This document shows, one piece after another, positions 1 to 62,336 of a DNA stretch of 62,336 bases. The first letter of the stretch is position 1. Every line of letters starts with the position of its first letter. The translations under genes and the position numbers were made by a program. Source of the DNA: an uncultured Chitinophagales bacterium (GTDB lineage: Bacteria; Bacteroidota; Bacteroidia; Chitinophagales; UBA2359); the NCBI GenBank assembly GCA_937927195.1, contig CALBCY010000042.1, positions 1 to 62,336 of the forward strand, written 5' to 3'. The notes under the pieces are model-generated. The model had not been told where the DNA came from, ran no database searches, and was given only the letters and a program-made list of their open reading frames with translations.

Positions 1-660
1 TACTGGAGAGAATATGATAAGCAAATGCCTTGGGGTGTACATAATGATGAGCCAGAACTAATCGAAAAAGAATTAAAAACATTTGGGATAAAGTGCGAGA
101 AACTGGAGATAGATTTATCAAAAGAAAACTCGGTCGAAACCTTATTTGAAGAAGTTACAAACAAATTAGGACCAGTGTCAATTCTTGTAAACAACGCAAC
201 ATATAGTACAGAGACAACAATAGAAAATTTAGCTGCAAAGGAGTTGGATAATCATTATAATGTCAATATAAAAGCGACTACATTATTAACACTAGAATTT
301 ATTAAGAGATTCAAATTCAATAAAGATGGTCGAATAATAAATGTAAGTTCAGGTCAATCATTAGGGAAAATGCCAACAGAGATCGCGTATGCAATGACAA
401 AAAGTGCAATCGACATGTTGACTTATACTTTATCAAGTGAAATTGCAGCGAAGGGGATTACAATAAATTCGATAAATCCTGGTCCAAATGACACAGGTTG
501 GATGGATTTGGAGTTAAAAAAAGAGCTTACAAAGAATTTTCCTATGGGTCGAATTGGAACTCCAAGCGATGCTGCAAAATTGATAGGGTTTCTAATAAGT
601 AAAGATGCTGAATGGATTACCGGCCAGATAATCCACTCTGAGGGAGGGTTTAAAAGATAA
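1..660 (+). CDS. SDR family oxidoreductase, 5'-truncated by window edge
   Basis: This is the C-terminal part of a short-chain dehydrogenase/reductase. The frame is open to base 1, so the N-terminal TGxxxGxG nucleotide-binding loop lies outside the window. What remains shows the NNA segment after beta-4 (VNNAT), the NVSS strand carrying the catalytic serine, the YxxxK pair (Tyr codon 388-390, Lys 400-402), the NPGPNDTG loop and a typical TGQIIHSEGG C-terminus. The family reduces carbonyls with NAD(P)H, and closest relatives are often annotated 3-oxoacyl-ACP reductase. The substrate cannot be told from this fragment. The Met at base 25 is internal, not the start. ispD follows 75 bases downstream on the same strand. 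Confidence 0.88.
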   Translation, partial: YWREYDKQMPWGVHNDEPELIEKELKTFGIKCEKLEIDLSKENSVETLFEEVTNKLGPVSILVNNATYSTETTIENLAAKELDNHYNVNIKATTLLTLEFIKRFKFNKDGRIINVSSGQSLGKMPTEIAYAMTKSAIDMLTYTLSSEIAAKGITINSINPGPNDTGWMDLELKKELTKNFPMGRIGTPSDAAKLIGFLISKDAEWITGQIIHSEGGFKR

Positions 661-735
661 AACGAGCGGAAACAAATAAATTGACTTTCATTTACTGGTC
701 TCTTTCAGAAGGTTTATTTGTAATTTTATTTTATA

Positions 736-1443
736 ATGAAAAATTTTGCCATAATTGTAGCGGGAGGGAAAGGCTTGAGAATGAATTCAAAGCTTCCTAA
801 ACAGTTTCTTGAACTAGAAGGTATTCCAATACTTGTTCGCACCCTACAGCGATTTAAAGAAGCTCTTCCTAATATTGAGCTTATTCTTGTTATCAATAAA
901 GACTATGTTGAATATTGGATGGAATTGGAGGAACGTTTCGATTTGAAGGGGCTTTCAATAAAAACAGTGACAGGTGGTGCCAGTAGATTTCATTCAGTTT
1001 TAAACGGCTTGAATACCATAGAGACGGATAATGGAATTGTTGGAATTCACGATGCAGTTCGGCCAATGATTTCTCCTGAATGTATTCGGAAAATATACAG
1101 CAAGGCATCTATCAATCTTGCAGTTATTCCTGTAGTTGTATTAAAAGATTCTATAAGAAAAATAAGTCCAAGTCCCAAAGAAGGGATTGAAGCTGAGGAA
1201 TTAGAATCCGTATCGGTAAATCGGAGTGATTATCGGTTGGTACAGACTCCACAATGCTTTGAATTAAATATTTTAAGGAAAGCTTATGAGCAAGACTATA
1301 CAAATACTTTTACAGACGACGCAAGTGTTGTTGAGTCAATAGGTCAGAATTTGACCTTGACGGAAGGGGAATTTCAAAACATAAAAATTACTACACAAGA
1401 GGACATGTTTTGGGCCTCGAGTTATATGAAAGCATCTAAATAG
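736..1443 (+). CDS. ispD: 2-C-methyl-D-erythritol 4-phosphate cytidylyltransferase
   Basis: IspD joins CTP and methylerythritol phosphate to give CDP-ME in the non-mevalonate isoprenoid pathway, in the cytoplasm. The 235-residue protein has the normal family length. It shows the nucleotide-binding loop VAGGKGLRM (8-16), PKQF (21-24), the GGASR segment (80-84) and HDAVRP (105-110), all diagnostic for IspD. The start follows an A/T-rich leader without a Shine-Dalgarno sequence, as usual in Bacteroidota. It lies downstream of the SDR gene and converges on the DUF2795 gene. No other isoprenoid gene is in the window. Confidence 0.95.
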   Translation: MKNFAIIVAGGKGLRMNSKLPKQFLELEGIPILVRTLQRFKEALPNIELILVINKDYVEYWMELEERFDLKGLSIKTVTGGASRFHSVLNGLNTIETDNGIVGIHDAVRPMISPECIRKIYSKASINLAVIPVVVLKDSIRKISPSPKEGIEAEELESVSVNRSDYRLVQTPQCFELNILRKAYEQDYTNTFTDDASVVESIGQNLTLTEGEFQNIKITTQEDMFWASSYMKASK

Positions 1444-1477
1444 CCTTAGCTATTTAGACCTTTGCAAATTTGAACAG

Positions 1478-1702
1478 CTAGTGTTCATCTTCGTGAAAGA
1501 AGAAATCGTCCTTACTTGGATAGTCCGGCCAAACTTCATCAATACTTTCAAAGTACTCACCTTGTTCGTCTTCTAATTCCTGAAGGTTTTCAATTACTTC
1601 TATAGGAGCCCCCGATCTAATTGAATAATCAATCAATTCATCTTTGGTAGCAGGCCATGGAGCATCCTCCAAGTAAGATGCTAATTCTAAAGTCCAATAC
1701 AT
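1478..1702 (-). CDS. DUF2795 small acidic protein
   Basis: This 74-residue acidic protein matches the DUF2795 type common in Bacteroidota. It starts MYWTLELASYLEDAPWPATK, followed by a short helical segment (KDELIDYSIRSGAPIEVIENL) and a very acidic tail rich in Asp, Glu and aromatic residues. It has no signal peptide or membrane segment. The function is not known. It is monocistronic and convergent with ispD. Family assignment comes from the remembered N-terminal pattern. Confidence 0.8.
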   Translation of the reverse strand: MYWTLELASYLEDAPWPATKDELIDYSIRSGAPIEVIENLQELEDEQGEYFESIDEVWPDYPSKDDFFFHEDEH

Positions 1703-1886
1703 AATTTACAACTTGGCATTTTATTCGATCAAAAAAGTTTTGACCAAATGATTTAAAAAAATTATTTAATACTGTCAAATCAGGACCTATAATCTAATAG
1801 GGAAAATTGAAATGACTGCTTTACTATTTAAAAACTAGTACAAGTATTATACTAAACTAGCCCTTAAAAATTGCGCAAAGATATTT

Positions 1887-2438
1887 TTATTTTCTAGGAT
1901 TCCAAATGATTTCTTCATTACCAGCCTTAAATGATACAAATCTTGCCAATACAAAGAGATAATCTGAAAGTCTGTTCAAATATCTAATTACTATTTCAGG
2001 TACTGTTCCTTCCTGAATTTCACTTAAGTGAGTGCTTCTTCTTTCTGCTCTTCTGCAAATACAGCGGGCAACTTGACAATGTGAAGAAGTAATGTTTCCA
2101 CCTGGCAAAATAAAATTTGTCAAGGCTGGAAGTTCTTCATTCATTTTGTCCATTTCTTTTTCAAGCAACTCAACATCTGATTCTTTCAAATCGGGAACTT
2201 CAACAGATTTTTCCGGGTCACGCGCCAAAACTGATCCCACGGTAAATAGTCTGTCCTGAATTTCTTTGTTGACAGTTTTAGCATGCTCAAGGTTTAAATG
2301 GTCGGCAATTAATCCTAAATAAGAATTCAATTCATCAACCGTTCCGTAAGCTTCGATTCTTATGTGATGCTTAGGAACCCGACCACCTCCAAATAGCATT
2401 GTTGTGCCTTTATCGCCTGTTTTGGTGTATATCTTCAT
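1887..2438 (-). CDS. PduO-type cob(I)alamin adenosyltransferase
   Basis: This enzyme transfers the adenosyl group of ATP to cob(I)alamin, making coenzyme B12. The 183 residues carry the PduO signatures: TKTGDKGTT with the following glycine-rich FGGGR (5-20), GTVDELNS (32-39), FILPGG (109-114) and the CRRAERR block (128-134) that contributes to the ATP site. It is a trimeric helical-bundle family. The likely client is an adenosylcobalamin enzyme such as methylmalonyl-CoA mutase. A MeaB-type G3E GTPase that services that mutase is encoded far away at 57.7-58.6 kb, but no mutase is in the window. I saw no cobalamin riboswitch upstream. Confidence 0.93.
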   Translation of the reverse strand: MKIYTKTGDKGTTMLFGGGRVPKHHIRIEAYGTVDELNSYLGLIADHLNLEHAKTVNKEIQDRLFTVGSVLARDPEKSVEVPDLKESDVELLEKEMDKMNEELPALTNFILPGGNITSSHCQVARCICRRAERRSTHLSEIQEGTVPEIVIRYLNRLSDYLFVLARFVSFKAGNEEIIWNPRK

Positions 2439-2559
2439 TTTCTATCTAATAAAAAGAATAAAACTCTTTCTTGAAACGATAAATTTTAATGGGAGGAGCG
2501 ATTATAATCAAACAAACTTATTTACTGGTAATTATCAAGCTTGTTTCGTTCGCACGTTT

Positions 2560-2760
2560 TTATTTTCTCTTCTTTCTTTTTTTCTTTGATTTACTTGGAA
2601 ACAATCCTGATGTAGTTTTTCCAGGCTTTTTATTTTTCAAATTGGCCTGTTCTACAGCTGGACAACCTGTTTTTTTACTACAACTGGTCGTTGTCGATAA
2701 AAAACCGATGACACAGATGAACATACAGCATTTGATTAAAAGACCAAACTTAAGCTTCAT
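2560..2760 (-). CDS. small basic lipoprotein, hypothetical
   Basis: This 66-residue protein has an N-terminal signal with hydrophobic core and a lipobox-like TTTSCSK, so it is probably lipidated at Cys27. The mature part is tiny and strikingly basic: SKKTGCPAVEQ, then KPGKTTSGLFP and a C-terminal run of Lys and Arg (SKSKKKRKKRK). Similar small proteins with a KTGCPA...KTTSGLFP pattern occur in other Bacteroidota as I remember them. The role is unknown; a charged periplasmic linker is one guess. It is monocistronic, between the adenosyltransferase and ferritin genes. Confidence 0.65.
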   Translation of the reverse strand: MKLKFGLLIKCCMFICVIGFLSTTTSCSKKTGCPAVEQANLKNKKPGKTTSGLFPSKSKKKRKKRK

Positions 2761-2972
2761 TATTTTATTTATTTAGTTCCTATTACCGATAACGAAAAAC
2801 CTTTGGTTTATTGTATTGGCTATCCTCCATACCCAATCCATTTTCAGTATATAATACTAATTGATTGAAATAAAAAAGATGTTCCAGTTTTTTTTGTGAA
2901 ATTTTTGGAATTAAGAAATAACTCCTTTTTGATTTTTTTTGTAATTCGTTGAAATGGAGCCCAATGTTTCAG

Positions 2973-3497
2973 TTACAAAACTTCCTCTCCAGCGCCGCTT
3001 TCTTCTTCTTTATGAACTGCAGAAAGCATTTCATCAATAAAGTACAAGGATTGTGGACCGCCTCCGATTAATTTTATTTTATCAATGATCTTTCTCATCA
3101 ATGCTTCTTCTTCCAGTTGTTCAGAAACATACCATTGTAAAAAATTGTGTGTTTGATGATCATTCTCGGTTAGAGAAAGGCTAACCAGTTTGTAAATAGA
3201 CTGTGTTACTTTCTGTTCACTAGTGTAAGCTGTTTTAACAACATCTTCAACGTTTTTATAATTGTTTTTTGGTTTTGCAAAGGCTGGAATTATAGCTTTC
3301 CCATCAGCATCCTGTATGTATTTTACCAATTTCATCATGTGGAATTTTTCTTCCTCAGAATGTCCGAGAAAAAACTCAGCAGCACCTTCCATCCCTTCTT
3401 GGTCACACCAAAGTGACATAGCAAGGTATTTGTTGGAAGCATCTCCTTCCATTTGAATTTGTTCGTTTAAAGCCTTTTCTATTTTCTTTGAGATCAT
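2973..3497 (-). CDS. ftnA: Non-haem ferritin
   Basis: Ferritin stores iron as a 24-mer, oxidising Fe2+ at a ferroxidase centre in each subunit. The 174-residue protein lines up with E. coli FtnA without gaps at the metal sites: E17, E50, H53, E94, Q127 and E130 are all present, so the dinuclear site and third iron site are intact. Tyr24 is also conserved. The tail (EEESGAGEEVL) is acidic. The gene is monocistronic on the minus strand and its upstream region is a 325-base gene-free stretch. I could not identify an iron or peroxide operator there. Confidence 0.95.
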   Translation of the reverse strand: MISKKIEKALNEQIQMEGDASNKYLAMSLWCDQEGMEGAAEFFLGHSEEEKFHMMKLVKYIQDADGKAIIPAFAKPKNNYKNVEDVVKTAYTSEQKVTQSIYKLVSLSLTENDHQTHNFLQWYVSEQLEEEALMRKIIDKIKLIGGGPQSLYFIDEMLSAVHKEEESGAGEEVL

Positions 3498-3822
3498 ATT
3501 ATTTCTTTTCTTTTAAAACATCATAAAACGGGCCAAAGTTCACAATTATGTAAGCCAATTTTCTAAATACATCAATGAATTGAAAATTACTAAACTTTTT
3601 TTGCCTAAATGTTAATCTTGGTAAGATTATTGCTTTGTTTTTAGTGCCTTTTCGTTGTAAAATTAAGGCAATTCTTTGATTTATTTCGTGTTGTAAGTGC
3701 TATTTGGATTTTTATTAAAGAAAGATTAAAATTTTAATAAAATCTCAAATGGAATTCCTTGGATATTGACTTGACTGAGAATGTTTCCTAAATGTTAGTT
3801 TGACTAGAAAATCAATCTGTTA
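3498..3822. other. gene-free AT-rich stretch
   Basis: This stretch lies between the ferritin start and the transposase fragment. It must hold the ferritin promoter on the minus strand and whatever drives the plus-strand fragment. I see no hairpin, no clear terminal inverted repeat for the IS remnant and no ORF. Confidence 0.5.
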
Positions 3823-4272
3823 ATGCTTAAAAAGTACATAGTAAAACTTAAAGCTGCTGAGCGCAAAAAAATCCAGAGGTTTATGAAAAAAAACCAGGAT
3901 AGTCTTCGTTTGCAAAAGCGGGCTAAAGTAATATTGGCTACAGATTGTGGACGCAAGGGCGCTTGTAAAACGGATGCCGAAATCAGCAAGGAATTTAATA
4001 TTACAACCAGAACGATTGAACGATTGCGAAAGCGTTATGTTGAAGATGGATTGGACTTTGCTCTTGATGGCAAAGCCAGAGGCAAAAATAAATCACCAAA
4101 GATCAGCAAAGAAATTAGGTCTTACATTTTGGCATTGAGTTGTAAGCCACCACCGAAAGGTCATAAAAACTGGTCTTTAAGATTATTGGCTGAAAAACTT
4201 GTAGAATTGAATCATGTCGATTCTATCAGCCATGAATCCATTCGCAAGGTTTTGAATGCCACAGAGAATTGA
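3823..4272 (+). pseudogene. IS630-type transposase fragment, N-terminal HTH part only
   Basis: The 149 residues correspond to the N-terminal DNA-binding half of an IS630/Tc1-mariner-like transposase. There is a helix-turn-helix around residues 50-73 (TDAEISKEFNITTRTIERLR), then the basic linker GLDFALDGKARGKN and the winged-helix region ending HESIRKVLN. The DDE catalytic domain that should follow is missing: the frame stops six residues later, and the 62 bases before the next gene do not encode it. No flanking inverted repeats were recognised. It is most likely a dead remnant. A domesticated DNA-binding protein is possible, since the reading frame itself is intact. Confidence 0.7.
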
Positions 4273-4334
4273 ATATTTTTTTTGCCTCCCATTAATCATT
4301 AATTGCTTTTGAGTCGATTGATGGCTTGAGAATT

Positions 4335-4916
4335 TTACATCCATTTTACCTTATCCTCAATTTCAGACAAGCGTCTTCCTTTCGGTATTGGATCCTCATT
4401 CCTGTAGCCGAAGTACAGAAAACCCATGCACTTGTCCTCTTCTTTCAAAGCTAAAAAATCTTTCAATTTTTGAGAAAAAGTTGAGCCTCCTGATCCCCAA
4501 TAAGTATCAATCTGTAAACTGTTGGCATGAAGCATCATGTTTTGCACTGCGCAAGCTGTTGCCGCAATTTCTTCTATTTCGGGGATGACTTTTCTACCAC
4601 TCAATTGTCTTTCCATTACAATTGCTAAAATATAGGATGCTTTCAATGGACGATTAAATGCCTTGTCATATTTAGATTGAACAAAACTATCTGTTTTGGT
4701 CTTATTACGGTAATAGTCAGCTTCAAATTGAGCCAGTTTTTTACGGCTTTCACCTGAAAAAATATAAAACCGCCAAGGCTCAGTATAGGCATGCGTTGGC
4801 GCCCAATTGGCGCTTTGGAGTATTTGTCTAAATTTATCTTCCGGAACTGGACGATCAGAAAATTTTTCTGGTTTAACAGCTCGTCTGGATTCAATGTTCT
4901 TTATTATTTCGTTCAT
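4335..4916 (-). CDS. Nitroreductase family protein
   Basis: This is an FMN-dependent nitroreductase of the compact YdjA-like group. From the chosen start (MNEIIKNIESRRAVKPEKF) it has 193 residues, close to the family length. The SRRAVKP segment is the FMN phosphate-binding arginine region. NWAPTHAYTEPWRFYIF is the family's conserved first helix-strand block, and the C-terminal part has TYWGSGGS and a GFLYFGYRNEDP strand. The frame extends 13 codons upstream (to 4955), but those residues look like leader sequence. The gene diverges from mutY with only 48 bases between starts, so the two promoters overlap. Confidence 0.88.
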   Translation of the reverse strand: MNEIIKNIESRRAVKPEKFSDRPVPEDKFRQILQSANWAPTHAYTEPWRFYIFSGESRKKLAQFEADYYRNKTKTDSFVQSKYDKAFNRPLKASYILAIVMERQLSGRKVIPEIEEIAATACAVQNMMLHANSLQIDTYWGSGGSTFSQKLKDFLALKEEDKCMGFLYFGYRNEDPIPKGRRLSEIEDKVKWM

Positions 4917-4964
4917 AGCAGCGATCAAATTTAAGTACAAATTAATGGGAAACAATAAATATCA

Positions 4965-6038
4965 ATGGGAAACAACACTAACGACACAAAAATATTTTTT
5001 CGAGAAGAACTTTTAAAATGGAATGCATTTCACAATGATAGAAGTTTGCCTTGGAAAGGAATCGACAATCCATATTTTATTTGGTTGTCTGAAATCATAT
5101 TGCAACAAACAAGAGCAGAACAAGGGCTGCCATACTATTTGAAATTTACAGAGCATTATCCAACAGTCAATGATTTGGCAAATGCTGAAGAGGATGAGGT
5201 GATGAAACTTTGGCAGGGATTGGGATATTATTCAAGAGCTAGAAATTTGCATGCCGCTGCTAAATACATTGCTTCAGAGAAAGCGGGGGAGTTTCCAGAT
5301 ACCTACGATGAAATAATAAAACTAAAAGGAGTTGGCCCTTACACAGCAGCAGCAATCGCTTCTTTTGCCTTTAAGTTGCCTCATGCCGTAGTTGATGGAA
5401 ATGTTTACAGGGTTTTATCGAGATTTTTTGGAATCGAACAAGCAATAGACTCTACAAAAGGGAAAAAAGAATTTGCAGTACTTGCTCAGGAATTGATTGA
5501 CAAAGATGAACCAGCGTCATACAATCAGGCCATTATGGATTTTGGTGCAAAACAATGCTCGCCAGCCAAGCCCAATTGTATGTATTGTCCATTTGTCCAT
5601 CGATGTTCGGCTTTTATGGAGGGTAAAACAGCAATTTTACCATTTAAAGAAAAGAAAATTAAAAAGAAGGAACGATTCTTCGTCTATGTGGTGTTAAAGG
5701 AAGAAGGGCAGTTTTTAATAAAAAAGCGGCTTGAACCTGGAATTTGGCAGAATTTGTATGATTTTTCATTGATTGAAACAGAAAAACATTGTGAAGAAGC
5801 TGAATTAAACCAATTGTTAAACAATAGGTTAGAGGGTTATGAGTTTGAAACTGTGAAGTGTTCAAAAGCGTATATTCACATATTGACTCATCAGAAAATC
5901 CATGTGCGATTTTTAACCGTAGACATTAAAGGGCAGTATAAGCAAGATTATAGAAAGGTTGAAACTGAAAATTTAAAGAGATATGCCTTCCCAAAAGTGA
6001 TTATTAACTTTTTTGAAGATGAGGGCATAAATGTTTAA
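4965..6038 (+). CDS. mutY: A/G-specific adenine glycosylase
   Basis: MutY removes adenine mispaired with 8-oxoguanine. The protein has 357 residues. It contains the catalytic Glu43 in LSEIILQQTR, the helix-hairpin-helix LKGVGPYTAAA (120-130), the catalytic Asp144 in VVDGNVYRV and the 4Fe-4S ligands Cys198-x6-Cys205-x2-Cys208-x5-Cys214. A C-terminal NUDIX-like domain (about 235-350) recognises 8-oxoG. A near-identical AATGGGAAACAA block occurs 20 bases upstream in another frame, so two ATG codons compete; the one at 4965 is in frame. mutY-ssb-gldE is a recurring order in Bacteroidota. Confidence 0.95.
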   Translation: MGNNTNDTKIFFREELLKWNAFHNDRSLPWKGIDNPYFIWLSEIILQQTRAEQGLPYYLKFTEHYPTVNDLANAEEDEVMKLWQGLGYYSRARNLHAAAKYIASEKAGEFPDTYDEIIKLKGVGPYTAAAIASFAFKLPHAVVDGNVYRVLSRFFGIEQAIDSTKGKKEFAVLAQELIDKDEPASYNQAIMDFGAKQCSPAKPNCMYCPFVHRCSAFMEGKTAILPFKEKKIKKKERFFVYVVLKEEGQFLIKKRLEPGIWQNLYDFSLIETEKHCEEAELNQLLNNRLEGYEFETVKCSKAYIHILTHQKIHVRFLTVDIKGQYKQDYRKVETENLKRYAFPKVIINFFEDEGINV

Positions 6039-6081
6039 ATTAAGGTTGGAAGCCATTATTTATTAACAAAATTCATTTAAG

Positions 6082-6528
6082 ATGCGAGGTTTAAACAAGG
6101 TTATGTTGATTGGTCGTTTAGGGAAAGATCCTGAGACTGTTACATTTGAAAGTGGAGTTTCCAAGACTTCATTGGCACTGGCCACCAACGAAATTTACAG
6201 AGACAAAGAGGGGAACAAAATTGAGAAAACAGATTGGCACAATGTTGTAATGTGGCGTGGATTGGCAGATGTTGCAGCCAAATATTTGAAAAAAGGTAGT
6301 CGGTTGTATATTGAAGGAAAACTTAAAACCCGTTCTTGGGAGGACAAAGACGGCAACAAAAAATACATTACAGAGGTAGAGGCAACGGACATGCACATGC
6401 TTGACAGCAAGTCTGAGAGTCAACAGAATCAGCAAGGAAATTACGATACTCCTGCTAAGCCTGTTACTGTTGCTAATGAGCCGAAGTCGATGATTGAAAC
6501 GCCTGATGAGACCGATTTGCCGTTTTAA
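6082..6528 (+). CDS. ssb: Single-stranded DNA-binding protein
   Basis: SSB coats single-stranded DNA and recruits repair and replication proteins. The 148 residues begin with a classic OB fold (RGLNKVMLIGRLGKDPE, then WHNVVMW, YIEGKLKTRSWEDKDG). A short Gln/Asn-rich linker follows, and the protein ends in the acidic tip ETDLPF that docks partner proteins. It starts 43 bases after mutY and precedes gldE, which fits the conserved gene order. A GC-rich imperfect hairpin followed by T residues around 6647-6680 could end this transcript before gldE. Confidence 0.95.
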   Translation: MRGLNKVMLIGRLGKDPETVTFESGVSKTSLALATNEIYRDKEGNKIEKTDWHNVVMWRGLADVAAKYLKKGSRLYIEGKLKTRSWEDKDGNKKYITEVEATDMHMLDSKSESQQNQQGNYDTPAKPVTVANEPKSMIETPDETDLPF

Positions 6529-6698
6529 GTTGCTGTTTTAAGCATAGAAATCATTGATATTTACGAAAAAAGCAATAAAAATAGGCTGAAATTGAACGGA
6601 ACTGATTTTGATTCGTAAACTTTAGTTTATTTTTGTATAGATTACATTGGCCTTTGGTTTGAGACCTTCGGCCGTATTTTTTAACGAAACCCTTTGAT

Positions 6699-8126
6699 TT
6701 GGAAGACAATCCTGATAGGAGCGATAAACCTCCGGGCGAGCCCCTTGTATATTCTTATGGGCTAAGTGCGCTGGGCGGAATGCCTTTTTTATTTCTTCAT
6801 GGTGCTACAAGTTTCAATACTTCGATTGTATTTATTCTAGTTATATTTCTTATTGCTGCCTCAGCCGTAGTTTCTGGCTCAGAAGTGGCCTATTTTTCTA
6901 TTTCACCAAGGCAATTGTCTGGACTGAGTAATGACGACTCAGCCAATTCCAAGCGAATCATGAAATTGCTTGGCAAACCAGATTATTTGTTAGCGGACAT
7001 ATTGATAGCGAATAACCTTTTCAACATCGGATTGATTCTGAGTTTCGATTATTTGATCAGAAACCTGGTTGATTTTTCAAGTTTTAGCAATACTTGGATG
7101 AGTTATTTGATTAATGAGTACACCGTAAATTTAGTTCTGATAACCTCTATCCTTGTAATATTCGGAGAAGTTTTGCCAAAAATTTATGCAACACGTTACA
7201 ATGTAAAGCTGGCAAGTTTCATGTCAGGTCCACTCACCGTATTGAGTAAGGTGTTTTATCCATTCAGTCATGTTTTGGCGAATTCTCTTAAATTGATTCA
7301 AGGTCGAATGAAGACCAACAAAAAGGACATGGATTTCAAAGAAATTGGTAATGTGATAGACTTGATGGTGGAGGATGAAAAAACTGGCCGGACACAGAAA
7401 ATGTTGAAAGGAATTGTTGAGTTTGCCAATATTACTGTATCACAAATCCAACAGCCACGTGTCAAAGTAATAGCGATAGATAAAACGGCAGACTTTACCG
7501 AACTGCTCAGTTTGGCTCGAGAATCTGCTTATTCTAGAATTCCGATAATAGATGGCGATTTGGATCATATAGTTGGTATTGTTTACACCAAAGAGTTGAT
7601 CAAAGCAGCAGATATGCCGCCTGATTATGATTGGTCTAGTTTCATCCGTGAAGGCTTGTTGATCGTGCCAGAGAGCAAGAAAATTGACGACATGCTCAAA
7701 GAGTTTAAAAAGACTAGACAGCACATGGCCTTTGTGGTAGATGAGTATGGTGGAACGGTTGGAATAGTAACATTAGAAGATGTTGTTGAAAGAGTGGTTG
7801 GAGATATTCAGGATGAGCATGATAGTAATTTATTGCGGCCTGTAAGGCTTAGCGATGGAACATTTTCATTCAATGCCAGTGATTTGATTATTGACTTATG
7901 CAAACACTTTGAGGTAGGCTTTGATACCTTCGATGAAAAACGTGGAGATTCTGATTCTATTGGTGGGTTGCTGCTTGAAATTGTTGGAGGATTCCCAGAA
8001 ATAAATGATGAAATTGAATGTGATGATTTTGTCTTTACTGTTTTATCAAAAACAAAAACGCACCTTGACAAGATCAAGGTTTCTTATAAGGGCAAGGAGG
8101 TGCAACAGGTGAACAGAGCGGTTTGA
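6699..8126 (+). CDS. gldE: Gliding motility-associated protein GldE (CNNM/CorC family)
   Basis: GldE is an inner-membrane protein of the CNNM/CBS family that partners GldD in gliding and type IX secretion. The order here is an N-terminal CNNM membrane domain (about residues 38-210; FILVIFLIAASAVVSGSEVA is the first helix), a CBS pair (about 230-365, with VDEYGGTVGIVTLEDVVE) and a CorC/HlyC domain (about 375-460). Position after mutY and ssb supports the call. No ATG precedes the conserved region; the frame opens with TTG at 6699 (MEDNPDRSD), and the first ATG is at codon 28, so a TTG start is likely. The stop codon lies inside the 259-bp duplication. gldD is not next to it but at 37.1 kb. Confidence 0.88.
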   Translation: MEDNPDRSDKPPGEPLVYSYGLSALGGMPFLFLHGATSFNTSIVFILVIFLIAASAVVSGSEVAYFSISPRQLSGLSNDDSANSKRIMKLLGKPDYLLADILIANNLFNIGLILSFDYLIRNLVDFSSFSNTWMSYLINEYTVNLVLITSILVIFGEVLPKIYATRYNVKLASFMSGPLTVLSKVFYPFSHVLANSLKLIQGRMKTNKKDMDFKEIGNVIDLMVEDEKTGRTQKMLKGIVEFANITVSQIQQPRVKVIAIDKTADFTELLSLARESAYSRIPIIDGDLDHIVGIVYTKELIKAADMPPDYDWSSFIREGLLIVPESKKIDDMLKEFKKTRQHMAFVVDEYGGTVGIVTLEDVVERVVGDIQDEHDSNLLRPVRLSDGTFSFNASDLIIDLCKHFEVGFDTFDEKRGDSDSIGGLLLEIVGGFPEINDEIECDDFVFTVLSKTKTHLDKIKVSYKGKEVQQVNRAV

Positions 8127-8361
8127 TTTTTGTCTTCGTTGTTCAATTTTTCTTATCACTCCACTTGCTTTAATCCGATACAATTTTCCAATTTATATCT
8201 TTTAGCAGATATCTATGACTGGCCTCTTTTAGGTCCGTTCCTTTTGGAACGGGAATGCCAGATGGATTGGTTCTTGAGTCGTCATTAGAGATAAAAACAG
8301 GAAGGTCTTATTTTTCGATCAATGTCCCAGTTACGATTAGTGTTTTACTTTGGTCGCGTTG
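8103..8361. repeat. 259-bp direct repeat, left copy
   Basis: This copy starts in the last eight codons of gldE and runs into the 3' part of a lipoprotein gene. It matches 9814-10072 without gaps (constant offset 1711), with about 13 mismatches counted by eye. Identity stops abruptly at 8361. The left copy carries the functional gldE end and a decayed piece of the lipoprotein gene. Confidence 0.93.
8170..8361 (-). pseudogene. Decayed 3' fragment of the 9881-10306 lipoprotein gene
   Basis: This antisense fragment matches the last 64 codons of the intact lipoprotein gene at 9881-10306. It has no start or signal peptide. A change in the KYDLP segment turns the Tyr codon into TAA, so it could not be read through. 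It arose with the 259-bp duplication. Confidence 0.85.
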
Positions 8362-8550
8362 TTGCATCCCATAAAAAATGCATGATCGTTGCAATTAACA
8401 GCTTGGATCATGAAGAATGAAATTTTGAAAAATCTCAAATTGAGACCATAATACAGATGTAAATCAAGGTAAATAATCTCTCTAATAAATTTTGTGAAAA
8501 GAACGCTAACTTTTTGAGGGAAAAAATAAGAAAAAAATCAATGTTTTAAA

Positions 8551-9048
8551 ATGGCAGATAAAGAACTGATTCCTAATAAATCAGAAAAACCATTGGATTT
8601 TGAAACAGATGATTTTTCGACTAAAGATTTCTTAGACTTAATAAAAGATCCAATAAACAAAAAAATAAAATATTTTTCTGTTCTTATGTCCAAAAAAGAA
8701 GGGGTAATTGAACCCTTAATGTTTTGGTTAAACACAGGTGAAAAAGAATGGTATCGTTTCTTCATTGATGCATGGCTTGTACATTGGACAGAATACAGTG
8801 CATCAGAAAAAGAGGAGATTATTGAAGATGATTTTGAAGGAGAAGATGAATACTTCGTTAAAAACTTAATGAAAGAATTGGGTTTAGCCGATAAAATGAT
8901 TGAAGAAATAGAAGTAAGTCGTTTTTTTGAAAATCAAATATTTACTTCGCAAATCAAAATTTCAATAGAAGAAAATTTATTGATAGTAGTTAGAGATTAT
9001 GGAGATGAAAAACCATCAGAATTATTAGTGCGAAACGAAATACTTTAG
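8551..9048 (+). CDS. Hypothetical acidic protein in insert
   Basis: I do not recognise this 165-residue protein. It is acidic, without signal peptide or membrane helices. A central aromatic-rich stretch (EPLMFWLNTGEKEWYRFFID, then AWLVHWTEY) is followed by an acidic loop (EKEEIIEDDFEGEDEYF) and a C-terminal strand-rich part. The start follows a long A-rich leader with ATG directly after TTTTAAA. It lies inside the duplication-flanked insert, upstream of a DinB-like gene, so it is accessory. Confidence 0.7.
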   Translation: MADKELIPNKSEKPLDFETDDFSTKDFLDLIKDPINKKIKYFSVLMSKKEGVIEPLMFWLNTGEKEWYRFFIDAWLVHWTEYSASEKEEIIEDDFEGEDEYFVKNLMKELGLADKMIEEIEVSRFFENQIFTSQIKISIEENLLIVVRDYGDEKPSELLVRNEIL

Positions 9049-9070
9049 AAAAGAAATAGATGAAAACGAG

Positions 9071-9160
9071 ATGTAACAGTGTACACGACGGTCATGTTGT
9101 TATTGTGTTTAGAAGGGAGAGGTTCGTTTGGAACTTATTTATACGCCATCATTGTTAGAT
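9071..9160 (+). other. Possible attC-like folded recombination site
   Basis: A 90-base block between the two insert ORFs begins ATGTAACAGTG and ends CATCATTGTTAGAT. The ends are imperfectly complementary (ATGTAACAGTG against ATCTAACAATG), and the right end GTTAGAT fits the integron attC core GTTRRRY. The left end ATGTAAC deviates by one base from RYYYAAC. Length falls in the attC range. The inner part does not fold convincingly, and no integron integrase is present, so this is tentative. Confidence 0.3.
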
Positions 9161-9248
9161 ATTAAAAAGACGAATGCTGACTTGTTTTGGATTTGAGTTT
9201 GGTAAGTCAACAGAAAACATAAAGGGAATTAAAACAAACCATAAAAAG

Positions 9249-9800
9249 ATGAACAGTTATTTAGAAAGTGTAAAAAAACAGTTTGAGTATTATAAAATGC
9301 TGGGAGAGAAAACTTTTGAGCAAATACCAGAAGAAAAATTGTTTTGGCAACTTAATGAAGAAAGCAACAGTATTTCTATGATTGTAAAACATTTAAACGG
9401 TAATATGCTTTCTCGTTGGACTGATTTTTTAACAACTGACGGAGAAAAAGAATGGAGGAAAAGAGATGAAGAATTTGATAATGATATAAAAACCAAATCA
9501 GAATTATTATCAAAATGGAATGAAGGTTGGGAATGCCTGTTTAATGCCATCGACCCATTAACTGACAAAGACCTCGAAAAAGAAGTTTACATTAGAAATA
9601 TGGGACATTCAATATTCGAAGCAATAAACAGACAACTAGCTCATTATCCTTATCATATTGGACAAATCGTATTTATTGGGAAAATTATTCAAAATAAAGA
9701 CTGGAACTCCCTCTCTATACCAAAAGGAAAATCTAAAGAATATAATCAAGAGAAGTTTTCTAAACCGAAAAGAAAGGAACATTTCACAGACGATTTGTAA
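9249..9800 (+). CDS. DUF1572/DinB-superfamily protein
   Basis: The 183-residue protein from the ATG at 9249 resembles DUF1572, a branch of the DinB/YfiT-like four-helix bundles that bind a divalent metal through three histidines. Visible candidates are His in MIVKHLNGNM and the pair in LAHYPYHIGQI, with a conserved NMLSRWTDFLTTDGEK after the first. The frame is open 25 codons upstream to 9174, but the family start motif (SYLESVKKQFEYYKMLGEKT) begins just after 9249. The activity of this group is not established; thiol-dependent transfer or stress roles are proposed for relatives. It is the second gene in the insert and ends 13 bases before the right repeat copy. Confidence 0.8.
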   Translation: MNSYLESVKKQFEYYKMLGEKTFEQIPEEKLFWQLNEESNSISMIVKHLNGNMLSRWTDFLTTDGEKEWRKRDEEFDNDIKTKSELLSKWNEGWECLFNAIDPLTDKDLEKEVYIRNMGHSIFEAINRQLAHYPYHIGQIVFIGKIIQNKDWNSLSIPKGKSKEYNQEKFSKPKRKEHFTDDL

Positions 9801-9813
9801 AAAATCCTGCATA

Positions 9814-10072
9814 CAACAGGTGAACAGAGCGGTTTGATTTTGGTCTTCGTTGTTCAATTTTTCTTATCACTCCACTTGTTTTAATCTGGTACAATTTTCC
9901 AATTTATATCTTTTAGCAGATATCTATTACTGGCCTCTTTTAGATCCGTTCCTTTTGGAACGGGAATGCCAGATGGATTGGTTCTTGGGTCGTCATTAGA
10001 AATAAAAACAGGAAGGTCGTATTTCTCGATCAATGTCCCAGTTACGATTAGTGTTTTACTTTTATCTCGTTG
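9814..10072. repeat. 259-bp direct repeat, right copy
   Basis: This copy repeats the last codons of gldE (QQVNRAV and stop, here without the rest of the gene) and continues into the intact lipoprotein gene. It is ungapped relative to 8103-8361. Beyond 10072 the lipoprotein gene continues normally, so this side is the original lipoprotein locus. Confidence 0.93.
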
Positions 10073-10306
10073 GTAAAATCCTTTTGGCCAACTTTGCATT
10101 TCATCAATCCAAACAATAATGTTGTCATTTTCTGTGGTCAATGTAGCACCAAGTTTAGCATTGGTTGCTTTTCCTTTGATCGTGATTTTGTTTCCTAATA
10201 ATTTCGGGAAGGCTTCCTTGCTGGGATTGTCTATTGAAAATTCTGGTGAGCAAGAAGTTGCAATAAACAGTAAGAAGAAAAGGATAGTTGATTTGCTACT
10301 TGGCAT
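9881..10306 (-). CDS. Hypothetical lipoprotein with OB-like domain
   Basis: This 141-residue protein has a signal peptide ending in FIATSC with lipidation at Cys19. The mature part (KITIKGKATNAKLGATLTTE, then IIVWIDEMQSWP and KTLIVTGTLIEKYDLP) has the alternating strands of a small OB-like fold, as seen in some Bacteroidota lipoproteins that follow envelope genes. The function is unknown. Its 3' third is duplicated, in broken form, at 8170-8361. It lies convergent to gldE and was presumably its direct neighbour before the insert. It is not GldD. Confidence 0.75.
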   Translation of the reverse strand: MPSSKSTILFFLLFIATSCSPEFSIDNPSKEAFPKLLGNKITIKGKATNAKLGATLTTENDNIIVWIDEMQSWPKGFYQRDKSKTLIVTGTLIEKYDLPVFISNDDPRTNPSGIPVPKGTDLKEASNRYLLKDINWKIVPD

Positions 10307-10375
10307 TCGTGGAGTTTTCCGTATTCGAATAATCGTCTTAACTACTACTATAAATCTGACAAGTCTTGCGAGCCA

Positions 10376-11647
10376 CTACTTTCTAGCCAACCATCGAGAA
10401 GGGTTTAGTTTATTGATGCCATTCCAAACTTCAAAGTGCATTTCAGTTTTGCCATCATTGGAAGAACTAACCGTTCCTATGACTTGATTGGTATTCACTT
10501 TCTCTCCTTTGGATACGAAAACGTTTTCGAGATTTGAATAGACAGAAAAATACTTTCCATGCTTGACAATCACGGCGGATTGAAACACAGGACTGTAGAT
10601 AATATTGGTGACTTCACCTTCAAAAACAACTTTTACTTTACTGCCTTTAGTTGTTGAAATATCAATACCTGTATTGTTTATTTCTACAGCACTTGCTTCA
10701 GAGTGTCGTCCTTTGCCGAAGTTTCCTGTTATGATACCATCAACCGGCCATGGAAGACGTCCTTTGTTGTTTGAGAAACCACTTGACAATTTACTAGGAC
10801 TACTTGTCGATTTTTTCGTAATCGTTGGAGCGCTGGTCTTGGTTTTAGGCTCATTCTTTGCGGTCAGGACTTTTTCGGCTGCTTTTACCGCTTCTTTTGC
10901 TTTTCTTTTGCGTTCCTGCTCCTTAATATTTTTCTGAATAATACTGGTTATTTCATTCTCTAAGGAAGCCAATGAAATTTGCTTTTGTGTTATCTCATCA
11001 TTCAGTTTTTCCTCTTTTTTCTGAAGATCTTCTAGTAATTTGTTCTTTTCAATTCTTTCTTTTTCTAACTGTTCCGTTGCGAGTGTTTCTTCCTCAATGA
11101 TGATAGATTTTTGGGTTTTCTTTTCTTCCAAAGCTTCTATTTTACTATTGATCGTATCTTTTTGAACTTCGATCTTTTCGACTTGAGTTATTCTGTATCG
11201 ATTGTATTGCCTTATGTATTGAATACGTCTGAAGGCATCGTTGAAAGTGTTTGCTGAGAATAGAAAAAGCCAAACATTGTGTTTCGATCTATTGGTATAG
11301 GCATACCTAATCATTTTAGCATATTCTTCTTTTTGTAAATCCAGTTCTTGCTGTTTTACTTCAATTTCGGATGCTAGCCTTACAATGCTGGTATCCGTTA
11401 TCGACAATTCGTCTTTCAAGGTATTGACAAGCTCTTCTCTCGTTTTAAGCTGTTCTTTTAATAGCTTAAGTTCCTTGACTGAGCTTTGTTTGTTGTTTCT
11501 GGTTTCTTTTAGAATATTGTTGCTCAGCTTGAGCTCCTTGTAGATTTTTTCTTTTTTCTTCTTAAGCCCTTCAACAGATTGTGAAAGAAGTGGGATTGAA
11601 ATGCAAAGGGTAACCGTTAGGAATAAAAAATTCCTTAAACGAATCAT
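10376..11647 (-). CDS. EnvC-like murein hydrolase activator (degenerate M23/LytM)
   Basis: From the ATG at 11647 the protein has a signal peptide (to about residue 22, ending LLSQ), a long coiled coil (about 25-255, Lys/Glu-rich), a Ser/Thr/Lys linker and a C-terminal LytM/M23 domain (about 300-423). Metal ligands of active M23 enzymes are missing: HxGxD reads NNTGID, the YAHL motif reads YSNL, and the second HxH reads EMHFE with one His left. This matches EnvC-type activators, which bind and switch on amidases during septal cleavage rather than cutting murein. The upstream neighbour, 41 bases away, is a DUF4292 lipoprotein, a common pairing in the phylum. The frame extends nine codons further upstream. 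Confidence 0.86.
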   Translation of the reverse strand: MIRLRNFLFLTVTLCISIPLLSQSVEGLKKKKEKIYKELKLSNNILKETRNNKQSSVKELKLLKEQLKTREELVNTLKDELSITDTSIVRLASEIEVKQQELDLQKEEYAKMIRYAYTNRSKHNVWLFLFSANTFNDAFRRIQYIRQYNRYRITQVEKIEVQKDTINSKIEALEEKKTQKSIIIEEETLATEQLEKERIEKNKLLEDLQKKEEKLNDEITQKQISLASLENEITSIIQKNIKEQERKRKAKEAVKAAEKVLTAKNEPKTKTSAPTITKKSTSSPSKLSSGFSNNKGRLPWPVDGIITGNFGKGRHSEASAVEINNTGIDISTTKGSKVKVVFEGEVTNIIYSPVFQSAVIVKHGKYFSVYSNLENVFVSKGEKVNTNQVIGTVSSSNDGKTEMHFEVWNGINKLNPSRWLARK

Positions 11648-11688
11648 GGTTTTATGATTGAATAAAAGTCGCATCTCAGGCTACAATA

Positions 11689-12456
11689 TTACTCAACTTT
11701 TTTGTATTTACTGGTTACTTTGAATGGGAAAGTCATAGGTTGATTTACTTTAATTTTTGAAAATTGCAGATTAAAGGCATAATTTTTTTCTGCTTTCATC
11801 AAGTAATTCCGCTTATTCGAGAAGGAGTTTTCCTCAAACGTCTGGTATTCTTCAAAGTTTGCGACAATTGATCTATCAGAATTTTTTTCCTCTACCAACA
11901 TTTGAATCAAATTAAAATCATTGGAATTGAGGAAAAGGGTACAGTCTTCAGAGCTGATTCTGTACTGTTCTCCTACAGATTCAATTTCTGTGAAATTTCC
12001 AGAATGAATAGCTTGGCCGTAAATCAAGGCTTGGAGCGTTTGGAAATCCAATGGATATTCAATATAGTTTCTGATATAATCGAAATCTTCTTGATAGTAT
12101 TGACGATTGAACTTGTCCATTACCTCGATGCTGTTGGGTGTAATTAAAGCTCTTCCAACTTCAATTTTCATTCCCAAGGCAGGGTAGGCTGATAACCAAA
12201 TAACACTGTCTTTACGCATTCTTACGTCAAGATTGAAAGTAGTGGCCTTGTTATCGTCTTCCCAGAATTTCACCTTTATTTTTCCAGCGAACCAATCTGC
12301 ATCAAACTCTTGTTTTTGCATCTGGTCTTCAACCATCATAAGCGTTTTCTTCCCTTTTGCTTTACCGATTTTAGTGGTTTTACAAGAAGGCAAAGCAATT
12401 AATAAAAAAGCCAAGGCAGATACTAGAAAAATAGAATTCGTCAGTTTTGCAAACAT
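11689..12456 (-). CDS. DUF4292 outer-membrane lipoprotein (LolB-like)
   Basis: This 255-residue lipoprotein has a signal peptide with lipobox LPSC (Cys25) and a DUF4292 fold. That fold resembles LolA/LolB-type half barrels that carry lipids or lipoproteins. Segments such as WFAGKIKVKFWED, SVIWLSAYPALGMKIEVGRA and the C-terminal FPFKVTSKYKKVE are typical. Lipoprotein or lipid handling in the periplasm is an inference from fold and neighbourhood. It is transcribed with the EnvC-like gene. Confidence 0.85.
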   Translation of the reverse strand: MFAKLTNSIFLVSALAFLLIALPSCKTTKIGKAKGKKTLMMVEDQMQKQEFDADWFAGKIKVKFWEDDNKATTFNLDVRMRKDSVIWLSAYPALGMKIEVGRALITPNSIEVMDKFNRQYYQEDFDYIRNYIEYPLDFQTLQALIYGQAIHSGNFTEIESVGEQYRISSEDCTLFLNSNDFNLIQMLVEEKNSDRSIVANFEEYQTFEENSFSNKRNYLMKAEKNYAFNLQFSKIKVNQPMTFPFKVTSKYKKVE

Positions 12457-12698
12457 AGTGATTTGTACATTTTAATTTTCACGTACTTTAAACGCAATTA
12501 TGTTAAAAAACGTATATCGAGTTGCTTTTGTTATTCTTGAATGGGGTTTTCGTTGTTCGATATTCGCACTTCGGCTTATTAAAATCGGCTTATTAAAAAT
12601 GGATTTTAAGTACTCGATTACAAATGCCCAAATACTTAAGTATGATCGAGCAATGAAATTTTACCCTTGTTGCACATTCGGTTTGCAATTTATGTGGA

Positions 12699-14741
12699 TT
12701 ATAGCAAATGGTCGATTAAAAAAGCAAACTCGAAGGCAATCTCTTCTAGCATACCATAGCGGCCAGTTTTGCCTCCATGTCCAGTATCCATATTGGTTTT
12801 TAGTAAAAGTGTATTGTTGTCAGTTTTTAGTGCTCTCAACCTAGCAGTCCATTTGGCTGGCTCCCAATATTGAACGCGGGGATCATTGAGTCCAGCAGTA
12901 ATCAACATGTTGGGATAATCTTGAGCTTTTACATTGTCATAAGGAGAGTAGGAAAGCATGTACTTATAAAATACTTCGTCATTTGGATTGCCCCATTCAT
13001 CATATTCTATGACAGTTAATGGAAGGTGCTCGTTCATCATCGTGCTGATCACATCTACAAATGGAACATCTGCAACAACGGCTTGAAAAAGGTCAGGGCG
13101 CAAATTGATGACTGCTCCCATTAACAAACCGCCAGCGCTTCCACCTGAAATGGCTAGTTTTTTCGTATTGGTGAAATTATTTTCAATCATATATTCCGCG
13201 CAATCGATGAAATCATTGAAGCTGTTTTTTTTATGTAGGAACTTCCCATTCTCATACCAATTCCTGCCCATTTCACCACCACCACGCACATGAGCAATGG
13301 CGTATATAAATCCTCGGTCGATTAAGCTAAATCGAGTACTTGAAAAATAGGGATCCATGCATTCTCCATAAGCGCCATAAGCGTATAGGTAACACGGATT
13401 GTTCCCATCTTTGATAAGGCCTTTTTTATAAAGCAATGAAACAGGAATCTTTGCTCCATCAGTTGCGGTGACAAAAATTCGTTCCATTTGGTATTGGCTT
13501 CGATCATAATTTCCCAGAACCTCGTATTCTTTTAATAATTCAAGGCTTTGACTTTTCATTTCATAATCATAAACTGCTCTTGGGCTAACCAGAGAAGAAT
13601 AAGTAAATCTGAATTTTGTCGATTTGTATTCTGGGTTTTCATTTTCCCAACAGGAATAAATTTCTTCAGGGAAAGAAAGGGCATGAAACTGTTCTGTTTT
13701 ACTTTCAAACACATCAACACTGTTCAAGCCATTTTTTCTGCCAAGAATTACAAGGTAATCTTGAAATACTTCAATTTCATCCAACTTATGATCTGGATTG
13801 TTGGGAAGAATTTCTTCCCAATTGCTTTTATCTGGTTTTGTAGTAAGCGTTCTTAGTAGTTTGAAATTTGGAGCATTTTCATTGCTGAGAATGTAAAAGT
13901 ACGCTCCTTGATGATCAACGATGTATTCGACACTTGCTTTTCTGGCTACGAACAATTGAAAGCCTTTTTCTTCCTGTTCAGGGTCCATGAACCAAACTTC
14001 AGAACTAACCTTGCTTGCTATTAATATGAAATAAAACTCCTTGCTTTTTGTCTTGTCTGCATAGATGTAAAAAGCAGGATCTTCTTCTTGAAATATTAAA
14101 ATGTCCGCTTCTTGAGACGAATCAATGTTGTGTTTCCATAATTGGAAAGGGCGCATGGTTTCATCGAGACAGGAATAAAAAAGACAATTTTGGTTTTTGC
14201 CCCAGAATAGATTGCCAGAAGAATCCTTGATGATGTTCTCTAAAATTTCACCAGTCTGAAGATTTTTAACAGAAATGTTGAATTTTTCAGATCCACTTGT
14301 ATCTATTGAATAGGCGATGAAATTGTGTTCATCGTTGACTTCAAAATCTCCCAAGTGAAAATAATCAAGTCCTTTGGCCAATTCATTTTCATCCAGCAGT
14401 ATCTCTTCTTGATTGTTCAGGTTGCCTTTTTTTCTGCAGTGAATTGAGTAGCTTTTGCCTTCTTCTTGCCTGGAGTAATAGAAATAATTTTCCTCTTTTA
14501 CTGGAACTGAGAGATCCGATTCCTTAATTCGGGACAACATTTCAGAAAAAAGTACAGACCTAAGCTCCTCATTATGTGCAGTTAAAAGGTCTGTATACAC
14601 ATTTTCTTTTTTAAGATATGTCAATACTTCAGAATCTTCTTTATTCGATAACCAATGATAAGGATCTTGGCGTTCAAGGCCGTGTTCCCTGTGTATATGC
14701 GATACTTTTTTTGCCTTTGGTGGCTCTTTAAAATCTTTCAT
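12699..14741 (-). CDS. ptrB: S9 family prolyl oligopeptidase / oligopeptidase B
   Basis: This is a cytoplasmic-type serine oligopeptidase of about 680 residues. An N-terminal seven-bladed propeller (about 70-400) restricts access to a C-terminal alpha/beta hydrolase domain. The catalytic Ser535 sits in GGSAGG, the Asp in TAGLNDPRVQYWEPAKW and the His in DTGHGGKTGRYG. The DEWGNP and SPYDNV segments resemble oligopeptidase B, which cuts after Lys and Arg in short peptides. No convincing signal peptide is seen from the start at 14741; the frame reaches 14771 with ten more residues (MPFIFTESDF), so the exact start is open. The symbol is by family resemblance. It diverges from the small-RNA pair and thiL. 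Confidence 0.92.
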   Translation of the reverse strand: MKDFKEPPKAKKVSHIHREHGLERQDPYHWLSNKEDSEVLTYLKKENVYTDLLTAHNEELRSVLFSEMLSRIKESDLSVPVKEENYFYYSRQEEGKSYSIHCRKKGNLNNQEEILLDENELAKGLDYFHLGDFEVNDEHNFIAYSIDTSGSEKFNISVKNLQTGEILENIIKDSSGNLFWGKNQNCLFYSCLDETMRPFQLWKHNIDSSQEADILIFQEEDPAFYIYADKTKSKEFYFILIASKVSSEVWFMDPEQEEKGFQLFVARKASVEYIVDHQGAYFYILSNENAPNFKLLRTLTTKPDKSNWEEILPNNPDHKLDEIEVFQDYLVILGRKNGLNSVDVFESKTEQFHALSFPEEIYSCWENENPEYKSTKFRFTYSSLVSPRAVYDYEMKSQSLELLKEYEVLGNYDRSQYQMERIFVTATDGAKIPVSLLYKKGLIKDGNNPCYLYAYGAYGECMDPYFSSTRFSLIDRGFIYAIAHVRGGGEMGRNWYENGKFLHKKNSFNDFIDCAEYMIENNFTNTKKLAISGGSAGGLLMGAVINLRPDLFQAVVADVPFVDVISTMMNEHLPLTVIEYDEWGNPNDEVFYKYMLSYSPYDNVKAQDYPNMLITAGLNDPRVQYWEPAKWTARLRALKTDNNTLLLKTNMDTGHGGKTGRYGMLEEIAFEFAFLIDHLL

Positions 14742-14823
14742 GAAATCACTTTCTGTAAAAATGAAAGGCAAAGATTAAAAAAAGGAAGGAAGAAGAATCA
14801 TTTTTTTTTCCAAATAATATTTT

Positions 14824-14840
14824 TTGGCATAGTGTTTGGA
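14824..14840 (+). promoter_or_regulatory. Sigma-54-like promoter, unit 1 (imperfect)
   Basis: TTGGCAT-AGTG-TTTGG has the GG dinucleotide of a -24 element and, exactly 10 bases later, GG where the -12 element has GC. It aligns with the perfect copy at 14958-14975 and is placed the same distance (11-12 bases) before the conserved CTGA of the downstream transcript. Confidence 0.5.
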
Positions 14841-14850
14841 AGTTAGATAA

Positions 14851-14915
14851 CTGAAGTTGTTTTTCATAATTAGTTTTTAATCCCTGTTTGGCAGATGGCC
14901 AAACAGGGATTTTCT
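14851..14915 (+). ncRNA. Candidate small RNA, unit 1
   Basis: A short transcript is predicted from about 14851 to the terminator at 14880-14915. It begins CTGA-AGTTGTTTTTCATAATTAG and ends in a 13-bp hairpin (CCCTGTTTGGC arm) followed by a weak T run. The single-stranded 5' part is nearly the same as in unit 2, while the hairpin sequence differs, the pattern expected of paralogous trans-acting small RNAs with a shared targeting segment. There is no ORF inside. The function is unknown. Confidence 0.55.
14880..14914 (+). terminator. Intrinsic terminator of small RNA unit 1
   Basis: Perfect 13-bp stem: ATCCCTGTTTGGC (14880-14892) with GCCAAACAGGGAT (14898-14910), loop AGATG, then TTTC and A/T-rich sequence. 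The short T run makes it a moderate terminator. Confidence 0.75.
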
Positions 14916-14957
14916 ATTTATATAAGCCATTGACTGTTACCATATAAAATATATTTT

Positions 14958-14975
14958 TTTGGCACGCAACTTGCT
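14958..14975 (+). promoter_or_regulatory. Sigma-54 promoter, unit 2 (consensus match)
   Basis: TTGGCACG-CAAC-TTGCT matches the RpoN -24/-12 consensus at every conserved base, with GG (14961-14962) and GC (14973-14974) separated by the required 10 bases. Transcription should begin about 12 bases downstream, near 14985. An A/T-rich tract lies just upstream. Activator sites were not identified. Confidence 0.75.
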
Positions 14976-14984
14976 ATTATTAAA

Positions 14985-15052
14985 CTGAGTAGTTGTTTTT
15001 TCCATAGTTAGTTTTTAGCCCTTCCAGCAAGATGTGCCGGGAGGGTTTTTTT
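14985..15052 (+). ncRNA. Candidate small RNA, unit 2
   Basis: The predicted transcript of about 68 nt starts CTGAGTAGTTGTTTTTTCC and carries the same ATAGTTAGTTTTTAG segment as unit 1 (there ATAATTAGTTTTTAA). It ends in a terminator hairpin at 15019-15052. It lies 35 bases before thiL, which reads in the same direction, so it could instead be a terminated leader of thiL. Two homologous promoter-RNA-terminator units in a row favour independent small RNAs. No ORF is present. Confidence 0.6.
15019..15052 (+). terminator. Intrinsic terminator of small RNA unit 2
   Basis: CCCTTCCAGC pairs with GCCGGGAGGG around a 7-nt loop (one G-U and one A-C mismatch) and is followed by seven T residues. Confidence 0.8.
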
Positions 15053-15087
15053 ATTGCATTTTTTAAAGCTAATTTTAAGCAAAAAAT

Positions 15088-16125
15088 ATGTCTGATACAC
15101 CAAAGCCTACTCAGATCCACGAACTAGGCGAATTTGGCCTTATAAAGCGTCTTACCAAAGATTTTGAATCTGTTAATGAAAGCACCATACTTGGAGTAGG
15201 GGATGATGCGGCCATTATTAGGTATGACCAAAAATCTGTTTTGGTTAGCACTGATTTATTGATAGAATACATTCACTTTGATTTGGCCTATGTCCCTTTA
15301 AAGCATTTGGGTTATAAAGCAGTTGTTGTCAACCTTTCTGATATCTGTGCAATGAATGCTTTTCCACAACAAATAACTGTTTCCTTAGGACTTTCTAGTA
15401 GTTTTCCAGTTGAGGCTATTGAGGAGTTATATGAAGGAATCAAATTGGCTTGTAAAATTTACGGCGTCGATTTGGTTGGTGGCGACACCACTTCATCTAG
15501 AACCGGTCTGATGATTAGCGTAACAGCAATGGGATCTGCTGAAGCGGATAAAATTTCACGAAGAAACGGAGCAAAAGTAGGAGACTATGTTTGTGTAACA
15601 GGAGATTTTGGAGCGGCTTATTTGGGTCTTCAAATATTGGAGAGAGAGAAGCAGGTTTGGAAGGACAATCCAGAGATGAAACCACAATTGGATGGATACA
15701 GCTATTTAGTGGAAAGACAGTTGAAACCGGAGGCAAGAAAAGATGTAATTCGTTTGTTTGCCGAGGCGGGAGTTGTTCCCAATGCAATGATTGATGTCTC
15801 TGATGGCCTCTCGTCCGATTTGATGCATATTTGCAAGCAATCGGGTGTAGGAGCAAGATTGTTTGAGGAAAATATTCCGATCAATAAACAGGCTCATCAG
15901 GTGGCAATGGAAGAGTTTAAAATTTCACCAACGACTTGTGCTTTAAGTGGAGGCGAGGATTATGAGTTATTGTTTTGTTTGAGTGAGGAAGATTTCAAGA
16001 AAGTCGATGAGAAGCTGGATATAAAATTAGTTGGTCGAATAGTTGATGAATCAGAAGGAATGAAGTTGTTTGATCCGAAGGGGCAGTCGTTTGATTTGGT
16101 TGCCCAGGGATGGAATCACTTTTAG
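15088..16125 (+). CDS. thiL: Thiamine-monophosphate kinase
   Basis: ThiL phosphorylates thiamine monophosphate to the active cofactor thiamine pyrophosphate. The 345 residues contain the ATP/Mg signature GVGDDAAII (36-44), DLLIEYIHFDL with the substrate-binding acidic residues, GGDTTSS, the DVSDGLSSDL loop and a C-terminal SGGEDYELLF, in family order. Length is normal. It stands alone, preceded by the tandem small-RNA units and followed immediately by a large inverted repeat shared with the convergent reductase gene. Confidence 0.95.
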   Translation: MSDTPKPTQIHELGEFGLIKRLTKDFESVNESTILGVGDDAAIIRYDQKSVLVSTDLLIEYIHFDLAYVPLKHLGYKAVVVNLSDICAMNAFPQQITVSLGLSSSFPVEAIEELYEGIKLACKIYGVDLVGGDTTSSRTGLMISVTAMGSAEADKISRRNGAKVGDYVCVTGDFGAAYLGLQILEREKQVWKDNPEMKPQLDGYSYLVERQLKPEARKDVIRLFAEAGVVPNAMIDVSDGLSSDLMHICKQSGVGARLFEENIPINKQAHQVAMEEFKISPTTCALSGGEDYELLFCLSEEDFKKVDEKLDIKLVGRIVDESEGMKLFDPKGQSFDLVAQGWNHF

Positions 16126-16450
16126 ACCGTACACTTCGCTCTTGGTATGGCCAGGCGGCGTTCCGCCTGCGTGCCTGTTGGTACTCTTGGCTGCGCCATC
16201 GTTTTTAGTACAGCTTTATTGGTCTGCGACCAATTTTGCTTGTTGGAAAAAATTATTAAAAAAAAGACGCAATTCAATTTCAATTTGAATTGCGTCTTTT
16301 TAATATTTTTCTTCTTAGTGAAGCAATTTACTATTTCCAACAGGCAAAGTTGACCGCCTAGGTCAACAAAGTCGTACTAAAAACAATGCCGAAGGCAAGT
16401 GTACCAACAGCAAGGCGAAGCCGACGCGTACCAACAGCGAAGCGTACCGA
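16126..16450. repeat. Large imperfect inverted repeat filling a convergent intergenic region
   Basis: The region from just after the thiL stop to just before the reductase stop is an imperfect inverted repeat. The left arm (about 16126-16250) and the reverse complement of the right arm (about 16340-16450) share blocks such as CTGTTGGTAC, GTTTTTAGTAC and TTTTGCNTGTTGGAAA. The arms are GC-rich for this genome and contain nested mini-hairpins (GGCGGCGTTCCGCC, GGCGAAGCC, GCCGAAGGC). The centre is a terminator hairpin. It resembles a MITE- or REP-type element that landed between convergent genes. Confidence 0.7.
16261..16301. terminator. Bidirectional intrinsic terminator
   Basis: A 17-bp perfect stem (AAAAAGACGCAATTCAA with its complement at 16285-16301) around a 7-nt loop has A residues before it and T residues after it. 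It can stop transcripts of both thiL and the convergent sulfur operon. It sits at the centre of the larger inverted repeat. Confidence 0.85.
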
Positions 16451-17458
16451 CTAAGCAAAGCCTTCTACTCCATTCACAGTCGTATATTTAAAGCTTAACT
16501 TTTTGTCTGGATAAATATGTTTAAAAGCAGATTGAACCATCATGGTTCCTTCGTGAAATCCGCAAAGGATCAGTTTTAGTTTTCCACTGTAGGTGTTGAT
16601 GTCACCAATTGCGTAAATACCTGGAACATTGGTTGAATAATCCAAAGTATTCACCTCAATTGCATTCTTGTTGATGGTCAATCCCCAATCGGCGATTGGG
16701 CCAAGTTTTGGAGAAAGTCCAAAGAGCGGCACGAAATGATCTGTTTGTTTTAAGATTTCGCCTTCCTCTTTCGTTTTAATAACCACCTCGTTTAAGCGAC
16801 CATTGCCATTTAATCCGACGACTTGCGCATTGGTGATCAATTTTATTTTACCAGCACTGGCAAGATCATGTACCTTTTCGGCAGAATCCAAAGCTCCACG
16901 GAAGCTTGTTCTTCTGTGAATCAAAGAAACTTCGCTGGCAATGTCGGCCAAGAAAATAGTCCAATCTAAGGCAGAATCTCCACCCCCTGCAAGGACAACT
17001 TTTTTGTCTCTGTACAATTCTGGATCTTTGATGATGTATTCCACACCTTTGTCTTCGAAATCTGAAATGTTTCCAATTGGTGGTTTTCTTGGTTCAAAGC
17101 AACCCAATCCACCAGCTATCGCGATAATTGGAGCAAGGTGAACCGTTCCTCTGCTCGTGATTAACTTAAATCTTCCGTCTTCCATTTTTTCAATGGTTTC
17201 CGCTCTTTCGCCAAGTGTGAACCCTGGCTTGAAAGGTTCGATTTGTTCCATCAATCGGTCTACCAATTCTCCAGCAAGAATAGATGGATAACCTGGAATG
17301 TCGTAAATTGGTTTCTTTGGATAAATCTCTGTCAATTGTCCGCCTGGTTCAGCAAGGCTGTCGATCAAATGGCAGCGCAGCTTTAAAAGGCCAGCTTCAA
17401 ATACTGAAAACAATCCACATGGACCAGCTCCGATGATTAATATGTCCGTTTCTATCAT
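16451..17458 (-). CDS. Ferredoxin--NADP reductase, thioredoxin reductase-like
   Basis: This 335-residue flavoprotein has two dinucleotide folds: FAD-binding IIGAGPCG (8-15) and NADPH-binding VLAGGGDSALD. The CxxC of thioredoxin reductases is absent; it has the compact FNR (YumC-like) pattern with GLSPKLGPIADWGL and the GIYAIGDINTY FAD motif. Such enzymes pass electrons from NADPH to ferredoxin. As the last gene of the sulfite reductase operon it plausibly supplies reduced ferredoxin to the siroheme enzyme. It follows cysH after a 124-base gap and ends at the shared inverted repeat. Confidence 0.9.
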   Translation of the reverse strand: MIETDILIIGAGPCGLFSVFEAGLLKLRCHLIDSLAEPGGQLTEIYPKKPIYDIPGYPSILAGELVDRLMEQIEPFKPGFTLGERAETIEKMEDGRFKLITSRGTVHLAPIIAIAGGLGCFEPRKPPIGNISDFEDKGVEYIIKDPELYRDKKVVLAGGGDSALDWTIFLADIASEVSLIHRRTSFRGALDSAEKVHDLASAGKIKLITNAQVVGLNGNGRLNEVVIKTKEEGEILKQTDHFVPLFGLSPKLGPIADWGLTINKNAIEVNTLDYSTNVPGIYAIGDINTYSGKLKLILCGFHEGTMMVQSAFKHIYPDKKLSFKYTTVNGVEGFA

Positions 17459-17582
17459 TTTATTAAATGTTTATTTCTTGTTTGTCTAATGGTTCTTTGT
17501 TTTTGCAAAAGCAAAACTATTTAATTCGCTTTAGTATGAAACGATAAATTGCAATATTGTTTTATCGAATCTTATATTTTAC

Positions 17583-18281
17583 TTATTTATTTGAAAATAT
17601 TGGCTTCTTCTTTGGCGGATTACCAGCGTGAAGGCCACATTCTGTTTTTGTTTTTCCGAGCCAGCGTCCCGAGCGTCCTTCTCCTTTGATTGTACAATGA
17701 GTGCAGCCAATAGAGTGATATCCTTCTTTCTTCAATGGATGTTCCGGCAATTCATTCTCCTCAAAATAGGTCCTAACATCCGTTGGGTTTTGATCTATTA
17801 TTGGGTGAAATTTTATCATTCCAGAACTGTCATCAAAAATGTTCATTCCAGCTCTAAAATGAGTTTGGTAACCCAGCAAGCCGCTGATCCAAACTTTGTA
17901 ATTTACTTTGATTGCATCCATTGGAACAGTTTTGTTGACCATGCAGCAAAGGTCTGGATCGGAGGTCCAGGTTTTTTCCAGTTTTGTGATTTCGTTTTGA
18001 GTCGGATCTGGAAAGATATCAACCACTTTTAAATCGAATTCATTTTGGATCATTTGACGATAGGCCAATGTTTCTGCAAAATGGTAGGTGGTGTTTAAAA
18101 AATGAACTGGTTGACTTGGCCGAACCTCTTTGATCAGATGTAAAAGATAAACCGAGGAGGCACCGAAAGAGGAGGTGAATAGAATTTCCTCTTCACTAAA
18201 ATGCTTGTATAACATCCTAATCCGCCCTTTGGGCGAGAGAGGAGCAAACTGCTCATTCAAACTATTTAAATCCTTCTTCAT
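17583..18281 (-). CDS. cysH: Phosphoadenylyl-/adenylyl-sulfate reductase
   Basis: CysH reduces activated sulfate (APS or PAPS) to sulfite with thioredoxin. The 232 residues show the substrate-binding SSFGASSVYLLHL and HFLNTTYHF segments, the paired cysteines Cys112-Cys113 and Cys193-x2-Cys196 that bind a 4Fe-4S cluster, and the catalytic Cys215 in KTECGLH. The four cluster cysteines mark the APS-type (assimilatory) reductase. It is 13 bases downstream of the siroheme dehydrogenase gene. The ATP sulfurylase genes that usually accompany it are not in this operon. Confidence 0.95.
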   Translation of the reverse strand: MKKDLNSLNEQFAPLSPKGRIRMLYKHFSEEEILFTSSFGASSVYLLHLIKEVRPSQPVHFLNTTYHFAETLAYRQMIQNEFDLKVVDIFPDPTQNEITKLEKTWTSDPDLCCMVNKTVPMDAIKVNYKVWISGLLGYQTHFRAGMNIFDDSSGMIKFHPIIDQNPTDVRTYFEENELPEHPLKKEGYHSIGCTHCTIKGEGRSGRWLGKTKTECGLHAGNPPKKKPIFSNK

Positions 18282-18294
18282 ACCTAATGCCCTC

Positions 18295-18876
18295 CTAGTT
18301 CAACAAACCAGCGGTCAATTCGTTTAGTTTTTTTACTTTGTATTCAAAATCTCCTTTTAACTGATCTCTGAATACTTTCAAATTGTTTAATAGATCGGCT
18401 GTATCATCGGGCAAAATTTCTTCCAATAATTGTCTGAATCGTTTTGCAAAAGTAGGGGATTGCCCGTTTGTTGAAATTGCGACTTTAAGATTTCCTCTAG
18501 TAACAATGGACCCCAAGTAAAAATCGCAGAGGTCGGGTGTATCAGCAACATTGATTAAAATTCCTCTAGCTTTTGCTTCTTGTTGAACCGTAGCATTTAA
18601 TTCCTGAAAACAAGTTGCAGCAACAGCGAGGTCTTTTCCATCTAAATCTGATGGCTGAAATTTCCTTTTGATCACGGTGATGTTTTCTTTGCCTTTTATG
18701 ATGTCATAAATCTCTTCACGGACTTCAGGAGCGACAATTGTGATTTGTGCATCAGGACTACTTTTGATGATGAAACTCATTTTTTCAAGACCAACTTCTC
18801 CTGCACCAACAATCAACATTTGAAGCTTGTGAAGTTTCAAAAAAATTGGGTAGAGCGGATTTCTATCTGTTTGCAT
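18295..18876 (-). CDS. Precorrin-2 dehydrogenase / sirohydrochlorin ferrochelatase
   Basis: This is the CysG N-terminal (Met8p-like) enzyme that oxidises precorrin-2 and inserts iron to give siroheme. The 193 residues start with LYPIFLKL and a Rossmann GAGEVG (24-29). They contain the NVADTPDLCDFYLGSIVTRG block, in which the Asp acts in both oxidation and chelation, and the STNGQSPTFAKRFRQLLEE helix. The methyltransferase half of CysG is a separate gene (cobA) just upstream. Together they make the cofactor of the sulfite reductase at the head of the operon. Confidence 0.93.
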   Translation of the reverse strand: MQTDRNPLYPIFLKLHKLQMLIVGAGEVGLEKMSFIIKSSPDAQITIVAPEVREEIYDIIKGKENITVIKRKFQPSDLDGKDLAVAATCFQELNATVQQEAKARGILINVADTPDLCDFYLGSIVTRGNLKVAISTNGQSPTFAKRFRQLLEEILPDDTADLLNNLKVFRDQLKGDFEYKVKKLNELTAGLLN

Positions 18877-18945
18877 TTGACTATTTGTTTGCTTTTAATG
18901 GAACTTTGATTGTTCGGGTGAAATTATAGCTTGAGTTTATTCTGA

Positions 18946-19764
18946 TTAAATATTGGCCGTTGCCAATACTTGTATTTCTTCAGATTTGGAGGCAATGTTT
19001 GGTTTACGGTCCGATTCATCGATTGATTCAGAATACAAAGGATGTAATTTTACCACCTCTCCAATGGTTATAACAGCCGGAGATGAAAGTCCTGAATTTT
19101 TAACTGCTTCCTCAATATGGTCTACAGTCGAAAGCACGACTTTTTGTTGTGGTAAAGAACCATTTTGAACGATCATTACAGGAGCATTTCCTCTTTTGTT
19201 TTCTTTGAAAGCTTCGACGATAAAAGGCAATTTTCTTACACCCATTAAAATAACCACGGTGGCGGTTGATTGAGCAGCCAATTGAATATCACTTGAAAAC
19301 TCAGCTAACTTTTTAGTAGCGGTGATTACCCAAAAGCTTTCACTATAATTTCTTCTGGTTAATGGAACAGCCTGCAGTTCAGGAACAGCAATGCAGCTGG
19401 AAATTCCTGGGATAATTTCTACTGGCAAGTCGAATAATTGAGCATATTCTAATTCTTCATGACCTCTGCCAAAAACAAAAGGATCGCCCCCTTTCAATCT
19501 TACCACATGATTTCCTTCCATTGCCTTTTGGGCAATTAAGGCATTGATGTCCTCCTGTTTGTGACTGTGTTGGCCAGCTCTTTTTCCCACAAAAATTCTT
19601 TCTGCAGTTTCTGGAGCATAGTCCAAAAGCGCTTCATTGGAGAGGGCGTCATACAAAACCACATCTGCACAAGTAATTGCTTTTACACCTTTAACGGTGA
19701 TTAAATCTGGATCGCCTGGTCCCGCTCCTACGAGCGTTATTTTTCCATTTTGTATAAATTGCAT
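18946..19764 (-). CDS. cobA: Uroporphyrinogen-III C-methyltransferase
   Basis: This SAM-dependent enzyme methylates uroporphyrinogen III at C2 and C7 to give precorrin-2, the branch point to siroheme. It shows LVGAGPGDPDLITVKG near the N-terminus, DVVLYDAL, the RLKGGDPFVFGRGHEE loop and GISSCIAVPELQAVPLTRR, all classic for SUMT. The last 25 residues (after KLHPLYSES) are a poorly conserved tail. It starts five bases after the sulfite reductase stop, so the two are clearly cotranscribed. Confidence 0.95.
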   Translation of the reverse strand: MQFIQNGKITLVGAGPGDPDLITVKGVKAITCADVVLYDALSNEALLDYAPETAERIFVGKRAGQHSHKQEDINALIAQKAMEGNHVVRLKGGDPFVFGRGHEELEYAQLFDLPVEIIPGISSCIAVPELQAVPLTRRNYSESFWVITATKKLAEFSSDIQLAAQSTATVVILMGVRKLPFIVEAFKENKRGNAPVMIVQNGSLPQQKVVLSTVDHIEEAVKNSGLSSPAVITIGEVVKLHPLYSESIDESDRKPNIASKSEEIQVLATANI

Positions 19765-19769
19765 CTGTA

Positions 19770-21911
19770 TTAGGCTTTGTAGTAATTTCCAATTACAGTT
19801 TTATCATCGCTGTGATTGTCGAGCTGTGCAGCTCTGTATGTGGTTATTAAATTAGAAAACTCCAAAGCCTTGTTTAGGAAGCTTGTAGCAAACTCTTTAC
19901 TTGGTTCTTGCTTTTTAATACTCAAAGCAAATTCTGTAAAATCACTGTCAAGTTTTATCTTGCCGGTCTCAACCATTTTCTCCTGAAAATCATTGATGAT
20001 GCCAATGTGCGTGTTGCATAAAACATCTTCGCTCAACAAAATACCTTTGGCTCCAATTACAACAGAGCTGTAAGTATGGTAAAGGCTATCTGCAAAGGCT
20101 TCTTCTTTAAGTGAAATGCCAGCCAATTCGACTTTCTCTTTTGCTTCGGCTAGAATGGTCCCAACCATATCGTAACTAACACCAGCACATTCTCCTACAC
20201 CAATTGCTTGCTCATAATTGTGGTCTTCTCCCCAATCTTGATAATCACTGTCTGTCAAATTGGTTTTGTCGCCAAGAGGTTTTAAAAGATCGTAAAAATA
20301 CTTTTTACCTAATCTGTAATAATAATCGTTGAAGTATTCCCCTTCGGTTCGTTTATCATCGTAATCATTTAATAAGAAGCGAATAACATCGAGGGTTCTT
20401 TTTGTTGGAACTTTGATAACTTTCTCAGCGACAAAACCTTTGCCTTCTGGATCGACTCCTCCACCCAAAACAACCTGCATGGCTGGTGCGATTAGTGCTC
20501 CTGTTCTGATCGAGCTTCCGTGGAATCCAATTTGTGCCGCCATGTGCTGTCCACAAGCATTCATGCAACCACTGATTTTGATTTGGATGTTGGTTTCATC
20601 ATAATACTCAGGAAACTCATCTTGAATCAATTTTTCAAGGACTTCGCTTAAACCTGTGCTGTTGGTTACTCCTAGATTGCAGGTATCAGTTCCTGGACAG
20701 GCCGTAATGTCACCAATGGTTCCAAAACCAGGATCAGCAAGATCCAATGCTTTGAGCTTAGTGTATAAGTAAGGAATGGTTTCTTTTCTTACAAACTTCA
20801 AGATCATTCCTTGGTTAACAGTTAAGCGAATATCATCTGAACAACATTCTGAAATGACTGCAGCCAGTTGTCTTGCTTTTTCAGCTTGTATGTCTCCTAA
20901 TAATATTTTTACCTTAACCGCATAAAAACCTTTTTGCTTTTGTTCGACAACATTTGTTTTGTGCCATTTTTGATAAGCTTCTTCATCGTCAATTGAATAA
21001 GCTGGAATTTCAAATTCTGGAGCAGGGCCCGCTTGAGGGACAATATCTCTGTCAATAACGACTGATTTGGTTTTGATAGAAATTCTTTCTTCCTCGACTA
21101 ATTTCATGAAAGCTTCCAATCCAAGAGATTTTACCAAATATTTCATTCTGGCCTTGTGTCGTTTGCTTCTTTCTCCATGACGATCGAATACACGGATTGC
21201 TGCTTCCATGAAAGGAATAATTTGGTCTTCTTCCAAGAATTCATAGGCAGTTTGTGCAACAATGGATTGAGCGCCAAGCCCACCAGCGATGACAACTTTA
21301 AATCCGCGAACTTCTTTTCCATCAACTTCTTTCAATTTGGGGATGAATCCAAAGTCATGGAAATAAGTAAAGGCAGAATCTTTTTCACTGGAAGAGAAAG
21401 CAGGTTTGATTTTTCTTCCCATTTCTTGACAAATGGGGTTTCTGAGAAAGTATTTAAATGCTGTATAAACGTAAGGCGAAATATCGAATGGTTCATTGGG
21501 GTCAATCCCTGCCATTGCAGAACCAGTTAGATTTCTTACTGTGTTTCCGCAAGCTTCTCTGGCTGTGATTTGCTTACCTTCAAGCAGTTCCCATATTTGT
21601 GGTGCATCATCCAATTTGACATGGTGCATTTGAATGTTTTGTCTGGTTGTCAGGTGGAGGTTTCCGTTGGTGAATTTTTCTGAAATGTCCGCCATTCTGA
21701 TCAATTGTTCAGGAGTCATTTTACCAAAGGGCACTTTGATTCTGAACATATGAACACCTGTTTGTCTTTGCCCATAAACTCCCCTTGTAAGACGGAAGTG
21801 TTTGAACTTATCCTCCACCATTTTACCGGATTTGAAGTCAGCTATTTTTTGATTGAGCTCAACGATGTCAATTTGAGCCTCTTTACTTACTTGATCATTA
21901 TTAACTTTCAT
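19770..21911 (-). CDS. Siroheme sulfite/nitrite reductase-type protein with C-terminal HEPN-like extension
   Basis: The first about 560 of 713 residues form a ferredoxin-type sulfite/nitrite reductase: two ferredoxin-like half domains (VHMFRIKVPFG and KGFYAVKVKI starts), the siroheme-binding RNLTGSAMAGIDP region and cluster ligands Cys405-x5-Cys411 and Cys449-x3-Cys453. The operon (cobA, siroheme synthase, cysH, FNR) argues for sulfite as substrate, giving sulfide for cysteine. The last about 140 residues (from about 570) are helical and HEPN-like (DSLYHTYSSVVIGAKGILLSE, ALEFSNLITTYR), an extension seen in Bacteroidota homologues. The ATG is 22 bases after an attenuator terminator, so expression depends on readthrough. 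Confidence 0.92.
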   Translation of the reverse strand: MKVNNDQVSKEAQIDIVELNQKIADFKSGKMVEDKFKHFRLTRGVYGQRQTGVHMFRIKVPFGKMTPEQLIRMADISEKFTNGNLHLTTRQNIQMHHVKLDDAPQIWELLEGKQITAREACGNTVRNLTGSAMAGIDPNEPFDISPYVYTAFKYFLRNPICQEMGRKIKPAFSSSEKDSAFTYFHDFGFIPKLKEVDGKEVRGFKVVIAGGLGAQSIVAQTAYEFLEEDQIIPFMEAAIRVFDRHGERSKRHKARMKYLVKSLGLEAFMKLVEEERISIKTKSVVIDRDIVPQAGPAPEFEIPAYSIDDEEAYQKWHKTNVVEQKQKGFYAVKVKILLGDIQAEKARQLAAVISECCSDDIRLTVNQGMILKFVRKETIPYLYTKLKALDLADPGFGTIGDITACPGTDTCNLGVTNSTGLSEVLEKLIQDEFPEYYDETNIQIKISGCMNACGQHMAAQIGFHGSSIRTGALIAPAMQVVLGGGVDPEGKGFVAEKVIKVPTKRTLDVIRFLLNDYDDKRTEGEYFNDYYYRLGKKYFYDLLKPLGDKTNLTDSDYQDWGEDHNYEQAIGVGECAGVSYDMVGTILAEAKEKVELAGISLKEEAFADSLYHTYSSVVIGAKGILLSEDVLCNTHIGIINDFQEKMVETGKIKLDSDFTEFALSIKKQEPSKEFATSFLNKALEFSNLITTYRAAQLDNHSDDKTVIGNYYKA

Positions 21912-21932
21912 TATTTTGTTGATTTATTTCAT

Positions 21933-21967
21933 AAAAAAACCCTTCTTCACGCAGTGAAGAAGGGTTT
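21933..21967 (-). terminator. Attenuator terminator B, before the sulfite reductase gene
   Basis: On the minus strand AAACCCTTCTTCAC (21967-21954) pairs perfectly over 14 bp with GTGAAGAAGGGTTT (21950-21937) around a TGC loop, followed by seven T residues. It ends 22 bases before the sulfite reductase ATG. Its 5' arm CCCTTCTTC can alternatively pair with GAAGAAGGG inside leader ORF B (22026-22018), which would remove the terminator. Confidence 0.93.
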
Positions 21968-21990
21968 TTAAAGACTATTAATTTTTCATT

Positions 21991-22101
21991 TTATACATGC
22001 CAATAGCCTATTATTTTCCCTTCTTCTGTGGAACAACAACAACAGCAGCAGCAACAGCAAGATTGGTCTAATAGGTTGGTATACGTTATTTTTACTTTCA
22101 T
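21991..22101 (-). CDS. Leader peptide B with nine consecutive Cys codons
   Basis: This 36-codon ORF reads M-K-V-K-I-T-Y-T-N-L-L-D-Q-S, then nine cysteines in a row (TGC and TGT codons, 22059-22033), then S-T-E-E-G-K-I-I-G-Y-W-H-V and TAA. The codons for E-E-G directly after the Cys run (GAAGAAGGG) are complementary to the 5' arm of terminator B, 50 bases further on. A ribosome stalled at the Cys codons for lack of charged tRNA-Cys would leave this segment free to act as antiterminator. The start lies six bases after the T run of terminator A, so it is made only when that terminator is read through. The peptide itself probably has no function. Confidence 0.9.
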   Translation of the reverse strand: MKVKITYTNLLDQSCCCCCCCCCSTEEGKIIGYWHV

Positions 22102-22106
22102 GGTAC

Positions 22107-22140
22107 AAAAAAATCCCTTCTTCAATTAAGAAGAAGGGAT
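22107..22140 (-). terminator. Attenuator terminator A, between the two leader ORFs
   Basis: On the minus strand ATCCCTTCTTC (22140-22130) pairs perfectly over 11 bp with GAAGAAGGGAT (22123-22113) around TTAATT, followed by a run of T residues (22112-22107). Its 5' arm CTTCTTC can instead pair with GAAGAAG at 22184-22178, immediately after leader ORF A. Confidence 0.92.
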
Positions 22141-22184
22141 CAGTATTTTTTATTATTTCAAATAATGGGCTGATTAGCTTCTTC

Positions 22185-22235
22185 TCAGAGGTTAATACAA
22201 CAACAACAATTAATATTTGAAACTGATTTTATCAT
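22185..22235 (-). CDS. Leader peptide A with four consecutive Cys codons
   Basis: This 16-codon ORF reads M-I-K-S-V-S-N-I-N-C-C-C-C-I-N-L and TGA, with four TGT codons at 22208-22197. The stop codon overlaps the GAAGAAG antiterminator segment (22184-22178). It is too short for any gene finder, but the Cys run, the following terminator and the repetition of the same design in leader B make it convincing. It is the first of two attenuators in series ahead of the sulfite reductase operon. Confidence 0.85.
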   Translation of the reverse strand: MIKSVSNINCCCCINL

Positions 22236-22330
22236 TATGATTGTTAATTCTACACAAGTTTAAACCATTCTAAACAAATAATCAAATTTTGTTAACAAAT
22301 TTTACCTAACAACAAAAGGTATTGTAAAAA

Positions 22331-22353
22331 TGACAATTTGAGTCAGTTTGTCA
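22331..22353 (-). terminator. Weak candidate terminator after the TPR gene
   Basis: On the minus strand TGACAA, an 11-base loop and TTGTCA are followed by TTTTT, seven bases after the TPR stop codon. The stem is only 6 bp. It could separate the TPR gene from the leader region, or be an operator for the leader promoter. Confidence 0.35.
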
Positions 22354-22359
22354 ATTTCG

Positions 22360-23673
22360 TCATTTAATTATATAATCTAGTCTGGAGAAATAATTTTCTA
22401 CATCTACCTTTAGAGGCTTGGAAATAAGTGCATCGAGGAAAATCTGATACTCGTCCATATGAGTTCCTTGCCATTTGATAAAATAGTCAGGATCCCCGCT
22501 GCTAAGCAACCAATGGTTGTAAGCATCGAATAATTTTCTATCGTACAGGTCGAACTGAAAAACAAAAAGGTTGACCGGCATTTTTTGGTGATTGAGTTGC
22601 ATCCATAATTCGACAAAATTTGTTCGGATAAAATTGGTAGCAAGCACTAGGTTGTAACTGCCATCTTCCATCCTTCCAGATGTAGGAAGATTCAAAATGC
22701 CGTTTTCGCGCAACATGGTAAGCACATAAAGGAAGGCTTCTTCAAATGTATTTCTTTGATTTCTGTCTAATTGATATTTTGCATTTTGAGATTGAAGCTG
22801 GATCATAGAGTTATTGGCCATGACCATATCTGTATCAACTTGCTTTGGTTTGGCATTGATAATGTATTCAGGAACGTTGGCCCTTGTAAGCGTGTCTCCT
22901 GCTCGAAGTCTTTCTGCAAAGTATTCATAAGCCTCTACTACTTTGCGAGCTATTTCTTCTTCATTGTTGTATTTATCTCCTAGATTGACTTTGGGAATTT
23001 CACGCAAAAGGTTCAAATAAGTATCTGTTAGTAATTTACTTATTTCACTAAAACGGTCCGTTCCCCTCTCAATATTTAGAAACATTTCAGCATACATGAT
23101 GGCCCAGATTTTTTCATCTGAGTCAGCATAGTATTTGGCAGCCCAATAATAATTGTCAGAGTATAATGGTGAAGCCTTGATGCCTCTTTCCCAATGGTAA
23201 AGGGCTCTTTCAACATTGCCTCTTTCCATTTCAATCACCCCTCGATCAAAATACAAACCACCGCTATTAGGCAGCAATTGAATTCCAGCTTCAAGATAAT
23301 AGACTCCCTGATCATATTCTCCACTTAAATCATAGGAATTAGCGATCAATCGATAATACTTGGATTCGTTGGGAAAGTCTGTAATGAGTTTCTCTGCAAT
23401 TTTGATGGTCTTCTTAAAACCCTTCATTTTATAGTGACACATTGCAGTCTGATACTTGTATTCAGGTTTTTCAGAGTGTTGATCTGCTAGTTTTTTAAAA
23501 TGGTTTAGAGCATCTTCAAATTCCTGTATCTCGAAGCTTTCTCTTGCTTTTTTGAGATGGAATTCTTCGGCTGAACCTGGGTCCTGGCTAAAGAGCATTA
23601 AACTGGTAAAAAACATTAAAAAGATAAAAGGGATAATTCGGTTGTTCCCAAGTATTAAAATTATTGAGTGCAT
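22360..23673 (-). CDS. TPR-repeat exported protein
   Basis: The 437-residue protein begins with a hydrophobic signal (FIFLMFFTSLMLFSQ, cleavage near residue 30). TPR units follow from about residue 35 to 200, visible as FHLKKARESFEIQEFEDALN, YKYQTAMCHYKMKGFKKTI, YYRLIANSYDLSGEYDQGV and LYFDRGVIEMERGNVERAL. The C-terminal half (about 250-437) is unlike any domain I recognise and mixes helices with aromatic segments. A periplasmic scaffold is the best inference. It is upstream of the Cys-leader region on the same strand. Confidence 0.8.
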   Translation of the reverse strand: MHSIILILGNNRIIPFIFLMFFTSLMLFSQDPGSAEEFHLKKARESFEIQEFEDALNHFKKLADQHSEKPEYKYQTAMCHYKMKGFKKTIKIAEKLITDFPNESKYYRLIANSYDLSGEYDQGVYYLEAGIQLLPNSGGLYFDRGVIEMERGNVERALYHWERGIKASPLYSDNYYWAAKYYADSDEKIWAIMYAEMFLNIERGTDRFSEISKLLTDTYLNLLREIPKVNLGDKYNNEEEIARKVVEAYEYFAERLRAGDTLTRANVPEYIINAKPKQVDTDMVMANNSMIQLQSQNAKYQLDRNQRNTFEEAFLYVLTMLRENGILNLPTSGRMEDGSYNLVLATNFIRTNFVELWMQLNHQKMPVNLFVFQFDLYDRKLFDAYNHWLLSSGDPDYFIKWQGTHMDEYQIFLDALISKPLKVDVENYFSRLDYIIK

Positions 23674-23842
23674 TCTTTTCTATTTGTATAATATTTTGGA
23701 GGTTTTTGAAAGCTCACATCCAAAATTGAGCGTAAAAGTAAGCAATAAATAGTGCTTTTGTTAGACTGTGATAAAAGCCAAACGATTACTTTATTGGATA
23801 TTATACCAATTACAATTAAAGATGTCGCACAAATTGAAGAAT

Positions 23843-24508
23843 TTAGCGGCTACCAAACAGTAAACTGCCTATTCGGATTAAGGAGCTTCCCATTTTAAGT
23901 GCAATTTTGTAATCGCCTGACATTCCAAAGGATTTTTCTGTGAAATGCTTCACATCAATCAAATTTGAAGCAGCGATGTCTTCATAACAGGTCAATAAAG
24001 TAGAAAATTCTTTTTTGATTTGTTCTTGGTCATTGGTGAAAGTTCCCATTCCCATTACACCTTTGATACAGATGTTTTTCATTTCAATAAAATCTGGCTG
24101 TTTGAAAAAGTCTAATAACTCATTGGCAGAGAACCCGAACTTGGTATTTTCTTCAGCAATGTGGATTTGGACCAAGCAGTCAATTATTCGATCGTTTTGA
24201 AGGGCTCTTTTATTTATCTCTTTAAGTAACTTTAGGCTATCGACTGAATGAATCATTGAAACAAAAGGAGCAATATATTTCACCTTGTTGCTTTGAAGGT
24301 GTCCAATAAAATGCCAATTTATATCTTCAGGTAATTGACTTTGTTTTTCGACCAATTCGTTGACGTAGTTTTCGCCGAAGATTCTATGACCTGCTTGGTA
24401 GAATCCCAAAATGTCTGATACTGGTTTTAACTTTGAAACAGCCACCAAATTACAATTGTAATTCTCCAATTCTGTAATTATTTGTTTGTAAGTTTGAAGT
24501 TGAATCAT
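23843..24508 (-). CDS. YggS-family PLP homeostasis protein
   Basis: YggS/PLPBP proteins bind pyridoxal 5'-phosphate without a known catalytic role and keep vitamin B6 and amino-acid pools in balance. The 221 residues form a single alanine-racemase-like barrel. The PLP lysine is Lys26 in AVSKLKP, followed by FGENYVNEL, WHFIGHLQSNK, SVDSLKL, the GVMGMGTF strand and a C-terminal SFGMSGDYKIALKMGSSLIR with IGSLLFGSR, all family hallmarks. It is monocistronic and lies between the TPR gene and a divergent lipoprotein gene. Confidence 0.93.
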   Translation of the reverse strand: MIQLQTYKQIITELENYNCNLVAVSKLKPVSDILGFYQAGHRIFGENYVNELVEKQSQLPEDINWHFIGHLQSNKVKYIAPFVSMIHSVDSLKLLKEINKRALQNDRIIDCLVQIHIAEENTKFGFSANELLDFFKQPDFIEMKNICIKGVMGMGTFTNDQEQIKKEFSTLLTCYEDIAASNLIDVKHFTEKSFGMSGDYKIALKMGSSLIRIGSLLFGSR

Positions 24509-24787
24509 TGAATGATTTTTTATTGATTGTATTTATTGATTGTATTGGTTTTGAAATGTAAGATATGACCAATTCTACTGTGGCATGGTTTTTCTAAGTT
24601 AAAAATGAAAGCTTAGGCTTATTATTGAGTTTTATATTGAGTTTTAGAATTCAAATCAATTTTTGTAAAAAGTTTTGAATTCTTTTATTAAATGAAAATA
24701 AGTGAATTTAGTTTTATTGAAAACATAAAAAACATTAAGAATTTAGAAATTCACCAATGATTCCTCTTGAATCCGTTATTTATTAAA

Positions 24788-25237
24788 ATGAATAGAACCT
24801 TATCGATATTGCTTATCCTTTTATCGCTTGTCTTGCTTGCAGCATGTTCTTCACCAGAGGAAGGAATTGTTAGCACTGTACCTGCTCCTAAAATTGCTGA
24901 GGAAGATTTGATAGAAATGTTTGCAGAAATTCATTTAGTAGAATCCATCACTGCACTACCCAAATTGAAAACGGATAGTTCTAAACGTTACAACAGGCAT
25001 GAACTTTATCGATTTATTTACCAAAAATATGATGTTGATAGTCCAATCATAGATAGTATTCTTCTTTATTACGGTGAACATCCCGATGATTTCAAACCAC
25101 TTTATGAGAAAGTACGGGAGCGTCTGGAAGAATTAGAAAAAGAGTACAAACGAAAAGATAAGTCCGAGGATGAAAAGTCTAAGGATAACCAATCCAAAGA
25201 GGAAAAGTCTAAGGATGATAAGCCTAGACTTAAGTAG
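24788..25237 (+). CDS. DUF4296 lipoprotein
   Basis: From the ATG at 24788 the protein has a signal peptide with lipobox LAAC followed by SSPEEG, and a DUF4296 domain (EEDLIEMFAEIHLVESI, then RYNRHELYRFIYQKYDVD and DSILLYYGEHPDDF). DUF4296 proteins are small lipoproteins of unknown role in Bacteroidota. The tail (about 25 residues) is a low-complexity Lys/Asp/Glu/Ser repeat (SEDEKSKDNQSKEEKSKDDK). The stop codon TAG lies in the first bases of a palindromic tandem repeat, so the natural C-terminus may have been altered by that repeat. An alternative ATG seven codons upstream (24767) is less likely. Confidence 0.85.
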   Translation: MNRTLSILLILLSLVLLAACSSPEEGIVSTVPAPKIAEEDLIEMFAEIHLVESITALPKLKTDSSKRYNRHELYRFIYQKYDVDSPIIDSILLYYGEHPDDFKPLYEKVRERLEELEKEYKRKDKSEDEKSKDNQSKEEKSKDDKPRLK

Positions 25238-25238
25238 A

Positions 25239-26856
<1,618 letters not shown>

Positions 26857-27144
26857 TTATAATTTTTAGGTAATCTATCGACAAGTCACAATACTCGATT
26901 TTGAAAAAAAACTTTACTAGGCGTGAAATAAAATAATTTTTTTTTTTCTCTCCCGATTTTTTACATTTTTAAAGTGAAAATTGTCTAAACTCAGGCTATA
27001 TAGGACTTTGCAGGGTATAAGTGAACAAATTTCACCCATGAAAACAGCAAATATCTTCAAAAATTGAAATGTTTTGTGTTATCAATTTTACAAAAGAAAA
27101 TAAAATATTAAACTTATTCGATTAGAATTCATTTTATTAGAGGA

Positions 27145-27579
27145 ATGGAAAAAGTTGAACACGAAAAAGACACCGGTTTAGTAGTAGCAAAATCACTGAA
27201 AAAGTATGGTCAGTATACTTTTTTGGAGAAGGTAAAATTGGGCGGATCGGGGTCTGAGGAACTATTTTATGTCTCTGGAAGCGAATATCTAGATGAAGTC
27301 ATAGAAGGAAAGGAAGGGAAGCCAGTCGTCAAGTTTGAAATAATGAAAAAAGCATTGTTTGTGAACTTGACAATTCAAGAAGAGCTTTTTACGCTCGCAG
27401 TGATTACAAAAAACTTAAAAGCAGTTTCATTGATTCCCAACAATCATTTGGTATTGCATTGCTACAAGGATGGTAAAATTGATAAGTTAATGTTTAAGAT
27501 CCCAAAAGACTTGCTAGCAGAACACAAAACTTATTTCAGCAAAACTTATTTTGACAAGTGTTCGCGTAATTTCATTTAA
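27145..27579 (+). CDS. Hypothetical cytoplasmic protein
   Basis: I do not recognise this 144-residue protein. It has no signal peptide or membrane segment. It is Lys-rich and strand-rich (KYGQYTFLEKVKL, KFEIMKKALFVNLTIQEEL, NNHLVLHCYKDGKIDKLMFK) and ends SKTYFDKCSRNFI. The gene is monocistronic with a 291-base AT-rich upstream region shared with glpK, and it converges on moaC only 16 bases away. Confidence 0.7.
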   Translation: MEKVEHEKDTGLVVAKSLKKYGQYTFLEKVKLGGSGSEELFYVSGSEYLDEVIEGKEGKPVVKFEIMKKALFVNLTIQEELFTLAVITKNLKAVSLIPNNHLVLHCYKDGKIDKLMFKIPKDLLAEHKTYFSKTYFDKCSRNFI

Positions 27580-27595
27580 GCTTACAACAAGGTGA

Positions 27596-28075
27596 TTAAG
27601 AGCTTTTGAAATCTTTTTTTCCACCTGTTTTTTCAACTAATTTAACGGTCTTGATAACAATGTGGTGCGAAAGTGCTTTGCACATATCGTAGATGGTTAG
27701 GGCTGCAACAGATGCTCCTGTCATGGCTTCCATTTCAATGCCGGTTTTTGCAAATACAGAAACCTTACAATCGATTACAATTCGATCTTTTTTATTGATC
27801 TTAATGGCAATGTCACAATTGTCCATTCCAATCGGATGACAAAGGGGAATCAGTTCACCAGTTTTTTTTGCGGCCATTATTCCCGCTATAATTGCTGTTT
27901 GAAATACAGAACCTTTTTTGGTTTGCCCTTTATTGGCTTTTAGTTCGTTTATAATGTTTTGGGGAGCTTTCACAATTGCTCTTGCATGGGCAAATCTATT
28001 CGTAGCTAATTTGCCACCTACATCAACCATTTTGGCATCGCCATCTTTAGACAAGTGAGAAAAGGTTTTTTTCAT
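27596..28075 (-). CDS. moaC: Cyclic pyranopterin monophosphate synthase
   Basis: MoaC completes formation of cyclic pyranopterin monophosphate in molybdenum cofactor synthesis. The 159 residues have family length and the conserved segments MVDVGGKLATNRFAHARA, KGSVFQTAIIAGIMAAKKT, the LCHP motif followed by IGMDNC, GIEMEAMTGASVAALTIYDM and the KTGGKKDF tail with the catalytic lysines. It lies 21 bases after porP in the same direction. No other mo-cofactor gene is nearby. Confidence 0.95.
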   Translation of the reverse strand: MKKTFSHLSKDGDAKMVDVGGKLATNRFAHARAIVKAPQNIINELKANKGQTKKGSVFQTAIIAGIMAAKKTGELIPLCHPIGMDNCDIAIKINKKDRIVIDCKVSVFAKTGIEMEAMTGASVAALTIYDMCKALSHHIVIKTVKLVEKTGGKKDFKSS

Positions 28076-28096
28076 TTTGTGAAATGGAAATTGGAA

Positions 28097-29167
28097 TTAA
28101 AATCTCGGGCAGCTGATATTACTTCTTGAGGATGTTCTCAACTTTGGAGAATAGACAAATGATATTTCTGGGCCACCTTTGCCTTTGGTCGCATTGTTTA
28201 AATCTGAGATGTTGAAATCGTAACTCAAACCAACGGCAACGTCATCGTAATCTAATTTTAAAGCCAGAATAAAAGCGTCTAGACCAATTGGATCATCAAA
28301 GTGTTTGTTGATTCTGATATATGGACCTACATTAAATGCTCTGAATTTTTGGCTTCTAACATTTTCATAAAATACAAAACGGAATAAGGTTCCGATATCA
28401 GTTTTCATGGACTTTAGTTGGTTCATGAAATATACGCCAGGAACGATGTCCATTCTTTTAGCTACACTCCAGCTTCCACCAGCATGAAAAGAAAGTCGGA
28501 CAGGAAGGTTCGTGTCATTATCATCCGTAAAAGAAAAAGAACTACCTATGATGTTGTAAGCTGAAACACCTCCGAAAATATATTTGCGGCTACTCTCCAA
28601 GAAATAATACATTGCACCACCAGACAAATTCAATCGAGTAAATCTATTGTTGACCATTGTCTCTCCTGATGCCAGCATTGGATTGTAGGCATTGCCATCG
28701 AATTGACTGGCATATTCAGCTTCGCTTAGGTCAATTGATCGTGTTGAAACGCCAACCATTGCACCAAAAGATACAAAGTGTTTTTTGCCGTCCATTGGAG
28801 TATTATAGGCCAAGCTTAAATCAACGGAATTGGTATTGTAAGAAAGAAATCCTGTTTTATCATTGTACAGTAAAATTCCTGCATTCAACCAGCCACCTTT
28901 GGTTATTCCTTTGGCTACTTTTGCATCGGCAGACAACATAATTGTCCTGGCATCTGTTGACCTGTTAGAAAGGGCAGCCCATTGATTTCGATAATTTGCT
29001 GTGACTCTAAAATCACCATTGTATAGACCTGACATTCCAGGATTGACATAAAGAGGTGTTGCGTAGTTTTGGCTAAAATGAACATCTTGAGCCATCGCAG
29101 ATAAGCTGCAAAAAACGAGCAAGAAACACGCAATGTGTTTTGAAATATATTTTAAGAATTGCTTCAT
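28097..29167 (-). CDS. PorP/SprF family type IX secretion outer membrane protein
   Basis: PorP/SprF proteins are outer-membrane barrels that help type IX secretion or anchor partner adhesins. The protein has 356 residues, a signal peptide ending SAMAQ, then the family start DVHFSQNYATPLYVNPGMSG. GDFRVTANYRNQWAAL and many amphipathic strands follow, ending YDFNISDLN and the GGPEISFVYSP strand. The gene directly follows a CHU_C-type secreted protein (9-base gap), the usual arrangement in which the barrel is dedicated to the partner's export or attachment. Confidence 0.93.
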   Translation of the reverse strand: MKQFLKYISKHIACFLLVFCSLSAMAQDVHFSQNYATPLYVNPGMSGLYNGDFRVTANYRNQWAALSNRSTDARTIMLSADAKVAKGITKGGWLNAGILLYNDKTGFLSYNTNSVDLSLAYNTPMDGKKHFVSFGAMVGVSTRSIDLSEAEYASQFDGNAYNPMLASGETMVNNRFTRLNLSGGAMYYFLESSRKYIFGGVSAYNIIGSSFSFTDDNDTNLPVRLSFHAGGSWSVAKRMDIVPGVYFMNQLKSMKTDIGTLFRFVFYENVRSQKFRAFNVGPYIRINKHFDDPIGLDAFILALKLDYDDVAVGLSYDFNISDLNNATKGKGGPEISFVYSPKLRTSSRSNISCPRF

Positions 29168-29176
29168 TAATAGATC

Positions 29177-31036
29177 TTATCTTACGAGGGTGACATTTCC
29201 TTTTTCAAATGTATTTGTTCCATCTTCAAATTCTGCTTCGGCATAATAGAAATAAACTCCCGGAGAAAGTGGTTCTCCTTTGAATGTCCCATCCCAACCA
29301 ACTTCCTGTTCATTGCTTTCAAATATTTTTTCTCCCCAACGATCAAAAACATGAAGACTTGTTGAAATCATTCCTTTACCAAGTATTTTAAAATCATCAT
29401 TGCTACCGTCTGAGTTTGGTGTAAATATATTGGGAATGAAAAAGCTGATATTGCATTCTGACTCGTCTCTTGCATTTACCTCATATCCAACATTTTCTCC
29501 ATTCGATGTACAATCTGATCCAGATACTTCTAGGTTTACATCATAAATTCCAGGGTAATCCCAATAGACCAATAAAATTGTGTCGTCTTGATTCTCAAAA
29601 ATTTCAAAATTATCAACTGACCATTCCAATTGAATACTATCAGAAATTTCATCGCCAGTATAAAGAATGACATCTGCTAGATTTGGGCAAACTGACTCTA
29701 TTACAGTATAAAGTATTCGATCTCCTGCAGTAATTGTGAATAATATGGAATCTATCCCAGAGCAGGGATTGTTTTCTTCAATGAATTCATAGTAAAGGTA
29801 ATAGTCTCCAGGTTCAGATGCCCCAACGTCTACACCAACATTGCCAATTAGTTTAAGGCTTGTGTCTTTTGCAAATAAGGTTCCTCCCTGAGGATCGACC
29901 TGAGCAAAGAAGCCTTCATCACTTTCACAAAAAACTGTTTTATCAAGGTCAATTCTCGCTTCGGAATCTCCAAGTTTTATTTCAATGGTGTCCTTGGTAA
30001 TGCAATCATCACCCGCTACATCCAAATAGGTATATTCTATAAAGTAGGTTCCTTTATCATAGTCATTGGGATCAAAAGTAAAACTGTTGCCAACTACGAT
30101 AGGAACGTCATTCACAGCAAAAGATCCTGCAATTGGGTTGGTTCCATTTCCATTGATGACCAATGGATCAGAAAAAAGACAAAGATTTACTGGCCCTCCA
30201 GGGTCTAAATTTGCAACAAAGTTTACTGGTGAGACAGATATGGTTTGCGAGCAGGAATCAAATCCGTCGACGTAAAATATTTCATGCAATCCAGCACCTG
30301 CTTCTGCAGGGTCGAAAAAGCTGGTTCCTTCTATTACCCCATTTCCAACAAAATAAGCTCCACTGCCAAAAGAAGGATCAAGACTTGTGTTTTGATCGAT
30401 TAATGAATAAGCGGCTTCTGAGGCACAAGGAAACCGGAGTTGATTGCTTAAATCAAAGCCCACACCTGAAACCTGAAAAGTCCTTGTGCAAGTTGCTGAA
30501 CCAAAAGTGTAAGTGATAATGTGTGTGCCTTCACCGCTATCGAATGGTGAAAAGTAAAATCCCGTAATTCTTTCTTCTACTCCGTTTCCGCTGAATTGTC
30601 CACCTGGTGGACTGGCAAATTGGTTTAGATATATATCAAAATCGTCTGGGTTTGTTCCGCTTGGCACTTTGCAGATAGAAGTGTCTCCTGTTCCGTTGTT
30701 GAATTTGAAATCAATGACAGAAATTGTTTTACTACAAGTATCTGCACCATCGGTATATTTTACATTGTATACGCCACCATCCAAAGCCGAGGGATCGAAT
30801 GTCGTACCGTTTGGTAAAACGCCTGGTCCAGAGAAAGATCCAGTGGTAGTGGAGGCATATTGCATCAAATCAATATCAACTGCTCCTTGGCAAACAAATA
30901 AAATGTCTGGACTGGGCGCATCAAAAATGATAGTGACATTGGTGCAGTTCTGAGCAATAAGGCTTGGAGTCCATTGCAGTAAAACTGAATAGATGGTCAC
31001 AAAAAGAATAAGAGGGATATTGTTAAAAAATTTCAA
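29177..31036 (-). CDS. Secreted adhesin-like protein with type B (CHU_C) T9SS sorting domain
   Basis: The 619-residue protein has a signal peptide (to SLIAQ) and several repeated Ig-like/PKD-like segments of about 80-90 residues, each with a pattern like GSFSGPGVLPNGTTFDPS and GVYNVKYTDG followed by CSKTISV. It ends in a gliding-motility C-terminal domain (about 540-619: FIPNIFTPNSDGSNDDFKI, FDRWGEKIFES, GWDGTFKG, LSPGVYFYY). That domain directs export and surface attachment through type IX secretion. Paired cysteines in each segment suggest disulfides. It is the first gene of the porP operon. The role as adhesin is inferred. Confidence 0.88.
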   Translation of the reverse strand: MKFFNNIPLILFVTIYSVLLQWTPSLIAQNCTNVTIIFDAPSPDILFVCQGAVDIDLMQYASTTTGSFSGPGVLPNGTTFDPSALDGGVYNVKYTDGADTCSKTISVIDFKFNNGTGDTSICKVPSGTNPDDFDIYLNQFASPPGGQFSGNGVEERITGFYFSPFDSGEGTHIITYTFGSATCTRTFQVSGVGFDLSNQLRFPCASEAAYSLIDQNTSLDPSFGSGAYFVGNGVIEGTSFFDPAEAGAGLHEIFYVDGFDSCSQTISVSPVNFVANLDPGGPVNLCLFSDPLVINGNGTNPIAGSFAVNDVPIVVGNSFTFDPNDYDKGTYFIEYTYLDVAGDDCITKDTIEIKLGDSEARIDLDKTVFCESDEGFFAQVDPQGGTLFAKDTSLKLIGNVGVDVGASEPGDYYLYYEFIEENNPCSGIDSILFTITAGDRILYTVIESVCPNLADVILYTGDEISDSIQLEWSVDNFEIFENQDDTILLVYWDYPGIYDVNLEVSGSDCTSNGENVGYEVNARDESECNISFFIPNIFTPNSDGSNDDFKILGKGMISTSLHVFDRWGEKIFESNEQEVGWDGTFKGEPLSPGVYFYYAEAEFEDGTNTFEKGNVTLVR

Positions 31037-31491
31037 GTTCTAAAGAATTATGTAATTTCTGACGCAAAGTTAGCAGTCTAATCCAATTTTTGATTTTATA
31101 CCAAAAAAAAATAGGCTTAATCCATAAATAATTACGAATCAGTTGATCATTAGTTGTTTGCCGTATCAATTAATTTGTTTATATCTTGAAATTGGCAATT
31201 TGGTATACAATCGCAACAACAATTCTTAACAACAATAATGAATGGTTTCTGTTCTGTGCAGGACTATCAATTTGATTTGTGAACTGTTGTGCTTGTACAG
31301 TTAGAATGTTGTCCAATGCATAATTAAGCTTTTTGACTATGGTATGACGGACTTTTCATTCCAAAACCACTTAATTTGCAGTATATTTTGTCAATTAATT
31401 GATTAATAGCCAAGTAGACAAAACAGCTTTGCATTTCATCCGTATTTCAAATGGTATTCAATGTATCTTGCAATTAAATAATATTCCCTTT
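31037..31491. other. Intergenic region between divergent T9SS substrate genes
   Basis: This region must carry the promoters of both divergent genes. It contains no gene I can support. On the minus strand a frame without ATG encodes a Cys cluster (K-N-C-C-C-D-C-I-P-N-C) ending at TAA 31152-31150, but no terminator hairpin follows it. On the plus strand the metalloprotease frame is open from 31399 but its first 31 codons do not look like protein. Confidence 0.5.
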
Positions 31492-34400
31492 ATGAAAGTT
31501 CAGTTTTTACTCTCCTTATTCATGATCTTTTTCCACTCCATTTCAATTTTTGGAGGAAACAATTGTTGGAATGCTATTGAGAACAGGGTCGAAAATGATG
31601 GTCAGATTGTATTGCACAAAAATACAAATAGGCAAATCTCAGTTTCCAACTATAAGTTGTTTGATTTAGATAAAATTGCTTTAGAAGAGCAATTGGAAAA
31701 AGCACCTTTGGAATTTCACAGAAATCGCGACCAAAAGCCTGTTATCATTGAGCTTCCGCTTGCCAATGGTGAAATTGAGGCTTTTATTGTGGAGGAAACT
31801 GAGCTCATGCAAAAAGAGCTTGCTTTGAAGTTTCCCCAAATTAAAACGTATTCAGGTAAAGGCTTAAATAATCCATTGTTAAAAGTCCGATTTGATTTAA
31901 ACAGCAAGGGTTTTTATGGGATGATTCGAGGAGCTGGCTCCACTATTTATATCGATGCCATCGAGCATGAGCAATCAGACAGGTGTATTGTTTATTTCAA
32001 AAAAGATTTTAACAATATCCATCCAAGTCCAGCATGCATAAGTTTAGGGAATGAACAGCTAGTTTCGGAAGCATCGGATAGAAGCCACGAGACTGCAATT
32101 GGAGAAGAATTGCGAATTTATAGATTGGCAATAGCTTGTCGGGCCAATTACACCGCTTTTCACGGTGGAGTTGAATCTGCGATGGAAGCTGTGGTAACGG
32201 CAATGAACCGAGTAATTGGGGTTTATCGTCAAGATTTGGCCATTAGTTTCGTCATTGTGGACAATACAGAGCAATTGATCTTCGATGGGACAGATGATTA
32301 TACAGGAACTTACAATCAGATATTAAATCAGAATCAGCTTTTGATGGACGATGTGATCGGGGCAGAAAATTATGACATTGGGCATATTTTTGCAGCGGGT
32401 GGCGGTGGTTTCACCAAAATTGCAGGGGTTTGCGATCCTTTGTTAAAGGCCAAAGGCCATTCTGGAATTTCTAATCCAACTGGAGATCCATTTCACGTTG
32501 ATTATTTGTGTCATGAAATTGGCCATCAGTTTGGAGCAGATCATACTTTCAATAGCACAATAGGTTTTTGTGGCAGCAATAGGGTAGCGGCTACAGCTTA
32601 TGAACCCGGAAGTGGTTCAACCATTATGGCTTATCCAGGAATTTGTGATGAGGATAATTTGCAAGAAAACAGCGATGATTATTTTCACACTGCGAGCCAA
32701 AATCAAATAGGCTTTTTTAGTGGAAGTGGGACAGGGAACGATTGTGCTGAAATAGTACAGATCGGCAATCAGCCGCCGGTTGTTGCATTGGCCGAGCAAA
32801 GTTTTAACATACCAATAAACACGCCATTTGAGTTGGAAGGAATTGCTACAGATCCAGAAGGAGAAACGCTGACTTATTGTTGGGAGCAGTACGATACCGC
32901 TCAACCAGGTGGTAGCCCAAACAATCCAGTGGGCAATGCTCCAATTTTTAGGTCTTTTCAGCCAAGTTTAGATCCAGTTCGAACATTTCCTAAATTGAGT
33001 GATATTTTGAATGGTGTCCAGACATTGGGTGAAATTTTACCCTCCTACACAAGAAACCTTTTATTTAGATTGACTGTGAGAGACAACAATGAAGTGGCAG
33101 GTGGGGTTTCTTCTGATTTTGTGATTTTGGGTGTCAATGCGGATGCTGGACCATTTGAAATTACAAGCCAAAACGAAGAAGAAGAATGGTTGACAGGAGA
33201 AGCTGTAAACATCACTTGGGATCCTGCTGGTACAGAAAGTGGTCCAATTAACTGCAGTAATGTAGATGTATATTATTCTATAAATGGCGGGGAGAATTTT
33301 GATGTGGTCTTGGCTGAAGGAATTCCGAATAATGGATTAGCTAATTTTACTTTACCGAATGATCCTGCTTTGGTCGGAAACAGTGGAAGAATTAAAATAA
33401 AATGTTCAGACAATATTTTCTTTGACATCAATGATGCAAATATTGTGGTCAATAATCCACACATTGCGCTGAGTTTTGCTGAGGAACTTGCGGTTTGCGA
33501 AGGAGAAACGCTGACTTTTGAAATGAACTTGAGTTTGATGAATGTGCAGGCAGGTATGGTAGAATTAAGCAGTTCAAGTTTACCAATAGGTTGGGCAGTA
33601 CAGTTTTCTGAAAATCCAGTTGCAGCTCCTGGAATGGCTTCAGTTTCTATTAGTGTAGCTGAAGGATCAGAATACGGAGCGAACTATTTTACAATAGAAA
33701 GCAATAACAATTCAGAGGTTTTGCCATTGCAAGTTGAAGTGAATGTATTGAGTTCTGATTCAGATTTAGCTGGGCCACAATTGCTTTTACCAGAAGATGG
33801 GGCGACCAACTTGAACAATGGATATTTGTTTGATTGGGAGGATTTGGCTGGTGTTCAAAGTTATGAAATGGAGATAAACGGATTGGATCAGCAGTTTGAA
33901 TCTGGTGAAATTGACTTGTCTGAATATGTAGCCAATTTCGCCTTTCAAACCAGTCAGGTTTATTGGTGGCAAGTGAATTCATTCAATGATTGTTTGGATC
34001 AGTCTGATCCAATAGAATCAGAAGTATTTGTTTTTAGAATGTTTGGAAACAATCAGGGTCAATCTCCTCTCTTGCTTGAAACAGAAGAGTTTTTAGTAGA
34101 GCAATTTTCAGAAAGAACAATTGATAGTAATTTTCTCAACATAGAAGATGACAATGCAGATACTGAAATTTTCTACTTGCTCAAAGCCATTCCTGAATTT
34201 GGAAAGTTAATCCTGGACGGAGTAGAACTTGAGTCAGGAGATTTGTTTAGTCAAGATCAGGTTGTAAATGGATTGTTGGTTTATGAACACATTTCCGCCA
34301 ATCAAGATACAGAGGACAAATTTGTGTTTGATTTATTGGATGTGGACAATGGTTGGCTTCAAGATCAGCAATTTGATATTAAGATCAACATCATATCTGG

Positions 34401-34692
34401 TTTGGAAAACGATTTTGGGATCGGTTTTGAATATGCTGTTTATCCGAATCCTGCCAATAATTATCTGGTACTTAAAACGAACCTGGACAAGCCCGAATTC
34501 CTTGAATTTGAATTAATAAATTCAATTGGGCAGCAAGTTTCGAAACTTATAAGACAAGAAGTGCAATCTGGACCAAATGAAATCAAGATAGATATCAATA
34601 ATCTCGAATCGGCGTTATATTTTTACCGTCTTAAAAAAACGGATCAAAAAGCAGAAGAAATTGGAGAGGGAAAAATTCTCATAATTCGTTGA
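31492..34692 (+). CDS. Secreted reprolysin-type (M12B-like) zinc metalloprotease with T9SS sorting domain
   Basis: From the ATG at 31492, which starts a clear signal peptide (MKVQFLLSLFMIFFHSISIF), the protein has about 1066 residues. An N-terminal prodomain precedes a metzincin catalytic domain with HEIGHQFGADH (His341, His345, His351) and a downstream Met (TIMAYPG). Ig-like/cadherin-like domains follow, and the C-terminal 75 residues are a type A sorting domain (FEYAVYPNPANNYLVL, then LYFYRL). It would be exported by type IX secretion to the surface or medium. The frame is open to 31399, but those residues precede the signal. An Omp85-like gene follows after 95 bases. Confidence 0.9.
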   Translation: MKVQFLLSLFMIFFHSISIFGGNNCWNAIENRVENDGQIVLHKNTNRQISVSNYKLFDLDKIALEEQLEKAPLEFHRNRDQKPVIIELPLANGEIEAFIVEETELMQKELALKFPQIKTYSGKGLNNPLLKVRFDLNSKGFYGMIRGAGSTIYIDAIEHEQSDRCIVYFKKDFNNIHPSPACISLGNEQLVSEASDRSHETAIGEELRIYRLAIACRANYTAFHGGVESAMEAVVTAMNRVIGVYRQDLAISFVIVDNTEQLIFDGTDDYTGTYNQILNQNQLLMDDVIGAENYDIGHIFAAGGGGFTKIAGVCDPLLKAKGHSGISNPTGDPFHVDYLCHEIGHQFGADHTFNSTIGFCGSNRVAATAYEPGSGSTIMAYPGICDEDNLQENSDDYFHTASQNQIGFFSGSGTGNDCAEIVQIGNQPPVVALAEQSFNIPINTPFELEGIATDPEGETLTYCWEQYDTAQPGGSPNNPVGNAPIFRSFQPSLDPVRTFPKLSDILNGVQTLGEILPSYTRNLLFRLTVRDNNEVAGGVSSDFVILGVNADAGPFEITSQNEEEEWLTGEAVNITWDPAGTESGPINCSNVDVYYSINGGENFDVVLAEGIPNNGLANFTLPNDPALVGNSGRIKIKCSDNIFFDINDANIVVNNPHIALSFAEELAVCEGETLTFEMNLSLMNVQAGMVELSSSSLPIGWAVQFSENPVAAPGMASVSISVAEGSEYGANYFTIESNNNSEVLPLQVEVNVLSSDSDLAGPQLLLPEDGATNLNNGYLFDWEDLAGVQSYEMEINGLDQQFESGEIDLSEYVANFAFQTSQVYWWQVNSFNDCLDQSDPIESEVFVFRMFGNNQGQSPLLLETEEFLVEQFSERTIDSNFLNIEDDNADTEIFYLLKAIPEFGKLILDGVELESGDLFSQDQVVNGLLVYEHISANQDTEDKFVFDLLDVDNGWLQDQQFDIKINIISGLENDFGIGFEYAVYPNPANNYLVLKTNLDKPEFLEFELINSIGQQVSKLIRQEVQSGPNEIKIDINNLESALYFYRLKKTDQKAEEIGEGKILIIR

Positions 34693-34786
34693 TTGATTCA
34701 TTTTACATTTGTTGACAATCTGGATTTTATTCAGATCATTCGGTCATTGATTTTTTTAAAATTGGTTACTGGTATTGTATACATTC

Positions 34787-36058
34787 ATGTTTAAAAAGGG
34801 ATTGCTAAAATATATCGTTTTGTTTATTGCTTTGTTTTCGACACTTGGAGTTTCGAATGCAATTGGTCAAGATCTTGGTGAAATTTCTTTTTCAGGAAAT
34901 AAGAAGACGCGCAGCTCGTATTTAAAAAGATTTGTGAAATCGAAGTTGGGGGAAAAAGTAGATTCGGTTCAATTGGAGCTGGATGCAAAACGACTGCGAA
35001 GATTAAAATCTTGTTCCAATGTCCAATATTCCATCATAGAAAAAGAGGGGAGTGCAGAAGTAAATTTTGAGTTTACTGAAATCGGTACCTTGTTTCCTCT
35101 TTTTGGTTTTGGGGCATTGCCAGGCAATGACTTTGTTCGGTTGGGGGCTATGGATGTGAATGCTTTTGGAATTGGCATAGAAACAGGTGGGTTTTTGCAT
35201 TACAATGGTTTTTTGGGTGGAGGATTTGCTTTGATGTTTCCATATTTGTTTCAAAGTAATTTTGGATTGAAATTGGATTTAGTGAAATGGAGTTCAAGAG
35301 AACCCTTATATTTTGATGGATTTCCTGTTCAATATGATTATGCCAATAATAGTTTTCAGTTGGTTGGATTGTATGAAATAAACCGTTATCATCAAGTCGA
35401 GCTGGGTGGAAGTCTGTTTCAAGAAACCTATGAAAAAAACAATCCCAATATGGAGAATTTGCCTGGTCCCAATAAGCAGGAAATTCCAAAGCAATTGTTT
35501 AAGTTAAATTTTCACACAGACAAACTTGATTATTTTTTTCATTACCGAAATGGTTGGGCAAACTCTTCCTCATTTCAAGTTGTTTTTAGCAAGGATTTGG
35601 CAAGGTTCTATATTTTCAATAACATCACCAGATATTTTAAGCGTGTGGGTGAAAAGGGCAATTGGGCCAACCGCCTAACATTTGGGATTTCAAACAATGA
35701 CAGAACTCCATTTGCAGCCTTTGCAATTGATGGTCATATAAACATTAGAGGAGTAGGAAATAGAATTGCAAGGGGGACGGCCATTGCATCTTTAAACTCA
35801 GAATTTAGATACACCTTAATGGATGATAGAGAACAGGCCCTTGTTGGGGTTGTCTTTGCTGACGCAGCCTTTTGGCGTGAACCAGGCTTTCTTTGGTACA
35901 GTACACAAAGTTTAGAAAATTACAGAGTTTATACTGGGCTTGGACTTCGATTGCTCGATCACAGATTTTATGGAGCGGTGATTCGGTTGGACTTTGGCTT
36001 GAATGTCTTAAATCCAAAGGAAAACGGATTTGTCTTAGGATTGGGGCAATACTTTTAG
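34787..36058 (+). CDS. Omp85/BamA-like outer membrane protein with one POTRA domain
   Basis: After a signal peptide (ending NAIGQ) comes a single POTRA-like unit (about 30-95: LGEISFSGNKKTRSSYLKRF, LRRLKSCSNVQYSIIEKEG). A 16-strand-type barrel follows, with GFGIGIETGG-like strands, an RGVGNRIARG loop in the position of the conserved RG(Y/F) lid motif, and a terminal FVLGLGQYF. A single POTRA and about 420 residues fit small Omp85 relatives rather than BamA itself. The cargo is unknown. The start at 34787 is preferred over 34775 because it opens the signal directly. It lies downstream of the secreted protease. Confidence 0.82.
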   Translation: MFKKGLLKYIVLFIALFSTLGVSNAIGQDLGEISFSGNKKTRSSYLKRFVKSKLGEKVDSVQLELDAKRLRRLKSCSNVQYSIIEKEGSAEVNFEFTEIGTLFPLFGFGALPGNDFVRLGAMDVNAFGIGIETGGFLHYNGFLGGGFALMFPYLFQSNFGLKLDLVKWSSREPLYFDGFPVQYDYANNSFQLVGLYEINRYHQVELGGSLFQETYEKNNPNMENLPGPNKQEIPKQLFKLNFHTDKLDYFFHYRNGWANSSSFQVVFSKDLARFYIFNNITRYFKRVGEKGNWANRLTFGISNNDRTPFAAFAIDGHINIRGVGNRIARGTAIASLNSEFRYTLMDDREQALVGVVFADAAFWREPGFLWYSTQSLENYRVYTGLGLRLLDHRFYGAVIRLDFGLNVLNPKENGFVLGLGQYF

Positions 36059-36189
36059 AGCATACTCAGTACCATGAGGAGGTTAGGAAACTATTCCAAA
36101 AATTCAATACCGAATTAGAACTTGGCGAGCATGCCAAGTTCAAGAATCAGACGTACTAATTCCTTTGAATTATTTTGAATCAATTTGAA

Positions 36190-36375
36190 TTACTTTTTGT
36201 CGTCTTTGTCGTTAATGCCTGACTCTAATTCTTCTTTGATAGAGTCTTTAGCAGCATTGAACTCACGAATACCTTTTCCAAGGCCTTTCATCAATTCAGG
36301 AATTTTTCTACCTCCAAACAACAAAAGGATAGCAAATAAAATAACAATCCATTCAATTCCACCTGGTAAACCCAT
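36190..36375 (-). CDS. tatA: Sec-independent protein translocase TatA
   Basis: TatA forms the transmembrane conduit for folded proteins. The 61-residue protein has the family layout: a short N-terminus ([20 protein letters not shown]), one membrane helix, the hinge [20 protein letters not shown] and a charged amphipathic helix and tail (KDDKK). FG and the hinge lysines are conserved. It is monocistronic; tatC is not in the window. Confidence 0.93.
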
Positions 36376-36645
36376 TTTATAAAAATTTAATTGTAAAGAT
36401 AATCAGACTTTAGATACGGCCATAAGTCGGCAATTTAGATGTTAGCCTACAGCGTACATTATAGTATAATTTATAAAGATATAACACAAAATTAAGCCAA
36501 AAAGATCATTGGCTGGCATTTTATGAAATTTTAGGAATAAAAAACTCAATTATTCGAAAAATTGCGCAAATTAAAATCGATAGATATACTGTTGATAGAA
36601 TATTTCAAGCAAGCAAGACTTATTCAGGCTTTCAAATGTCGTTCT

Positions 36646-37008
36646 TTAGTCAAAGCCAAGGTCAAGTGCAGCTTGTTGATCTTCATCATCTAGTGAAACA
36701 AAAGCATAAAGACCAGCTGGACATTCACAACAATGGATACAAAGAACCTCCTCACCATAATTGGCAACATTAACGTTTAAAGGATTAATTTCATTGTCAA
36801 TCAAGAATTGAGTTATTTCCAATTCAATCTGCTCAATGGTTTCCTCAGAATTGTCTAATATGTTTAAATCACCATTATTCCAAAGGTTACAGCAAAGATA
36901 AACCTGTTTTTGGACAATGACATCGGGCGAGGAGTTGCAGGACGAAAAGGCCAAAGCCACCCAAGCAATTGTAATAAGAAAAAGAAGTCTAAAATTGAGC
37001 TTTTCCAT
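36646..37008 (-). CDS. Hypothetical Cys-rich lipoprotein
   Basis: From the ATG at 37008 this 120-residue protein has a lipoprotein signal (LAFSSC lipobox). The mature part is acidic and contains two cysteine clusters, VYLCCNLWNNGDLN and EVLCIHCCECPAG. The rest is helical and Glu-rich. I do not recognise the family. Disulfide or metal binding in the periplasm is possible. It follows gldD after 65 bases on the same strand and may be cotranscribed. An upstream ATG (37032) adds eight residues. Confidence 0.7.
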   Translation of the reverse strand: MEKLNFRLLFLITIAWVALAFSSCNSSPDVIVQKQVYLCCNLWNNGDLNILDNSEETIEQIELEITQFLIDNEINPLNVNVANYGEEVLCIHCCECPAGLYAFVSLDDEDQQAALDLGFD

Positions 37009-37073
37009 TTTTGGGGTATTTAGAATTGCCAAAATATAAAAAAGATTGAAAAATTAAGAAAACAAATCAGAAT

Positions 37074-37697
37074 TTACCTGCTTGCCGTAGCTGTATAGTC
37101 TTCATTCCATTCGAAACTTTCAATCAAATGCAGCATATCGTCCTTTAAAAAGTGAATGGCAGGCTGAATAGAATCGTAATTTGGGGTAGACGAAAAGTAA
37201 AGAGAGCCAAAAAGGTAGTGGTTTACACTATCTGTCAAGAAAAATTGCATTGAAGAAGCGGCATTGCCACCAACATCAGAAAACAAGCCGTAAACATTTT
37301 TATTTGTTTCGATTCTTCTTTGATCGATGAATTCAGCTTTTTTGATGTGCTTTGAGGTTAATTTATGTGCATCCTCTATCAAAGTTTTCAGTTTGACCTG
37401 ATTGTTGATTTGCTTATAGCTTATGTGAAAGGTGGCATTAAGCGAATCAAAAACCACGTCCATCCAACAATTATCCTCCTCGTTTATTTTTTTAAGGTCT
37501 GGTGTATAATTGATGTTAGAATAAACTGGTATTTCAAAAGAAAAAGGACAGCCCTGATTATCTATTGTTTGGTAAGCCTTTTGAGGCAAAACCATTCTTG
37601 GATAAGCCTTAGGTTTCGGGGTGTACTCTCTTCCACAACCGACTACCAAAATAAGGCAGAATAGAAAAAATATGTGTTGAAAAGAAGGAGAATTCAT
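37074..37697 (-). CDS. gldD: Gliding motility lipoprotein GldD
   Basis: GldD is a lipoprotein required for gliding and type IX secretion, acting with GldE. The 207 residues have lipobox VVGC (Cys21) followed by the family pattern TPKPKAYPRMVLP, CWMDVVFDSLNATFHISYK and the very conserved GNAASSMQFFLTDS, YLFGSLYFSSTPNYDS and HLIESFEWN. Usually gldD sits directly behind gldE; here it is about 29 kb away, next to a Cys-rich lipoprotein gene. Confidence 0.93.
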   Translation of the reverse strand: MNSPSFQHIFFLFCLILVVGCGREYTPKPKAYPRMVLPQKAYQTIDNQGCPFSFEIPVYSNINYTPDLKKINEEDNCWMDVVFDSLNATFHISYKQINNQVKLKTLIEDAHKLTSKHIKKAEFIDQRRIETNKNVYGLFSDVGGNAASSMQFFLTDSVNHYLFGSLYFSSTPNYDSIQPAIHFLKDDMLHLIESFEWNEDYTATASR

Positions 37698-37814
37698 ATG
37701 CTAAATGTAAACGGGTTTTGCCAAAGTTGTAGTATTAAGGTTGACTTTTTTTTAATCAAATCTACAAATTAGCTCATTTTAACATATTAGACGCCCACAG
37801 AATGGGCATTTGAA

Positions 37815-37848
37815 AAAGGCGGCTAAAAATTTCGTTTTAGCCGCCTTT
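37815..37848. terminator. Intrinsic terminator after small gene 37854-38024
   Basis: A perfect 14-bp stem (AAAGGCGGCTAAAA and complement) around a 6-nt loop follows the small gene directly on the minus strand, where the stem runs into TTTTTC. A second small hairpin (GCCCA/TGGGC) lies at 37793-37807. Confidence 0.85.
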
Positions 37849-37853
37849 GATAC

Positions 37854-38024
37854 TTAAGACAAGAATGTGTTCATGTCCAAAAATTGTCTCCTTTGGGCTT
37901 CAAATTTCTCATTATCAGCAAATTGTCTTTCAATAAAGGCTGGAAGTGCTTCATTGTTGACTTTGGCTATTGTTTTTCCAGAGAATCGTTTTCTGCCCAG
38001 ATTAAATTTTAACTTAAGATTCAT
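37854..38024 (-). CDS. Small basic protein, 56 residues
   Basis: The gene ends six bases before a strong terminator and so appears to be a real transcription unit. From the ATG at 38024 it reads MNLKLKFNLGRKRFSGKTIA, then KVNNEALPAFIERQFADNEK and FEAQRRQFLDMNTFLS. The N-terminal Leu/Lys pattern followed by KTIAKVNNE recalls the leader part of Bacteroidota RiPP precursors (a K-x-T-I-x-x-L-N type motif), but the C-terminal half is helical and has no Cys/Ser/Thr-rich core, so that reading is weak. An in-frame ATG lies ten codons upstream. No modifying enzyme is nearby. Confidence 0.6.
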   Translation of the reverse strand: MNLKLKFNLGRKRFSGKTIAKVNNEALPAFIERQFADNEKFEAQRRQFLDMNTFLS

Positions 38025-38246
38025 AATATTATAATTTGAGTTTTGACTAATCATTTTTCTAAGGTTTCAGGGTTAACAAAAATAAATTTCAAGTTTCCTG
38101 TTCCTTAGTCCGCAAGCTCGACCTCGAAAAATAGATCGAGCAATCAAGAACAGACAGAACAGCGGTGGTCAGGATAATAGTTCCATAAAAATGTTTTTAT
38201 TAGATTATTTAATATTGTTTGATGCGCTCGAGCCATTGTTTTCCAT

Positions 38247-38278
38247 AAAAAAACCCGGTTTGCGTTTGCAAACCGGGT
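38247..38278 (-). terminator. Intrinsic terminator after small gene 38310-38480
   Basis: An 11-bp perfect stem (ACCCGGTTTGC with GCAAACCGGGT) and a 4-nt loop is followed by seven T residues on the minus strand. It comes 31 bases after the stop codon of the small gene. Confidence 0.9.
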
Positions 38279-38309
38279 CAGTATAAATTGTTTTAGACTG
38301 AATTGACAA

Positions 38310-38480
38310 TCAACCAATTTTGGTCAATCGTTTATCCGGTTTGTCGACTTTATCAACGATATCAACGATGTTGGTAAATGAATCCAAGCAAGAACATAAG
38401 CCTCCATAAAAACAAGGGAAAGCAAGAATGCTTGTTTGTCCTTGGACTGGATTGTTATATTTGTTTTGATTGAAAATCAT
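38310..38480 (-). CDS. Small Cys-containing protein, 56 residues
   Basis: This frame is not obvious by length but has an ATG, 56 codons and a terminator right behind it. It reads MIFNQNKYNNPVQGQTSILA, then FPCFYGGLCSCLDSFTNIVD and IVDKVDKPDKRLTKIG. Three cysteines lie in a tight F-P-C-F-Y-G-G-L-C-S-C cluster. The second half is a repetitive charged helix (IVDIVDKVDKPDK). There is no signal peptide. Function unknown; metal binding, a peptide product or a regulatory small protein are all open. It is divergent from recA. Confidence 0.55.
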   Translation of the reverse strand: MIFNQNKYNNPVQGQTSILAFPCFYGGLCSCLDSFTNIVDIVDKVDKPDKRLTKIG

Positions 38481-38885
38481 TTTATTGAAAATTTAGTTTG
38501 TTTAATAATACAACCGAACCTATAAAAAATAAGTTCTATATAAGCCAGTTTATTTTGGTTAATGAATTGTAATAACAACTGGCATTTTGAAAAAAAAGCA
38601 TTATATAGATGAAGACCATTTAAACCATTGATTTAAAAGGTAGTTACAACAATAAGTCATTTAAAATGAAATTTTTATTAAAAAAGATTGATTTTTGATG
38701 ATTATTTGTAAATTTTACTATATCTTGCGATAGAATTAATGAAGTATCGTGTTTTTGAGGGTAAAAAGTAATTAAAAATGATGCAGCCAAGATTTTTAGT
38801 TAACAGTAAATAAAGAAAAAGGTAATTAATAAGATTCTTTGATAATATTAAGATTAAATTTAAACACGTAAAAAAAATTAAGAAA
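38481..38885. other. Intergenic region upstream of recA
   Basis: The 405 bases between the small gene and recA are very AT-rich. A possible Bacteroidota-type promoter for recA is TTTG at 38694-38697 with TATCTTG at 38721-38727, giving a leader of about 150 nt. I see no LexA-like palindrome. The minus-strand promoter of the small gene must also lie here. Confidence 0.4.
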
Positions 38886-39992
38886 ATGACCAATTTGAGC
38901 GAAAAATCAAAAGCTTTACAGCTTACAATCGACAAAATCAACAAACTACATGGAAAAGGTGCAGTTATGCGTCTTGGTGAATCAGTTACACAACAGGTTG
39001 ATGTAATTCCAAGTGGGTCTTTGGGCCTTGATATAGCATTAGGGATCAATGGTTATCCGAAGGGAAGAATTGTTGAAATATATGGACCTGAATCTTCAGG
39101 TAAAACAACACTGGCCATTCATGCCATTGCACAAGCACAAAAAGCCGGAGGAATGGCTGCTTTTATTGATGCGGAGCATGCTTTTGATAAAGGTTATGCG
39201 AAGTCATTGGGAGTGGATGTAGAAAATTTATTGATCGCTCAGCCAGATTATGGTGAGCAAGGTCTTGAGATTGCAGATCATTTGATTCGTTCTGGTGCTT
39301 TGGACATTGTGGTCGTAGATTCTGTTGCCGCTTTGGTTCCTTTGAGTGAGTTGGAGGGTGAAATGGGAGATTCTAAAATGGGATTACAGGCTAGATTGAT
39401 GTCTCAAGCTATGCGTAAATTGACTGGTACCATCCATAAAACTGGATGTTGCTGTATTTTTATCAATCAGCTTCGTGAGAAGATTGGAGTTATGTTCGGT
39501 AATCCTGAAACAACCACAGGTGGTAATGCATTGAAATTCTACTCTTCTATCCGATTGGATATTCGTCGTTCAACGGCAATTAAGGATGGAACGGATATCA
39601 TGGGTAATAGAACGAGAGTAAAAGTTGTGAAAAATAAAATGGCTCCACCTTTCAGACAAGTTGAGTTTGATATAATGTATGGTCAGGGAATTTCCAAAGT
39701 TGGTGAAATTGTAGACTTAGGAGTGGAGGCTGAATTGATACAAAAGAGTGGTTCTTGGTTTAGCTATGAAGGAAGTAAGATTGGTCAAGGTAGAGAAAAC
39801 GTGAAACGTTTCTTAATAGACAATCCAGACTTAGCGATAGATTTAGAATCAAGAATTAAAGCTGAATATTTCGGCAGAGCCAAGGATGAAGAAGAAGGTG
39901 CTGCCTCAGAAGCTACCAAAGAAGAGGCCCCTAATGAAGAGGCTCCAGTAGCAAAGGATAAAGCAAGTGAAAAAAAATCGGCTAAGAAATAA
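38886..39992 (+). CDS. recA: Recombinase RecA
   Basis: RecA forms filaments on single-stranded DNA and drives recombination and the SOS response. The 368 residues show the Walker [10 protein letters not shown] (67-75), the [11 protein letters not shown]alker B, loop L1 ([20 protein letters not shown]) and loop L2 with the [17 protein letters not shown] signature. The tail after about residue 335 is a low-complexity Glu/Ala/Lys stretch, as in many Bacteroidota RecAs. It is monocistronic with a strong terminator. Confidence 0.98.
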
Positions 39993-40042
39993 ATTAGCCC
40001 TGTAATAAATCACTTATAAAATATAAGTTTTGGTTTAAGTTA

Positions 40043-40083
40043 AAAACTCCCATCCGAAGATTCGGATGGGAGTTTTATTTTTT
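40043..40083 (+). terminator. Intrinsic terminator of recA
   Basis: AAAACTCCCATCCGAA pairs with its complement ending TTTT at 40076, followed by A and seven T residues. It lies 51 bases after the recA stop codon and is also usable by the convergent lipoprotein transcript. Confidence 0.9.
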
Positions 40084-40191
40084 TGCAATATTGTTTTTAT
40101 TAGATTTTATTTAGACTATCAATTATCACAATTGACTTTGTCATCTAAAACTAATATTTTGGATCAATCTAAGAACCAAATTTTTGTGCCA

Positions 40192-40548
40192 CTATTCGTG
40201 ATTGTGCCCATAATGTGCATCGCCTGGATTTCTCCCAAACTTATCTGGTCCACCATCTGTAGGAGTTCCTTGTTGTGCTTTCTGTGGAGCAGTATTCGTA
40301 TGAGGTTGATCAGAAGCATGGCTGTGTCCGTAATGTGCTTCTCCTGGTTTTCTGCCGAATTGATCTGCTTCACCTGAGGTTCCTGCTTGTTGAGAAGCCT
40401 GAGTTTTTTGCACAGGTGCTTGGACTTGTTCTTTTTTCTGATCTTGGATATTTGTACTACTTTCCTTGTCTCCAGAACCACTTTGGTTGCAGCCCCAGGA
40501 GATTGAAGTCACTACAAATATTAGGAATGCAATCGTTTTGATTTTCAT
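40192..40548 (-). CDS. His-rich lipoprotein with duplicated FGR-PG-AHYGH motif
   Basis: This 118-residue protein has a lipoprotein signal (SISWGC, Cys20) and a disordered Gln/Ser/Lys linker. It contains two copies of the motif D-x-F-G-R-x-P-G-[ED]-A-H-Y-G-H-x-H: QFGRKPGEAHYGHSH (about 63-77) and KFGRNPGDAHYGHNH (about 103-117). The paired His clusters suggest a metal-binding surface lipoprotein; this is inference. It is monocistronic and convergent with recA. Confidence 0.75.
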   Translation of the reverse strand: MKIKTIAFLIFVVTSISWGCNQSGSGDKESSTNIQDQKKEQVQAPVQKTQASQQAGTSGEADQFGRKPGEAHYGHSHASDQPHTNTAPQKAQQGTPTDGGPDKFGRNPGDAHYGHNHE

Positions 40549-40910
40549 CTTTTTTAATTTTATTAATTAATACTTGTCATACAAGATCATCAATTTTTAT
40601 TGATTTCTTTATAATAGATGAAAAATAACTAAGTAAAATGGCAAGAGATTTTCAATCTGAAACTTAACAGTCCTGGACAAGTAGCTTTTAGAAACAACGC
40701 TTTGCTTAAGTTTTAGCCAAGAATTGTACATTGGTTTAGGCAACAAAATTGGAATGAATGGCAGGGAATTGGAATGATAATTCAGCTATTTAAGTAGGTT
40801 TTTTAGTAGATTTTTCTTGAGACATTAAGCGTACTTAAAAACAAATTGGTGGATTACTGGTTAGATTTGTAATGTTTTTATTCTAACATCCGATAAGTAA
40901 ATCTTAAAAC
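40549..40910. other. Gene-free divergent intergenic region
   Basis: These 362 bases lie between the divergent His-rich lipoprotein and S41 peptidase genes and must hold both promoters. I see no ORF, hairpin or repeat worth naming. Confidence 0.5.
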
Positions 40911-42719
40911 ATGAAAAGATTAAGCTGCTTAATTTTTCTTCTAGTTCTTCCTCTTTTTGAATTAAATGCACAAACAGTTGTTGAATTTGTAGTTAGTGAA
41001 ATTCCATCTACTGACTTTGACAAAGTAGGCATTCGAGGAAACTTCTTTCCATTAAGTTGGCAAAAATCTTTAGAATTAAAAAAGAGTGGAGAGGCTTATT
41101 CTATAAGTCTAGACTTTTCAGAAGACACAAAGGAAATTGAATTCAAATTTGTTCTGTTCAACGAAGACGAAGAAATAGAATGGGAAGGCATTGAAAACAG
41201 AGTTCTACGCATTGATGAAACTCAAAAACTAATTTCAAAGAATGAATGGAATACGGAACAACAAATTGACCTTAGTGAAATCAAGCTATTATCAAAAGAA
41301 GAATTGTTAGCGGACTATAAATTATTAGAAGCAATGATCATGAAAGTTCATCCCGGAACTTTTAGATACAATGATTCTAGTTCGATTCAAAAAGCCTTTG
41401 ATGAGTTGGAGAGAAAATTTCAATCAAGACTAAGTGTTGGGGAGACGTACCTTGCCTTGTCAAAGCTCACTGCTGGCCTGAAATGTGATCACACTCAAGT
41501 AGGATTTAACAATCAAGACAAAATTGTCAATTCGATAATTCATCGACAAGCGGATAAATTGCCTTTTAGTTTTCAATGGATCGATGAAAAAATGTTTGTA
41601 GACTACAATGCAAGTGAATCTAATGAGTTGATTCGCGGGACAGAAGTGTTTACCATTAATGGTGTTTCAGTAAAGAAGATTTTAAATGCCTTATTACCAT
41701 ATGTTGCAGCGGATGGGTCTACGGATAAGAGTAGAATAAACAAACTTGAAGTCGAGGCATTTGATTTTCGTTACAATGCTTTTGATGTCTTTTATCCATT
41801 GTTATTTCCAATAGATGATGGTAATTTGAACCTTATAATATTAGATGAAAATAAGAATCTAAAAACGACTTCGGTGAAAGCTATTACAAGAAAGGATCGA
41901 TGTGAAAAATTATATGAAAGATATCCAGATTTTCCGAAAAGTAAAGATGATTTATGGGGGCTTGAAATTTTGGAAAATAAAACAGCCATTTTAAGTATCA
42001 ATTCTTTTGGCTTAATGGGGTGGAAAAAGATGACAATAGATTACAAAGCATTTTTGTCAAATGCTTTTAAAACAATCAAAGAAAAAAATATTGAACATTT
42101 AATCCTAGACACTAGAATAAGCACAGGTGGAAATGATGAGATAGTTGATGAATTGCTCACGTATTTTGATTGCAGGAATCAAATAGAAAACAAAACAGAT
42201 TTTCAAGGTCGAACGAGGTATTTGAAGTTTCCAGAAGAACTAAAACCATACATTAAAACTTGGGGCGACGAACCATGGTTTTACAATCTTGAACCAGATG
42301 AAATAGATAAGAAAACGGGTTATTATATTTTCAACGAAGCATTTGCTTCCAATAAAGAATTTAAAATAAAGAAAGACTACTTTCAAGGCAACACTTATTT
42401 GTTAACAAGCCCTGCCAATGCTTCCTTGTCTTTTTATTTGGCAAAGAATTTTAGAGATTATAAAATTGGAAAAATTATTGGCGAAGAAACTGGCGGCAAT
42501 TTACAAGGAATAAATGGTGGGCAAATATTATTCTTTAAGCTGCCAAATTCAGGAATTGAGATTGATATACCAGTGATGGGAAGTTTTGCTTTAGGGGATG
42601 TTTCAGATTCTGGAGTCATTCCCGATATTGAGGTTTCTAATAACATGAAATCTCTTAAAAATGGAGTTGATCTGCAATTGGTAGAGGTTCTTCAAACAAT
42701 TAAAAGAGCTGAAAAATAA
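40911..42719 (+). CDS. S41 family peptidase with N-terminal CBM20/48-like domain
   Basis: The 602 residues begin with a signal peptide (ending ELNAQ) and an about 85-residue beta-sandwich (VVEFVVSEIP, KVGIRGNFFPLSW, KEIEFKFVLFNEDEEIEWEG) that looks like a starch-binding-type CBM20/48 domain. An S41 (C-terminal processing-type) peptidase follows: a helical cap (about 130-210), a PDZ-like segment, and the core with ILDTRISTGGN, the nucleophile region LLTSPANASLSFYLA and IIGEETGGN. The catalytic serine is probably within NASLSF, but the spacing is not the textbook one. It would act in the periplasm or be exposed. It is monocistronic, converging on truA. Confidence 0.83.
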   Translation: MKRLSCLIFLLVLPLFELNAQTVVEFVVSEIPSTDFDKVGIRGNFFPLSWQKSLELKKSGEAYSISLDFSEDTKEIEFKFVLFNEDEEIEWEGIENRVLRIDETQKLISKNEWNTEQQIDLSEIKLLSKEELLADYKLLEAMIMKVHPGTFRYNDSSSIQKAFDELERKFQSRLSVGETYLALSKLTAGLKCDHTQVGFNNQDKIVNSIIHRQADKLPFSFQWIDEKMFVDYNASESNELIRGTEVFTINGVSVKKILNALLPYVAADGSTDKSRINKLEVEAFDFRYNAFDVFYPLLFPIDDGNLNLIILDENKNLKTTSVKAITRKDRCEKLYERYPDFPKSKDDLWGLEILENKTAILSINSFGLMGWKKMTIDYKAFLSNAFKTIKEKNIEHLILDTRISTGGNDEIVDELLTYFDCRNQIENKTDFQGRTRYLKFPEELKPYIKTWGDEPWFYNLEPDEIDKKTGYYIFNEAFASNKEFKIKKDYFQGNTYLLTSPANASLSFYLAKNFRDYKIGKIIGEETGGNLQGINGGQILFFKLPNSGIEIDIPVMGSFALGDVSDSGVIPDIEVSNNMKSLKNGVDLQLVEVLQTIKRAEK

Positions 42720-42766
42720 AATTGGCTTTGTTAAACTTTTTTCATGAAAAAAAATGAGCCTTGATA

Positions 42767-43552
42767 TTACTTCATGGAAGAATTAGTAGAAGTTGTGGTT
42801 TGAACAGGATACAATCCGCAAAAGTTTTCATATCGGACTTCTGATAAAAATAGACCTTCGGCAGGAGCTGCGATGTTTAAACTGAATTGTCCAGTATTGT
42901 CCATTACTTGTTTGAATTCTTCCAAGCTGATTTTGTGTTGACCTACCACAAGTAAAGTGCCGACAACTCTTCGGATCATTCCACGCAGGAACCTATTGGC
43001 TGCAATGTGAATTCTAATCTTTCCAGCTTCTAAATCTATGTCCATGTCGGTTTTGTAAATCCTACAGAGAGATGTCTTGCTATCGTTATTGGCTTTCTCA
43101 AAGGGTTTGAAATCTCTATAGTTTTGCAGGCTATCAAAGGCCGTTTTCATAGCTTCATAGTCCAAAGGAAGAAATGGAAAAAAGTAGCTTTGGTCTTTTA
43201 AGAAAGGATTTTTTCTAAAGTGAATGAAATAATCATAAGCTCTGTAAGTCGCATCATATCGAGCATGTAAACCGCATTCAAAAATTCTTTCAACTACAAT
43301 GTCTTTCGGTAAAATTTTATTGATCCGATAATCGAAGTTTTTGGGGATGGCTTTTTCGCAGTCGAAATGTAAAAAGAACTGACTGGCATGGACACCACTG
43401 TCTGTTCTGCCGCAACCAGAACAATGCAATTTTACATTAAAAATCGTAGAGATGGCATCATCAATTGTAGACTGAACGGAAACCTTATTGGGTTGTACTT
43501 GCCAACCACAATAATTTGTTCCTAAATAAGCTATTTCAAGAAAATACCGCAT
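42767..43552 (-). CDS. truA: tRNA pseudouridine(38-40) synthase
   Basis: TruA isomerises uridines 38-40 in the anticodon arm. The 261 residues have the catalytic Asp51 in CGRTDSGVHA, the N-terminal YLGTNYCGWQVQP, ARYDATYRAYDYFIH and the FLRGMIRRVVGTLL helix, all diagnostic. Length is normal. A membrane protein gene lies directly upstream (9 bases), then mfd, on the same strand. Confidence 0.96.
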   Translation of the reverse strand: MRYFLEIAYLGTNYCGWQVQPNKVSVQSTIDDAISTIFNVKLHCSGCGRTDSGVHASQFFLHFDCEKAIPKNFDYRINKILPKDIVVERIFECGLHARYDATYRAYDYFIHFRKNPFLKDQSYFFPFLPLDYEAMKTAFDSLQNYRDFKPFEKANNDSKTSLCRIYKTDMDIDLEAGKIRIHIAANRFLRGMIRRVVGTLLVVGQHKISLEEFKQVMDNTGQFSLNIAAPAEGLFLSEVRYENFCGLYPVQTTTSTNSSMK

Positions 43553-43561
43553 ATTGCTTTG

Positions 43562-44119
43562 TCAAAAATCTGTTTTCTTCTTATCGATTACTTTATTGAG
43601 CGATTGATAAAGCCATTCTTTATCTGATACCGAAGCTGATTCAATCAAACGTTTAGATTCTCCATTGTTTAAACCTAATACGATGTGCTTTTTCCATTCT
43701 TCAGGTTTGTTGGCAGGAATATTTTGGTCCAATAATCTAAAAGATTTAATGTCGTTGTAAGGGACAGAGATTGAACTTTTACTAAATCTCTTGTTCTTCT
43801 GCAATTCAATTTCATTTTCCTTTATCAATAAAGAGTCTTTGGCAGCAGTAAGATCAAGAAATTTAAAAACTATAAATGCTCCTAACAAACCTGCTAAAAT
43901 TGACAAGATAAGGCTTCCAGACCATCCATGTTTTATAAGGCGTGTTATTCCAAAAAAGAAGCCAATCAAGCCAATTACACCACAAATCAAACCAAAGTAC
44001 CAACCGATGGCTATTTGTGAAGCATGTTCAATCAAAACTGAATTAGCTGGTCCGTCAGTAATGATGAAATTGCTTCCATTTGGAGGGCTTAATATATCGA
44101 GAAGTTTAATGCTATTCAT
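43562..44119 (-). CDS. Hypothetical membrane protein with two helices
   Basis: The 185-residue protein has two hydrophobic helices (about 36-57, IAIGWYFGLICGVIGLIGFF; and about 69-88, GSLILSILAGLLGAFIVF) and a soluble C-terminal domain of about 90 residues that looks like a bacterial PH-type fold (ISVPYNDIKSFRLLD, HIVLGLNNGESKRLIES). I do not recognise the family. It is very close to truA and probably cotranscribed. Confidence 0.7.
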   Translation of the reverse strand: MNSIKLLDILSPPNGSNFIITDGPANSVLIEHASQIAIGWYFGLICGVIGLIGFFFGITRLIKHGWSGSLILSILAGLLGAFIVFKFLDLTAAKDSLLIKENEIELQKNKRFSKSSISVPYNDIKSFRLLDQNIPANKPEEWKKHIVLGLNNGESKRLIESASVSDKEWLYQSLNKVIDKKKTDF

Positions 44120-44234
44120 ATTGGTTTTTGCTAAAAAATTGTATCAAAATTGGTAGACAATTTTTAAGACTGTGTAAATGCAAAATAATTACATAATAAT
44201 TAAATAATGGCTGTCATAAAATATCCCAGACTAT

Positions 44235-47200
44235 CTAGACTTTTTCGATACTTTTAAGAACATCTTCGATTTCTACTAAAATGGCTCTTCCCGCTTTTAT
44301 AGAATTTGCTCCACTAAAAATTAGAACCAGTTGATTGCCTGTTTGTTTCATTTGGCAGCTTTCTTTAAATCTGTAAGATTGAACCACACTTAATATATTG
44401 GTGAAAATTGGAGATTCATAATAAGGAGAATCCGTATTTTGAACAAAATAGCAACGCATTCTGCCACCTTTCAAAATAATTCTGTCGAATCCTAATCTTG
44501 TTGCTACCCATTTAATTCGGACAACATAAAACAGTTTGTTTACTTCAGTTGGCATTGGGCCAAATCTATCAAGTAATTTGATTTTGAACTCCTGAATTTC
44601 TTCCTCGGTTTCCATCGCATTGAGTTCCCTGTAAAGAGAAAGTCTTTCATTGGGACTGTTTACGTATTTATTCGGAATCAACATTTCCGAATTGGTTTCT
44701 ACCTGGCAGTCTTTTACAAATTTCTTGGCCTTGACCAATTGATCTTCAAAGACATCTTTGAATTCCGTTTCTTTTAACTCCTGAATCGCCTCGTTCAGTA
44801 TTTTTTGATAAGTGTCGAATCCGATATCAGAAATAAATCCGCTTTGTTCCGCACCTAGAATGTTTCCTGCACCACGGATATCTAAATCTTTCATTGCAAT
44901 GTCAAAACCACTTCCAAGGTCGGCATACTGTTCAATGGTTTTGAGTCTTTTTCTTGAATCGTCAGGAAGCCCATGAAGCCCTGGGCTCAATAAATAACAA
45001 AAGGCCTTTTTATTTGATCTTCCTACTCGTCCTCTTAATTGGTGAAGATCGCTCAAACCAAAGTGATGCGCATTGTTTATGATGATGGTGTTTGCATTGG
45101 GAATGTCCAAGCCTGATTCGATGATGTTTGTCGAAATGAGAATGTCGTATACTCGGTTTTCAAAATTAAGCATTCGCTGCTCAAGCGTTTTGTTATCCAT
45201 TTGGCCATGTGCAACACCAATGTCTATGTCTGGACAATGTTTGCGAATCAAAGAGGAAATTTCTTCAATGTCTTTAACTCTGTTGTGAACGAAGAAAACC
45301 TGCCCTCCTCTATAAATTTCATGATAAATAGCGTCCCGAATTTTTTCACCTTTGAACAATGCTAGTTCAGTAGTGATTGGTTGACGATTCGGTGGAGCCG
45401 TTCTGATCAAAGATAAATCTCTGGCACTCATTAGTGAGAACTGAAGCGTTCTAGGAATTGGAGTGGCCGTTAAAGTTAAGGTGTCTACATTGACTTTGAA
45501 ATTTCTTAATTTCTCTTTTGCAGCAACCCCAAATTTTTGTTCTTCATCAATGATTAATAGACCAAGATCTTTAAACTTTATATTTTTACTTAGAATGGCA
45601 TGGGTGCCAATAATGATGCCGACCTCTCCTTTGCTTAGTTTTTCTAAAGTTTCTTTCTTTTGTTTTGCTGTTTTGAAACGATTGATAAAATCTATTTCAG
45701 TTGGAAACTCTTTCAGTCTTTCTGAAAAGGTTTTGTAATGTTGCATGGCCAATATAGTCGTTGGAACCAATACAGCAACTTGCTTATTATCAGCCACAGC
45801 CTTTGCCGCTGCTCTGATAGCTATTTCAGTTTTACCAAAACCAACATCTCCACAAACCAATCTGTCCATCGGGAATTCAGCCTCCATATCAGCTTTAACA
45901 TCGAGCGTGGCTTTGTGTTGGTCAGGAGTATCTTCATAGATAAAAGAGGCTTCCAATTCTGTTTGAAGAAAAGAGTCTTTAGAAAAGGCAAATCCCTTTG
46001 AAGCTTTTCGTTTCGCATAAAGATTGATCAGGTCTTTAGCAATGTCTTTGATTCTTCTTTTTGCTTTTTGCTTTAAAGTTTCCCAAGTTCTTGAACCGAG
46101 CTTATAAATTTTCGGTTTTTTACCTTCACCACCAATAAATTTGGAGATTTTGTGCAAAGAATGGATGTTGACAAAAAGCATGTCACCATCTTTGTATTCT
46201 ATTCGGGCAGTTTCTTGTTTTTTACCATTGACCTCAATGGTTTGCAATCCAATAAATTTTCCAACACCATGATCAATATGAGTTACATAATCACCTCTGC
46301 TGAGTTCTTTGATTAGTTTTATGGAAAGTGCATTCTTTTTGGAAAAGGATTGTTTGATTTTAAATTTATAATAACGATCAAAGATTTGATGGTCTGTATA
46401 GCAGCTGATTTTTAAATCACGATCAACAAATCCTTCATAAATTCCTTTTTGAACAGCATGGTATTTTACATTCGCTTCGAGGTCTTCAAAAATTTGTTCG
46501 AATCGAATAATTTGTTTTGGGTTTTCTGAAAAGATGTAATTTTCAAATTTTGCTGAACTTTGTTTTCTTAAATCCTCTATAAGTAATTCAAAGTTTTTAT
46601 TGAAACTCGGTTGGGGAGAGGCATTGTATTCTATTGTATGCCCTGAGAAATATGCTTTGCTACCAAATTCAATTACAGAAAAATTGCCTAGCTCATCCAA
46701 AAGGTCTTTACTCTTGACAATACTTTCAATAATGTCTTCATTGAAAATTTCATGTTTCTTCTCTTCTTCGGATTCTAAAATTTGTTCACCTATTTCTATA
46801 GCTTTCTGCTCTAGTTCCTTTAATATTTCAAAAAGGGATTCTGTATTTTTAATCCAAATTGCTGTTTCATCAGGAAGCAATTTAAGCAAAGAGGTCTTGT
46901 CTTTGTTTGTGAAATGCGATTGTATATTGGGGACAATTACAACTTGTTTTATTTTTTTTGCTGAAAGTTGTGAAATAGGATCGAAGGTTCTGATGGATTC
47001 CACTTCGTCATCAAACAACTCAACTCTGTACGGAAGTTCATTTCCGAAGGAGTAAATATCAACGATACCTCCTCTGACAGAAAACTGCCCTGGTTCATAT
47101 ACAAAATCAGTATGTTCAAAACCATATTCAACCAAGACTTCAACTATAAAATCCACATCGAGTTTTTCCTCTGTTTTTAGTTTTAAAGTACTGTTGCTAA

Positions 47201-47618
47201 GAACTTGTGTATTGACAACTTTTTCAAACAGTGCCTCGGGGTAGGTGACAATAAGCTCGCCTGTTGTGATGCTGCTCATAAGCCTACTTAAACTTTCTGC
47301 CCTGAGTAAAACATTACTTTTGTTTATTTCATCGAGTTGGCCAGCTTTTTTAAATGAATCAGAAAAGAATAAGACATCTTTTTTATCCATAATTGCTTTC
47401 AGATCATTCTGAAAGTAAGCAGCTTCCTCTTTGCTTTCTAAAATAAAAAGATGATTTCTTGGACTGAGTTTGAATATTGCGGAAGCTAAGAATGCAGGAA
47501 GAGACCCACGTAGGCCTTTCAGAAATAATCTTGGGAGGGTGGGGTCCTCGATTAATTCTGTTATATTTTTTGTTTTCGAGTCTGACTTGTAAAGGTCAAT
47601 GATAGCCTCTAAATTCAT
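44235..47618 (-). CDS. mfd: Transcription-repair coupling factor
   Basis: Mfd displaces stalled RNA polymerase and recruits UvrA for excision repair. The 1127 residues are of family length. In order: a UvrB-like N-terminal module (about 1-330), the RNA polymerase-interaction domain (about 440-510: LSRGDYVTHIDHGVGKFIGL), the RecG-like translocase with Walker A GDVGFGKTE, DEEQ (LLIIDEEQKFG), GTHAIL and TATPIPRTLQ, the TRG motif region (RLKTIEQYADLGSGFDIAMK), and a C-terminal D7 domain. No deletions are seen. It is upstream of the membrane protein and truA genes. Confidence 0.97.
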   Translation of the reverse strand: MNLEAIIDLYKSDSKTKNITELIEDPTLPRLFLKGLRGSLPAFLASAIFKLSPRNHLFILESKEEAAYFQNDLKAIMDKKDVLFFSDSFKKAGQLDEINKSNVLLRAESLSRLMSSITTGELIVTYPEALFEKVVNTQVLSNSTLKLKTEEKLDVDFIVEVLVEYGFEHTDFVYEPGQFSVRGGIVDIYSFGNELPYRVELFDDEVESIRTFDPISQLSAKKIKQVVIVPNIQSHFTNKDKTSLLKLLPDETAIWIKNTESLFEILKELEQKAIEIGEQILESEEEKKHEIFNEDIIESIVKSKDLLDELGNFSVIEFGSKAYFSGHTIEYNASPQPSFNKNFELLIEDLRKQSSAKFENYIFSENPKQIIRFEQIFEDLEANVKYHAVQKGIYEGFVDRDLKISCYTDHQIFDRYYKFKIKQSFSKKNALSIKLIKELSRGDYVTHIDHGVGKFIGLQTIEVNGKKQETARIEYKDGDMLFVNIHSLHKISKFIGGEGKKPKIYKLGSRTWETLKQKAKRRIKDIAKDLINLYAKRKASKGFAFSKDSFLQTELEASFIYEDTPDQHKATLDVKADMEAEFPMDRLVCGDVGFGKTEIAIRAAAKAVADNKQVAVLVPTTILAMQHYKTFSERLKEFPTEIDFINRFKTAKQKKETLEKLSKGEVGIIIGTHAILSKNIKFKDLGLLIIDEEQKFGVAAKEKLRNFKVNVDTLTLTATPIPRTLQFSLMSARDLSLIRTAPPNRQPITTELALFKGEKIRDAIYHEIYRGGQVFFVHNRVKDIEEISSLIRKHCPDIDIGVAHGQMDNKTLEQRMLNFENRVYDILISTNIIESGLDIPNANTIIINNAHHFGLSDLHQLRGRVGRSNKKAFCYLLSPGLHGLPDDSRKRLKTIEQYADLGSGFDIAMKDLDIRGAGNILGAEQSGFISDIGFDTYQKILNEAIQELKETEFKDVFEDQLVKAKKFVKDCQVETNSEMLIPNKYVNSPNERLSLYRELNAMETEEEIQEFKIKLLDRFGPMPTEVNKLFYVVRIKWVATRLGFDRIILKGGRMRCYFVQNTDSPYYESPIFTNILSVVQSYRFKESCQMKQTGNQLVLIFSGANSIKAGRAILVEIEDVLKSIEKV

Positions 47619-47889
47619 GGGATTGCAAAGGTAATTTTAAAATATTAATCTTGTTGAAAAACGGAAAATAACTTAAACATTAATTTTAGTATCCCTAATA
47701 CAAACAGAAAAGGCAATAGAATGTTTTTAAGGTAAATTTTGATCAACACATGATAATAATTGTAAATTATGTTAAGTCCTGTTAAAGAAACCATTCAATT
47801 TTCAATCAGATTCGAAAACATTCTATTTTTATTTAACAATTGGCCACAATTTTGTAGTTATAAACCCTGAACCTCAAAACTTAATTGAT

Positions 47890-50493
47890 ATGCTTCAAAG
47901 AGTAATGATTTTTTCGATGTTGATTTTATTGTGTACTGTTCCATTAACAGCTCAAAAAAAATCAAAAAAGAAAAAGAAAGGAAAGACTGAAATAGCAGAG
48001 AAAAAAGACGATAAAGACGTTCTTGCAAAAAGCAAGAAAAAGGAAGGGCTATTTCCAATTTTTCAAGACAGCACCAATGGGACAGCCTATATGGAAATCA
48101 GTGAAGATCAATTGGACAAAGAGTTTATCTATTTTAGCTATACTGAAAATGGTCCGATTTGGGCTGGGCATGTAAAAGGGCTTTTTAGAGGCAATAAAGT
48201 TTTCAAAATTAGAAAGCATTATGAGCAAATAGAATTTGTTACTCAAAATACGAACTTTTACATTGATGAAAACAGTGCTTTAAGTAGGGCAAAAGATGCC
48301 AATATAAGTGAGGCGATTATGGTGAGTTCCAAGATTGAAAAAACCAGTAAGGATAAGAAGAAATTTTATATAAAAGCAGATGATTTATTCCTTACTGAAA
48401 AAGTCCAAAAAATTACACCAAGAAGACCTGATGGCCCTATGGCTTCCAAATTTTTTAATTTGGGAAAATTAAGCAAGGAAAAAACGAAATATCGTTCTAT
48501 CAGGAATTATCCTGAGAATACTGAATTTGTAGTTGACTATGTTTTTGAAAATGCCAGTCCCAAAGTTATGGGTGGCCCTGATATAACAGATGCGCGCTAT
48601 ACGACCATAACTTATCAGCATACGATTATAGAAATGCCTGTCAATGATTTTGAGGTGAGATATGACGATCCAAGGGTTGGTTATTTTACGCAATCTGTAA
48701 CTGATCTTGGCTCTACAAGTTTCACGCCTTATCGTGATTTAATTCGTCGTTGGCATTTGGTGAAAAAAGATTCTTCAGCTGCTTTATCGGAACCAGTTGA
48801 GCCAATTGTTTGGTGGATAGAAAATACAACACCAAAACCTTTCAGACCTGTCATCAAAGATGCGGTTCTTCAGTGGAACAAGGCATTTGAGAAAGCTGGC
48901 TTTAAAAATGCAATTCAAGTAAAGCAACAACCAGATGATGCCGAATGGGATGCAGGTGATATTCGATACAATGTTCTGAGATGGACCTCTTCTCCTTTTC
49001 CGCCATGGGGTGGATATGGTCCAAGTTTTACCAATCCTAGAACTGGACAAATTTTAGGAGCAGACATTATGTTGGAGATGAGTTTTATAAAGGGAGACTT
49101 ATTGTTGACCAAGCTGTTCGGAGCCGAGATTGGCCTCGAAGGTTTGGGAACGGGAGAAGAATTGTTCAACATACCAGACTTGTTTGACAGTCACAATTGT
49201 GGTACACATTGTTCTGCTTCAAGTCTATTGCAGCTGAACAATTTGGTTGGTAAGGCTTGGGTTAAAAGTCCATCAAATAGCCTTGATTATGACGACGTAG
49301 AAGTAAACACCTTAATTGATGAGGCATTGCACTACTTGTTAATGCATGAAGTAGGCCACACGTTTGGTTTGAACCACAATATGAGGGCTAGTAATCTGCA
49401 CAGTCCAGCCGAAATCAATAATAAGTCAGTTACAGAAAAGATCGGTCTTTACGGATCAGTAATGGATTATCCTGCAATTAATCTTGCTTTAGATAAATCA
49501 CAACAGGGGAATTATTACACTGTTTGCCCTGGTCCGTATGATATGTGGGCCATCGAATTCGGTTATTCTCAAGGCTTGGAGGACAAAGAAAAAGAACAGG
49601 AGCGATTGAATGAAATTTTAAACAGGTCGACCGAAAAGGCTTTGGCTTTTGGAAATGATGCTGATGATATGAGGGCTCCTGGAAAAGCGATAGACCCAAG
49701 AGTAAATGTAGGAGATTTAACCAATGATCCAATTGCTTATGGACTGGATAGAATTAAATTGATCAAGAATCTTTTACCTGAATTGAAGGAAAAATTCGTA
49801 GAAGAGGGCAATTCCTATCAGCCTTTAGTAATCGCATACAATTCCAGCACTGGACAATTATACAGTGTCTTTAGTTCTGTAAGTCGCTTCATCGGTGGTG
49901 TTTATGTGGATAGAGCTTTTGCGGGTCAAGAGGGAGCAACTCAACCTTACACTCCAGTTCCTTACACGGATCAAAAACGGGCAATGAAATTATTAACTGA
50001 TCATCTTTTTAGTCCAACTGCTTTTGATGAACCAAAGGAATTGTACAATTATCTTCAAAGACAAAGAAGAGGATTTAATTTTTTCAGTTCTAGCGAAGAT
50101 CCTAAACTGAATGAACGTTTCTCTTTGTTTTACAATGCAATTCTGACTCATGTTTTACATCCCAATGTTCTTAAAAGAATGACAAATTCTGAATTGTATG
50201 GAAATGAATATTCTGTTTTTGAAATGACCTCAGATTTAACTGATGCGATTTTTAAGGCAGACTTAGGAAGCGAAGTCAATATTTATAGACAGAACATGCA
50301 AATAGATTATGTGAAGCAATTGATAAAAGGCTTAGCTTCGACCGCCTATGATGATGTTGCCAAATCTTCTTTATTGTATCAATTACAAGAGGTGAAAAAA
50401 ATGACAACTTCTGCAGGTGGTTCAGGCGCAACAAAAGCTCATCGCAATCACATAGATTTCCTAATTGGGAAAGCACTGGATAAAGGAAAGTAA
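47890..50493 (+). CDS. Zinc-dependent metalloprotease, DUF5117/DUF5118 family
   Basis: This 867-residue protein has a signal peptide (MLQRVMIFSMLILLCTVPLT), a Lys-rich segment with many KKKK tracts (about 25-55), DUF5118- and DUF5117-like N-terminal domains, then a metzincin-like catalytic core with HEVGHTFGLNH (His486, His490, His496) and the Met-turn region YGSVMDYPA. A DUF4953-type C-terminal region follows. Such proteins are widespread in Bacteroidota and probably act in the periplasm or outside the cell; substrates are unknown. It is monocistronic. Confidence 0.9.
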   Translation: MLQRVMIFSMLILLCTVPLTAQKKSKKKKKGKTEIAEKKDDKDVLAKSKKKEGLFPIFQDSTNGTAYMEISEDQLDKEFIYFSYTENGPIWAGHVKGLFRGNKVFKIRKHYEQIEFVTQNTNFYIDENSALSRAKDANISEAIMVSSKIEKTSKDKKKFYIKADDLFLTEKVQKITPRRPDGPMASKFFNLGKLSKEKTKYRSIRNYPENTEFVVDYVFENASPKVMGGPDITDARYTTITYQHTIIEMPVNDFEVRYDDPRVGYFTQSVTDLGSTSFTPYRDLIRRWHLVKKDSSAALSEPVEPIVWWIENTTPKPFRPVIKDAVLQWNKAFEKAGFKNAIQVKQQPDDAEWDAGDIRYNVLRWTSSPFPPWGGYGPSFTNPRTGQILGADIMLEMSFIKGDLLLTKLFGAEIGLEGLGTGEELFNIPDLFDSHNCGTHCSASSLLQLNNLVGKAWVKSPSNSLDYDDVEVNTLIDEALHYLLMHEVGHTFGLNHNMRASNLHSPAEINNKSVTEKIGLYGSVMDYPAINLALDKSQQGNYYTVCPGPYDMWAIEFGYSQGLEDKEKEQERLNEILNRSTEKALAFGNDADDMRAPGKAIDPRVNVGDLTNDPIAYGLDRIKLIKNLLPELKEKFVEEGNSYQPLVIAYNSSTGQLYSVFSSVSRFIGGVYVDRAFAGQEGATQPYTPVPYTDQKRAMKLLTDHLFSPTAFDEPKELYNYLQRQRRGFNFFSSSEDPKLNERFSLFYNAILTHVLHPNVLKRMTNSELYGNEYSVFEMTSDLTDAIFKADLGSEVNIYRQNMQIDYVKQLIKGLASTAYDDVAKSSLLYQLQEVKKMTTSAGGSGATKAHRNHIDFLIGKALDKGK

Positions 50494-50739
50494 TATGGGA
50501 TGTCAAATCTGGCCTTGATCCAGATTGGCAACTGAATTAACAATTCGATTCTGGCTATCTGACGAATGTATCGGGGTAATAAAATTTATGGCAGCCAAAC
50601 TGATTAATTGTTAGGTATATCAAAACAGATTGGATTTTAATCCGTTATTTACTGATAAATACTGTATATAGGTAAATCAAGACATGAAAATTTGCTTGAA
50701 TTTCTTATTTTTGGTGAAAATTGAAAAAATTATTGAATT

Positions 50740-51495
50740 ATGAAAATTAAAATATTCCAGTTTTTGTGTCTAATCGGATTGGTATTTATGGCCTCTTGTG
50801 CTCAGGATACGAAGACAAACACGACAGATACAGAGAAGCCTTCTATCAAAGTTAAAGAACCTGAGAAGGCAGACAATAGCAGAAATGCAGTCGTTCAAAA
50901 GCAGGCTGCAACCAAGAATAATATGGCTAAAGCTGCAACTGGAGCTTCTAAATTGGTTAATTGGGTTGATATCAATGAGTTGGAAACAGCTCAAAAGAAG
51001 GAGAAAAGAAAGGTAATGGTTGATCTTTATACGGATTGGTGTGGATGGTGCAAAAAAATGGACAAAGCGACATTTGAGCATCCAAAAATTGCCAATTATA
51101 TGAATGATAAATTTTATGCAGTGAAATTCAATGCTGAATATTCAAACGATATTAGTTTTGGAGGGAAAGCCCACAAATTCGTGAAGGCTGGAAGAAAGGG
51201 CTATAATGAGTTGGCTCATAAATTTGCAAATGGCAGGATGAGTTATCCAACGATTGCTTTCCTTGATGAAAACAATGCCAGAATTAATTCATTTCCTGGA
51301 TTTAAGCAGCCAGATCAATTTGATAGCTTGTTGAAATTCATTGAGGGAGATCACTACAAAACAACGAGTTTACAAGAGTTCCAAAGAGGATACAAATCTG
51401 ACATTCCGAAAAGTGCTCCTCCAGCTAAAAAGAGAAGCAATATCAAAATCAATCCCAATCAAGTAAAAGTTCAGCAGAAAACTGTTAAGAAATAA
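50740..51495 (+). CDS. Thioredoxin-fold lipoprotein (CGWC)
   Basis: The 251-residue protein is a lipoprotein (FMASC lipobox). A Thr/Lys-rich linker (about 20-70) precedes a thioredoxin-like domain with the redox motif WCGWCKKMD (Cys101, Cys104), a cis-proline segment (MSYPTIAFLDE) and the DUF255-like KATFEHPKIANYM helix. The C-terminal tail is basic (PPAKKRSNIKINPNQVK). It probably reduces or isomerises disulfides in the periplasm. A perfect 19-bp terminator follows. Confidence 0.88.
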   Translation: MKIKIFQFLCLIGLVFMASCAQDTKTNTTDTEKPSIKVKEPEKADNSRNAVVQKQAATKNNMAKAATGASKLVNWVDINELETAQKKEKRKVMVDLYTDWCGWCKKMDKATFEHPKIANYMNDKFYAVKFNAEYSNDISFGGKAHKFVKAGRKGYNELAHKFANGRMSYPTIAFLDENNARINSFPGFKQPDQFDSLLKFIEGDHYKTTSLQEFQRGYKSDIPKSAPPAKKRSNIKINPNQVKVQQKTVKK

Positions 51496-51519
51496 ATAGT
51501 TTTTGTTGTTTTTAAAATA

Positions 51520-51564
51520 AAAGAGTCCCAATGCAGGCGAAGCCTGCATTGGGACTCTTTTTTG
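51520..51564. terminator. Strong bidirectional terminator
   Basis: AAAGAGTCCCAATGCAGGC forms a perfect 19-bp stem with its complement at 51542-51560 around a GAA triloop, with A residues before and TTTTTT after. It separates the thioredoxin gene from the convergent pdeM gene. Confidence 0.95.
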
Positions 51565-51626
51565 TTTTGTTAAATTTGATTTTACCAAAAAGAAGACAAG
51601 GCATCGTCCCCCAACCCCGTCAGCGT

Positions 51627-52283
51627 TCAAACCGAAATCACCTTATTCTCAGCAACAACAAAAACACTGTCGGACTTTTTGGGACTCATTGTAAACAGGC
51701 CAGTGAACGTTCCGAATGCAGGCAGAATACCTTTGCACTGCTCAAAATAAAAGCAAGCCAATCGAACACTTTGTTTGGCTTTTCCTCTCAATCGAACTGC
51801 TGGATGAATATGCCCCGCTAAATTGTAATAATCAGCTGGAGGGTCTTCTGGCTCATGAGTGAAATGAAATGGTGCTTCTAGCATTTCCTCATAAACATTT
51901 ATTCCCAATATTTTATAAAAAGCCATCGGCAATAGATCATGATTGCCCAGAACAAGATCAAAATTTATTTCAGGATAAGAAAGAAAAAAGTCCGTGTATA
52001 AATCCAATTCTTTTCTTTTGATTCTGCTGTGAAATAAATCGCCCAAAAACAAAACGGTTTTTACATCGAACTCTTCAAGAAGCACTTTTAATTTTTTCTT
52101 GTTTTCTCTTGCGCCCAAAGATGGAACAGCAATTCCACCTTTACGAAAATGAGCAACCTTTCCCAAATGAACATCGGCAATGATCAGTTTTTTTTTCTCT
52201 TCCCAATAAATTACTTTGGACGGATGCAAAACAAAGGTTTGTCCTTCAAGTTTCGTTTTTAAACATGTTGAGCTTAGCGGCAT
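51627..52283 (-). CDS. pdeM: Ligase-associated DNA damage response endonuclease PdeM
   Basis: PdeM is a metallophosphoesterase found with a ligase, an Lhr-like helicase and an MBL exonuclease. The 218 residues contain the phosphoesterase ligands IADVHLGK, FLGDLFHSR, LGNHD and AGHIHP. It is the last gene of the cluster exonuclease-ligase-helicase-pdeM on the minus strand, 53 bases after the helicase stop. Its biochemical substrate is not well established; the family name comes from the gene cluster. Confidence 0.92.
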   Translation of the reverse strand: MPLSSTCLKTKLEGQTFVLHPSKVIYWEEKKKLIIADVHLGKVAHFRKGGIAVPSLGARENKKKLKVLLEEFDVKTVLFLGDLFHSRIKRKELDLYTDFFLSYPEINFDLVLGNHDLLPMAFYKILGINVYEEMLEAPFHFTHEPEDPPADYYNLAGHIHPAVRLRGKAKQSVRLACFYFEQCKGILPAFGTFTGLFTMSPKKSDSVFVVAENKVISV

Positions 52284-52336
52284 TGTCTAAAATTATGAAA
52301 AAGAAAATTATGAAAGCACATTGAGTAAGAAAATGA

Positions 52337-54808
52337 TCAATCTTTTAGCAATTGTAAAGTCATTTTTTTTATTCGAGACTCAAGGCTTTCGCTTGTTAGT
52401 CTTTCTCTCAATCGATCCACTATAAGTGGAAATGCAAATGGAGTGGCTTTGACCGGGAACTTTATAATTAATTTTTGCTTTTGAATTCTTTCAAGCGCTA
52501 ATCTAATTCTGTGCTCTTCCAATTGAAAAAGTCTTACTTCATCGAAAGCTTGTTGCAGCAAAAGGTTGTCCATTTCATGTTCTTGAAACACAGAAAACAA
52601 CATCTGAGCAGAGGCTTGCAAATGTCGATCTTTGACCATCTTGCCGGGATAACCTTTAAAGACCAAGCCAGAAATTGCAGCGATATCCCGAAAGGCACGT
52701 TTAGCCATTTCAGTCAGATTTAAACTTTGCTCAATTTCATCTTTCAAATTTTTTGAAGAAAATATCTGTCGAGTGATAAATTTCTCAATGTCAATTTTTT
52801 GATCTGATAGCAATTCAAAACCATAATCATTCATGGCGATTGAGAATGAAATGGGAAACTTTTTCGCAATCCGATACGCTAGCAAGGAGCCTAGCCCTTG
52901 ATGAACAAAACGCCCCTCAAAAGGATAAACCACCAAGTGATAACCTTCCTTGCTTTCAAAATACTCAACCAATAATTCGTTTTCTTTTGGTATGTAGGAA
53001 CGATGGCGCTGCAAATCCATCAAGGGATTCAAAACTTTAGATTCAGGATCTGTGTAAAGATTGCGACTAATTTCATCTATTTTGAAACGAAGCATTTCTG
53101 CTAATTGAGTTGAAAGTGGAAGTCTTCCTCCAAGCCAAGCAGGAATTCGACCTTTCTTTTTTCTACTCTTTCTCACTAGAACAGTCATTTCTTTTACTCG
53201 AACCAATTCTAGACATCTACCAGCAAACCAGAAAGAGTCTCCTGGCTTGAATTGTGAAATAAACCATTCCTCTACGGCGCCAATTTTTCCGCCAGTTAAG
53301 TATTTAACCACCATCATCGTATCACCTACAATGGTTCCAATAGACAAGCGGTGTTGACTTGCAAATTTTCTTCTAGTAACTTTCCAAAGTCCTTCCTCTA
53401 TAACAATTTTTTTGTATTCATCGTAAGTGTGAAGAACCACTCCGCCCGTCAATAAGAAACGAAGAATCCAATCCCATTCTTTTTGCGTAACACTTTTATA
53501 ACTGAATGTTTTTTTTATTTCCTGAAATACAATCTCTGGGTCGAATCCTTCTGAAACAGCGAGTGTCAGCATGTATTGAATCAAAACGTCAAAGGAACGA
53601 ATGTAGGGTATGCGACTTTCCACAATTCCTTTCTCAATCGCTTTTTGCAAAGCAGAAGATTCTACCAATTCAAGAGAGTGGGTTGGAACAAAATAAATGC
53701 GACTTGTTGCTCCAGGTTGATGTCCACTTCTTCCAGCTCGCTGTAAAAATCTTGCCACGCCTTTGGGACTGCCAATTTGAATGATGCTTTCAACGGGCCT
53801 GAAATCGACCCCCAAGTCGAGACTAGAAGTTGCGACAACAACTTTGAGCTTTTCCTCATGAAGGGCATTTTCTACCCAAGTTCTAATTTCCTTACTGACC
53901 GAGCCATGGTGCATGGCCATTTGCCCCGCAAGATCAGGATAAACGTCTAGTAATTTTTGATACCAAATTTCACATTGAGATCGGGTATTCGTAAAAATTA
54001 AGGTTGTTTTGCTGTTTTGTAAAATGGGTTCGATCTTATGCAGCATTTTGATTCCCAAATGACCGGCCCATGGAAAGTATTCTATTTCATCAGGAAGCAA
54101 AGAGCTTATTTCAATTTTCTTTTGAATATTGGCTTTTATGACGACCTGTTTTTTTTTGTCTGTTGCTTCGCCCATTAAGACATCGAAGGCTTCTTCCATA
54201 TTGCCGATTGTGGCTGAAATTCCCCAGATTTTCAATTCGGGTATCATGGCTTTGAAACGGCTGTAGGCCAGTTCAAGTTGTACTCCTCTTTTAGAACCAA
54301 CCATTTCATGCCATTCATCCGCAACGACAACCTTGAGATTTTTGAAATACTTTTTATAACCTTTACTCGCCATTAAAATATGCAGACTCTCCGGTGTGGT
54401 TATTAAAATTTCAGGCGCTTGCTCTTTTTGTTTTTTTCTTTCTTTGGTGGAAGTGTCACCACTACGAACCCCAACTTTCCAATTCAAACCCAAGGAATCG
54501 ATTGCTCTTTCTGAGGAGTGTTTTATCTCTTTGGCCAATGATCGGATTGGGCTGATCCATATAGCTTGAAGTCCATTGTTTTCTTTGTCAACATCATTTG
54601 GATTGTTCCGAATGAATTCGAGTAAAATGGGCATTACGATTGAGTAGGTTTTACCGCTTCCAGTTGGTGCATTGACGATGCCGCTGTAACCATCGAGGTA
54701 TTTGTTCCAGGCATTTAGCTGGAAGGGGAACGGTTTCCATTTGTTGGCTTTAAACCAAGCTTTACCGATGTCTATAAATTCTTTATGTTCTTTTTTCGCT
54801 TTAATAAT
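52337..54808 (-). CDS. Ligase-associated DEXH box helicase (Lhr-like), start codon unclear
   Basis: This is an Lhr-family ATP-dependent helicase. The first ATG (54634) lies inside the ATPase domain. The conserved N-terminus continues upstream without a stop: WFKANKWKPFPFQ and the Walker A NAPTGSGKTYS (codons 54673-54642). Further motifs are DEWHEMVGSKRG, GISATIGN, TNTRSQ and QRAGRSGHQPGA, then the Lhr core. The frame is open to 54889 and contains no ATG, GTG or TTG above 54634. The most fitting initiator is an ATT codon at 54806-54808, followed by I-K-A-K-K-E-H. A frameshift or sequencing error is the alternative. It is 94 bases after the ligase gene. Confidence 0.85.
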   Translation of the reverse strand: MIKAKKEHKEFIDIGKAWFKANKWKPFPFQLNAWNKYLDGYSGIVNAPTGSGKTYSIVMPILLEFIRNNPNDVDKENNGLQAIWISPIRSLAKEIKHSSERAIDSLGLNWKVGVRSGDTSTKERKKQKEQAPEILITTPESLHILMASKGYKKYFKNLKVVVADEWHEMVGSKRGVQLELAYSRFKAMIPELKIWGISATIGNMEEAFDVLMGEATDKKKQVVIKANIQKKIEISSLLPDEIEYFPWAGHLGIKMLHKIEPILQNSKTTLIFTNTRSQCEIWYQKLLDVYPDLAGQMAMHHGSVSKEIRTWVENALHEEKLKVVVATSSLDLGVDFRPVESIIQIGSPKGVARFLQRAGRSGHQPGATSRIYFVPTHSLELVESSALQKAIEKGIVESRIPYIRSFDVLIQYMLTLAVSEGFDPEIVFQEIKKTFSYKSVTQKEWDWILRFLLTGGVVLHTYDEYKKIVIEEGLWKVTRRKFASQHRLSIGTIVGDTMMVVKYLTGGKIGAVEEWFISQFKPGDSFWFAGRCLELVRVKEMTVLVRKSRKKKGRIPAWLGGRLPLSTQLAEMLRFKIDEISRNLYTDPESKVLNPLMDLQRHRSYIPKENELLVEYFESKEGYHLVVYPFEGRFVHQGLGSLLAYRIAKKFPISFSIAMNDYGFELLSDQKIDIEKFITRQIFSSKNLKDEIEQSLNLTEMAKRAFRDIAAISGLVFKGYPGKMVKDRHLQASAQMLFSVFQEHEMDNLLLQQAFDEVRLFQLEEHRIRLALERIQKQKLIIKFPVKATPFAFPLIVDRLRERLTSESLESRIKKMTLQLLKD

Positions 54809-54902
54809 TGGCTTGTTTGTAAAACAGTTTTTAGTCGTGAATAAACATTTTGTTCTGCAGTTTAAAGTTATAATTCTATTGTTAAGATTCTATGGTCAAA
54901 GT

Positions 54903-56483
54903 TTAAATCATACTTTTTAAATCTTCCAATGTGTTGGCTTCTTTTGGTTTTTTGTCTTTCCTCCATCTCTTGATTCTAGGAAAACGCAAAGCGACACCTG
55001 ACTTATGCCGTTTGGATAGTTGAATGCCCTCGAAAGCCAATTCAAAAACAAGTTCCGCTTTGACACTGCGAACTGGTCCAAATTTATCGACCGTGTTCTT
55101 TTTTACGAAAGAAGTGATTTCACGCAACTCAGCATCTGTCAATCCGGAATAAGCTTTGGCAAAAGGAACCAGTCTGTCTCCATCCCAAACTGCAAAAGTG
55201 AAATCGGAAAATAAGTTCGCTCTTCTGCCATGGCCACTTTGTGCATAGATCATGACCGCATCAATGTTCATTGGATCTACTTTCCATTTCCACCAATCGC
55301 CTTTCACTCTACCAGTTTTGTAAACGGAATCTTTTCTTTTAAGCATTAATCCTTCGCAAGAATATTCTTTGGATTTTGTTCTTTCATTTTTCAACTCATC
55401 CCAAGTAGAAACGTTTACCAAAGGTGAAATTTGGATCGGAGCTTCATCGGTAATATTGCTTGATAGTTTTTCTAAAATTGTTCTTCTTTCTGAAATGCTA
55501 TTGCTCCGTATGTCTTTGCCATTCCATTCTAAAAGGTCATAAACGATGAAATGAATGGGCACTTCTTCTAGAATTTTTTTGCTTAGATTTTTTCTGCCTA
55601 TTCTTTTTTGCATCAAATGAAATCCCAAAATTTGCTGGTCTTTTATGGGAATGATTTCACCATCTAAAACAGTTCCGTTCGGAATGACTTGCAATAGTTT
55701 TTGGAACTCTGGAAATTTATCAGTCATCAACTCTTCACCCCTCGACCAAACAAACAGTTTGTTTTTCCGCTGGATAATTTGCCCTCGAATTCCATCCCAT
55801 TTTCTTTCAATTTGCCAATCGTCTATTTCACCCAATTCTTCAATTTCTTTATCCAATGCATAAGCCAAATAAAATGGGTAGGGTTTTGAAAGATCGTCTT
55901 CAGGATTGGCCTCTAAAAGAAGTTCTTGGAAGCTTGTGGTGTCTGGCGTCCAATTGCCCATTAGTCTATGAGCCAAAATGTTTTCTTCAACACCTGTATA
56001 TTTGGACAATGCCTTTACGATCAATTTTTGAGATACACCGACTCTGAAACCACCGGTAATCAGCTTGTTAAAAATAAATTTTTCTTTGCTGTTTAGTTGA
56101 TTCCATGCATTGGCAACTTGAGCTTTTTTTTCGTCCTCATCGAGATCTTTTAAGCTTTTAATGAAATGAATCCAGTCGGTAAAACTTTTGTTATGCTCAG
56201 AATCGTGTGGAGGCAAGCAAAGTGCAATGGTTTCAGCCAAGTCACCAGCAATGGCATAGGATTCCTCAAAAAGCCACAAAGGAATTTTAGATAGTTCTGC
56301 AGCCCATTCTCTTAGTTGAGCTGTTTTAATGGTCCTTTTGGGGCGACGACCAGAAAGAAGAGCAATGGTCCATAAACTATCTTTGGGATCTGCTTCTTCA
56401 AAGAAGCTGACCAATCCTTTTACCTTTTCGTTCGTTTTGGTAGTTTGGTCGAGTCTATCAAACAATTTTACAAAGGCCCTCAT
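54903..56483 (-). CDS. ATP-dependent DNA ligase of the DNA damage cluster
   Basis: This 526-residue enzyme seals nicks through an adenylated lysine. An N-terminal helical DNA-binding domain (1-200) precedes the nucleotidyltransferase domain with motif I ERKWDGIRGQ (Lys228), then LDGEIIP, IVYDLLEWNGKDIRS, EGLMLKRKDS and WWKWKVDP, and an OB domain ending in ALRFPRIKRWRKDK. Its ATG overlaps the stop of the exonuclease gene by four bases (ATGA), indicating translational coupling. The cluster resembles a bacterial end-processing and ligation system. Confidence 0.95.
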   Translation of the reverse strand: MRAFVKLFDRLDQTTKTNEKVKGLVSFFEEADPKDSLWTIALLSGRRPKRTIKTAQLREWAAELSKIPLWLFEESYAIAGDLAETIALCLPPHDSEHNKSFTDWIHFIKSLKDLDEDEKKAQVANAWNQLNSKEKFIFNKLITGGFRVGVSQKLIVKALSKYTGVEENILAHRLMGNWTPDTTSFQELLLEANPEDDLSKPYPFYLAYALDKEIEELGEIDDWQIERKWDGIRGQIIQRKNKLFVWSRGEELMTDKFPEFQKLLQVIPNGTVLDGEIIPIKDQQILGFHLMQKRIGRKNLSKKILEEVPIHFIVYDLLEWNGKDIRSNSISERRTILEKLSSNITDEAPIQISPLVNVSTWDELKNERTKSKEYSCEGLMLKRKDSVYKTGRVKGDWWKWKVDPMNIDAVMIYAQSGHGRRANLFSDFTFAVWDGDRLVPFAKAYSGLTDAELREITSFVKKNTVDKFGPVRSVKAELVFELAFEGIQLSKRHKSGVALRFPRIKRWRKDKKPKEANTLEDLKSMI

Positions 56484-57559
56484 TTCTGTTTGTTTTGGTC
56501 ATCAGAAATTTCTTCCTTGGTTTCTTTACTTGCTTCAGCTTGTTCTTCATCCACCTGTTCTCCTTCAACCTGTTCTCCCTGAAAGTTTGTTTGGACAATT
56601 TCAGCAGGAATCCCTGTTTCATTGAGCCATTTGGAGAAGCTGTCTATGTAACCATGTGTGACAAATACTTTCTCAGCGCCAGTCTCCTTTATCACTTTGT
56701 TTAGCCCATCCCAATCTGCATGATCTGAAAGTATGAAACCACGATCAGCTCCTCTTCTTCGTCTTGCTCCTCGCAACCTCATCCATCCTGAAGCCATTCC
56801 AACTGAAGTTGGACCCAGTTTTTTTGACCAAGCAGAATTAATAGCAGAAGGTGGGGCTATGATCAACTTTCCAGCAAAGTCTGCTTTTTTCATTTCTTTC
56901 GTTACCCTCTTGGTGGCCGTTAGTTTTGCGCCTTGATTTCTAAAAACTTCGTTGATGTTTTCAACCGCACCATGGCAATATATTTCACCAATTTCATCAT
57001 TGACACCATGTAAAATACGTTGTGCTTTTCCGAGTGAGTAAGCTGAAATAATGGAGCAGATTCCATCCTTTCTATTTTGAGCCCACCAATCATTTATTTC
57101 AGCCAAAACACTGGCTTCTTTTTCCCACTTAAAGATGGGTAGGCCAAAGGTGGATTCAGTAATAAACTTATGGCAGGGAACCAATTCGAAATCTTCACAA
57201 AGACCGTCCGATTCAGTTTTGTAATCTCCAGAAGCCACCCAAACTTCGCCTTTGTATTCCAACCTGATTTGAGCAGAGCCGAGAATGTGGCCAGCTGGAT
57301 GAAATGAAATGTTTACGCCATTTACTGAAACATTTTGACCGAATTCGATTGTTCGAAGATTGATGTTTCCTAGTCGGTATAATATTGCTGGTGCAGCAGA
57401 TTTTGAGCAAAGGTACTTTTTGTGACCATATCTTGAATGGTCTGAATGCCCATGCGTAATTAGGGCTTTGTCAACAGGACGCCAGGGGTCGATGTAAACA
57501 TCAGCAATTGGACAATAAAGTCCTTTTTCTGTAAATTGTATAAGTGGCTTTCGTGAAAT
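56480..57559 (-). CDS. Ligase-associated exonuclease, MBL fold, start codon unclear
   Basis: This is a metallo-beta-lactamase nuclease of the beta-CASP/SNM1-like type. The conserved N-terminus, LYCPIADVYIDPW followed by ALITHGHSDHSRYGH (the HxHxDH zinc site) and FHPAGHILGSAQI, is encoded upstream of any usual start; the first TTG in frame (57262) would delete it. No ATG, GTG or TTG lies between the upstream stop (57616) and there. An ATT at 57557-57559 is in the position of the family start (S-R-K-P-L-I-Q-F follows). The C-terminal tail has an EQVEGEQVDEEQ low-complexity segment. It is the first gene of the cluster. Confidence 0.85.
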   Translation of the reverse strand: MSRKPLIQFTEKGLYCPIADVYIDPWRPVDKALITHGHSDHSRYGHKKYLCSKSAAPAILYRLGNINLRTIEFGQNVSVNGVNISFHPAGHILGSAQIRLEYKGEVWVASGDYKTESDGLCEDFELVPCHKFITESTFGLPIFKWEKEASVLAEINDWWAQNRKDGICSIISAYSLGKAQRILHGVNDEIGEIYCHGAVENINEVFRNQGAKLTATKRVTKEMKKADFAGKLIIAPPSAINSAWSKKLGPTSVGMASGWMRLRGARRRRGADRGFILSDHADWDGLNKVIKETGAEKVFVTHGYIDSFSKWLNETGIPAEIVQTNFQGEQVEGEQVDEEQAEASKETKEEISDDQNKQK

Positions 57560-57657
57560 GATTTTGTTTTTAAATGTGAAATTTCTGGTTTCAAAACAAA
57601 AAGCATAAATGAATTACAAGTTAATAACAAAAGGTTTTAATCTATTGTTTAAAAATA

Positions 57658-58605
57658 TCAATCCCATTGTTCAGCAAAAGCATAAATATTAAATCCTTCC
57701 TTGTTTCCTTGTTCTTTCAAAGCTTCGATCAATTTGATTTTATCAATGTCAGCCATTCTTTTTTTCTGAATAATGCGAAGGACTTTTTCTGCTAATAGAT
57801 AAGGTCGTTTTGGATTGTCAAGTTTCGCGTCTTGATGTAATTTCACTTGATCCAAAATTTCACGAGAACCAACTCCTTCAATTGCTACGGAACGAATAAC
57901 AGGAATGTCCCATTCTTGAATTCTTGAATGAACCAGTTTTTTTAGATTTTGTATGAATTGATCTGATTGTGGACGGTCAGACTTATTGACAACGAAAATA
58001 TCTGCAATTTCTAAAAGGCCAGCTTTCATGGTTTGAATTTCATCACCTGACTCAGGAACCAATACTACAATGCTGGTATCTGCCAATGCAGCTATTTCAA
58101 CTTCAGATTGTCCGACACCAACAGTCTCTACAAAAATGTAGTCAAAGTCTTTGGATCGGAGTAAGTCGACTATTTCCATTATTTTTTCGGACAGTCCTCC
58201 AAGGGAACCTCTGCTTGCAACAGATCTGATAAAGACGTTGGGATTGTTATAGAAAGAGCTGAGTCTTATTCTATCCCCCAAAAGCGCACCATAATTAAAT
58301 GGAGAACTTGGATCAACAGCAATAATGGCAATTTTTTTAGGCTTGTCCTCTTTTTGTGAATCATCTGCATTTTTCAGCAATTCATTTAGGAGCGCATTCA
58401 ACAAGCTGCTTTTTCCAGCACCTGGTGGGCCAGTAATCCCAATTACAGAAGTAGTGGAATTAAACTGCAAGGATTTAAGTATTTCAATACCATCCAGCGT
58501 TTCGTTTTCCACCAATGAGATTTCCCTTGCGATTTGTTTAATCGCAGCTATTTGTTTGGATATTTTATTGGATGCTTTCAAATGCTTTGTAAAATACAAA
58601 TACAA
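57658..58605 (-). CDS. MeaB/ArgK-type G3E GTPase, methylmalonyl-CoA mutase chaperone
   Basis: MeaB protects and loads methylmalonyl-CoA mutase with its B12 cofactor. The 315 residues show GITGPPGAGKSSLLN (Walker A), AVDPSSPFNYGALLGDRIRL (switch I), FVETVGVGQSEVE (switch II) and NKSDR (G4). The frame starts with TTG at 58605; an upstream ATG is out of frame. A second TTG (K-A-S-N-K follows) is equally possible. The mutase is not in the window, but the adenosyltransferase at 1.9-2.4 kb belongs to the same pathway. It lies downstream of the sigma and anti-sigma genes. Confidence 0.93.
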   Translation of the reverse strand: MYLYFTKHLKASNKISKQIAAIKQIAREISLVENETLDGIEILKSLQFNSTTSVIGITGPPGAGKSSLLNALLNELLKNADDSQKEDKPKKIAIIAVDPSSPFNYGALLGDRIRLSSFYNNPNVFIRSVASRGSLGGLSEKIMEIVDLLRSKDFDYIFVETVGVGQSEVEIAALADTSIVVLVPESGDEIQTMKAGLLEIADIFVVNKSDRPQSDQFIQNLKKLVHSRIQEWDIPVIRSVAIEGVGSREILDQVKLHQDAKLDNPKRPYLLAEKVLRIIQKKRMADIDKIKLIEALKEQGNKEGFNIYAFAEQWD

Positions 58606-58674
58606 TTTCGTTTGCCATTGTTAAATGGCATCCAATGAAAATAAAAAGAATTGATTGGAGAGTTTAACAGGATG

Positions 58675-58926
58675 TTAAACTCCTTGTCTTATTTTATCCC
58701 TAATATTGGATAGAAGGGAATCGGAGAATTTTTTCTGAGGAATTTTTGTTTGCAGGAATTCCCTAAAACTTTGCTCTCTTTGATATTTTCCCATGCAACG
58801 AGGGCAATGTTCAATATGCTGTACGAAATTGTTTTGTTCTAAACTAGAACATTGTCCATCAAGAACCTTTTCAATTCTCGTTTCGCACTGATTACAATTG
58901 TGGATTACTCGACCATTCATAGCCAT
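58675..58926 (-). CDS. Zinc-finger anti-sigma factor-like protein
   Basis: The 83-residue protein has CNQCETRIEKVLDG and the zf-HC2-type HIEHCPRC motif, typical of anti-sigma proteins that sense redox state through zinc. There is no membrane helix. It overlaps the sigma gene by one base (stop and start share the A), so the two are translationally coupled. Binding to that sigma factor is inferred from this arrangement. Confidence 0.82.
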   Translation of the reverse strand: MAMNGRVIHNCNQCETRIEKVLDGQCSSLEQNNFVQHIEHCPRCMGKYQREQSFREFLQTKIPQKKFSDSLLSNIRDKIRQGV

Positions 58927-59561
58927 TATTTTGTGATATAACCTAATTTTTCAGCATAAGCCTTTAAACTCTCTTTGAGCATATTTCTGGCTCTATGCAA
59001 ACGCGATCTTACTGTACCAATTGGAATGTCAATAATTTTCGACATTTCTTCGTATGTAAATCCTTGCAGATCACACAGAACTATGACAGTCCTAAAGTCT
59101 ACAGGTAACATATTTAGTGCTTTTACAAGCTCATCTCCCAACATCCCCTGAAAAATTTCTTCTCGGAGATCTAAAAAGCCTACATATCTGCTGTCATCGC
59201 TTTGATGATAACTTACAATGTCCTCATAGTCAACCTTGTAAGGTTGTTTCGACTTCTTACGGTATTCATTAATGAATGCGTTTTTCAATATCTTGAACAA
59301 CCATGCCTTCGCATTAGTTCCAATATGATATGACTCTACGAAACGAAATGCCTTTAACAGGGTTTCTTGCACTAAATCATTGGCATCTTCCTCATTGTAT
59401 GTGAGGTGATACGCAAATGTATAAAGAGCATTGGCATGCGGAACAAACTCAGAGTCGAAAACTTTGTCTTTTTCTTCTCTACTCAGTTTTTTTCTTTCTG
59501 GTTTCTCAGGCTTTGCCTCTTTTTTTTCTTCTGGTTCTGTATTGTTGTCGTCAGCAATCAT
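58926..59561 (-). CDS. ECF-type sigma-70 family RNA polymerase sigma factor
   Basis: This 211-residue sigma factor has a Lys/Glu-rich N-terminal extension (1-40), region 2 (ALYTFAYHLTYNEEDANDLV, AKAWLFKILKNAFINEYRKK) and region 4 (LPVDFRTVIVLCDLQGFTYE, IPIGTVRSRLHRARNMLK). No region 1 or 3 is seen, so it is an ECF factor. The zinc-finger gene that overlaps its end is the likely anti-sigma factor. The regulon is unknown. Confidence 0.95.
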   Translation of the reverse strand: MIADDNNTEPEEKKEAKPEKPERKKLSREEKDKVFDSEFVPHANALYTFAYHLTYNEEDANDLVQETLLKAFRFVESYHIGTNAKAWLFKILKNAFINEYRKKSKQPYKVDYEDIVSYHQSDDSRYVGFLDLREEIFQGMLGDELVKALNMLPVDFRTVIVLCDLQGFTYEEMSKIIDIPIGTVRSRLHRARNMLKESLKAYAEKLGYITK

Positions 59562-59693
59562 AAGAATTGTTACATCGTTAGGTTAAGAACCTTAATAATA
59601 GGGCTTTTTTGATTAATTATTGCCCTGTTCTAGCCTGTTTTTTTTAACAATTTTATTCTCAGCAAAAATAAATGCTAAAATTGGGCCAATTAT

Positions 59694-60812
59694 TTAGAAT
59701 GGATTGGCATAAGCCTCATTATTGATGAAAGATGAATCCGTTAACATTTCAAGAAAAGCCAATAAAGCTTGTTTTTGTTCGTCAGTCAAATTGGTGTTTT
59801 GACCAGTTGTGAACTCGCTGCCTAATTCTGGTGAAATGGTTGGCGAAAAATGGATTCCTTCGCTGTAATGATCAATTACTTCTTCTAGTGTTGCAAATCG
59901 TCCATCGTGCATATATGGAGCTGTCAGAGCAATGTTTCTTAGAGTTGGCACCTTAAACTTTCCATAATCCGAGGTGTTTCCAGTAACGCCACCTAAACCC
60001 AAGTCAGAAAAATCATTGATCGAAGCGATATCATCCAATCCGTTGTTCTTGAATGAAAACTCTGTATACAATACTCCGCCGTGGCAATGCACGCATTCAG
60101 CTTCTCCTGGCATTCCAGTTTCCAGATTAAACAGGTTTCTACCGATGATTTCGAGTTCTGTAGGTTCTACACCAGGAACTTGGTTGATCACTTGGTCATA
60201 TCGGGAATTACCAGAAATAATTATGCGCATAAATTGGCTCAAGGCCTTGGCTACATTAATGCTATCAATATCGGCATTAAAAGCTTTTCTGAAAAGCAAT
60301 GGATAGTCTGGGTGATCCTTCAATTTTTGAACCATTTCAGGTATTGGCTGATGCAATTCTATTGGATTGTCAATCGGCTCAAGCGCCTGTTCTTCCAATG
60401 TGGTTCTAGAACCGTCCCAGGTAAAAGCTGTGTTGAGACCATAAGCAAGATTAAACAAGGGCATGGAATTTCTAGTGCCTTCAATTCCGTCAATTCCTGG
60501 AGATAACACTCTGGGATCGGTAAAAGCATTTTCTTGTCTATGGCAAGTGGCACAAGACATGGTACTGTCTGCAGATAAAATGGGATCGTAAAACAGCATT
60601 CTTCCAAGTTTTACTCCTTGATCTGTCAGTTGATTATCTGATGGTATAACTGGTTCAGGAAAACCAGTTGGAATTTCTAGGTTATAAGATGTTTGCACAT
60701 AAGTACTGTCCAAGGGATCAATTTCCATAGGGTCTGGCGCTTCATTCTTATCGCAAGAAGACGCATTAAGAATGAATCCCAATAGAATTATCGAATAGAT
60801 TAACTGTTTCAT
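59694..60812 (-). CDS. Di-haem cytochrome c peroxidase, lipoprotein
   Basis: This periplasmic peroxidase of the CcpA/MauG family reduces H2O2. The 372-residue protein has a lipoprotein signal (NASSC), a first haem motif CATCHRQ followed by ENAFTDPRVLSPG, and a second CVHCHGG, with the segment KVPTLRNIALTAPYMHDG carrying the Met region. It is the second of two similar genes on this strand. A long dyad repeat lies just upstream (60829-60903). Confidence 0.93.
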   Translation of the reverse strand: MKQLIYSIILLGFILNASSCDKNEAPDPMEIDPLDSTYVQTSYNLEIPTGFPEPVIPSDNQLTDQGVKLGRMLFYDPILSADSTMSCATCHRQENAFTDPRVLSPGIDGIEGTRNSMPLFNLAYGLNTAFTWDGSRTTLEEQALEPIDNPIELHQPIPEMVQKLKDHPDYPLLFRKAFNADIDSINVAKALSQFMRIIISGNSRYDQVINQVPGVEPTELEIIGRNLFNLETGMPGEAECVHCHGGVLYTEFSFKNNGLDDIASINDFSDLGLGGVTGNTSDYGKFKVPTLRNIALTAPYMHDGRFATLEEVIDHYSEGIHFSPTISPELGSEFTTGQNTNLTDEQKQALLAFLEMLTDSSFINNEAYANPF

Positions 60813-60828
60813 ACTTGTACAAATTTAG

Positions 60829-60903
60829 GTACTTGAACTTAAGTAATCGAGTAATACAAAATAAATATAATTTTTGAATAATTGATTACTTGTGTTCAAG
60901 TAC
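60829..60903. promoter_or_regulatory. Long dyad repeat upstream of the peroxidase gene
   Basis: GTACTTGAACTTAAGTAATC (60829-60848) and GATTACTTGTGTTCAAGTAC (60884-60903) are inverted copies with 18 of 20 matches, separated by 35 AT-rich bases. They sit directly upstream of the minus-strand peroxidase gene. They could be a paired operator or a hairpin ending the upstream peroxidase transcript. No T run follows on the minus strand, which favours an operator. Confidence 0.5.
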
Positions 60904-60985
60904 TGAATACTATTAATGACAATGAAATGTTCTTTTCTGGCTGTGCTTTTTATTATTTCTCAGCCTTATCCCATATAGATTTTTT

Positions 60986-62083
60986 CTATGGCATAAAGCT
61001 TTCGTTTTCTAAAAACTCTCGATCAGTTAAGGCTTTCAAAAAAGCTACTAATTCATTTTTTTCAGTTGCGCTTAAATTTAATGGTTTGACCAATTCATTC
61101 TGATTGGAATGGTTTGTTCCTCCGGTGTTGTAATGTTCAACAACCTCCTCCAAAGTATTCAACGAACCATTGTGCATGTATGGTGCGGTTACTTCTACAT
61201 TTCTCAAGCTTGGGGTTTTGAATTTGCCGATATCGCTTGTGTCAAATGTAATTCTAAATCTGCCTTGGTCTAGGTATTCTTGCAATAGGCCATTGTTTTC
61301 AAAATTGTAATTGGTAAAATTTCCCCCTGCGTGGCATTGACTGCAGTTTGCTTTTGGGCCAAAAAATAAATTCATGCCATTTATCTGTTCCTGTGTCATT
61401 GCATTGGCTTCATTGTTGGCATTGTGCATGTCATAATAGGAATTGAAAGAAACCAAAGTTCTTTCAAAAGCTGCGATGGCTCTGGTGACAGAAAAGGCAT
61501 CGACTTCTCTGCCATAAGCTTCTAGAATAAGCTGAGGGTAAATCGGATGGTTTCTTAATCTTTCTATAGCGTCGAAAAGGGTGAAATCCATTTCAACCGG
61601 GTCTTCAATCGGAGCGATGACTTGTCGTTCTAGTGTTGGGACGCCACCTTCTTTAAAAAAGTAAGGTTGAAATCCAACATTGGTCAGCCCAGTGGTGTTT
61701 CTAAAGCCAAGTCGGTTTTCGATTCCACGACTTACAGGAAGATTGTCAGTAAAAGCTATGTTTTGTAAATGGCAAGTACCGCAAGAAATGCTTGAATCTC
61801 TTGAAAGGATGGGATCAAAGAAAAGCATTTTGCCCAAGTTGACTCGTTCAAGGCTTAGTTTGTTGTCGTCGGGGATGGTCATTTCATCAAAGCCAGAAGG
61901 TGTGTTTATTTCTAAAGGGGTGAATTTAATTACGTTTTCATTTGTTTCTTTTTTGCAGGAAGCTGAAAGAATTAGCAGGATGCAAAACAAACAGGCCAAT
62001 TTTTGCTTTGCAATCTTTTGCGGGCAAAAATTGGCCTGTATTGTTTTACTGTTGATGTTTTGTAAAATGTATTTCACCGACAA
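60986..62083 (-). CDS. Second di-haem cytochrome c peroxidase
   Basis: This 365-residue paralogue of the previous gene has haem motifs CGTCHLQ and CSQCHAG and the same FKTPSLRNVEVTAPYMHNG segment. A lipobox-like ILSASC follows an unusually long n-region: the ATG at 62083 puts 27 residues before the hydrophobic core. A perfect 16-bp inverted repeat (61991-62039) covers that part. The true start may be further in, for example an ATT or TTG just before the core. It follows the MbnP-like gene by 12 bases and is probably cotranscribed with it. Confidence 0.9.
   Translation of the reverse strand: MSVKYILQNINSKTIQANFCPQKIAKQKLACLFCILLILSASCKKETNENVIKFTPLEINTPSGFDEMTIPDDNKLSLERVNLGKMLFFDPILSRDSSISCGTCHLQNIAFTDNLPVSRGIENRLGFRNTTGLTNVGFQPYFFKEGGVPTLERQVIAPIEDPVEMDFTLFDAIERLRNHPIYPQLILEAYGREVDAFSVTRAIAAFERTLVSFNSYYDMHNANNEANAMTQEQINGMNLFFGPKANCSQCHAGGNFTNYNFENNGLLQEYLDQGRFRITFDTSDIGKFKTPSLRNVEVTAPYMHNGSLNTLEEVVEHYNTGGTNHSNQNELVKPLNLSATEKNELVAFLKALTDREFLENESFMP
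61991..62039 (-). promoter_or_regulatory. Perfect 16-bp inverted repeat at the 5' end of the peroxidase gene
   Basis: ACAGGCCAATTTTTGC (61991-62006) and its exact complement (62024-62039) flank a 17-nt loop. In RNA the minus strand would form a stable hairpin within the first codons, or in the 5' UTR if the true start is downstream. It could govern translation or partial termination between the MbnP-like gene and the peroxidase. Confidence 0.55.
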
Positions 62084-62095
62084 AATTAAGTAAGA

Positions 62096-62336
62096 TTATC
62101 TGCTGAAAATAGAGGGTAAGTTATTGACAATTCCAGTGTTTTTGTCATTCACAATTCCAGTGTGAACGGTGATGGATTCTGAAAGATTGTAGTTAAATAA
62201 AGCAGCAATGTCTGCATTAACACTCAAGTTTTGCTCTGTGTCATTTGCCGCTTCAAAAGGGTAGGGAATGGTTACTGTTCTTAGGTAGCTGTCCAAACCA
62301 ATGTGCAATTGAAAGGTAGTATCAGCTTCGCTGATC
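62096..62336 (-). CDS. MbnP-like protein, C-terminal part (runs off window)
   Basis: The frame is open to the window edge and ends with LFNYNLSESITVHTG and NLPSIFSR. It contains HIGLDSYLRTVTIPYPFEAA and a strand of the type ADIAALF. This resembles the C-terminus of the MbnP family, periplasmic proteins that pair with MauG/MbnH-type di-haem enzymes, matching the two peroxidase genes downstream. The family call rests on context and a short match. The N-terminal part is missing. Confidence 0.6.
   Translation of the reverse strand, partial: ISEADTTFQLHIGLDSYLRTVTIPYPFEAANDTEQNLSVNADIAALFNYNLSESITVHTGIVNDKNTGIVNNLPSIFSR

What the first reader, a model, noticed from the sequence alone, without database searches (positions are those of the whole stretch)
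21933..22235. Two polycysteine leader peptides with terminators in series before the sulfite reductase operon
Seen directly on the minus strand: leader A (16 codons, four consecutive TGT) then terminator A, leader B (36 codons, nine consecutive Cys codons) then terminator B, then the sulfite reductase ATG 22 bases on. In both, a GAAGAAG segment placed right at or after the end of the Cys run is complementary to the CTTCTTC 5' arm of its own terminator. This is exactly the competing-hairpin layout of amino-acid attenuation. Established knowledge: polycysteine leader ORFs acting as attenuators are reported in mycobacteria. A serial two-step version driving a siroheme/sulfite reductase operon in Bacteroidota is, to my knowledge, not described. 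In series, the two would sharpen the response (readthrough needed twice), with different Cys-run lengths setting different thresholds.
Basis: partly seen in the sequence, partly recalled or inferred. Interest (0 to 1): 0.95.

Follow-up and report, generated by a model that had tools for sequence, protein, structure and literature searches.

The report
Serial polycysteine attenuators before sulfite reductase
Two tiny genes that each encode a run of cysteines, each followed by a transcription stop signal, lie one after the other before the sulfite reductase genes of this bacterium and of many of its relatives, and together they are predicted to let the sulfur-assimilation genes be read only when cysteine runs short, a check that would be made twice in a row.

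Summary
Minus strand 22235-21933 holds leader A (16 aa, Cys4), an intrinsic terminator, leader B (36 aa, Cys9), a second terminator, then the sulfite reductase ATG at 21911. Among 102 loci (own included) with at least 500 nt upstream, a short Cys-rich ORF plus terminator occurs twice in 43, once in 27, never in 32; reverse strands 0 of 102, downstream tiles 1 of 515. RNA just after the Cys run pairs with its own terminator's 5' arm better than with other loci's arms (mean -10.35 against -7.50 kcal/mol; best of 5000 permutations -8.33), though only 55 of 107 units are significant singly. With a ribosome parked on the first Cys codon the half-made transcript folds as an antiterminator in both window leaders. 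So these are most likely trp-type attenuators reading cysteinyl-tRNA charging, in series. Nothing was tested in cells.

The parts
22255..22286 (-). predicted Bacteroidota-type promoter before leader A: TTTG (22286-22283), 20 nt, TAAACTTG (22262-22255)
   Evidence: 1 mismatch to TTTG-N17-23-TAnnTTTG, 19 nt before the ATG of leader A; the consensus is recalled, not from a call
22185..22235 (-). leader A ORF, MIKSVSNINCCCCINL
   Evidence: a first unit like it in relatives
22170..22184 (-). antiterminator left arm A (GAAGAAG 22184-22178 plus inner ATCAG 22174-22170)
   Evidence: fold of the stalled intermediate, -15.4 kcal/mol; shuffle p 0.015
22112..22143 (-). antiterminator right arm and terminator A hairpin (stem 22141-22112), T run after it
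21991..22101 (-). leader B ORF, MKVKITYTNLLDQSCCCCCCCCCSTEEGKIIGYWHV
   Evidence: a second unit like it in relatives
22007..22075 (-). predicted protector hairpin of untranslated leader B (CCTATTA 22075-22069 with TAATAGG 22013-22007), which takes up the antiterminator arm
   Evidence: fold of naked leader B
22002..22026 (-). antiterminator left arm B (GAAGAAGGG 22026-22018 plus inner GGCTATT 22008-22002)
   Evidence: fold of the stalled intermediate, -22.5 kcal/mol; shuffle p 0.005
21933..21979 (-). antiterminator right arm (AATAGTC 21979-21973, CCCTTCTTC 21964-21956) and terminator B hairpin (21967-21937), T run to 21933
19770..21911 (-). sulfite/nitrite-reductase-type hemoprotein, 713 aa, first structural gene
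   Evidence: NirA/CysI-like, below the equivalog cut-offs; NIR_SIR domains
18946..19764 (-). uroporphyrinogen-III C-methyltransferase (siroheme synthesis)
   Evidence: over the cut-off of TIGR01469
18295..18876 (-). siroheme synthase N-terminal domain protein (precorrin-2 dehydrogenase type)
   Evidence: over the cut-off of TIGR01470
17583..18281 (-). phosphoadenylyl-sulfate reductase, CysH
   Evidence: over the cut-off of NF002537
16451..17458 (-). thioredoxin-reductase-like flavoprotein, likely an electron donor
   Evidence: below cut-off; role and membership of the operon inferred

Best explanation
Two short ORFs with runs of four and nine Cys codons, each followed by a terminator hairpin whose 5' arm can also pair with RNA just after the Cys run, lie in series before the sulfite reductase-siroheme-cysH genes, and they are predicted to act as two ribosome-mediated transcription attenuators that both sense charged cysteinyl-tRNA. 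When Cys-tRNA is charged, the ribosome would run to the stop codon and cover or pass the pairing arm, so that terminator A forms and transcription likely ends there. When it is not, the ribosome would stall early in the run, the arm would pair with the terminator's 5' arm (antiterminator), RNA polymerase would read on, and leader B would repeat the same test before the first structural gene. Readthrough would thus be roughly the product of two probabilities: lower leak and a steeper response. Shown by sequence and calls: the ORFs, the hairpins with T runs, mutually exclusive pairings, conservation, and better pairing with own than with foreign arms. Inferred: transcription start, translation, stalling, termination and the response to cysteine.
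For: Anatomy. The genes behind make sulfide for cysteine: SIR-type protein, siroheme enzymes, CysH. Conservation: two units in 43, one in 27, none in 32 of 102 loci; controls 0 of 102, 1 of 515, 0 of 143. Spacing is tight: stop to terminator median 29 nt, 5-95% 20-45 nt. Own-arm pairing exceeds pairing with permuted arms in 107 units (-10.35 against -7.50, sd 0.20) and in 95 dereplicated ones (-10.07 against -7.33, sd 0.21), and among dereplicated A (37), B (36) and single (22) units separately (z -7.8, -6.3, -7.0). In L050 and L051 both arms differ from the window's and still match each other. With the first Cys codon occupied, 62% of the terminator 5' arm is paired with the freed RNA, against 41% for shuffles, 44% for other loci's RNA, and 11% with the ribosome at the stop codon. 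Both window intermediates fold as antiterminators. Cys runs mix TGT (403) and TGC (186); in 12 chosen near pairs of loci 106 aligned Cys codons show 19 synonymous changes, and 11 further positions are Cys in one only. A unit also precedes a MoeZ-like gene in the own genome and cysK/M-family genes in five relatives' loci. Series: 10 nt between stem A and ATG B, under 45 nt in 31 of 43 such loci; a promoter-like site with at most 1 mismatch lies within 90 nt before A in 18 of 43 strict-rule pairs, before B in 1 of 43, in shuffled sequence 6 of 72. In one relative, L122, a tRNA-Cys gene lies between the second terminator and the reductase.
Against: No RNA, ribosome or expression data. With the full transcript the terminator is the best fold in every ribosome state tried, so antitermination must be kinetic, as in other attenuators. 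The pairing test is not significant everywhere: 55 of 107 units at p <= 0.05, B units weakest (13 of 40, against 23 of 41 A and 19 of 26 single). 32 of 102 loci have no unit, among them two whole clades (13 Neolewinella/Lewinella-group rows, 8 Roseivirga-group rows), so the genes can do without it. Of 28 relatives' MoeZ-like loci none carries a unit before that gene. The loci are those nearest the query, not a random sample: of 104 order genomes with the gene only the best 30 were listed as loci, and one search kept the best 80 of 89. A promoter before B is not excluded (7 of 43 loci have 60 nt or more between the units).
Confidence: 0.86

Rival explanations
1. Only one of the two units regulates; the other is a duplicate kept by chance or on its way out. 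Single-unit relatives suggest that one is enough.
For: 27 of 102 loci have one unit; the state two-units or not changes at least 15 times on the tree of 104 rows; B units pair less clearly than A units; L058 has one leader but two terminators, as if leader B were lost. Units A and B of one locus resemble each other more than permuted ones (score 24.4 against 19.8, sd 0.7, 38 loci), as duplicates would, though shared base composition can also do this.
Against: In 43 of 102 loci both units keep ORF, Cys cluster and terminator, and B units on their own pair with their own arms beyond permutation (z -6.3).
Confidence: 0.12
2. The Cys runs act through the peptide or on translation of the next ORF (as described for the mycobacterial polycysteine uORFs) and the terminators are incidental.
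For: Mycobacterial polycysteine uORFs are described as attenuating translation of downstream genes (PMC9031893, passage; PMC13236596, passage).
Against: Terminators come with leaders: of 35 loci without a strict leader only L017, L111 and L122 had a terminator call, and these three have Cys-rich leaders by the looser rule; exceptions are the extra terminators of L058 and L128. The arms are matched to the leaders. Judged by eye, the peptides share little outside the Cys run.
Confidence: 0.05
3. The second unit has its own promoter, so the two are parallel rather than serial controls.
For: No transcription start was mapped; 7 of 43 loci have 60 nt or more between the units and 2 have 90 nt or more, room for a promoter.
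Against: In the window only 10 nt separate stem A from ATG B; a near-consensus promoter before B is found in 1 of 43 pairs.
Confidence: 0.06
4. Chance simple repeats (TGT/TGC microsatellites) beside ordinary terminators.
For: The genome holds 124 matches to TGYTGYTGYTGY, against 50 for the pattern read backwards.
Against: Of 69 regions around the listed matches outside the window only 1 more had leader plus terminator, and it precedes a sulfur-transfer-type gene; controls; synonymous changes.
Confidence: 0.01

Closest known systems
Ribosome-mediated transcription attenuators of amino-acid operons (E. coli trp as described in PMC3641672 section 11; his and leu recalled)
   Same: Short leader ORF with a run of the end product's codons, competing antiterminator and intrinsic terminator, biosynthetic genes behind; leader B also folds a 1:2-type protector hairpin.
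   Different: The amino acid is cysteine, the relatives are Bacteroidota, and two complete same-signal units stand in series.
Polycysteine leaderless uORFs of mycobacteria (Canestrari 2020, doi 10.1111/mmi.14498; paper not held, known here from citations and passages)
   Same: Contiguous Cys codons in a short upstream ORF, proposed to sense cysteine.
   Different: Those are leaderless and described as attenuating translation; here terminator hairpins are the likely switch, ATG A lies 19 nt behind the predicted -7 box, and the unit is doubled.
mgtCBR tandem attenuators of Salmonella (PMC3641672, abstract and section 11 read)
   Same: Two short ORFs in series in one leader RNA.
   Different: There the two sense different signals (ATP, proline) and the hairpins do not resemble intrinsic terminators; here both runs are Cys and both hairpins do.
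Tandem riboswitches with two terminators (metE of B. clausii, mentioned) and tandem T-boxes (recalled)
   Same: Serial terminators giving a combined response.
   Different: There RNA senses ligand or tRNA directly; here a translating ribosome would be the sensor, and Rfam finds no known family.
Leader-peptide attenuation noted in Flavobacterium psychrophilum (PMC9723704, passage)
   Same: Clues of attenuation by leader peptides before amino-acid operons in Bacteroidota.
   Different: The passage names neither cysteine nor serial units; its supplementary tables were not readable here.

Membership tests
Ribosome-mediated (trp-type) transcription attenuator | short leader ORF rich in codons of the end product of the operon | tested here: met
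   Cys4 and Cys9 before sulfide/cysteine genes
Ribosome-mediated (trp-type) transcription attenuator | intrinsic terminator between leader ORF and first structural gene | tested here: met
   a hairpin with T run after each leader, by sequence; termination itself untested
Ribosome-mediated (trp-type) transcription attenuator | mutually exclusive antiterminator that a ribosome at the stop codon blocks | tested here: met
   by computation only:
Ribosome-mediated (trp-type) transcription attenuator | readthrough rises when the tRNA is uncharged | not testable with these tools
   needs cells or in vitro transcription-translation
Ribosome-mediated (trp-type) transcription attenuator | 1:2 protector hairpin in untranslated RNA | tested here: inconclusive
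   clear in leader B, weak in leader A; relatives not examined
Mycobacterial leaderless polycysteine uORF | start codon at the 5' end of the RNA | tested here: inconclusive
   predicted -7 box ends 19 nt before ATG A; no mapped start
Mycobacterial leaderless polycysteine uORF | contiguous Cys codons upstream of cysteine genes | tested here: met
mgtCBR-type tandem attenuators of different signals | two leader ORFs read different signals | tested here: not met
   both runs are Cys
T-box or riboswitch leader | conserved RNA domain known to Rfam | tested here: not met
   0 gathering hits in the window; only sub-threshold matches in the leader, E 0.05 or more

The most novel reading that the evidence does not exclude
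Series attenuation is a general circuit element of this part of the Bacteroidota: a biosynthetic operon is guarded by two complete, same-amino-acid, ribosome-sensing terminators in a row, which multiplies two readthrough probabilities into a sharp, low-leak switch, and in sulfur genes the leaders read the sulfur amino acids jointly (Cys runs flanked by Met codons) as one sulfur-status sensor.
Probability: 0.45. Interest if true: 0.82.

Novelty: new variant of a known kind. Interest (0 to 1): 0.72.

Why it matters
Attenuation by leader peptides is textbook, as a rule with one unit per operon (recalled). The one paper on tandem leader-ORF attenuators that I read calls its two-signal leader a singular example. 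A conserved same-signal pair in 43 of 102 loci for cysteine, and in two relatives for histidine, gives a natural test of why a cell would square a regulatory response, with single-unit and no-unit relatives as natural controls. It also gives a predicted cysteine regulon, readable from DNA alone, for bacteria most of which are known here from metagenome assemblies.

Tried and rejected
Rfam: no family at gathering score in the window; sub-threshold hits in the leader belong to unrelated families with E 0.05 or more and were treated as chance. The sigma-70 scan found 17 promoter-like sites against 16.4 expected and says nothing. CysD: 20 loci, one unit, about 750 nt before the gene, in L201. The four loci over the cysKM cut-off (L219-L222) have no unit before the gene; L219 has one weak call on the other strand. 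MoeZ-like gene: 29 loci, a unit before it only in the own genome; L289 and L291 have weak other-strand calls. leuA-type: the 6 best of 30 loci scanned, none. hisG: the own genome has no match. Cross-pairing of leader A's arm with terminator B of the same locus is a little better than permuted (-8.24 against -7.24, sd 0.34); the likeness of the two units explains it and I did not take it as a mechanism. Run-length thresholds: weak support only. Microsatellite origin rejected. In the 32 leaderless loci no unit was found in the rest of the upstream sequence held.

Rows dropped before counts: L026 (no start of the gene); 21 duplicate loci; L009, L016, L029, L085 and L100, with under 500 nt upstream, from the 102-locus counts; the tree has the 104 rows with at least 250 nt upstream and over 400 aa, L128 among those left out. 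L023 and L123 have two strict leaders but only one unit by the looser rule; L087 and L122 the reverse. 24 of 124 genome matches of TGYTGYTGYTGY were not listed and not examined.

Full report
WHAT IS THERE. On the minus strand, from 22235 down to 21911, the window holds leader A (16 aa, four TGT codons), a terminator hairpin with a T run, leader B (36 aa, nine mixed TGT/TGC Cys codons), a second terminator, and the ATG of a 713-aa sulfite/nitrite-reductase-type protein. Behind it on the same strand are a uroporphyrinogen-III methyltransferase, a siroheme-synthase N-terminal domain protein, CysH and a thioredoxin-reductase-like flavoprotein. The first protein matches several NirA/CysI/Sir models below their equivalog cut-offs and carries NIR_SIR domains; with siroheme genes and cysH beside it, sulfite reduction is the likely role (inference).

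IS IT MORE THAN CHANCE. I collected loci with a relative of this protein: whole-genome searches (25 of 99 relatives' genomes; 104 of 396 genomes of the order, of which the best 30 were listed as loci) and 80 named genome contigs (the best 80 of 89). After removing duplicates 107 loci had the gene's start. With a run of at least three Cys, 43 had two leader ORFs, 29 one and 35 none. Requiring a terminator behind each ORF and at least 500 nt of upstream sequence, the strict rule found at least one unit in 66 of 102 and two in 38 of 102, against 0 of 102 reverse strands, 0 of 510 dinucleotide shuffles, 0 of 515 tiles downstream and 0 of 143 tiles further upstream. A looser rule (three Cys in seven residues, larger hairpin loops) gave 43 with two, 27 with one, 32 with none, with controls 0 of 102, 1 of 515 and 0 of 143. 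L050 (the same contig as L002, from the genus mate G001, protein 74% identical) and L051 keep both units. The loci are the nearest relatives of the query, so these fractions are not those of the phylum.

THE PAIRING. For 107 leader-terminator units I took the RNA from the last two Cys codons to just before the terminator and asked how well it pairs with the terminator's 5' arm. Own arms give -10.35 kcal/mol on average; arms dealt out among loci give -7.50 with sd 0.20, and the best of 5000 permutations is -8.33. For 95 dereplicated units the figures are -10.07, -7.33 and 0.21. A (37), B (36) and single (22) units all show it (z -7.8, -6.3, -7.0). Unit by unit, 55 of 107 reach p <= 0.05 against dinucleotide shuffles: 23 of 41 A, 13 of 40 B, 19 of 26 single, so second units are the least clear. 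The window's two units have p 0.015 and 0.005. In L050 and L051 both arms differ from the window's and still match each other.

THE RIBOSOME'S PLACE. With RNA hidden up to 15 nt beyond the start of the first Cys codon and RNA polymerase stopped before the terminator's 3' arm, both window leaders fold into a two-helix antiterminator (-15.4 and -22.5 kcal/mol); with the ribosome at the stop codon only the terminator remains; the naked leader B takes the arm up in a 5' hairpin. Over 107 units the freed RNA pairs with 62% of the terminator's 5' arm, shuffled RNA with 41%, RNA of other loci with 44%; 70 of 107 units reach 60%, against 16% of shuffles and 22% of swaps; with the ribosome at the stop the mean is 11%. 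In 56 of the 63 units with the better pairing (p <= 0.1 by the plain shuffles) the arm lies within the reach of a ribosome at the stop codon. For complete transcripts at equilibrium the terminator is the better fold in every state tried, so the switch would be kinetic.

SERIES. In the window 10 nt lie between stem A and ATG B. Over 43 loci with two units the median is 31 nt; 31 have under 45 nt, 7 have 60 nt or more, 2 have 90 nt or more (two negative values come from the choice of start codon). A match with at most one mismatch to the Bacteroidota promoter consensus (recalled: TTTG, about 20 nt, TAnnTTTG) lies within 90 nt before A in 18 of 43 strict pairs, before the single leader in 10 of 29, before B in 1 of 43, and in 6 of 72 shuffles. 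In the window it is TTTG-N20-TAAACTTG, 19 nt before ATG A. So B is most likely transcribed only after readthrough at A. Run length is 5.6 on average in A and 6.2 in B, B longer in 22, shorter in 12, equal in 9 of 43 (p 0.046); total Cys is higher in B in 31 and lower in 4 of 43, but B leaders are also longer (34 against 24 aa). That is thin support for graded thresholds.

EVOLUTION. On a quick tree of 104 rows of the reductase, two-units against not changes at least 15 times and some against none at least 7 times (quick method without mixture model; it warns of two long branches that meet). Two clades have none: 13 rows around Neolewinella/Lewinella and 8 around Roseivirga; 11 further leaderless rows lie elsewhere. 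In the 32 leaderless loci no unit lies further upstream in the sequence held; in two of them (L022, L024) the next gene upstream is within 36 nt on the same strand, so the reductase is probably not the first gene there.

A WIDER REGULON. In the window's own genome 100 of 124 matches to four Cys codons were listed; 69 fetched regions around those outside the window gave one more unit, MTLNTKNNMDFTFCCCCFLKR plus a -17 kcal/mol terminator, right before a ThiF-rhodanese protein of the MoeZ/MoeB type. Among the 28 relatives' loci of that protein none has a unit before it. Of 44 loci with a match to the cysK/M family (30, 14, three of which overlap earlier ones) five have units before the gene: L245 and L248 one, L247, L253 and L255 two. 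The one protein tested, that of L247, is nearest cysM, below its cut-off. In several relatives a match of this family and the MoeZ-like gene lie within about 2.5 kb on one contig. A poly-Cys leader with MM beside the run precedes a gene that looks like O-acetylhomoserine sulfhydrylase in L274 (named from its sequence, not by a family search). In L122, where two leaders mix MM and CC, a tRNA-Cys gene (anticodon gca, 2866-2939) lies between the second terminator and the reductase; the other 40 loci scanned have no tRNA.

NOT ONLY CYSTEINE. As a control I looked before hisG in relatives: 9 of 30 genomes have a match (the own genome none), and 7 of 10 loci have a poly-His leader plus terminator, two of them (L298, L300) two in series. 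Six leuA-type loci had none. So the serial design is not special to cysteine.

METHIONINE. Met codons are over-represented within three codons of the Cys run: 74 of 565 codons against 43 of 1459 elsewhere in 95 dereplicated leaders; codons of the same bases (GTA, GAT, AGT) are not, and within three codons after the run an in-frame ATG is found in 26 of 95 leaders against 4 and 3 in the other frames. ATGs before the run might be start codons; those after it cannot be. The window's own two leaders have no Met beside the run, so this concerns relatives.

LITERATURE. Searches of the held library listed no paper on a poly-Cys leader attenuator in Bacteroidota or on a same-amino-acid pair. Leader-peptide attenuation is mentioned before amino-acid operons of Flavobacterium psychrophilum (PMC9723704, passage) and short ORFs reminiscent of it in Bacteroides thetaiotaomicron (PMC7366714, passage). 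Mycobacterial polycysteine uORFs are known here through citations and passages only (the paper itself is not held). Most subscription papers are missing from the library, so absence here is weak.

VERDICT.

Noticed in passing
L122 2866-2939: In this relative a tRNA-Cys gene (anticodon gca) lies between the second terminator and the reductase, behind two leaders that mix Met and Cys pairs.
   Followed up: partly
L249 (own genome C176), before the gene at 2217; L265 1310-1451: One more poly-Cys leader plus terminator in the same genome, before a MoeZ/ThiF-rhodanese-type gene, perhaps part of a thiocarboxylate route to cysteine.
   Followed up: partly
L247 1051-1422; L253 376-790; L255 (minus strand) 597-870: Two poly-Cys units in series before cysK/M-family genes in relatives.
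   Followed up: partly
L298 from 1147; L300 from 1146 (oriented with hisG): Two poly-His leaders in series, each with a terminator, before hisG in relatives: same-signal series attenuation for another amino acid.
   Followed up: partly
L274 2753-2884: Leader MIQYTQNMMCCCCCQPRQPDSYWCR plus terminator before what looks like a methionine-synthesis sulfhydrylase.
   Followed up: no
leaders of many relatives, e.g. L112, L116, L064, L122: Met codons cluster beside the Cys runs, in frame only, as if Cys and Met charging were read together.
   Followed up: partly
L058, 277 to 59 nt before the reductase ATG: Leader B seems lost while a second terminator remains behind terminator A: a natural one-sensor, two-terminator variant.
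   Followed up: no
L128, about 250 nt before the reductase ATG: A poly-Cys run before the first of two terminators is out of frame with its apparent ATG (sequence error or decay).
   Followed up: no
L068, 200 nt before the reductase ATG: Leader with Cys5 and a strong hairpin but no T run behind it.
   Followed up: no
L021 upstream of the reductase: A leaderless locus has a gene 121 nt upstream that looks like an Rrf2-type regulator (judged by eye from its first residues), a possible replacement control.
   Followed up: no
51649-51738 of the window, minus strand: A GTG-start Cys-rich short ORF with a weak hairpin (-8.7 kcal/mol), probably chance.
   Followed up: no
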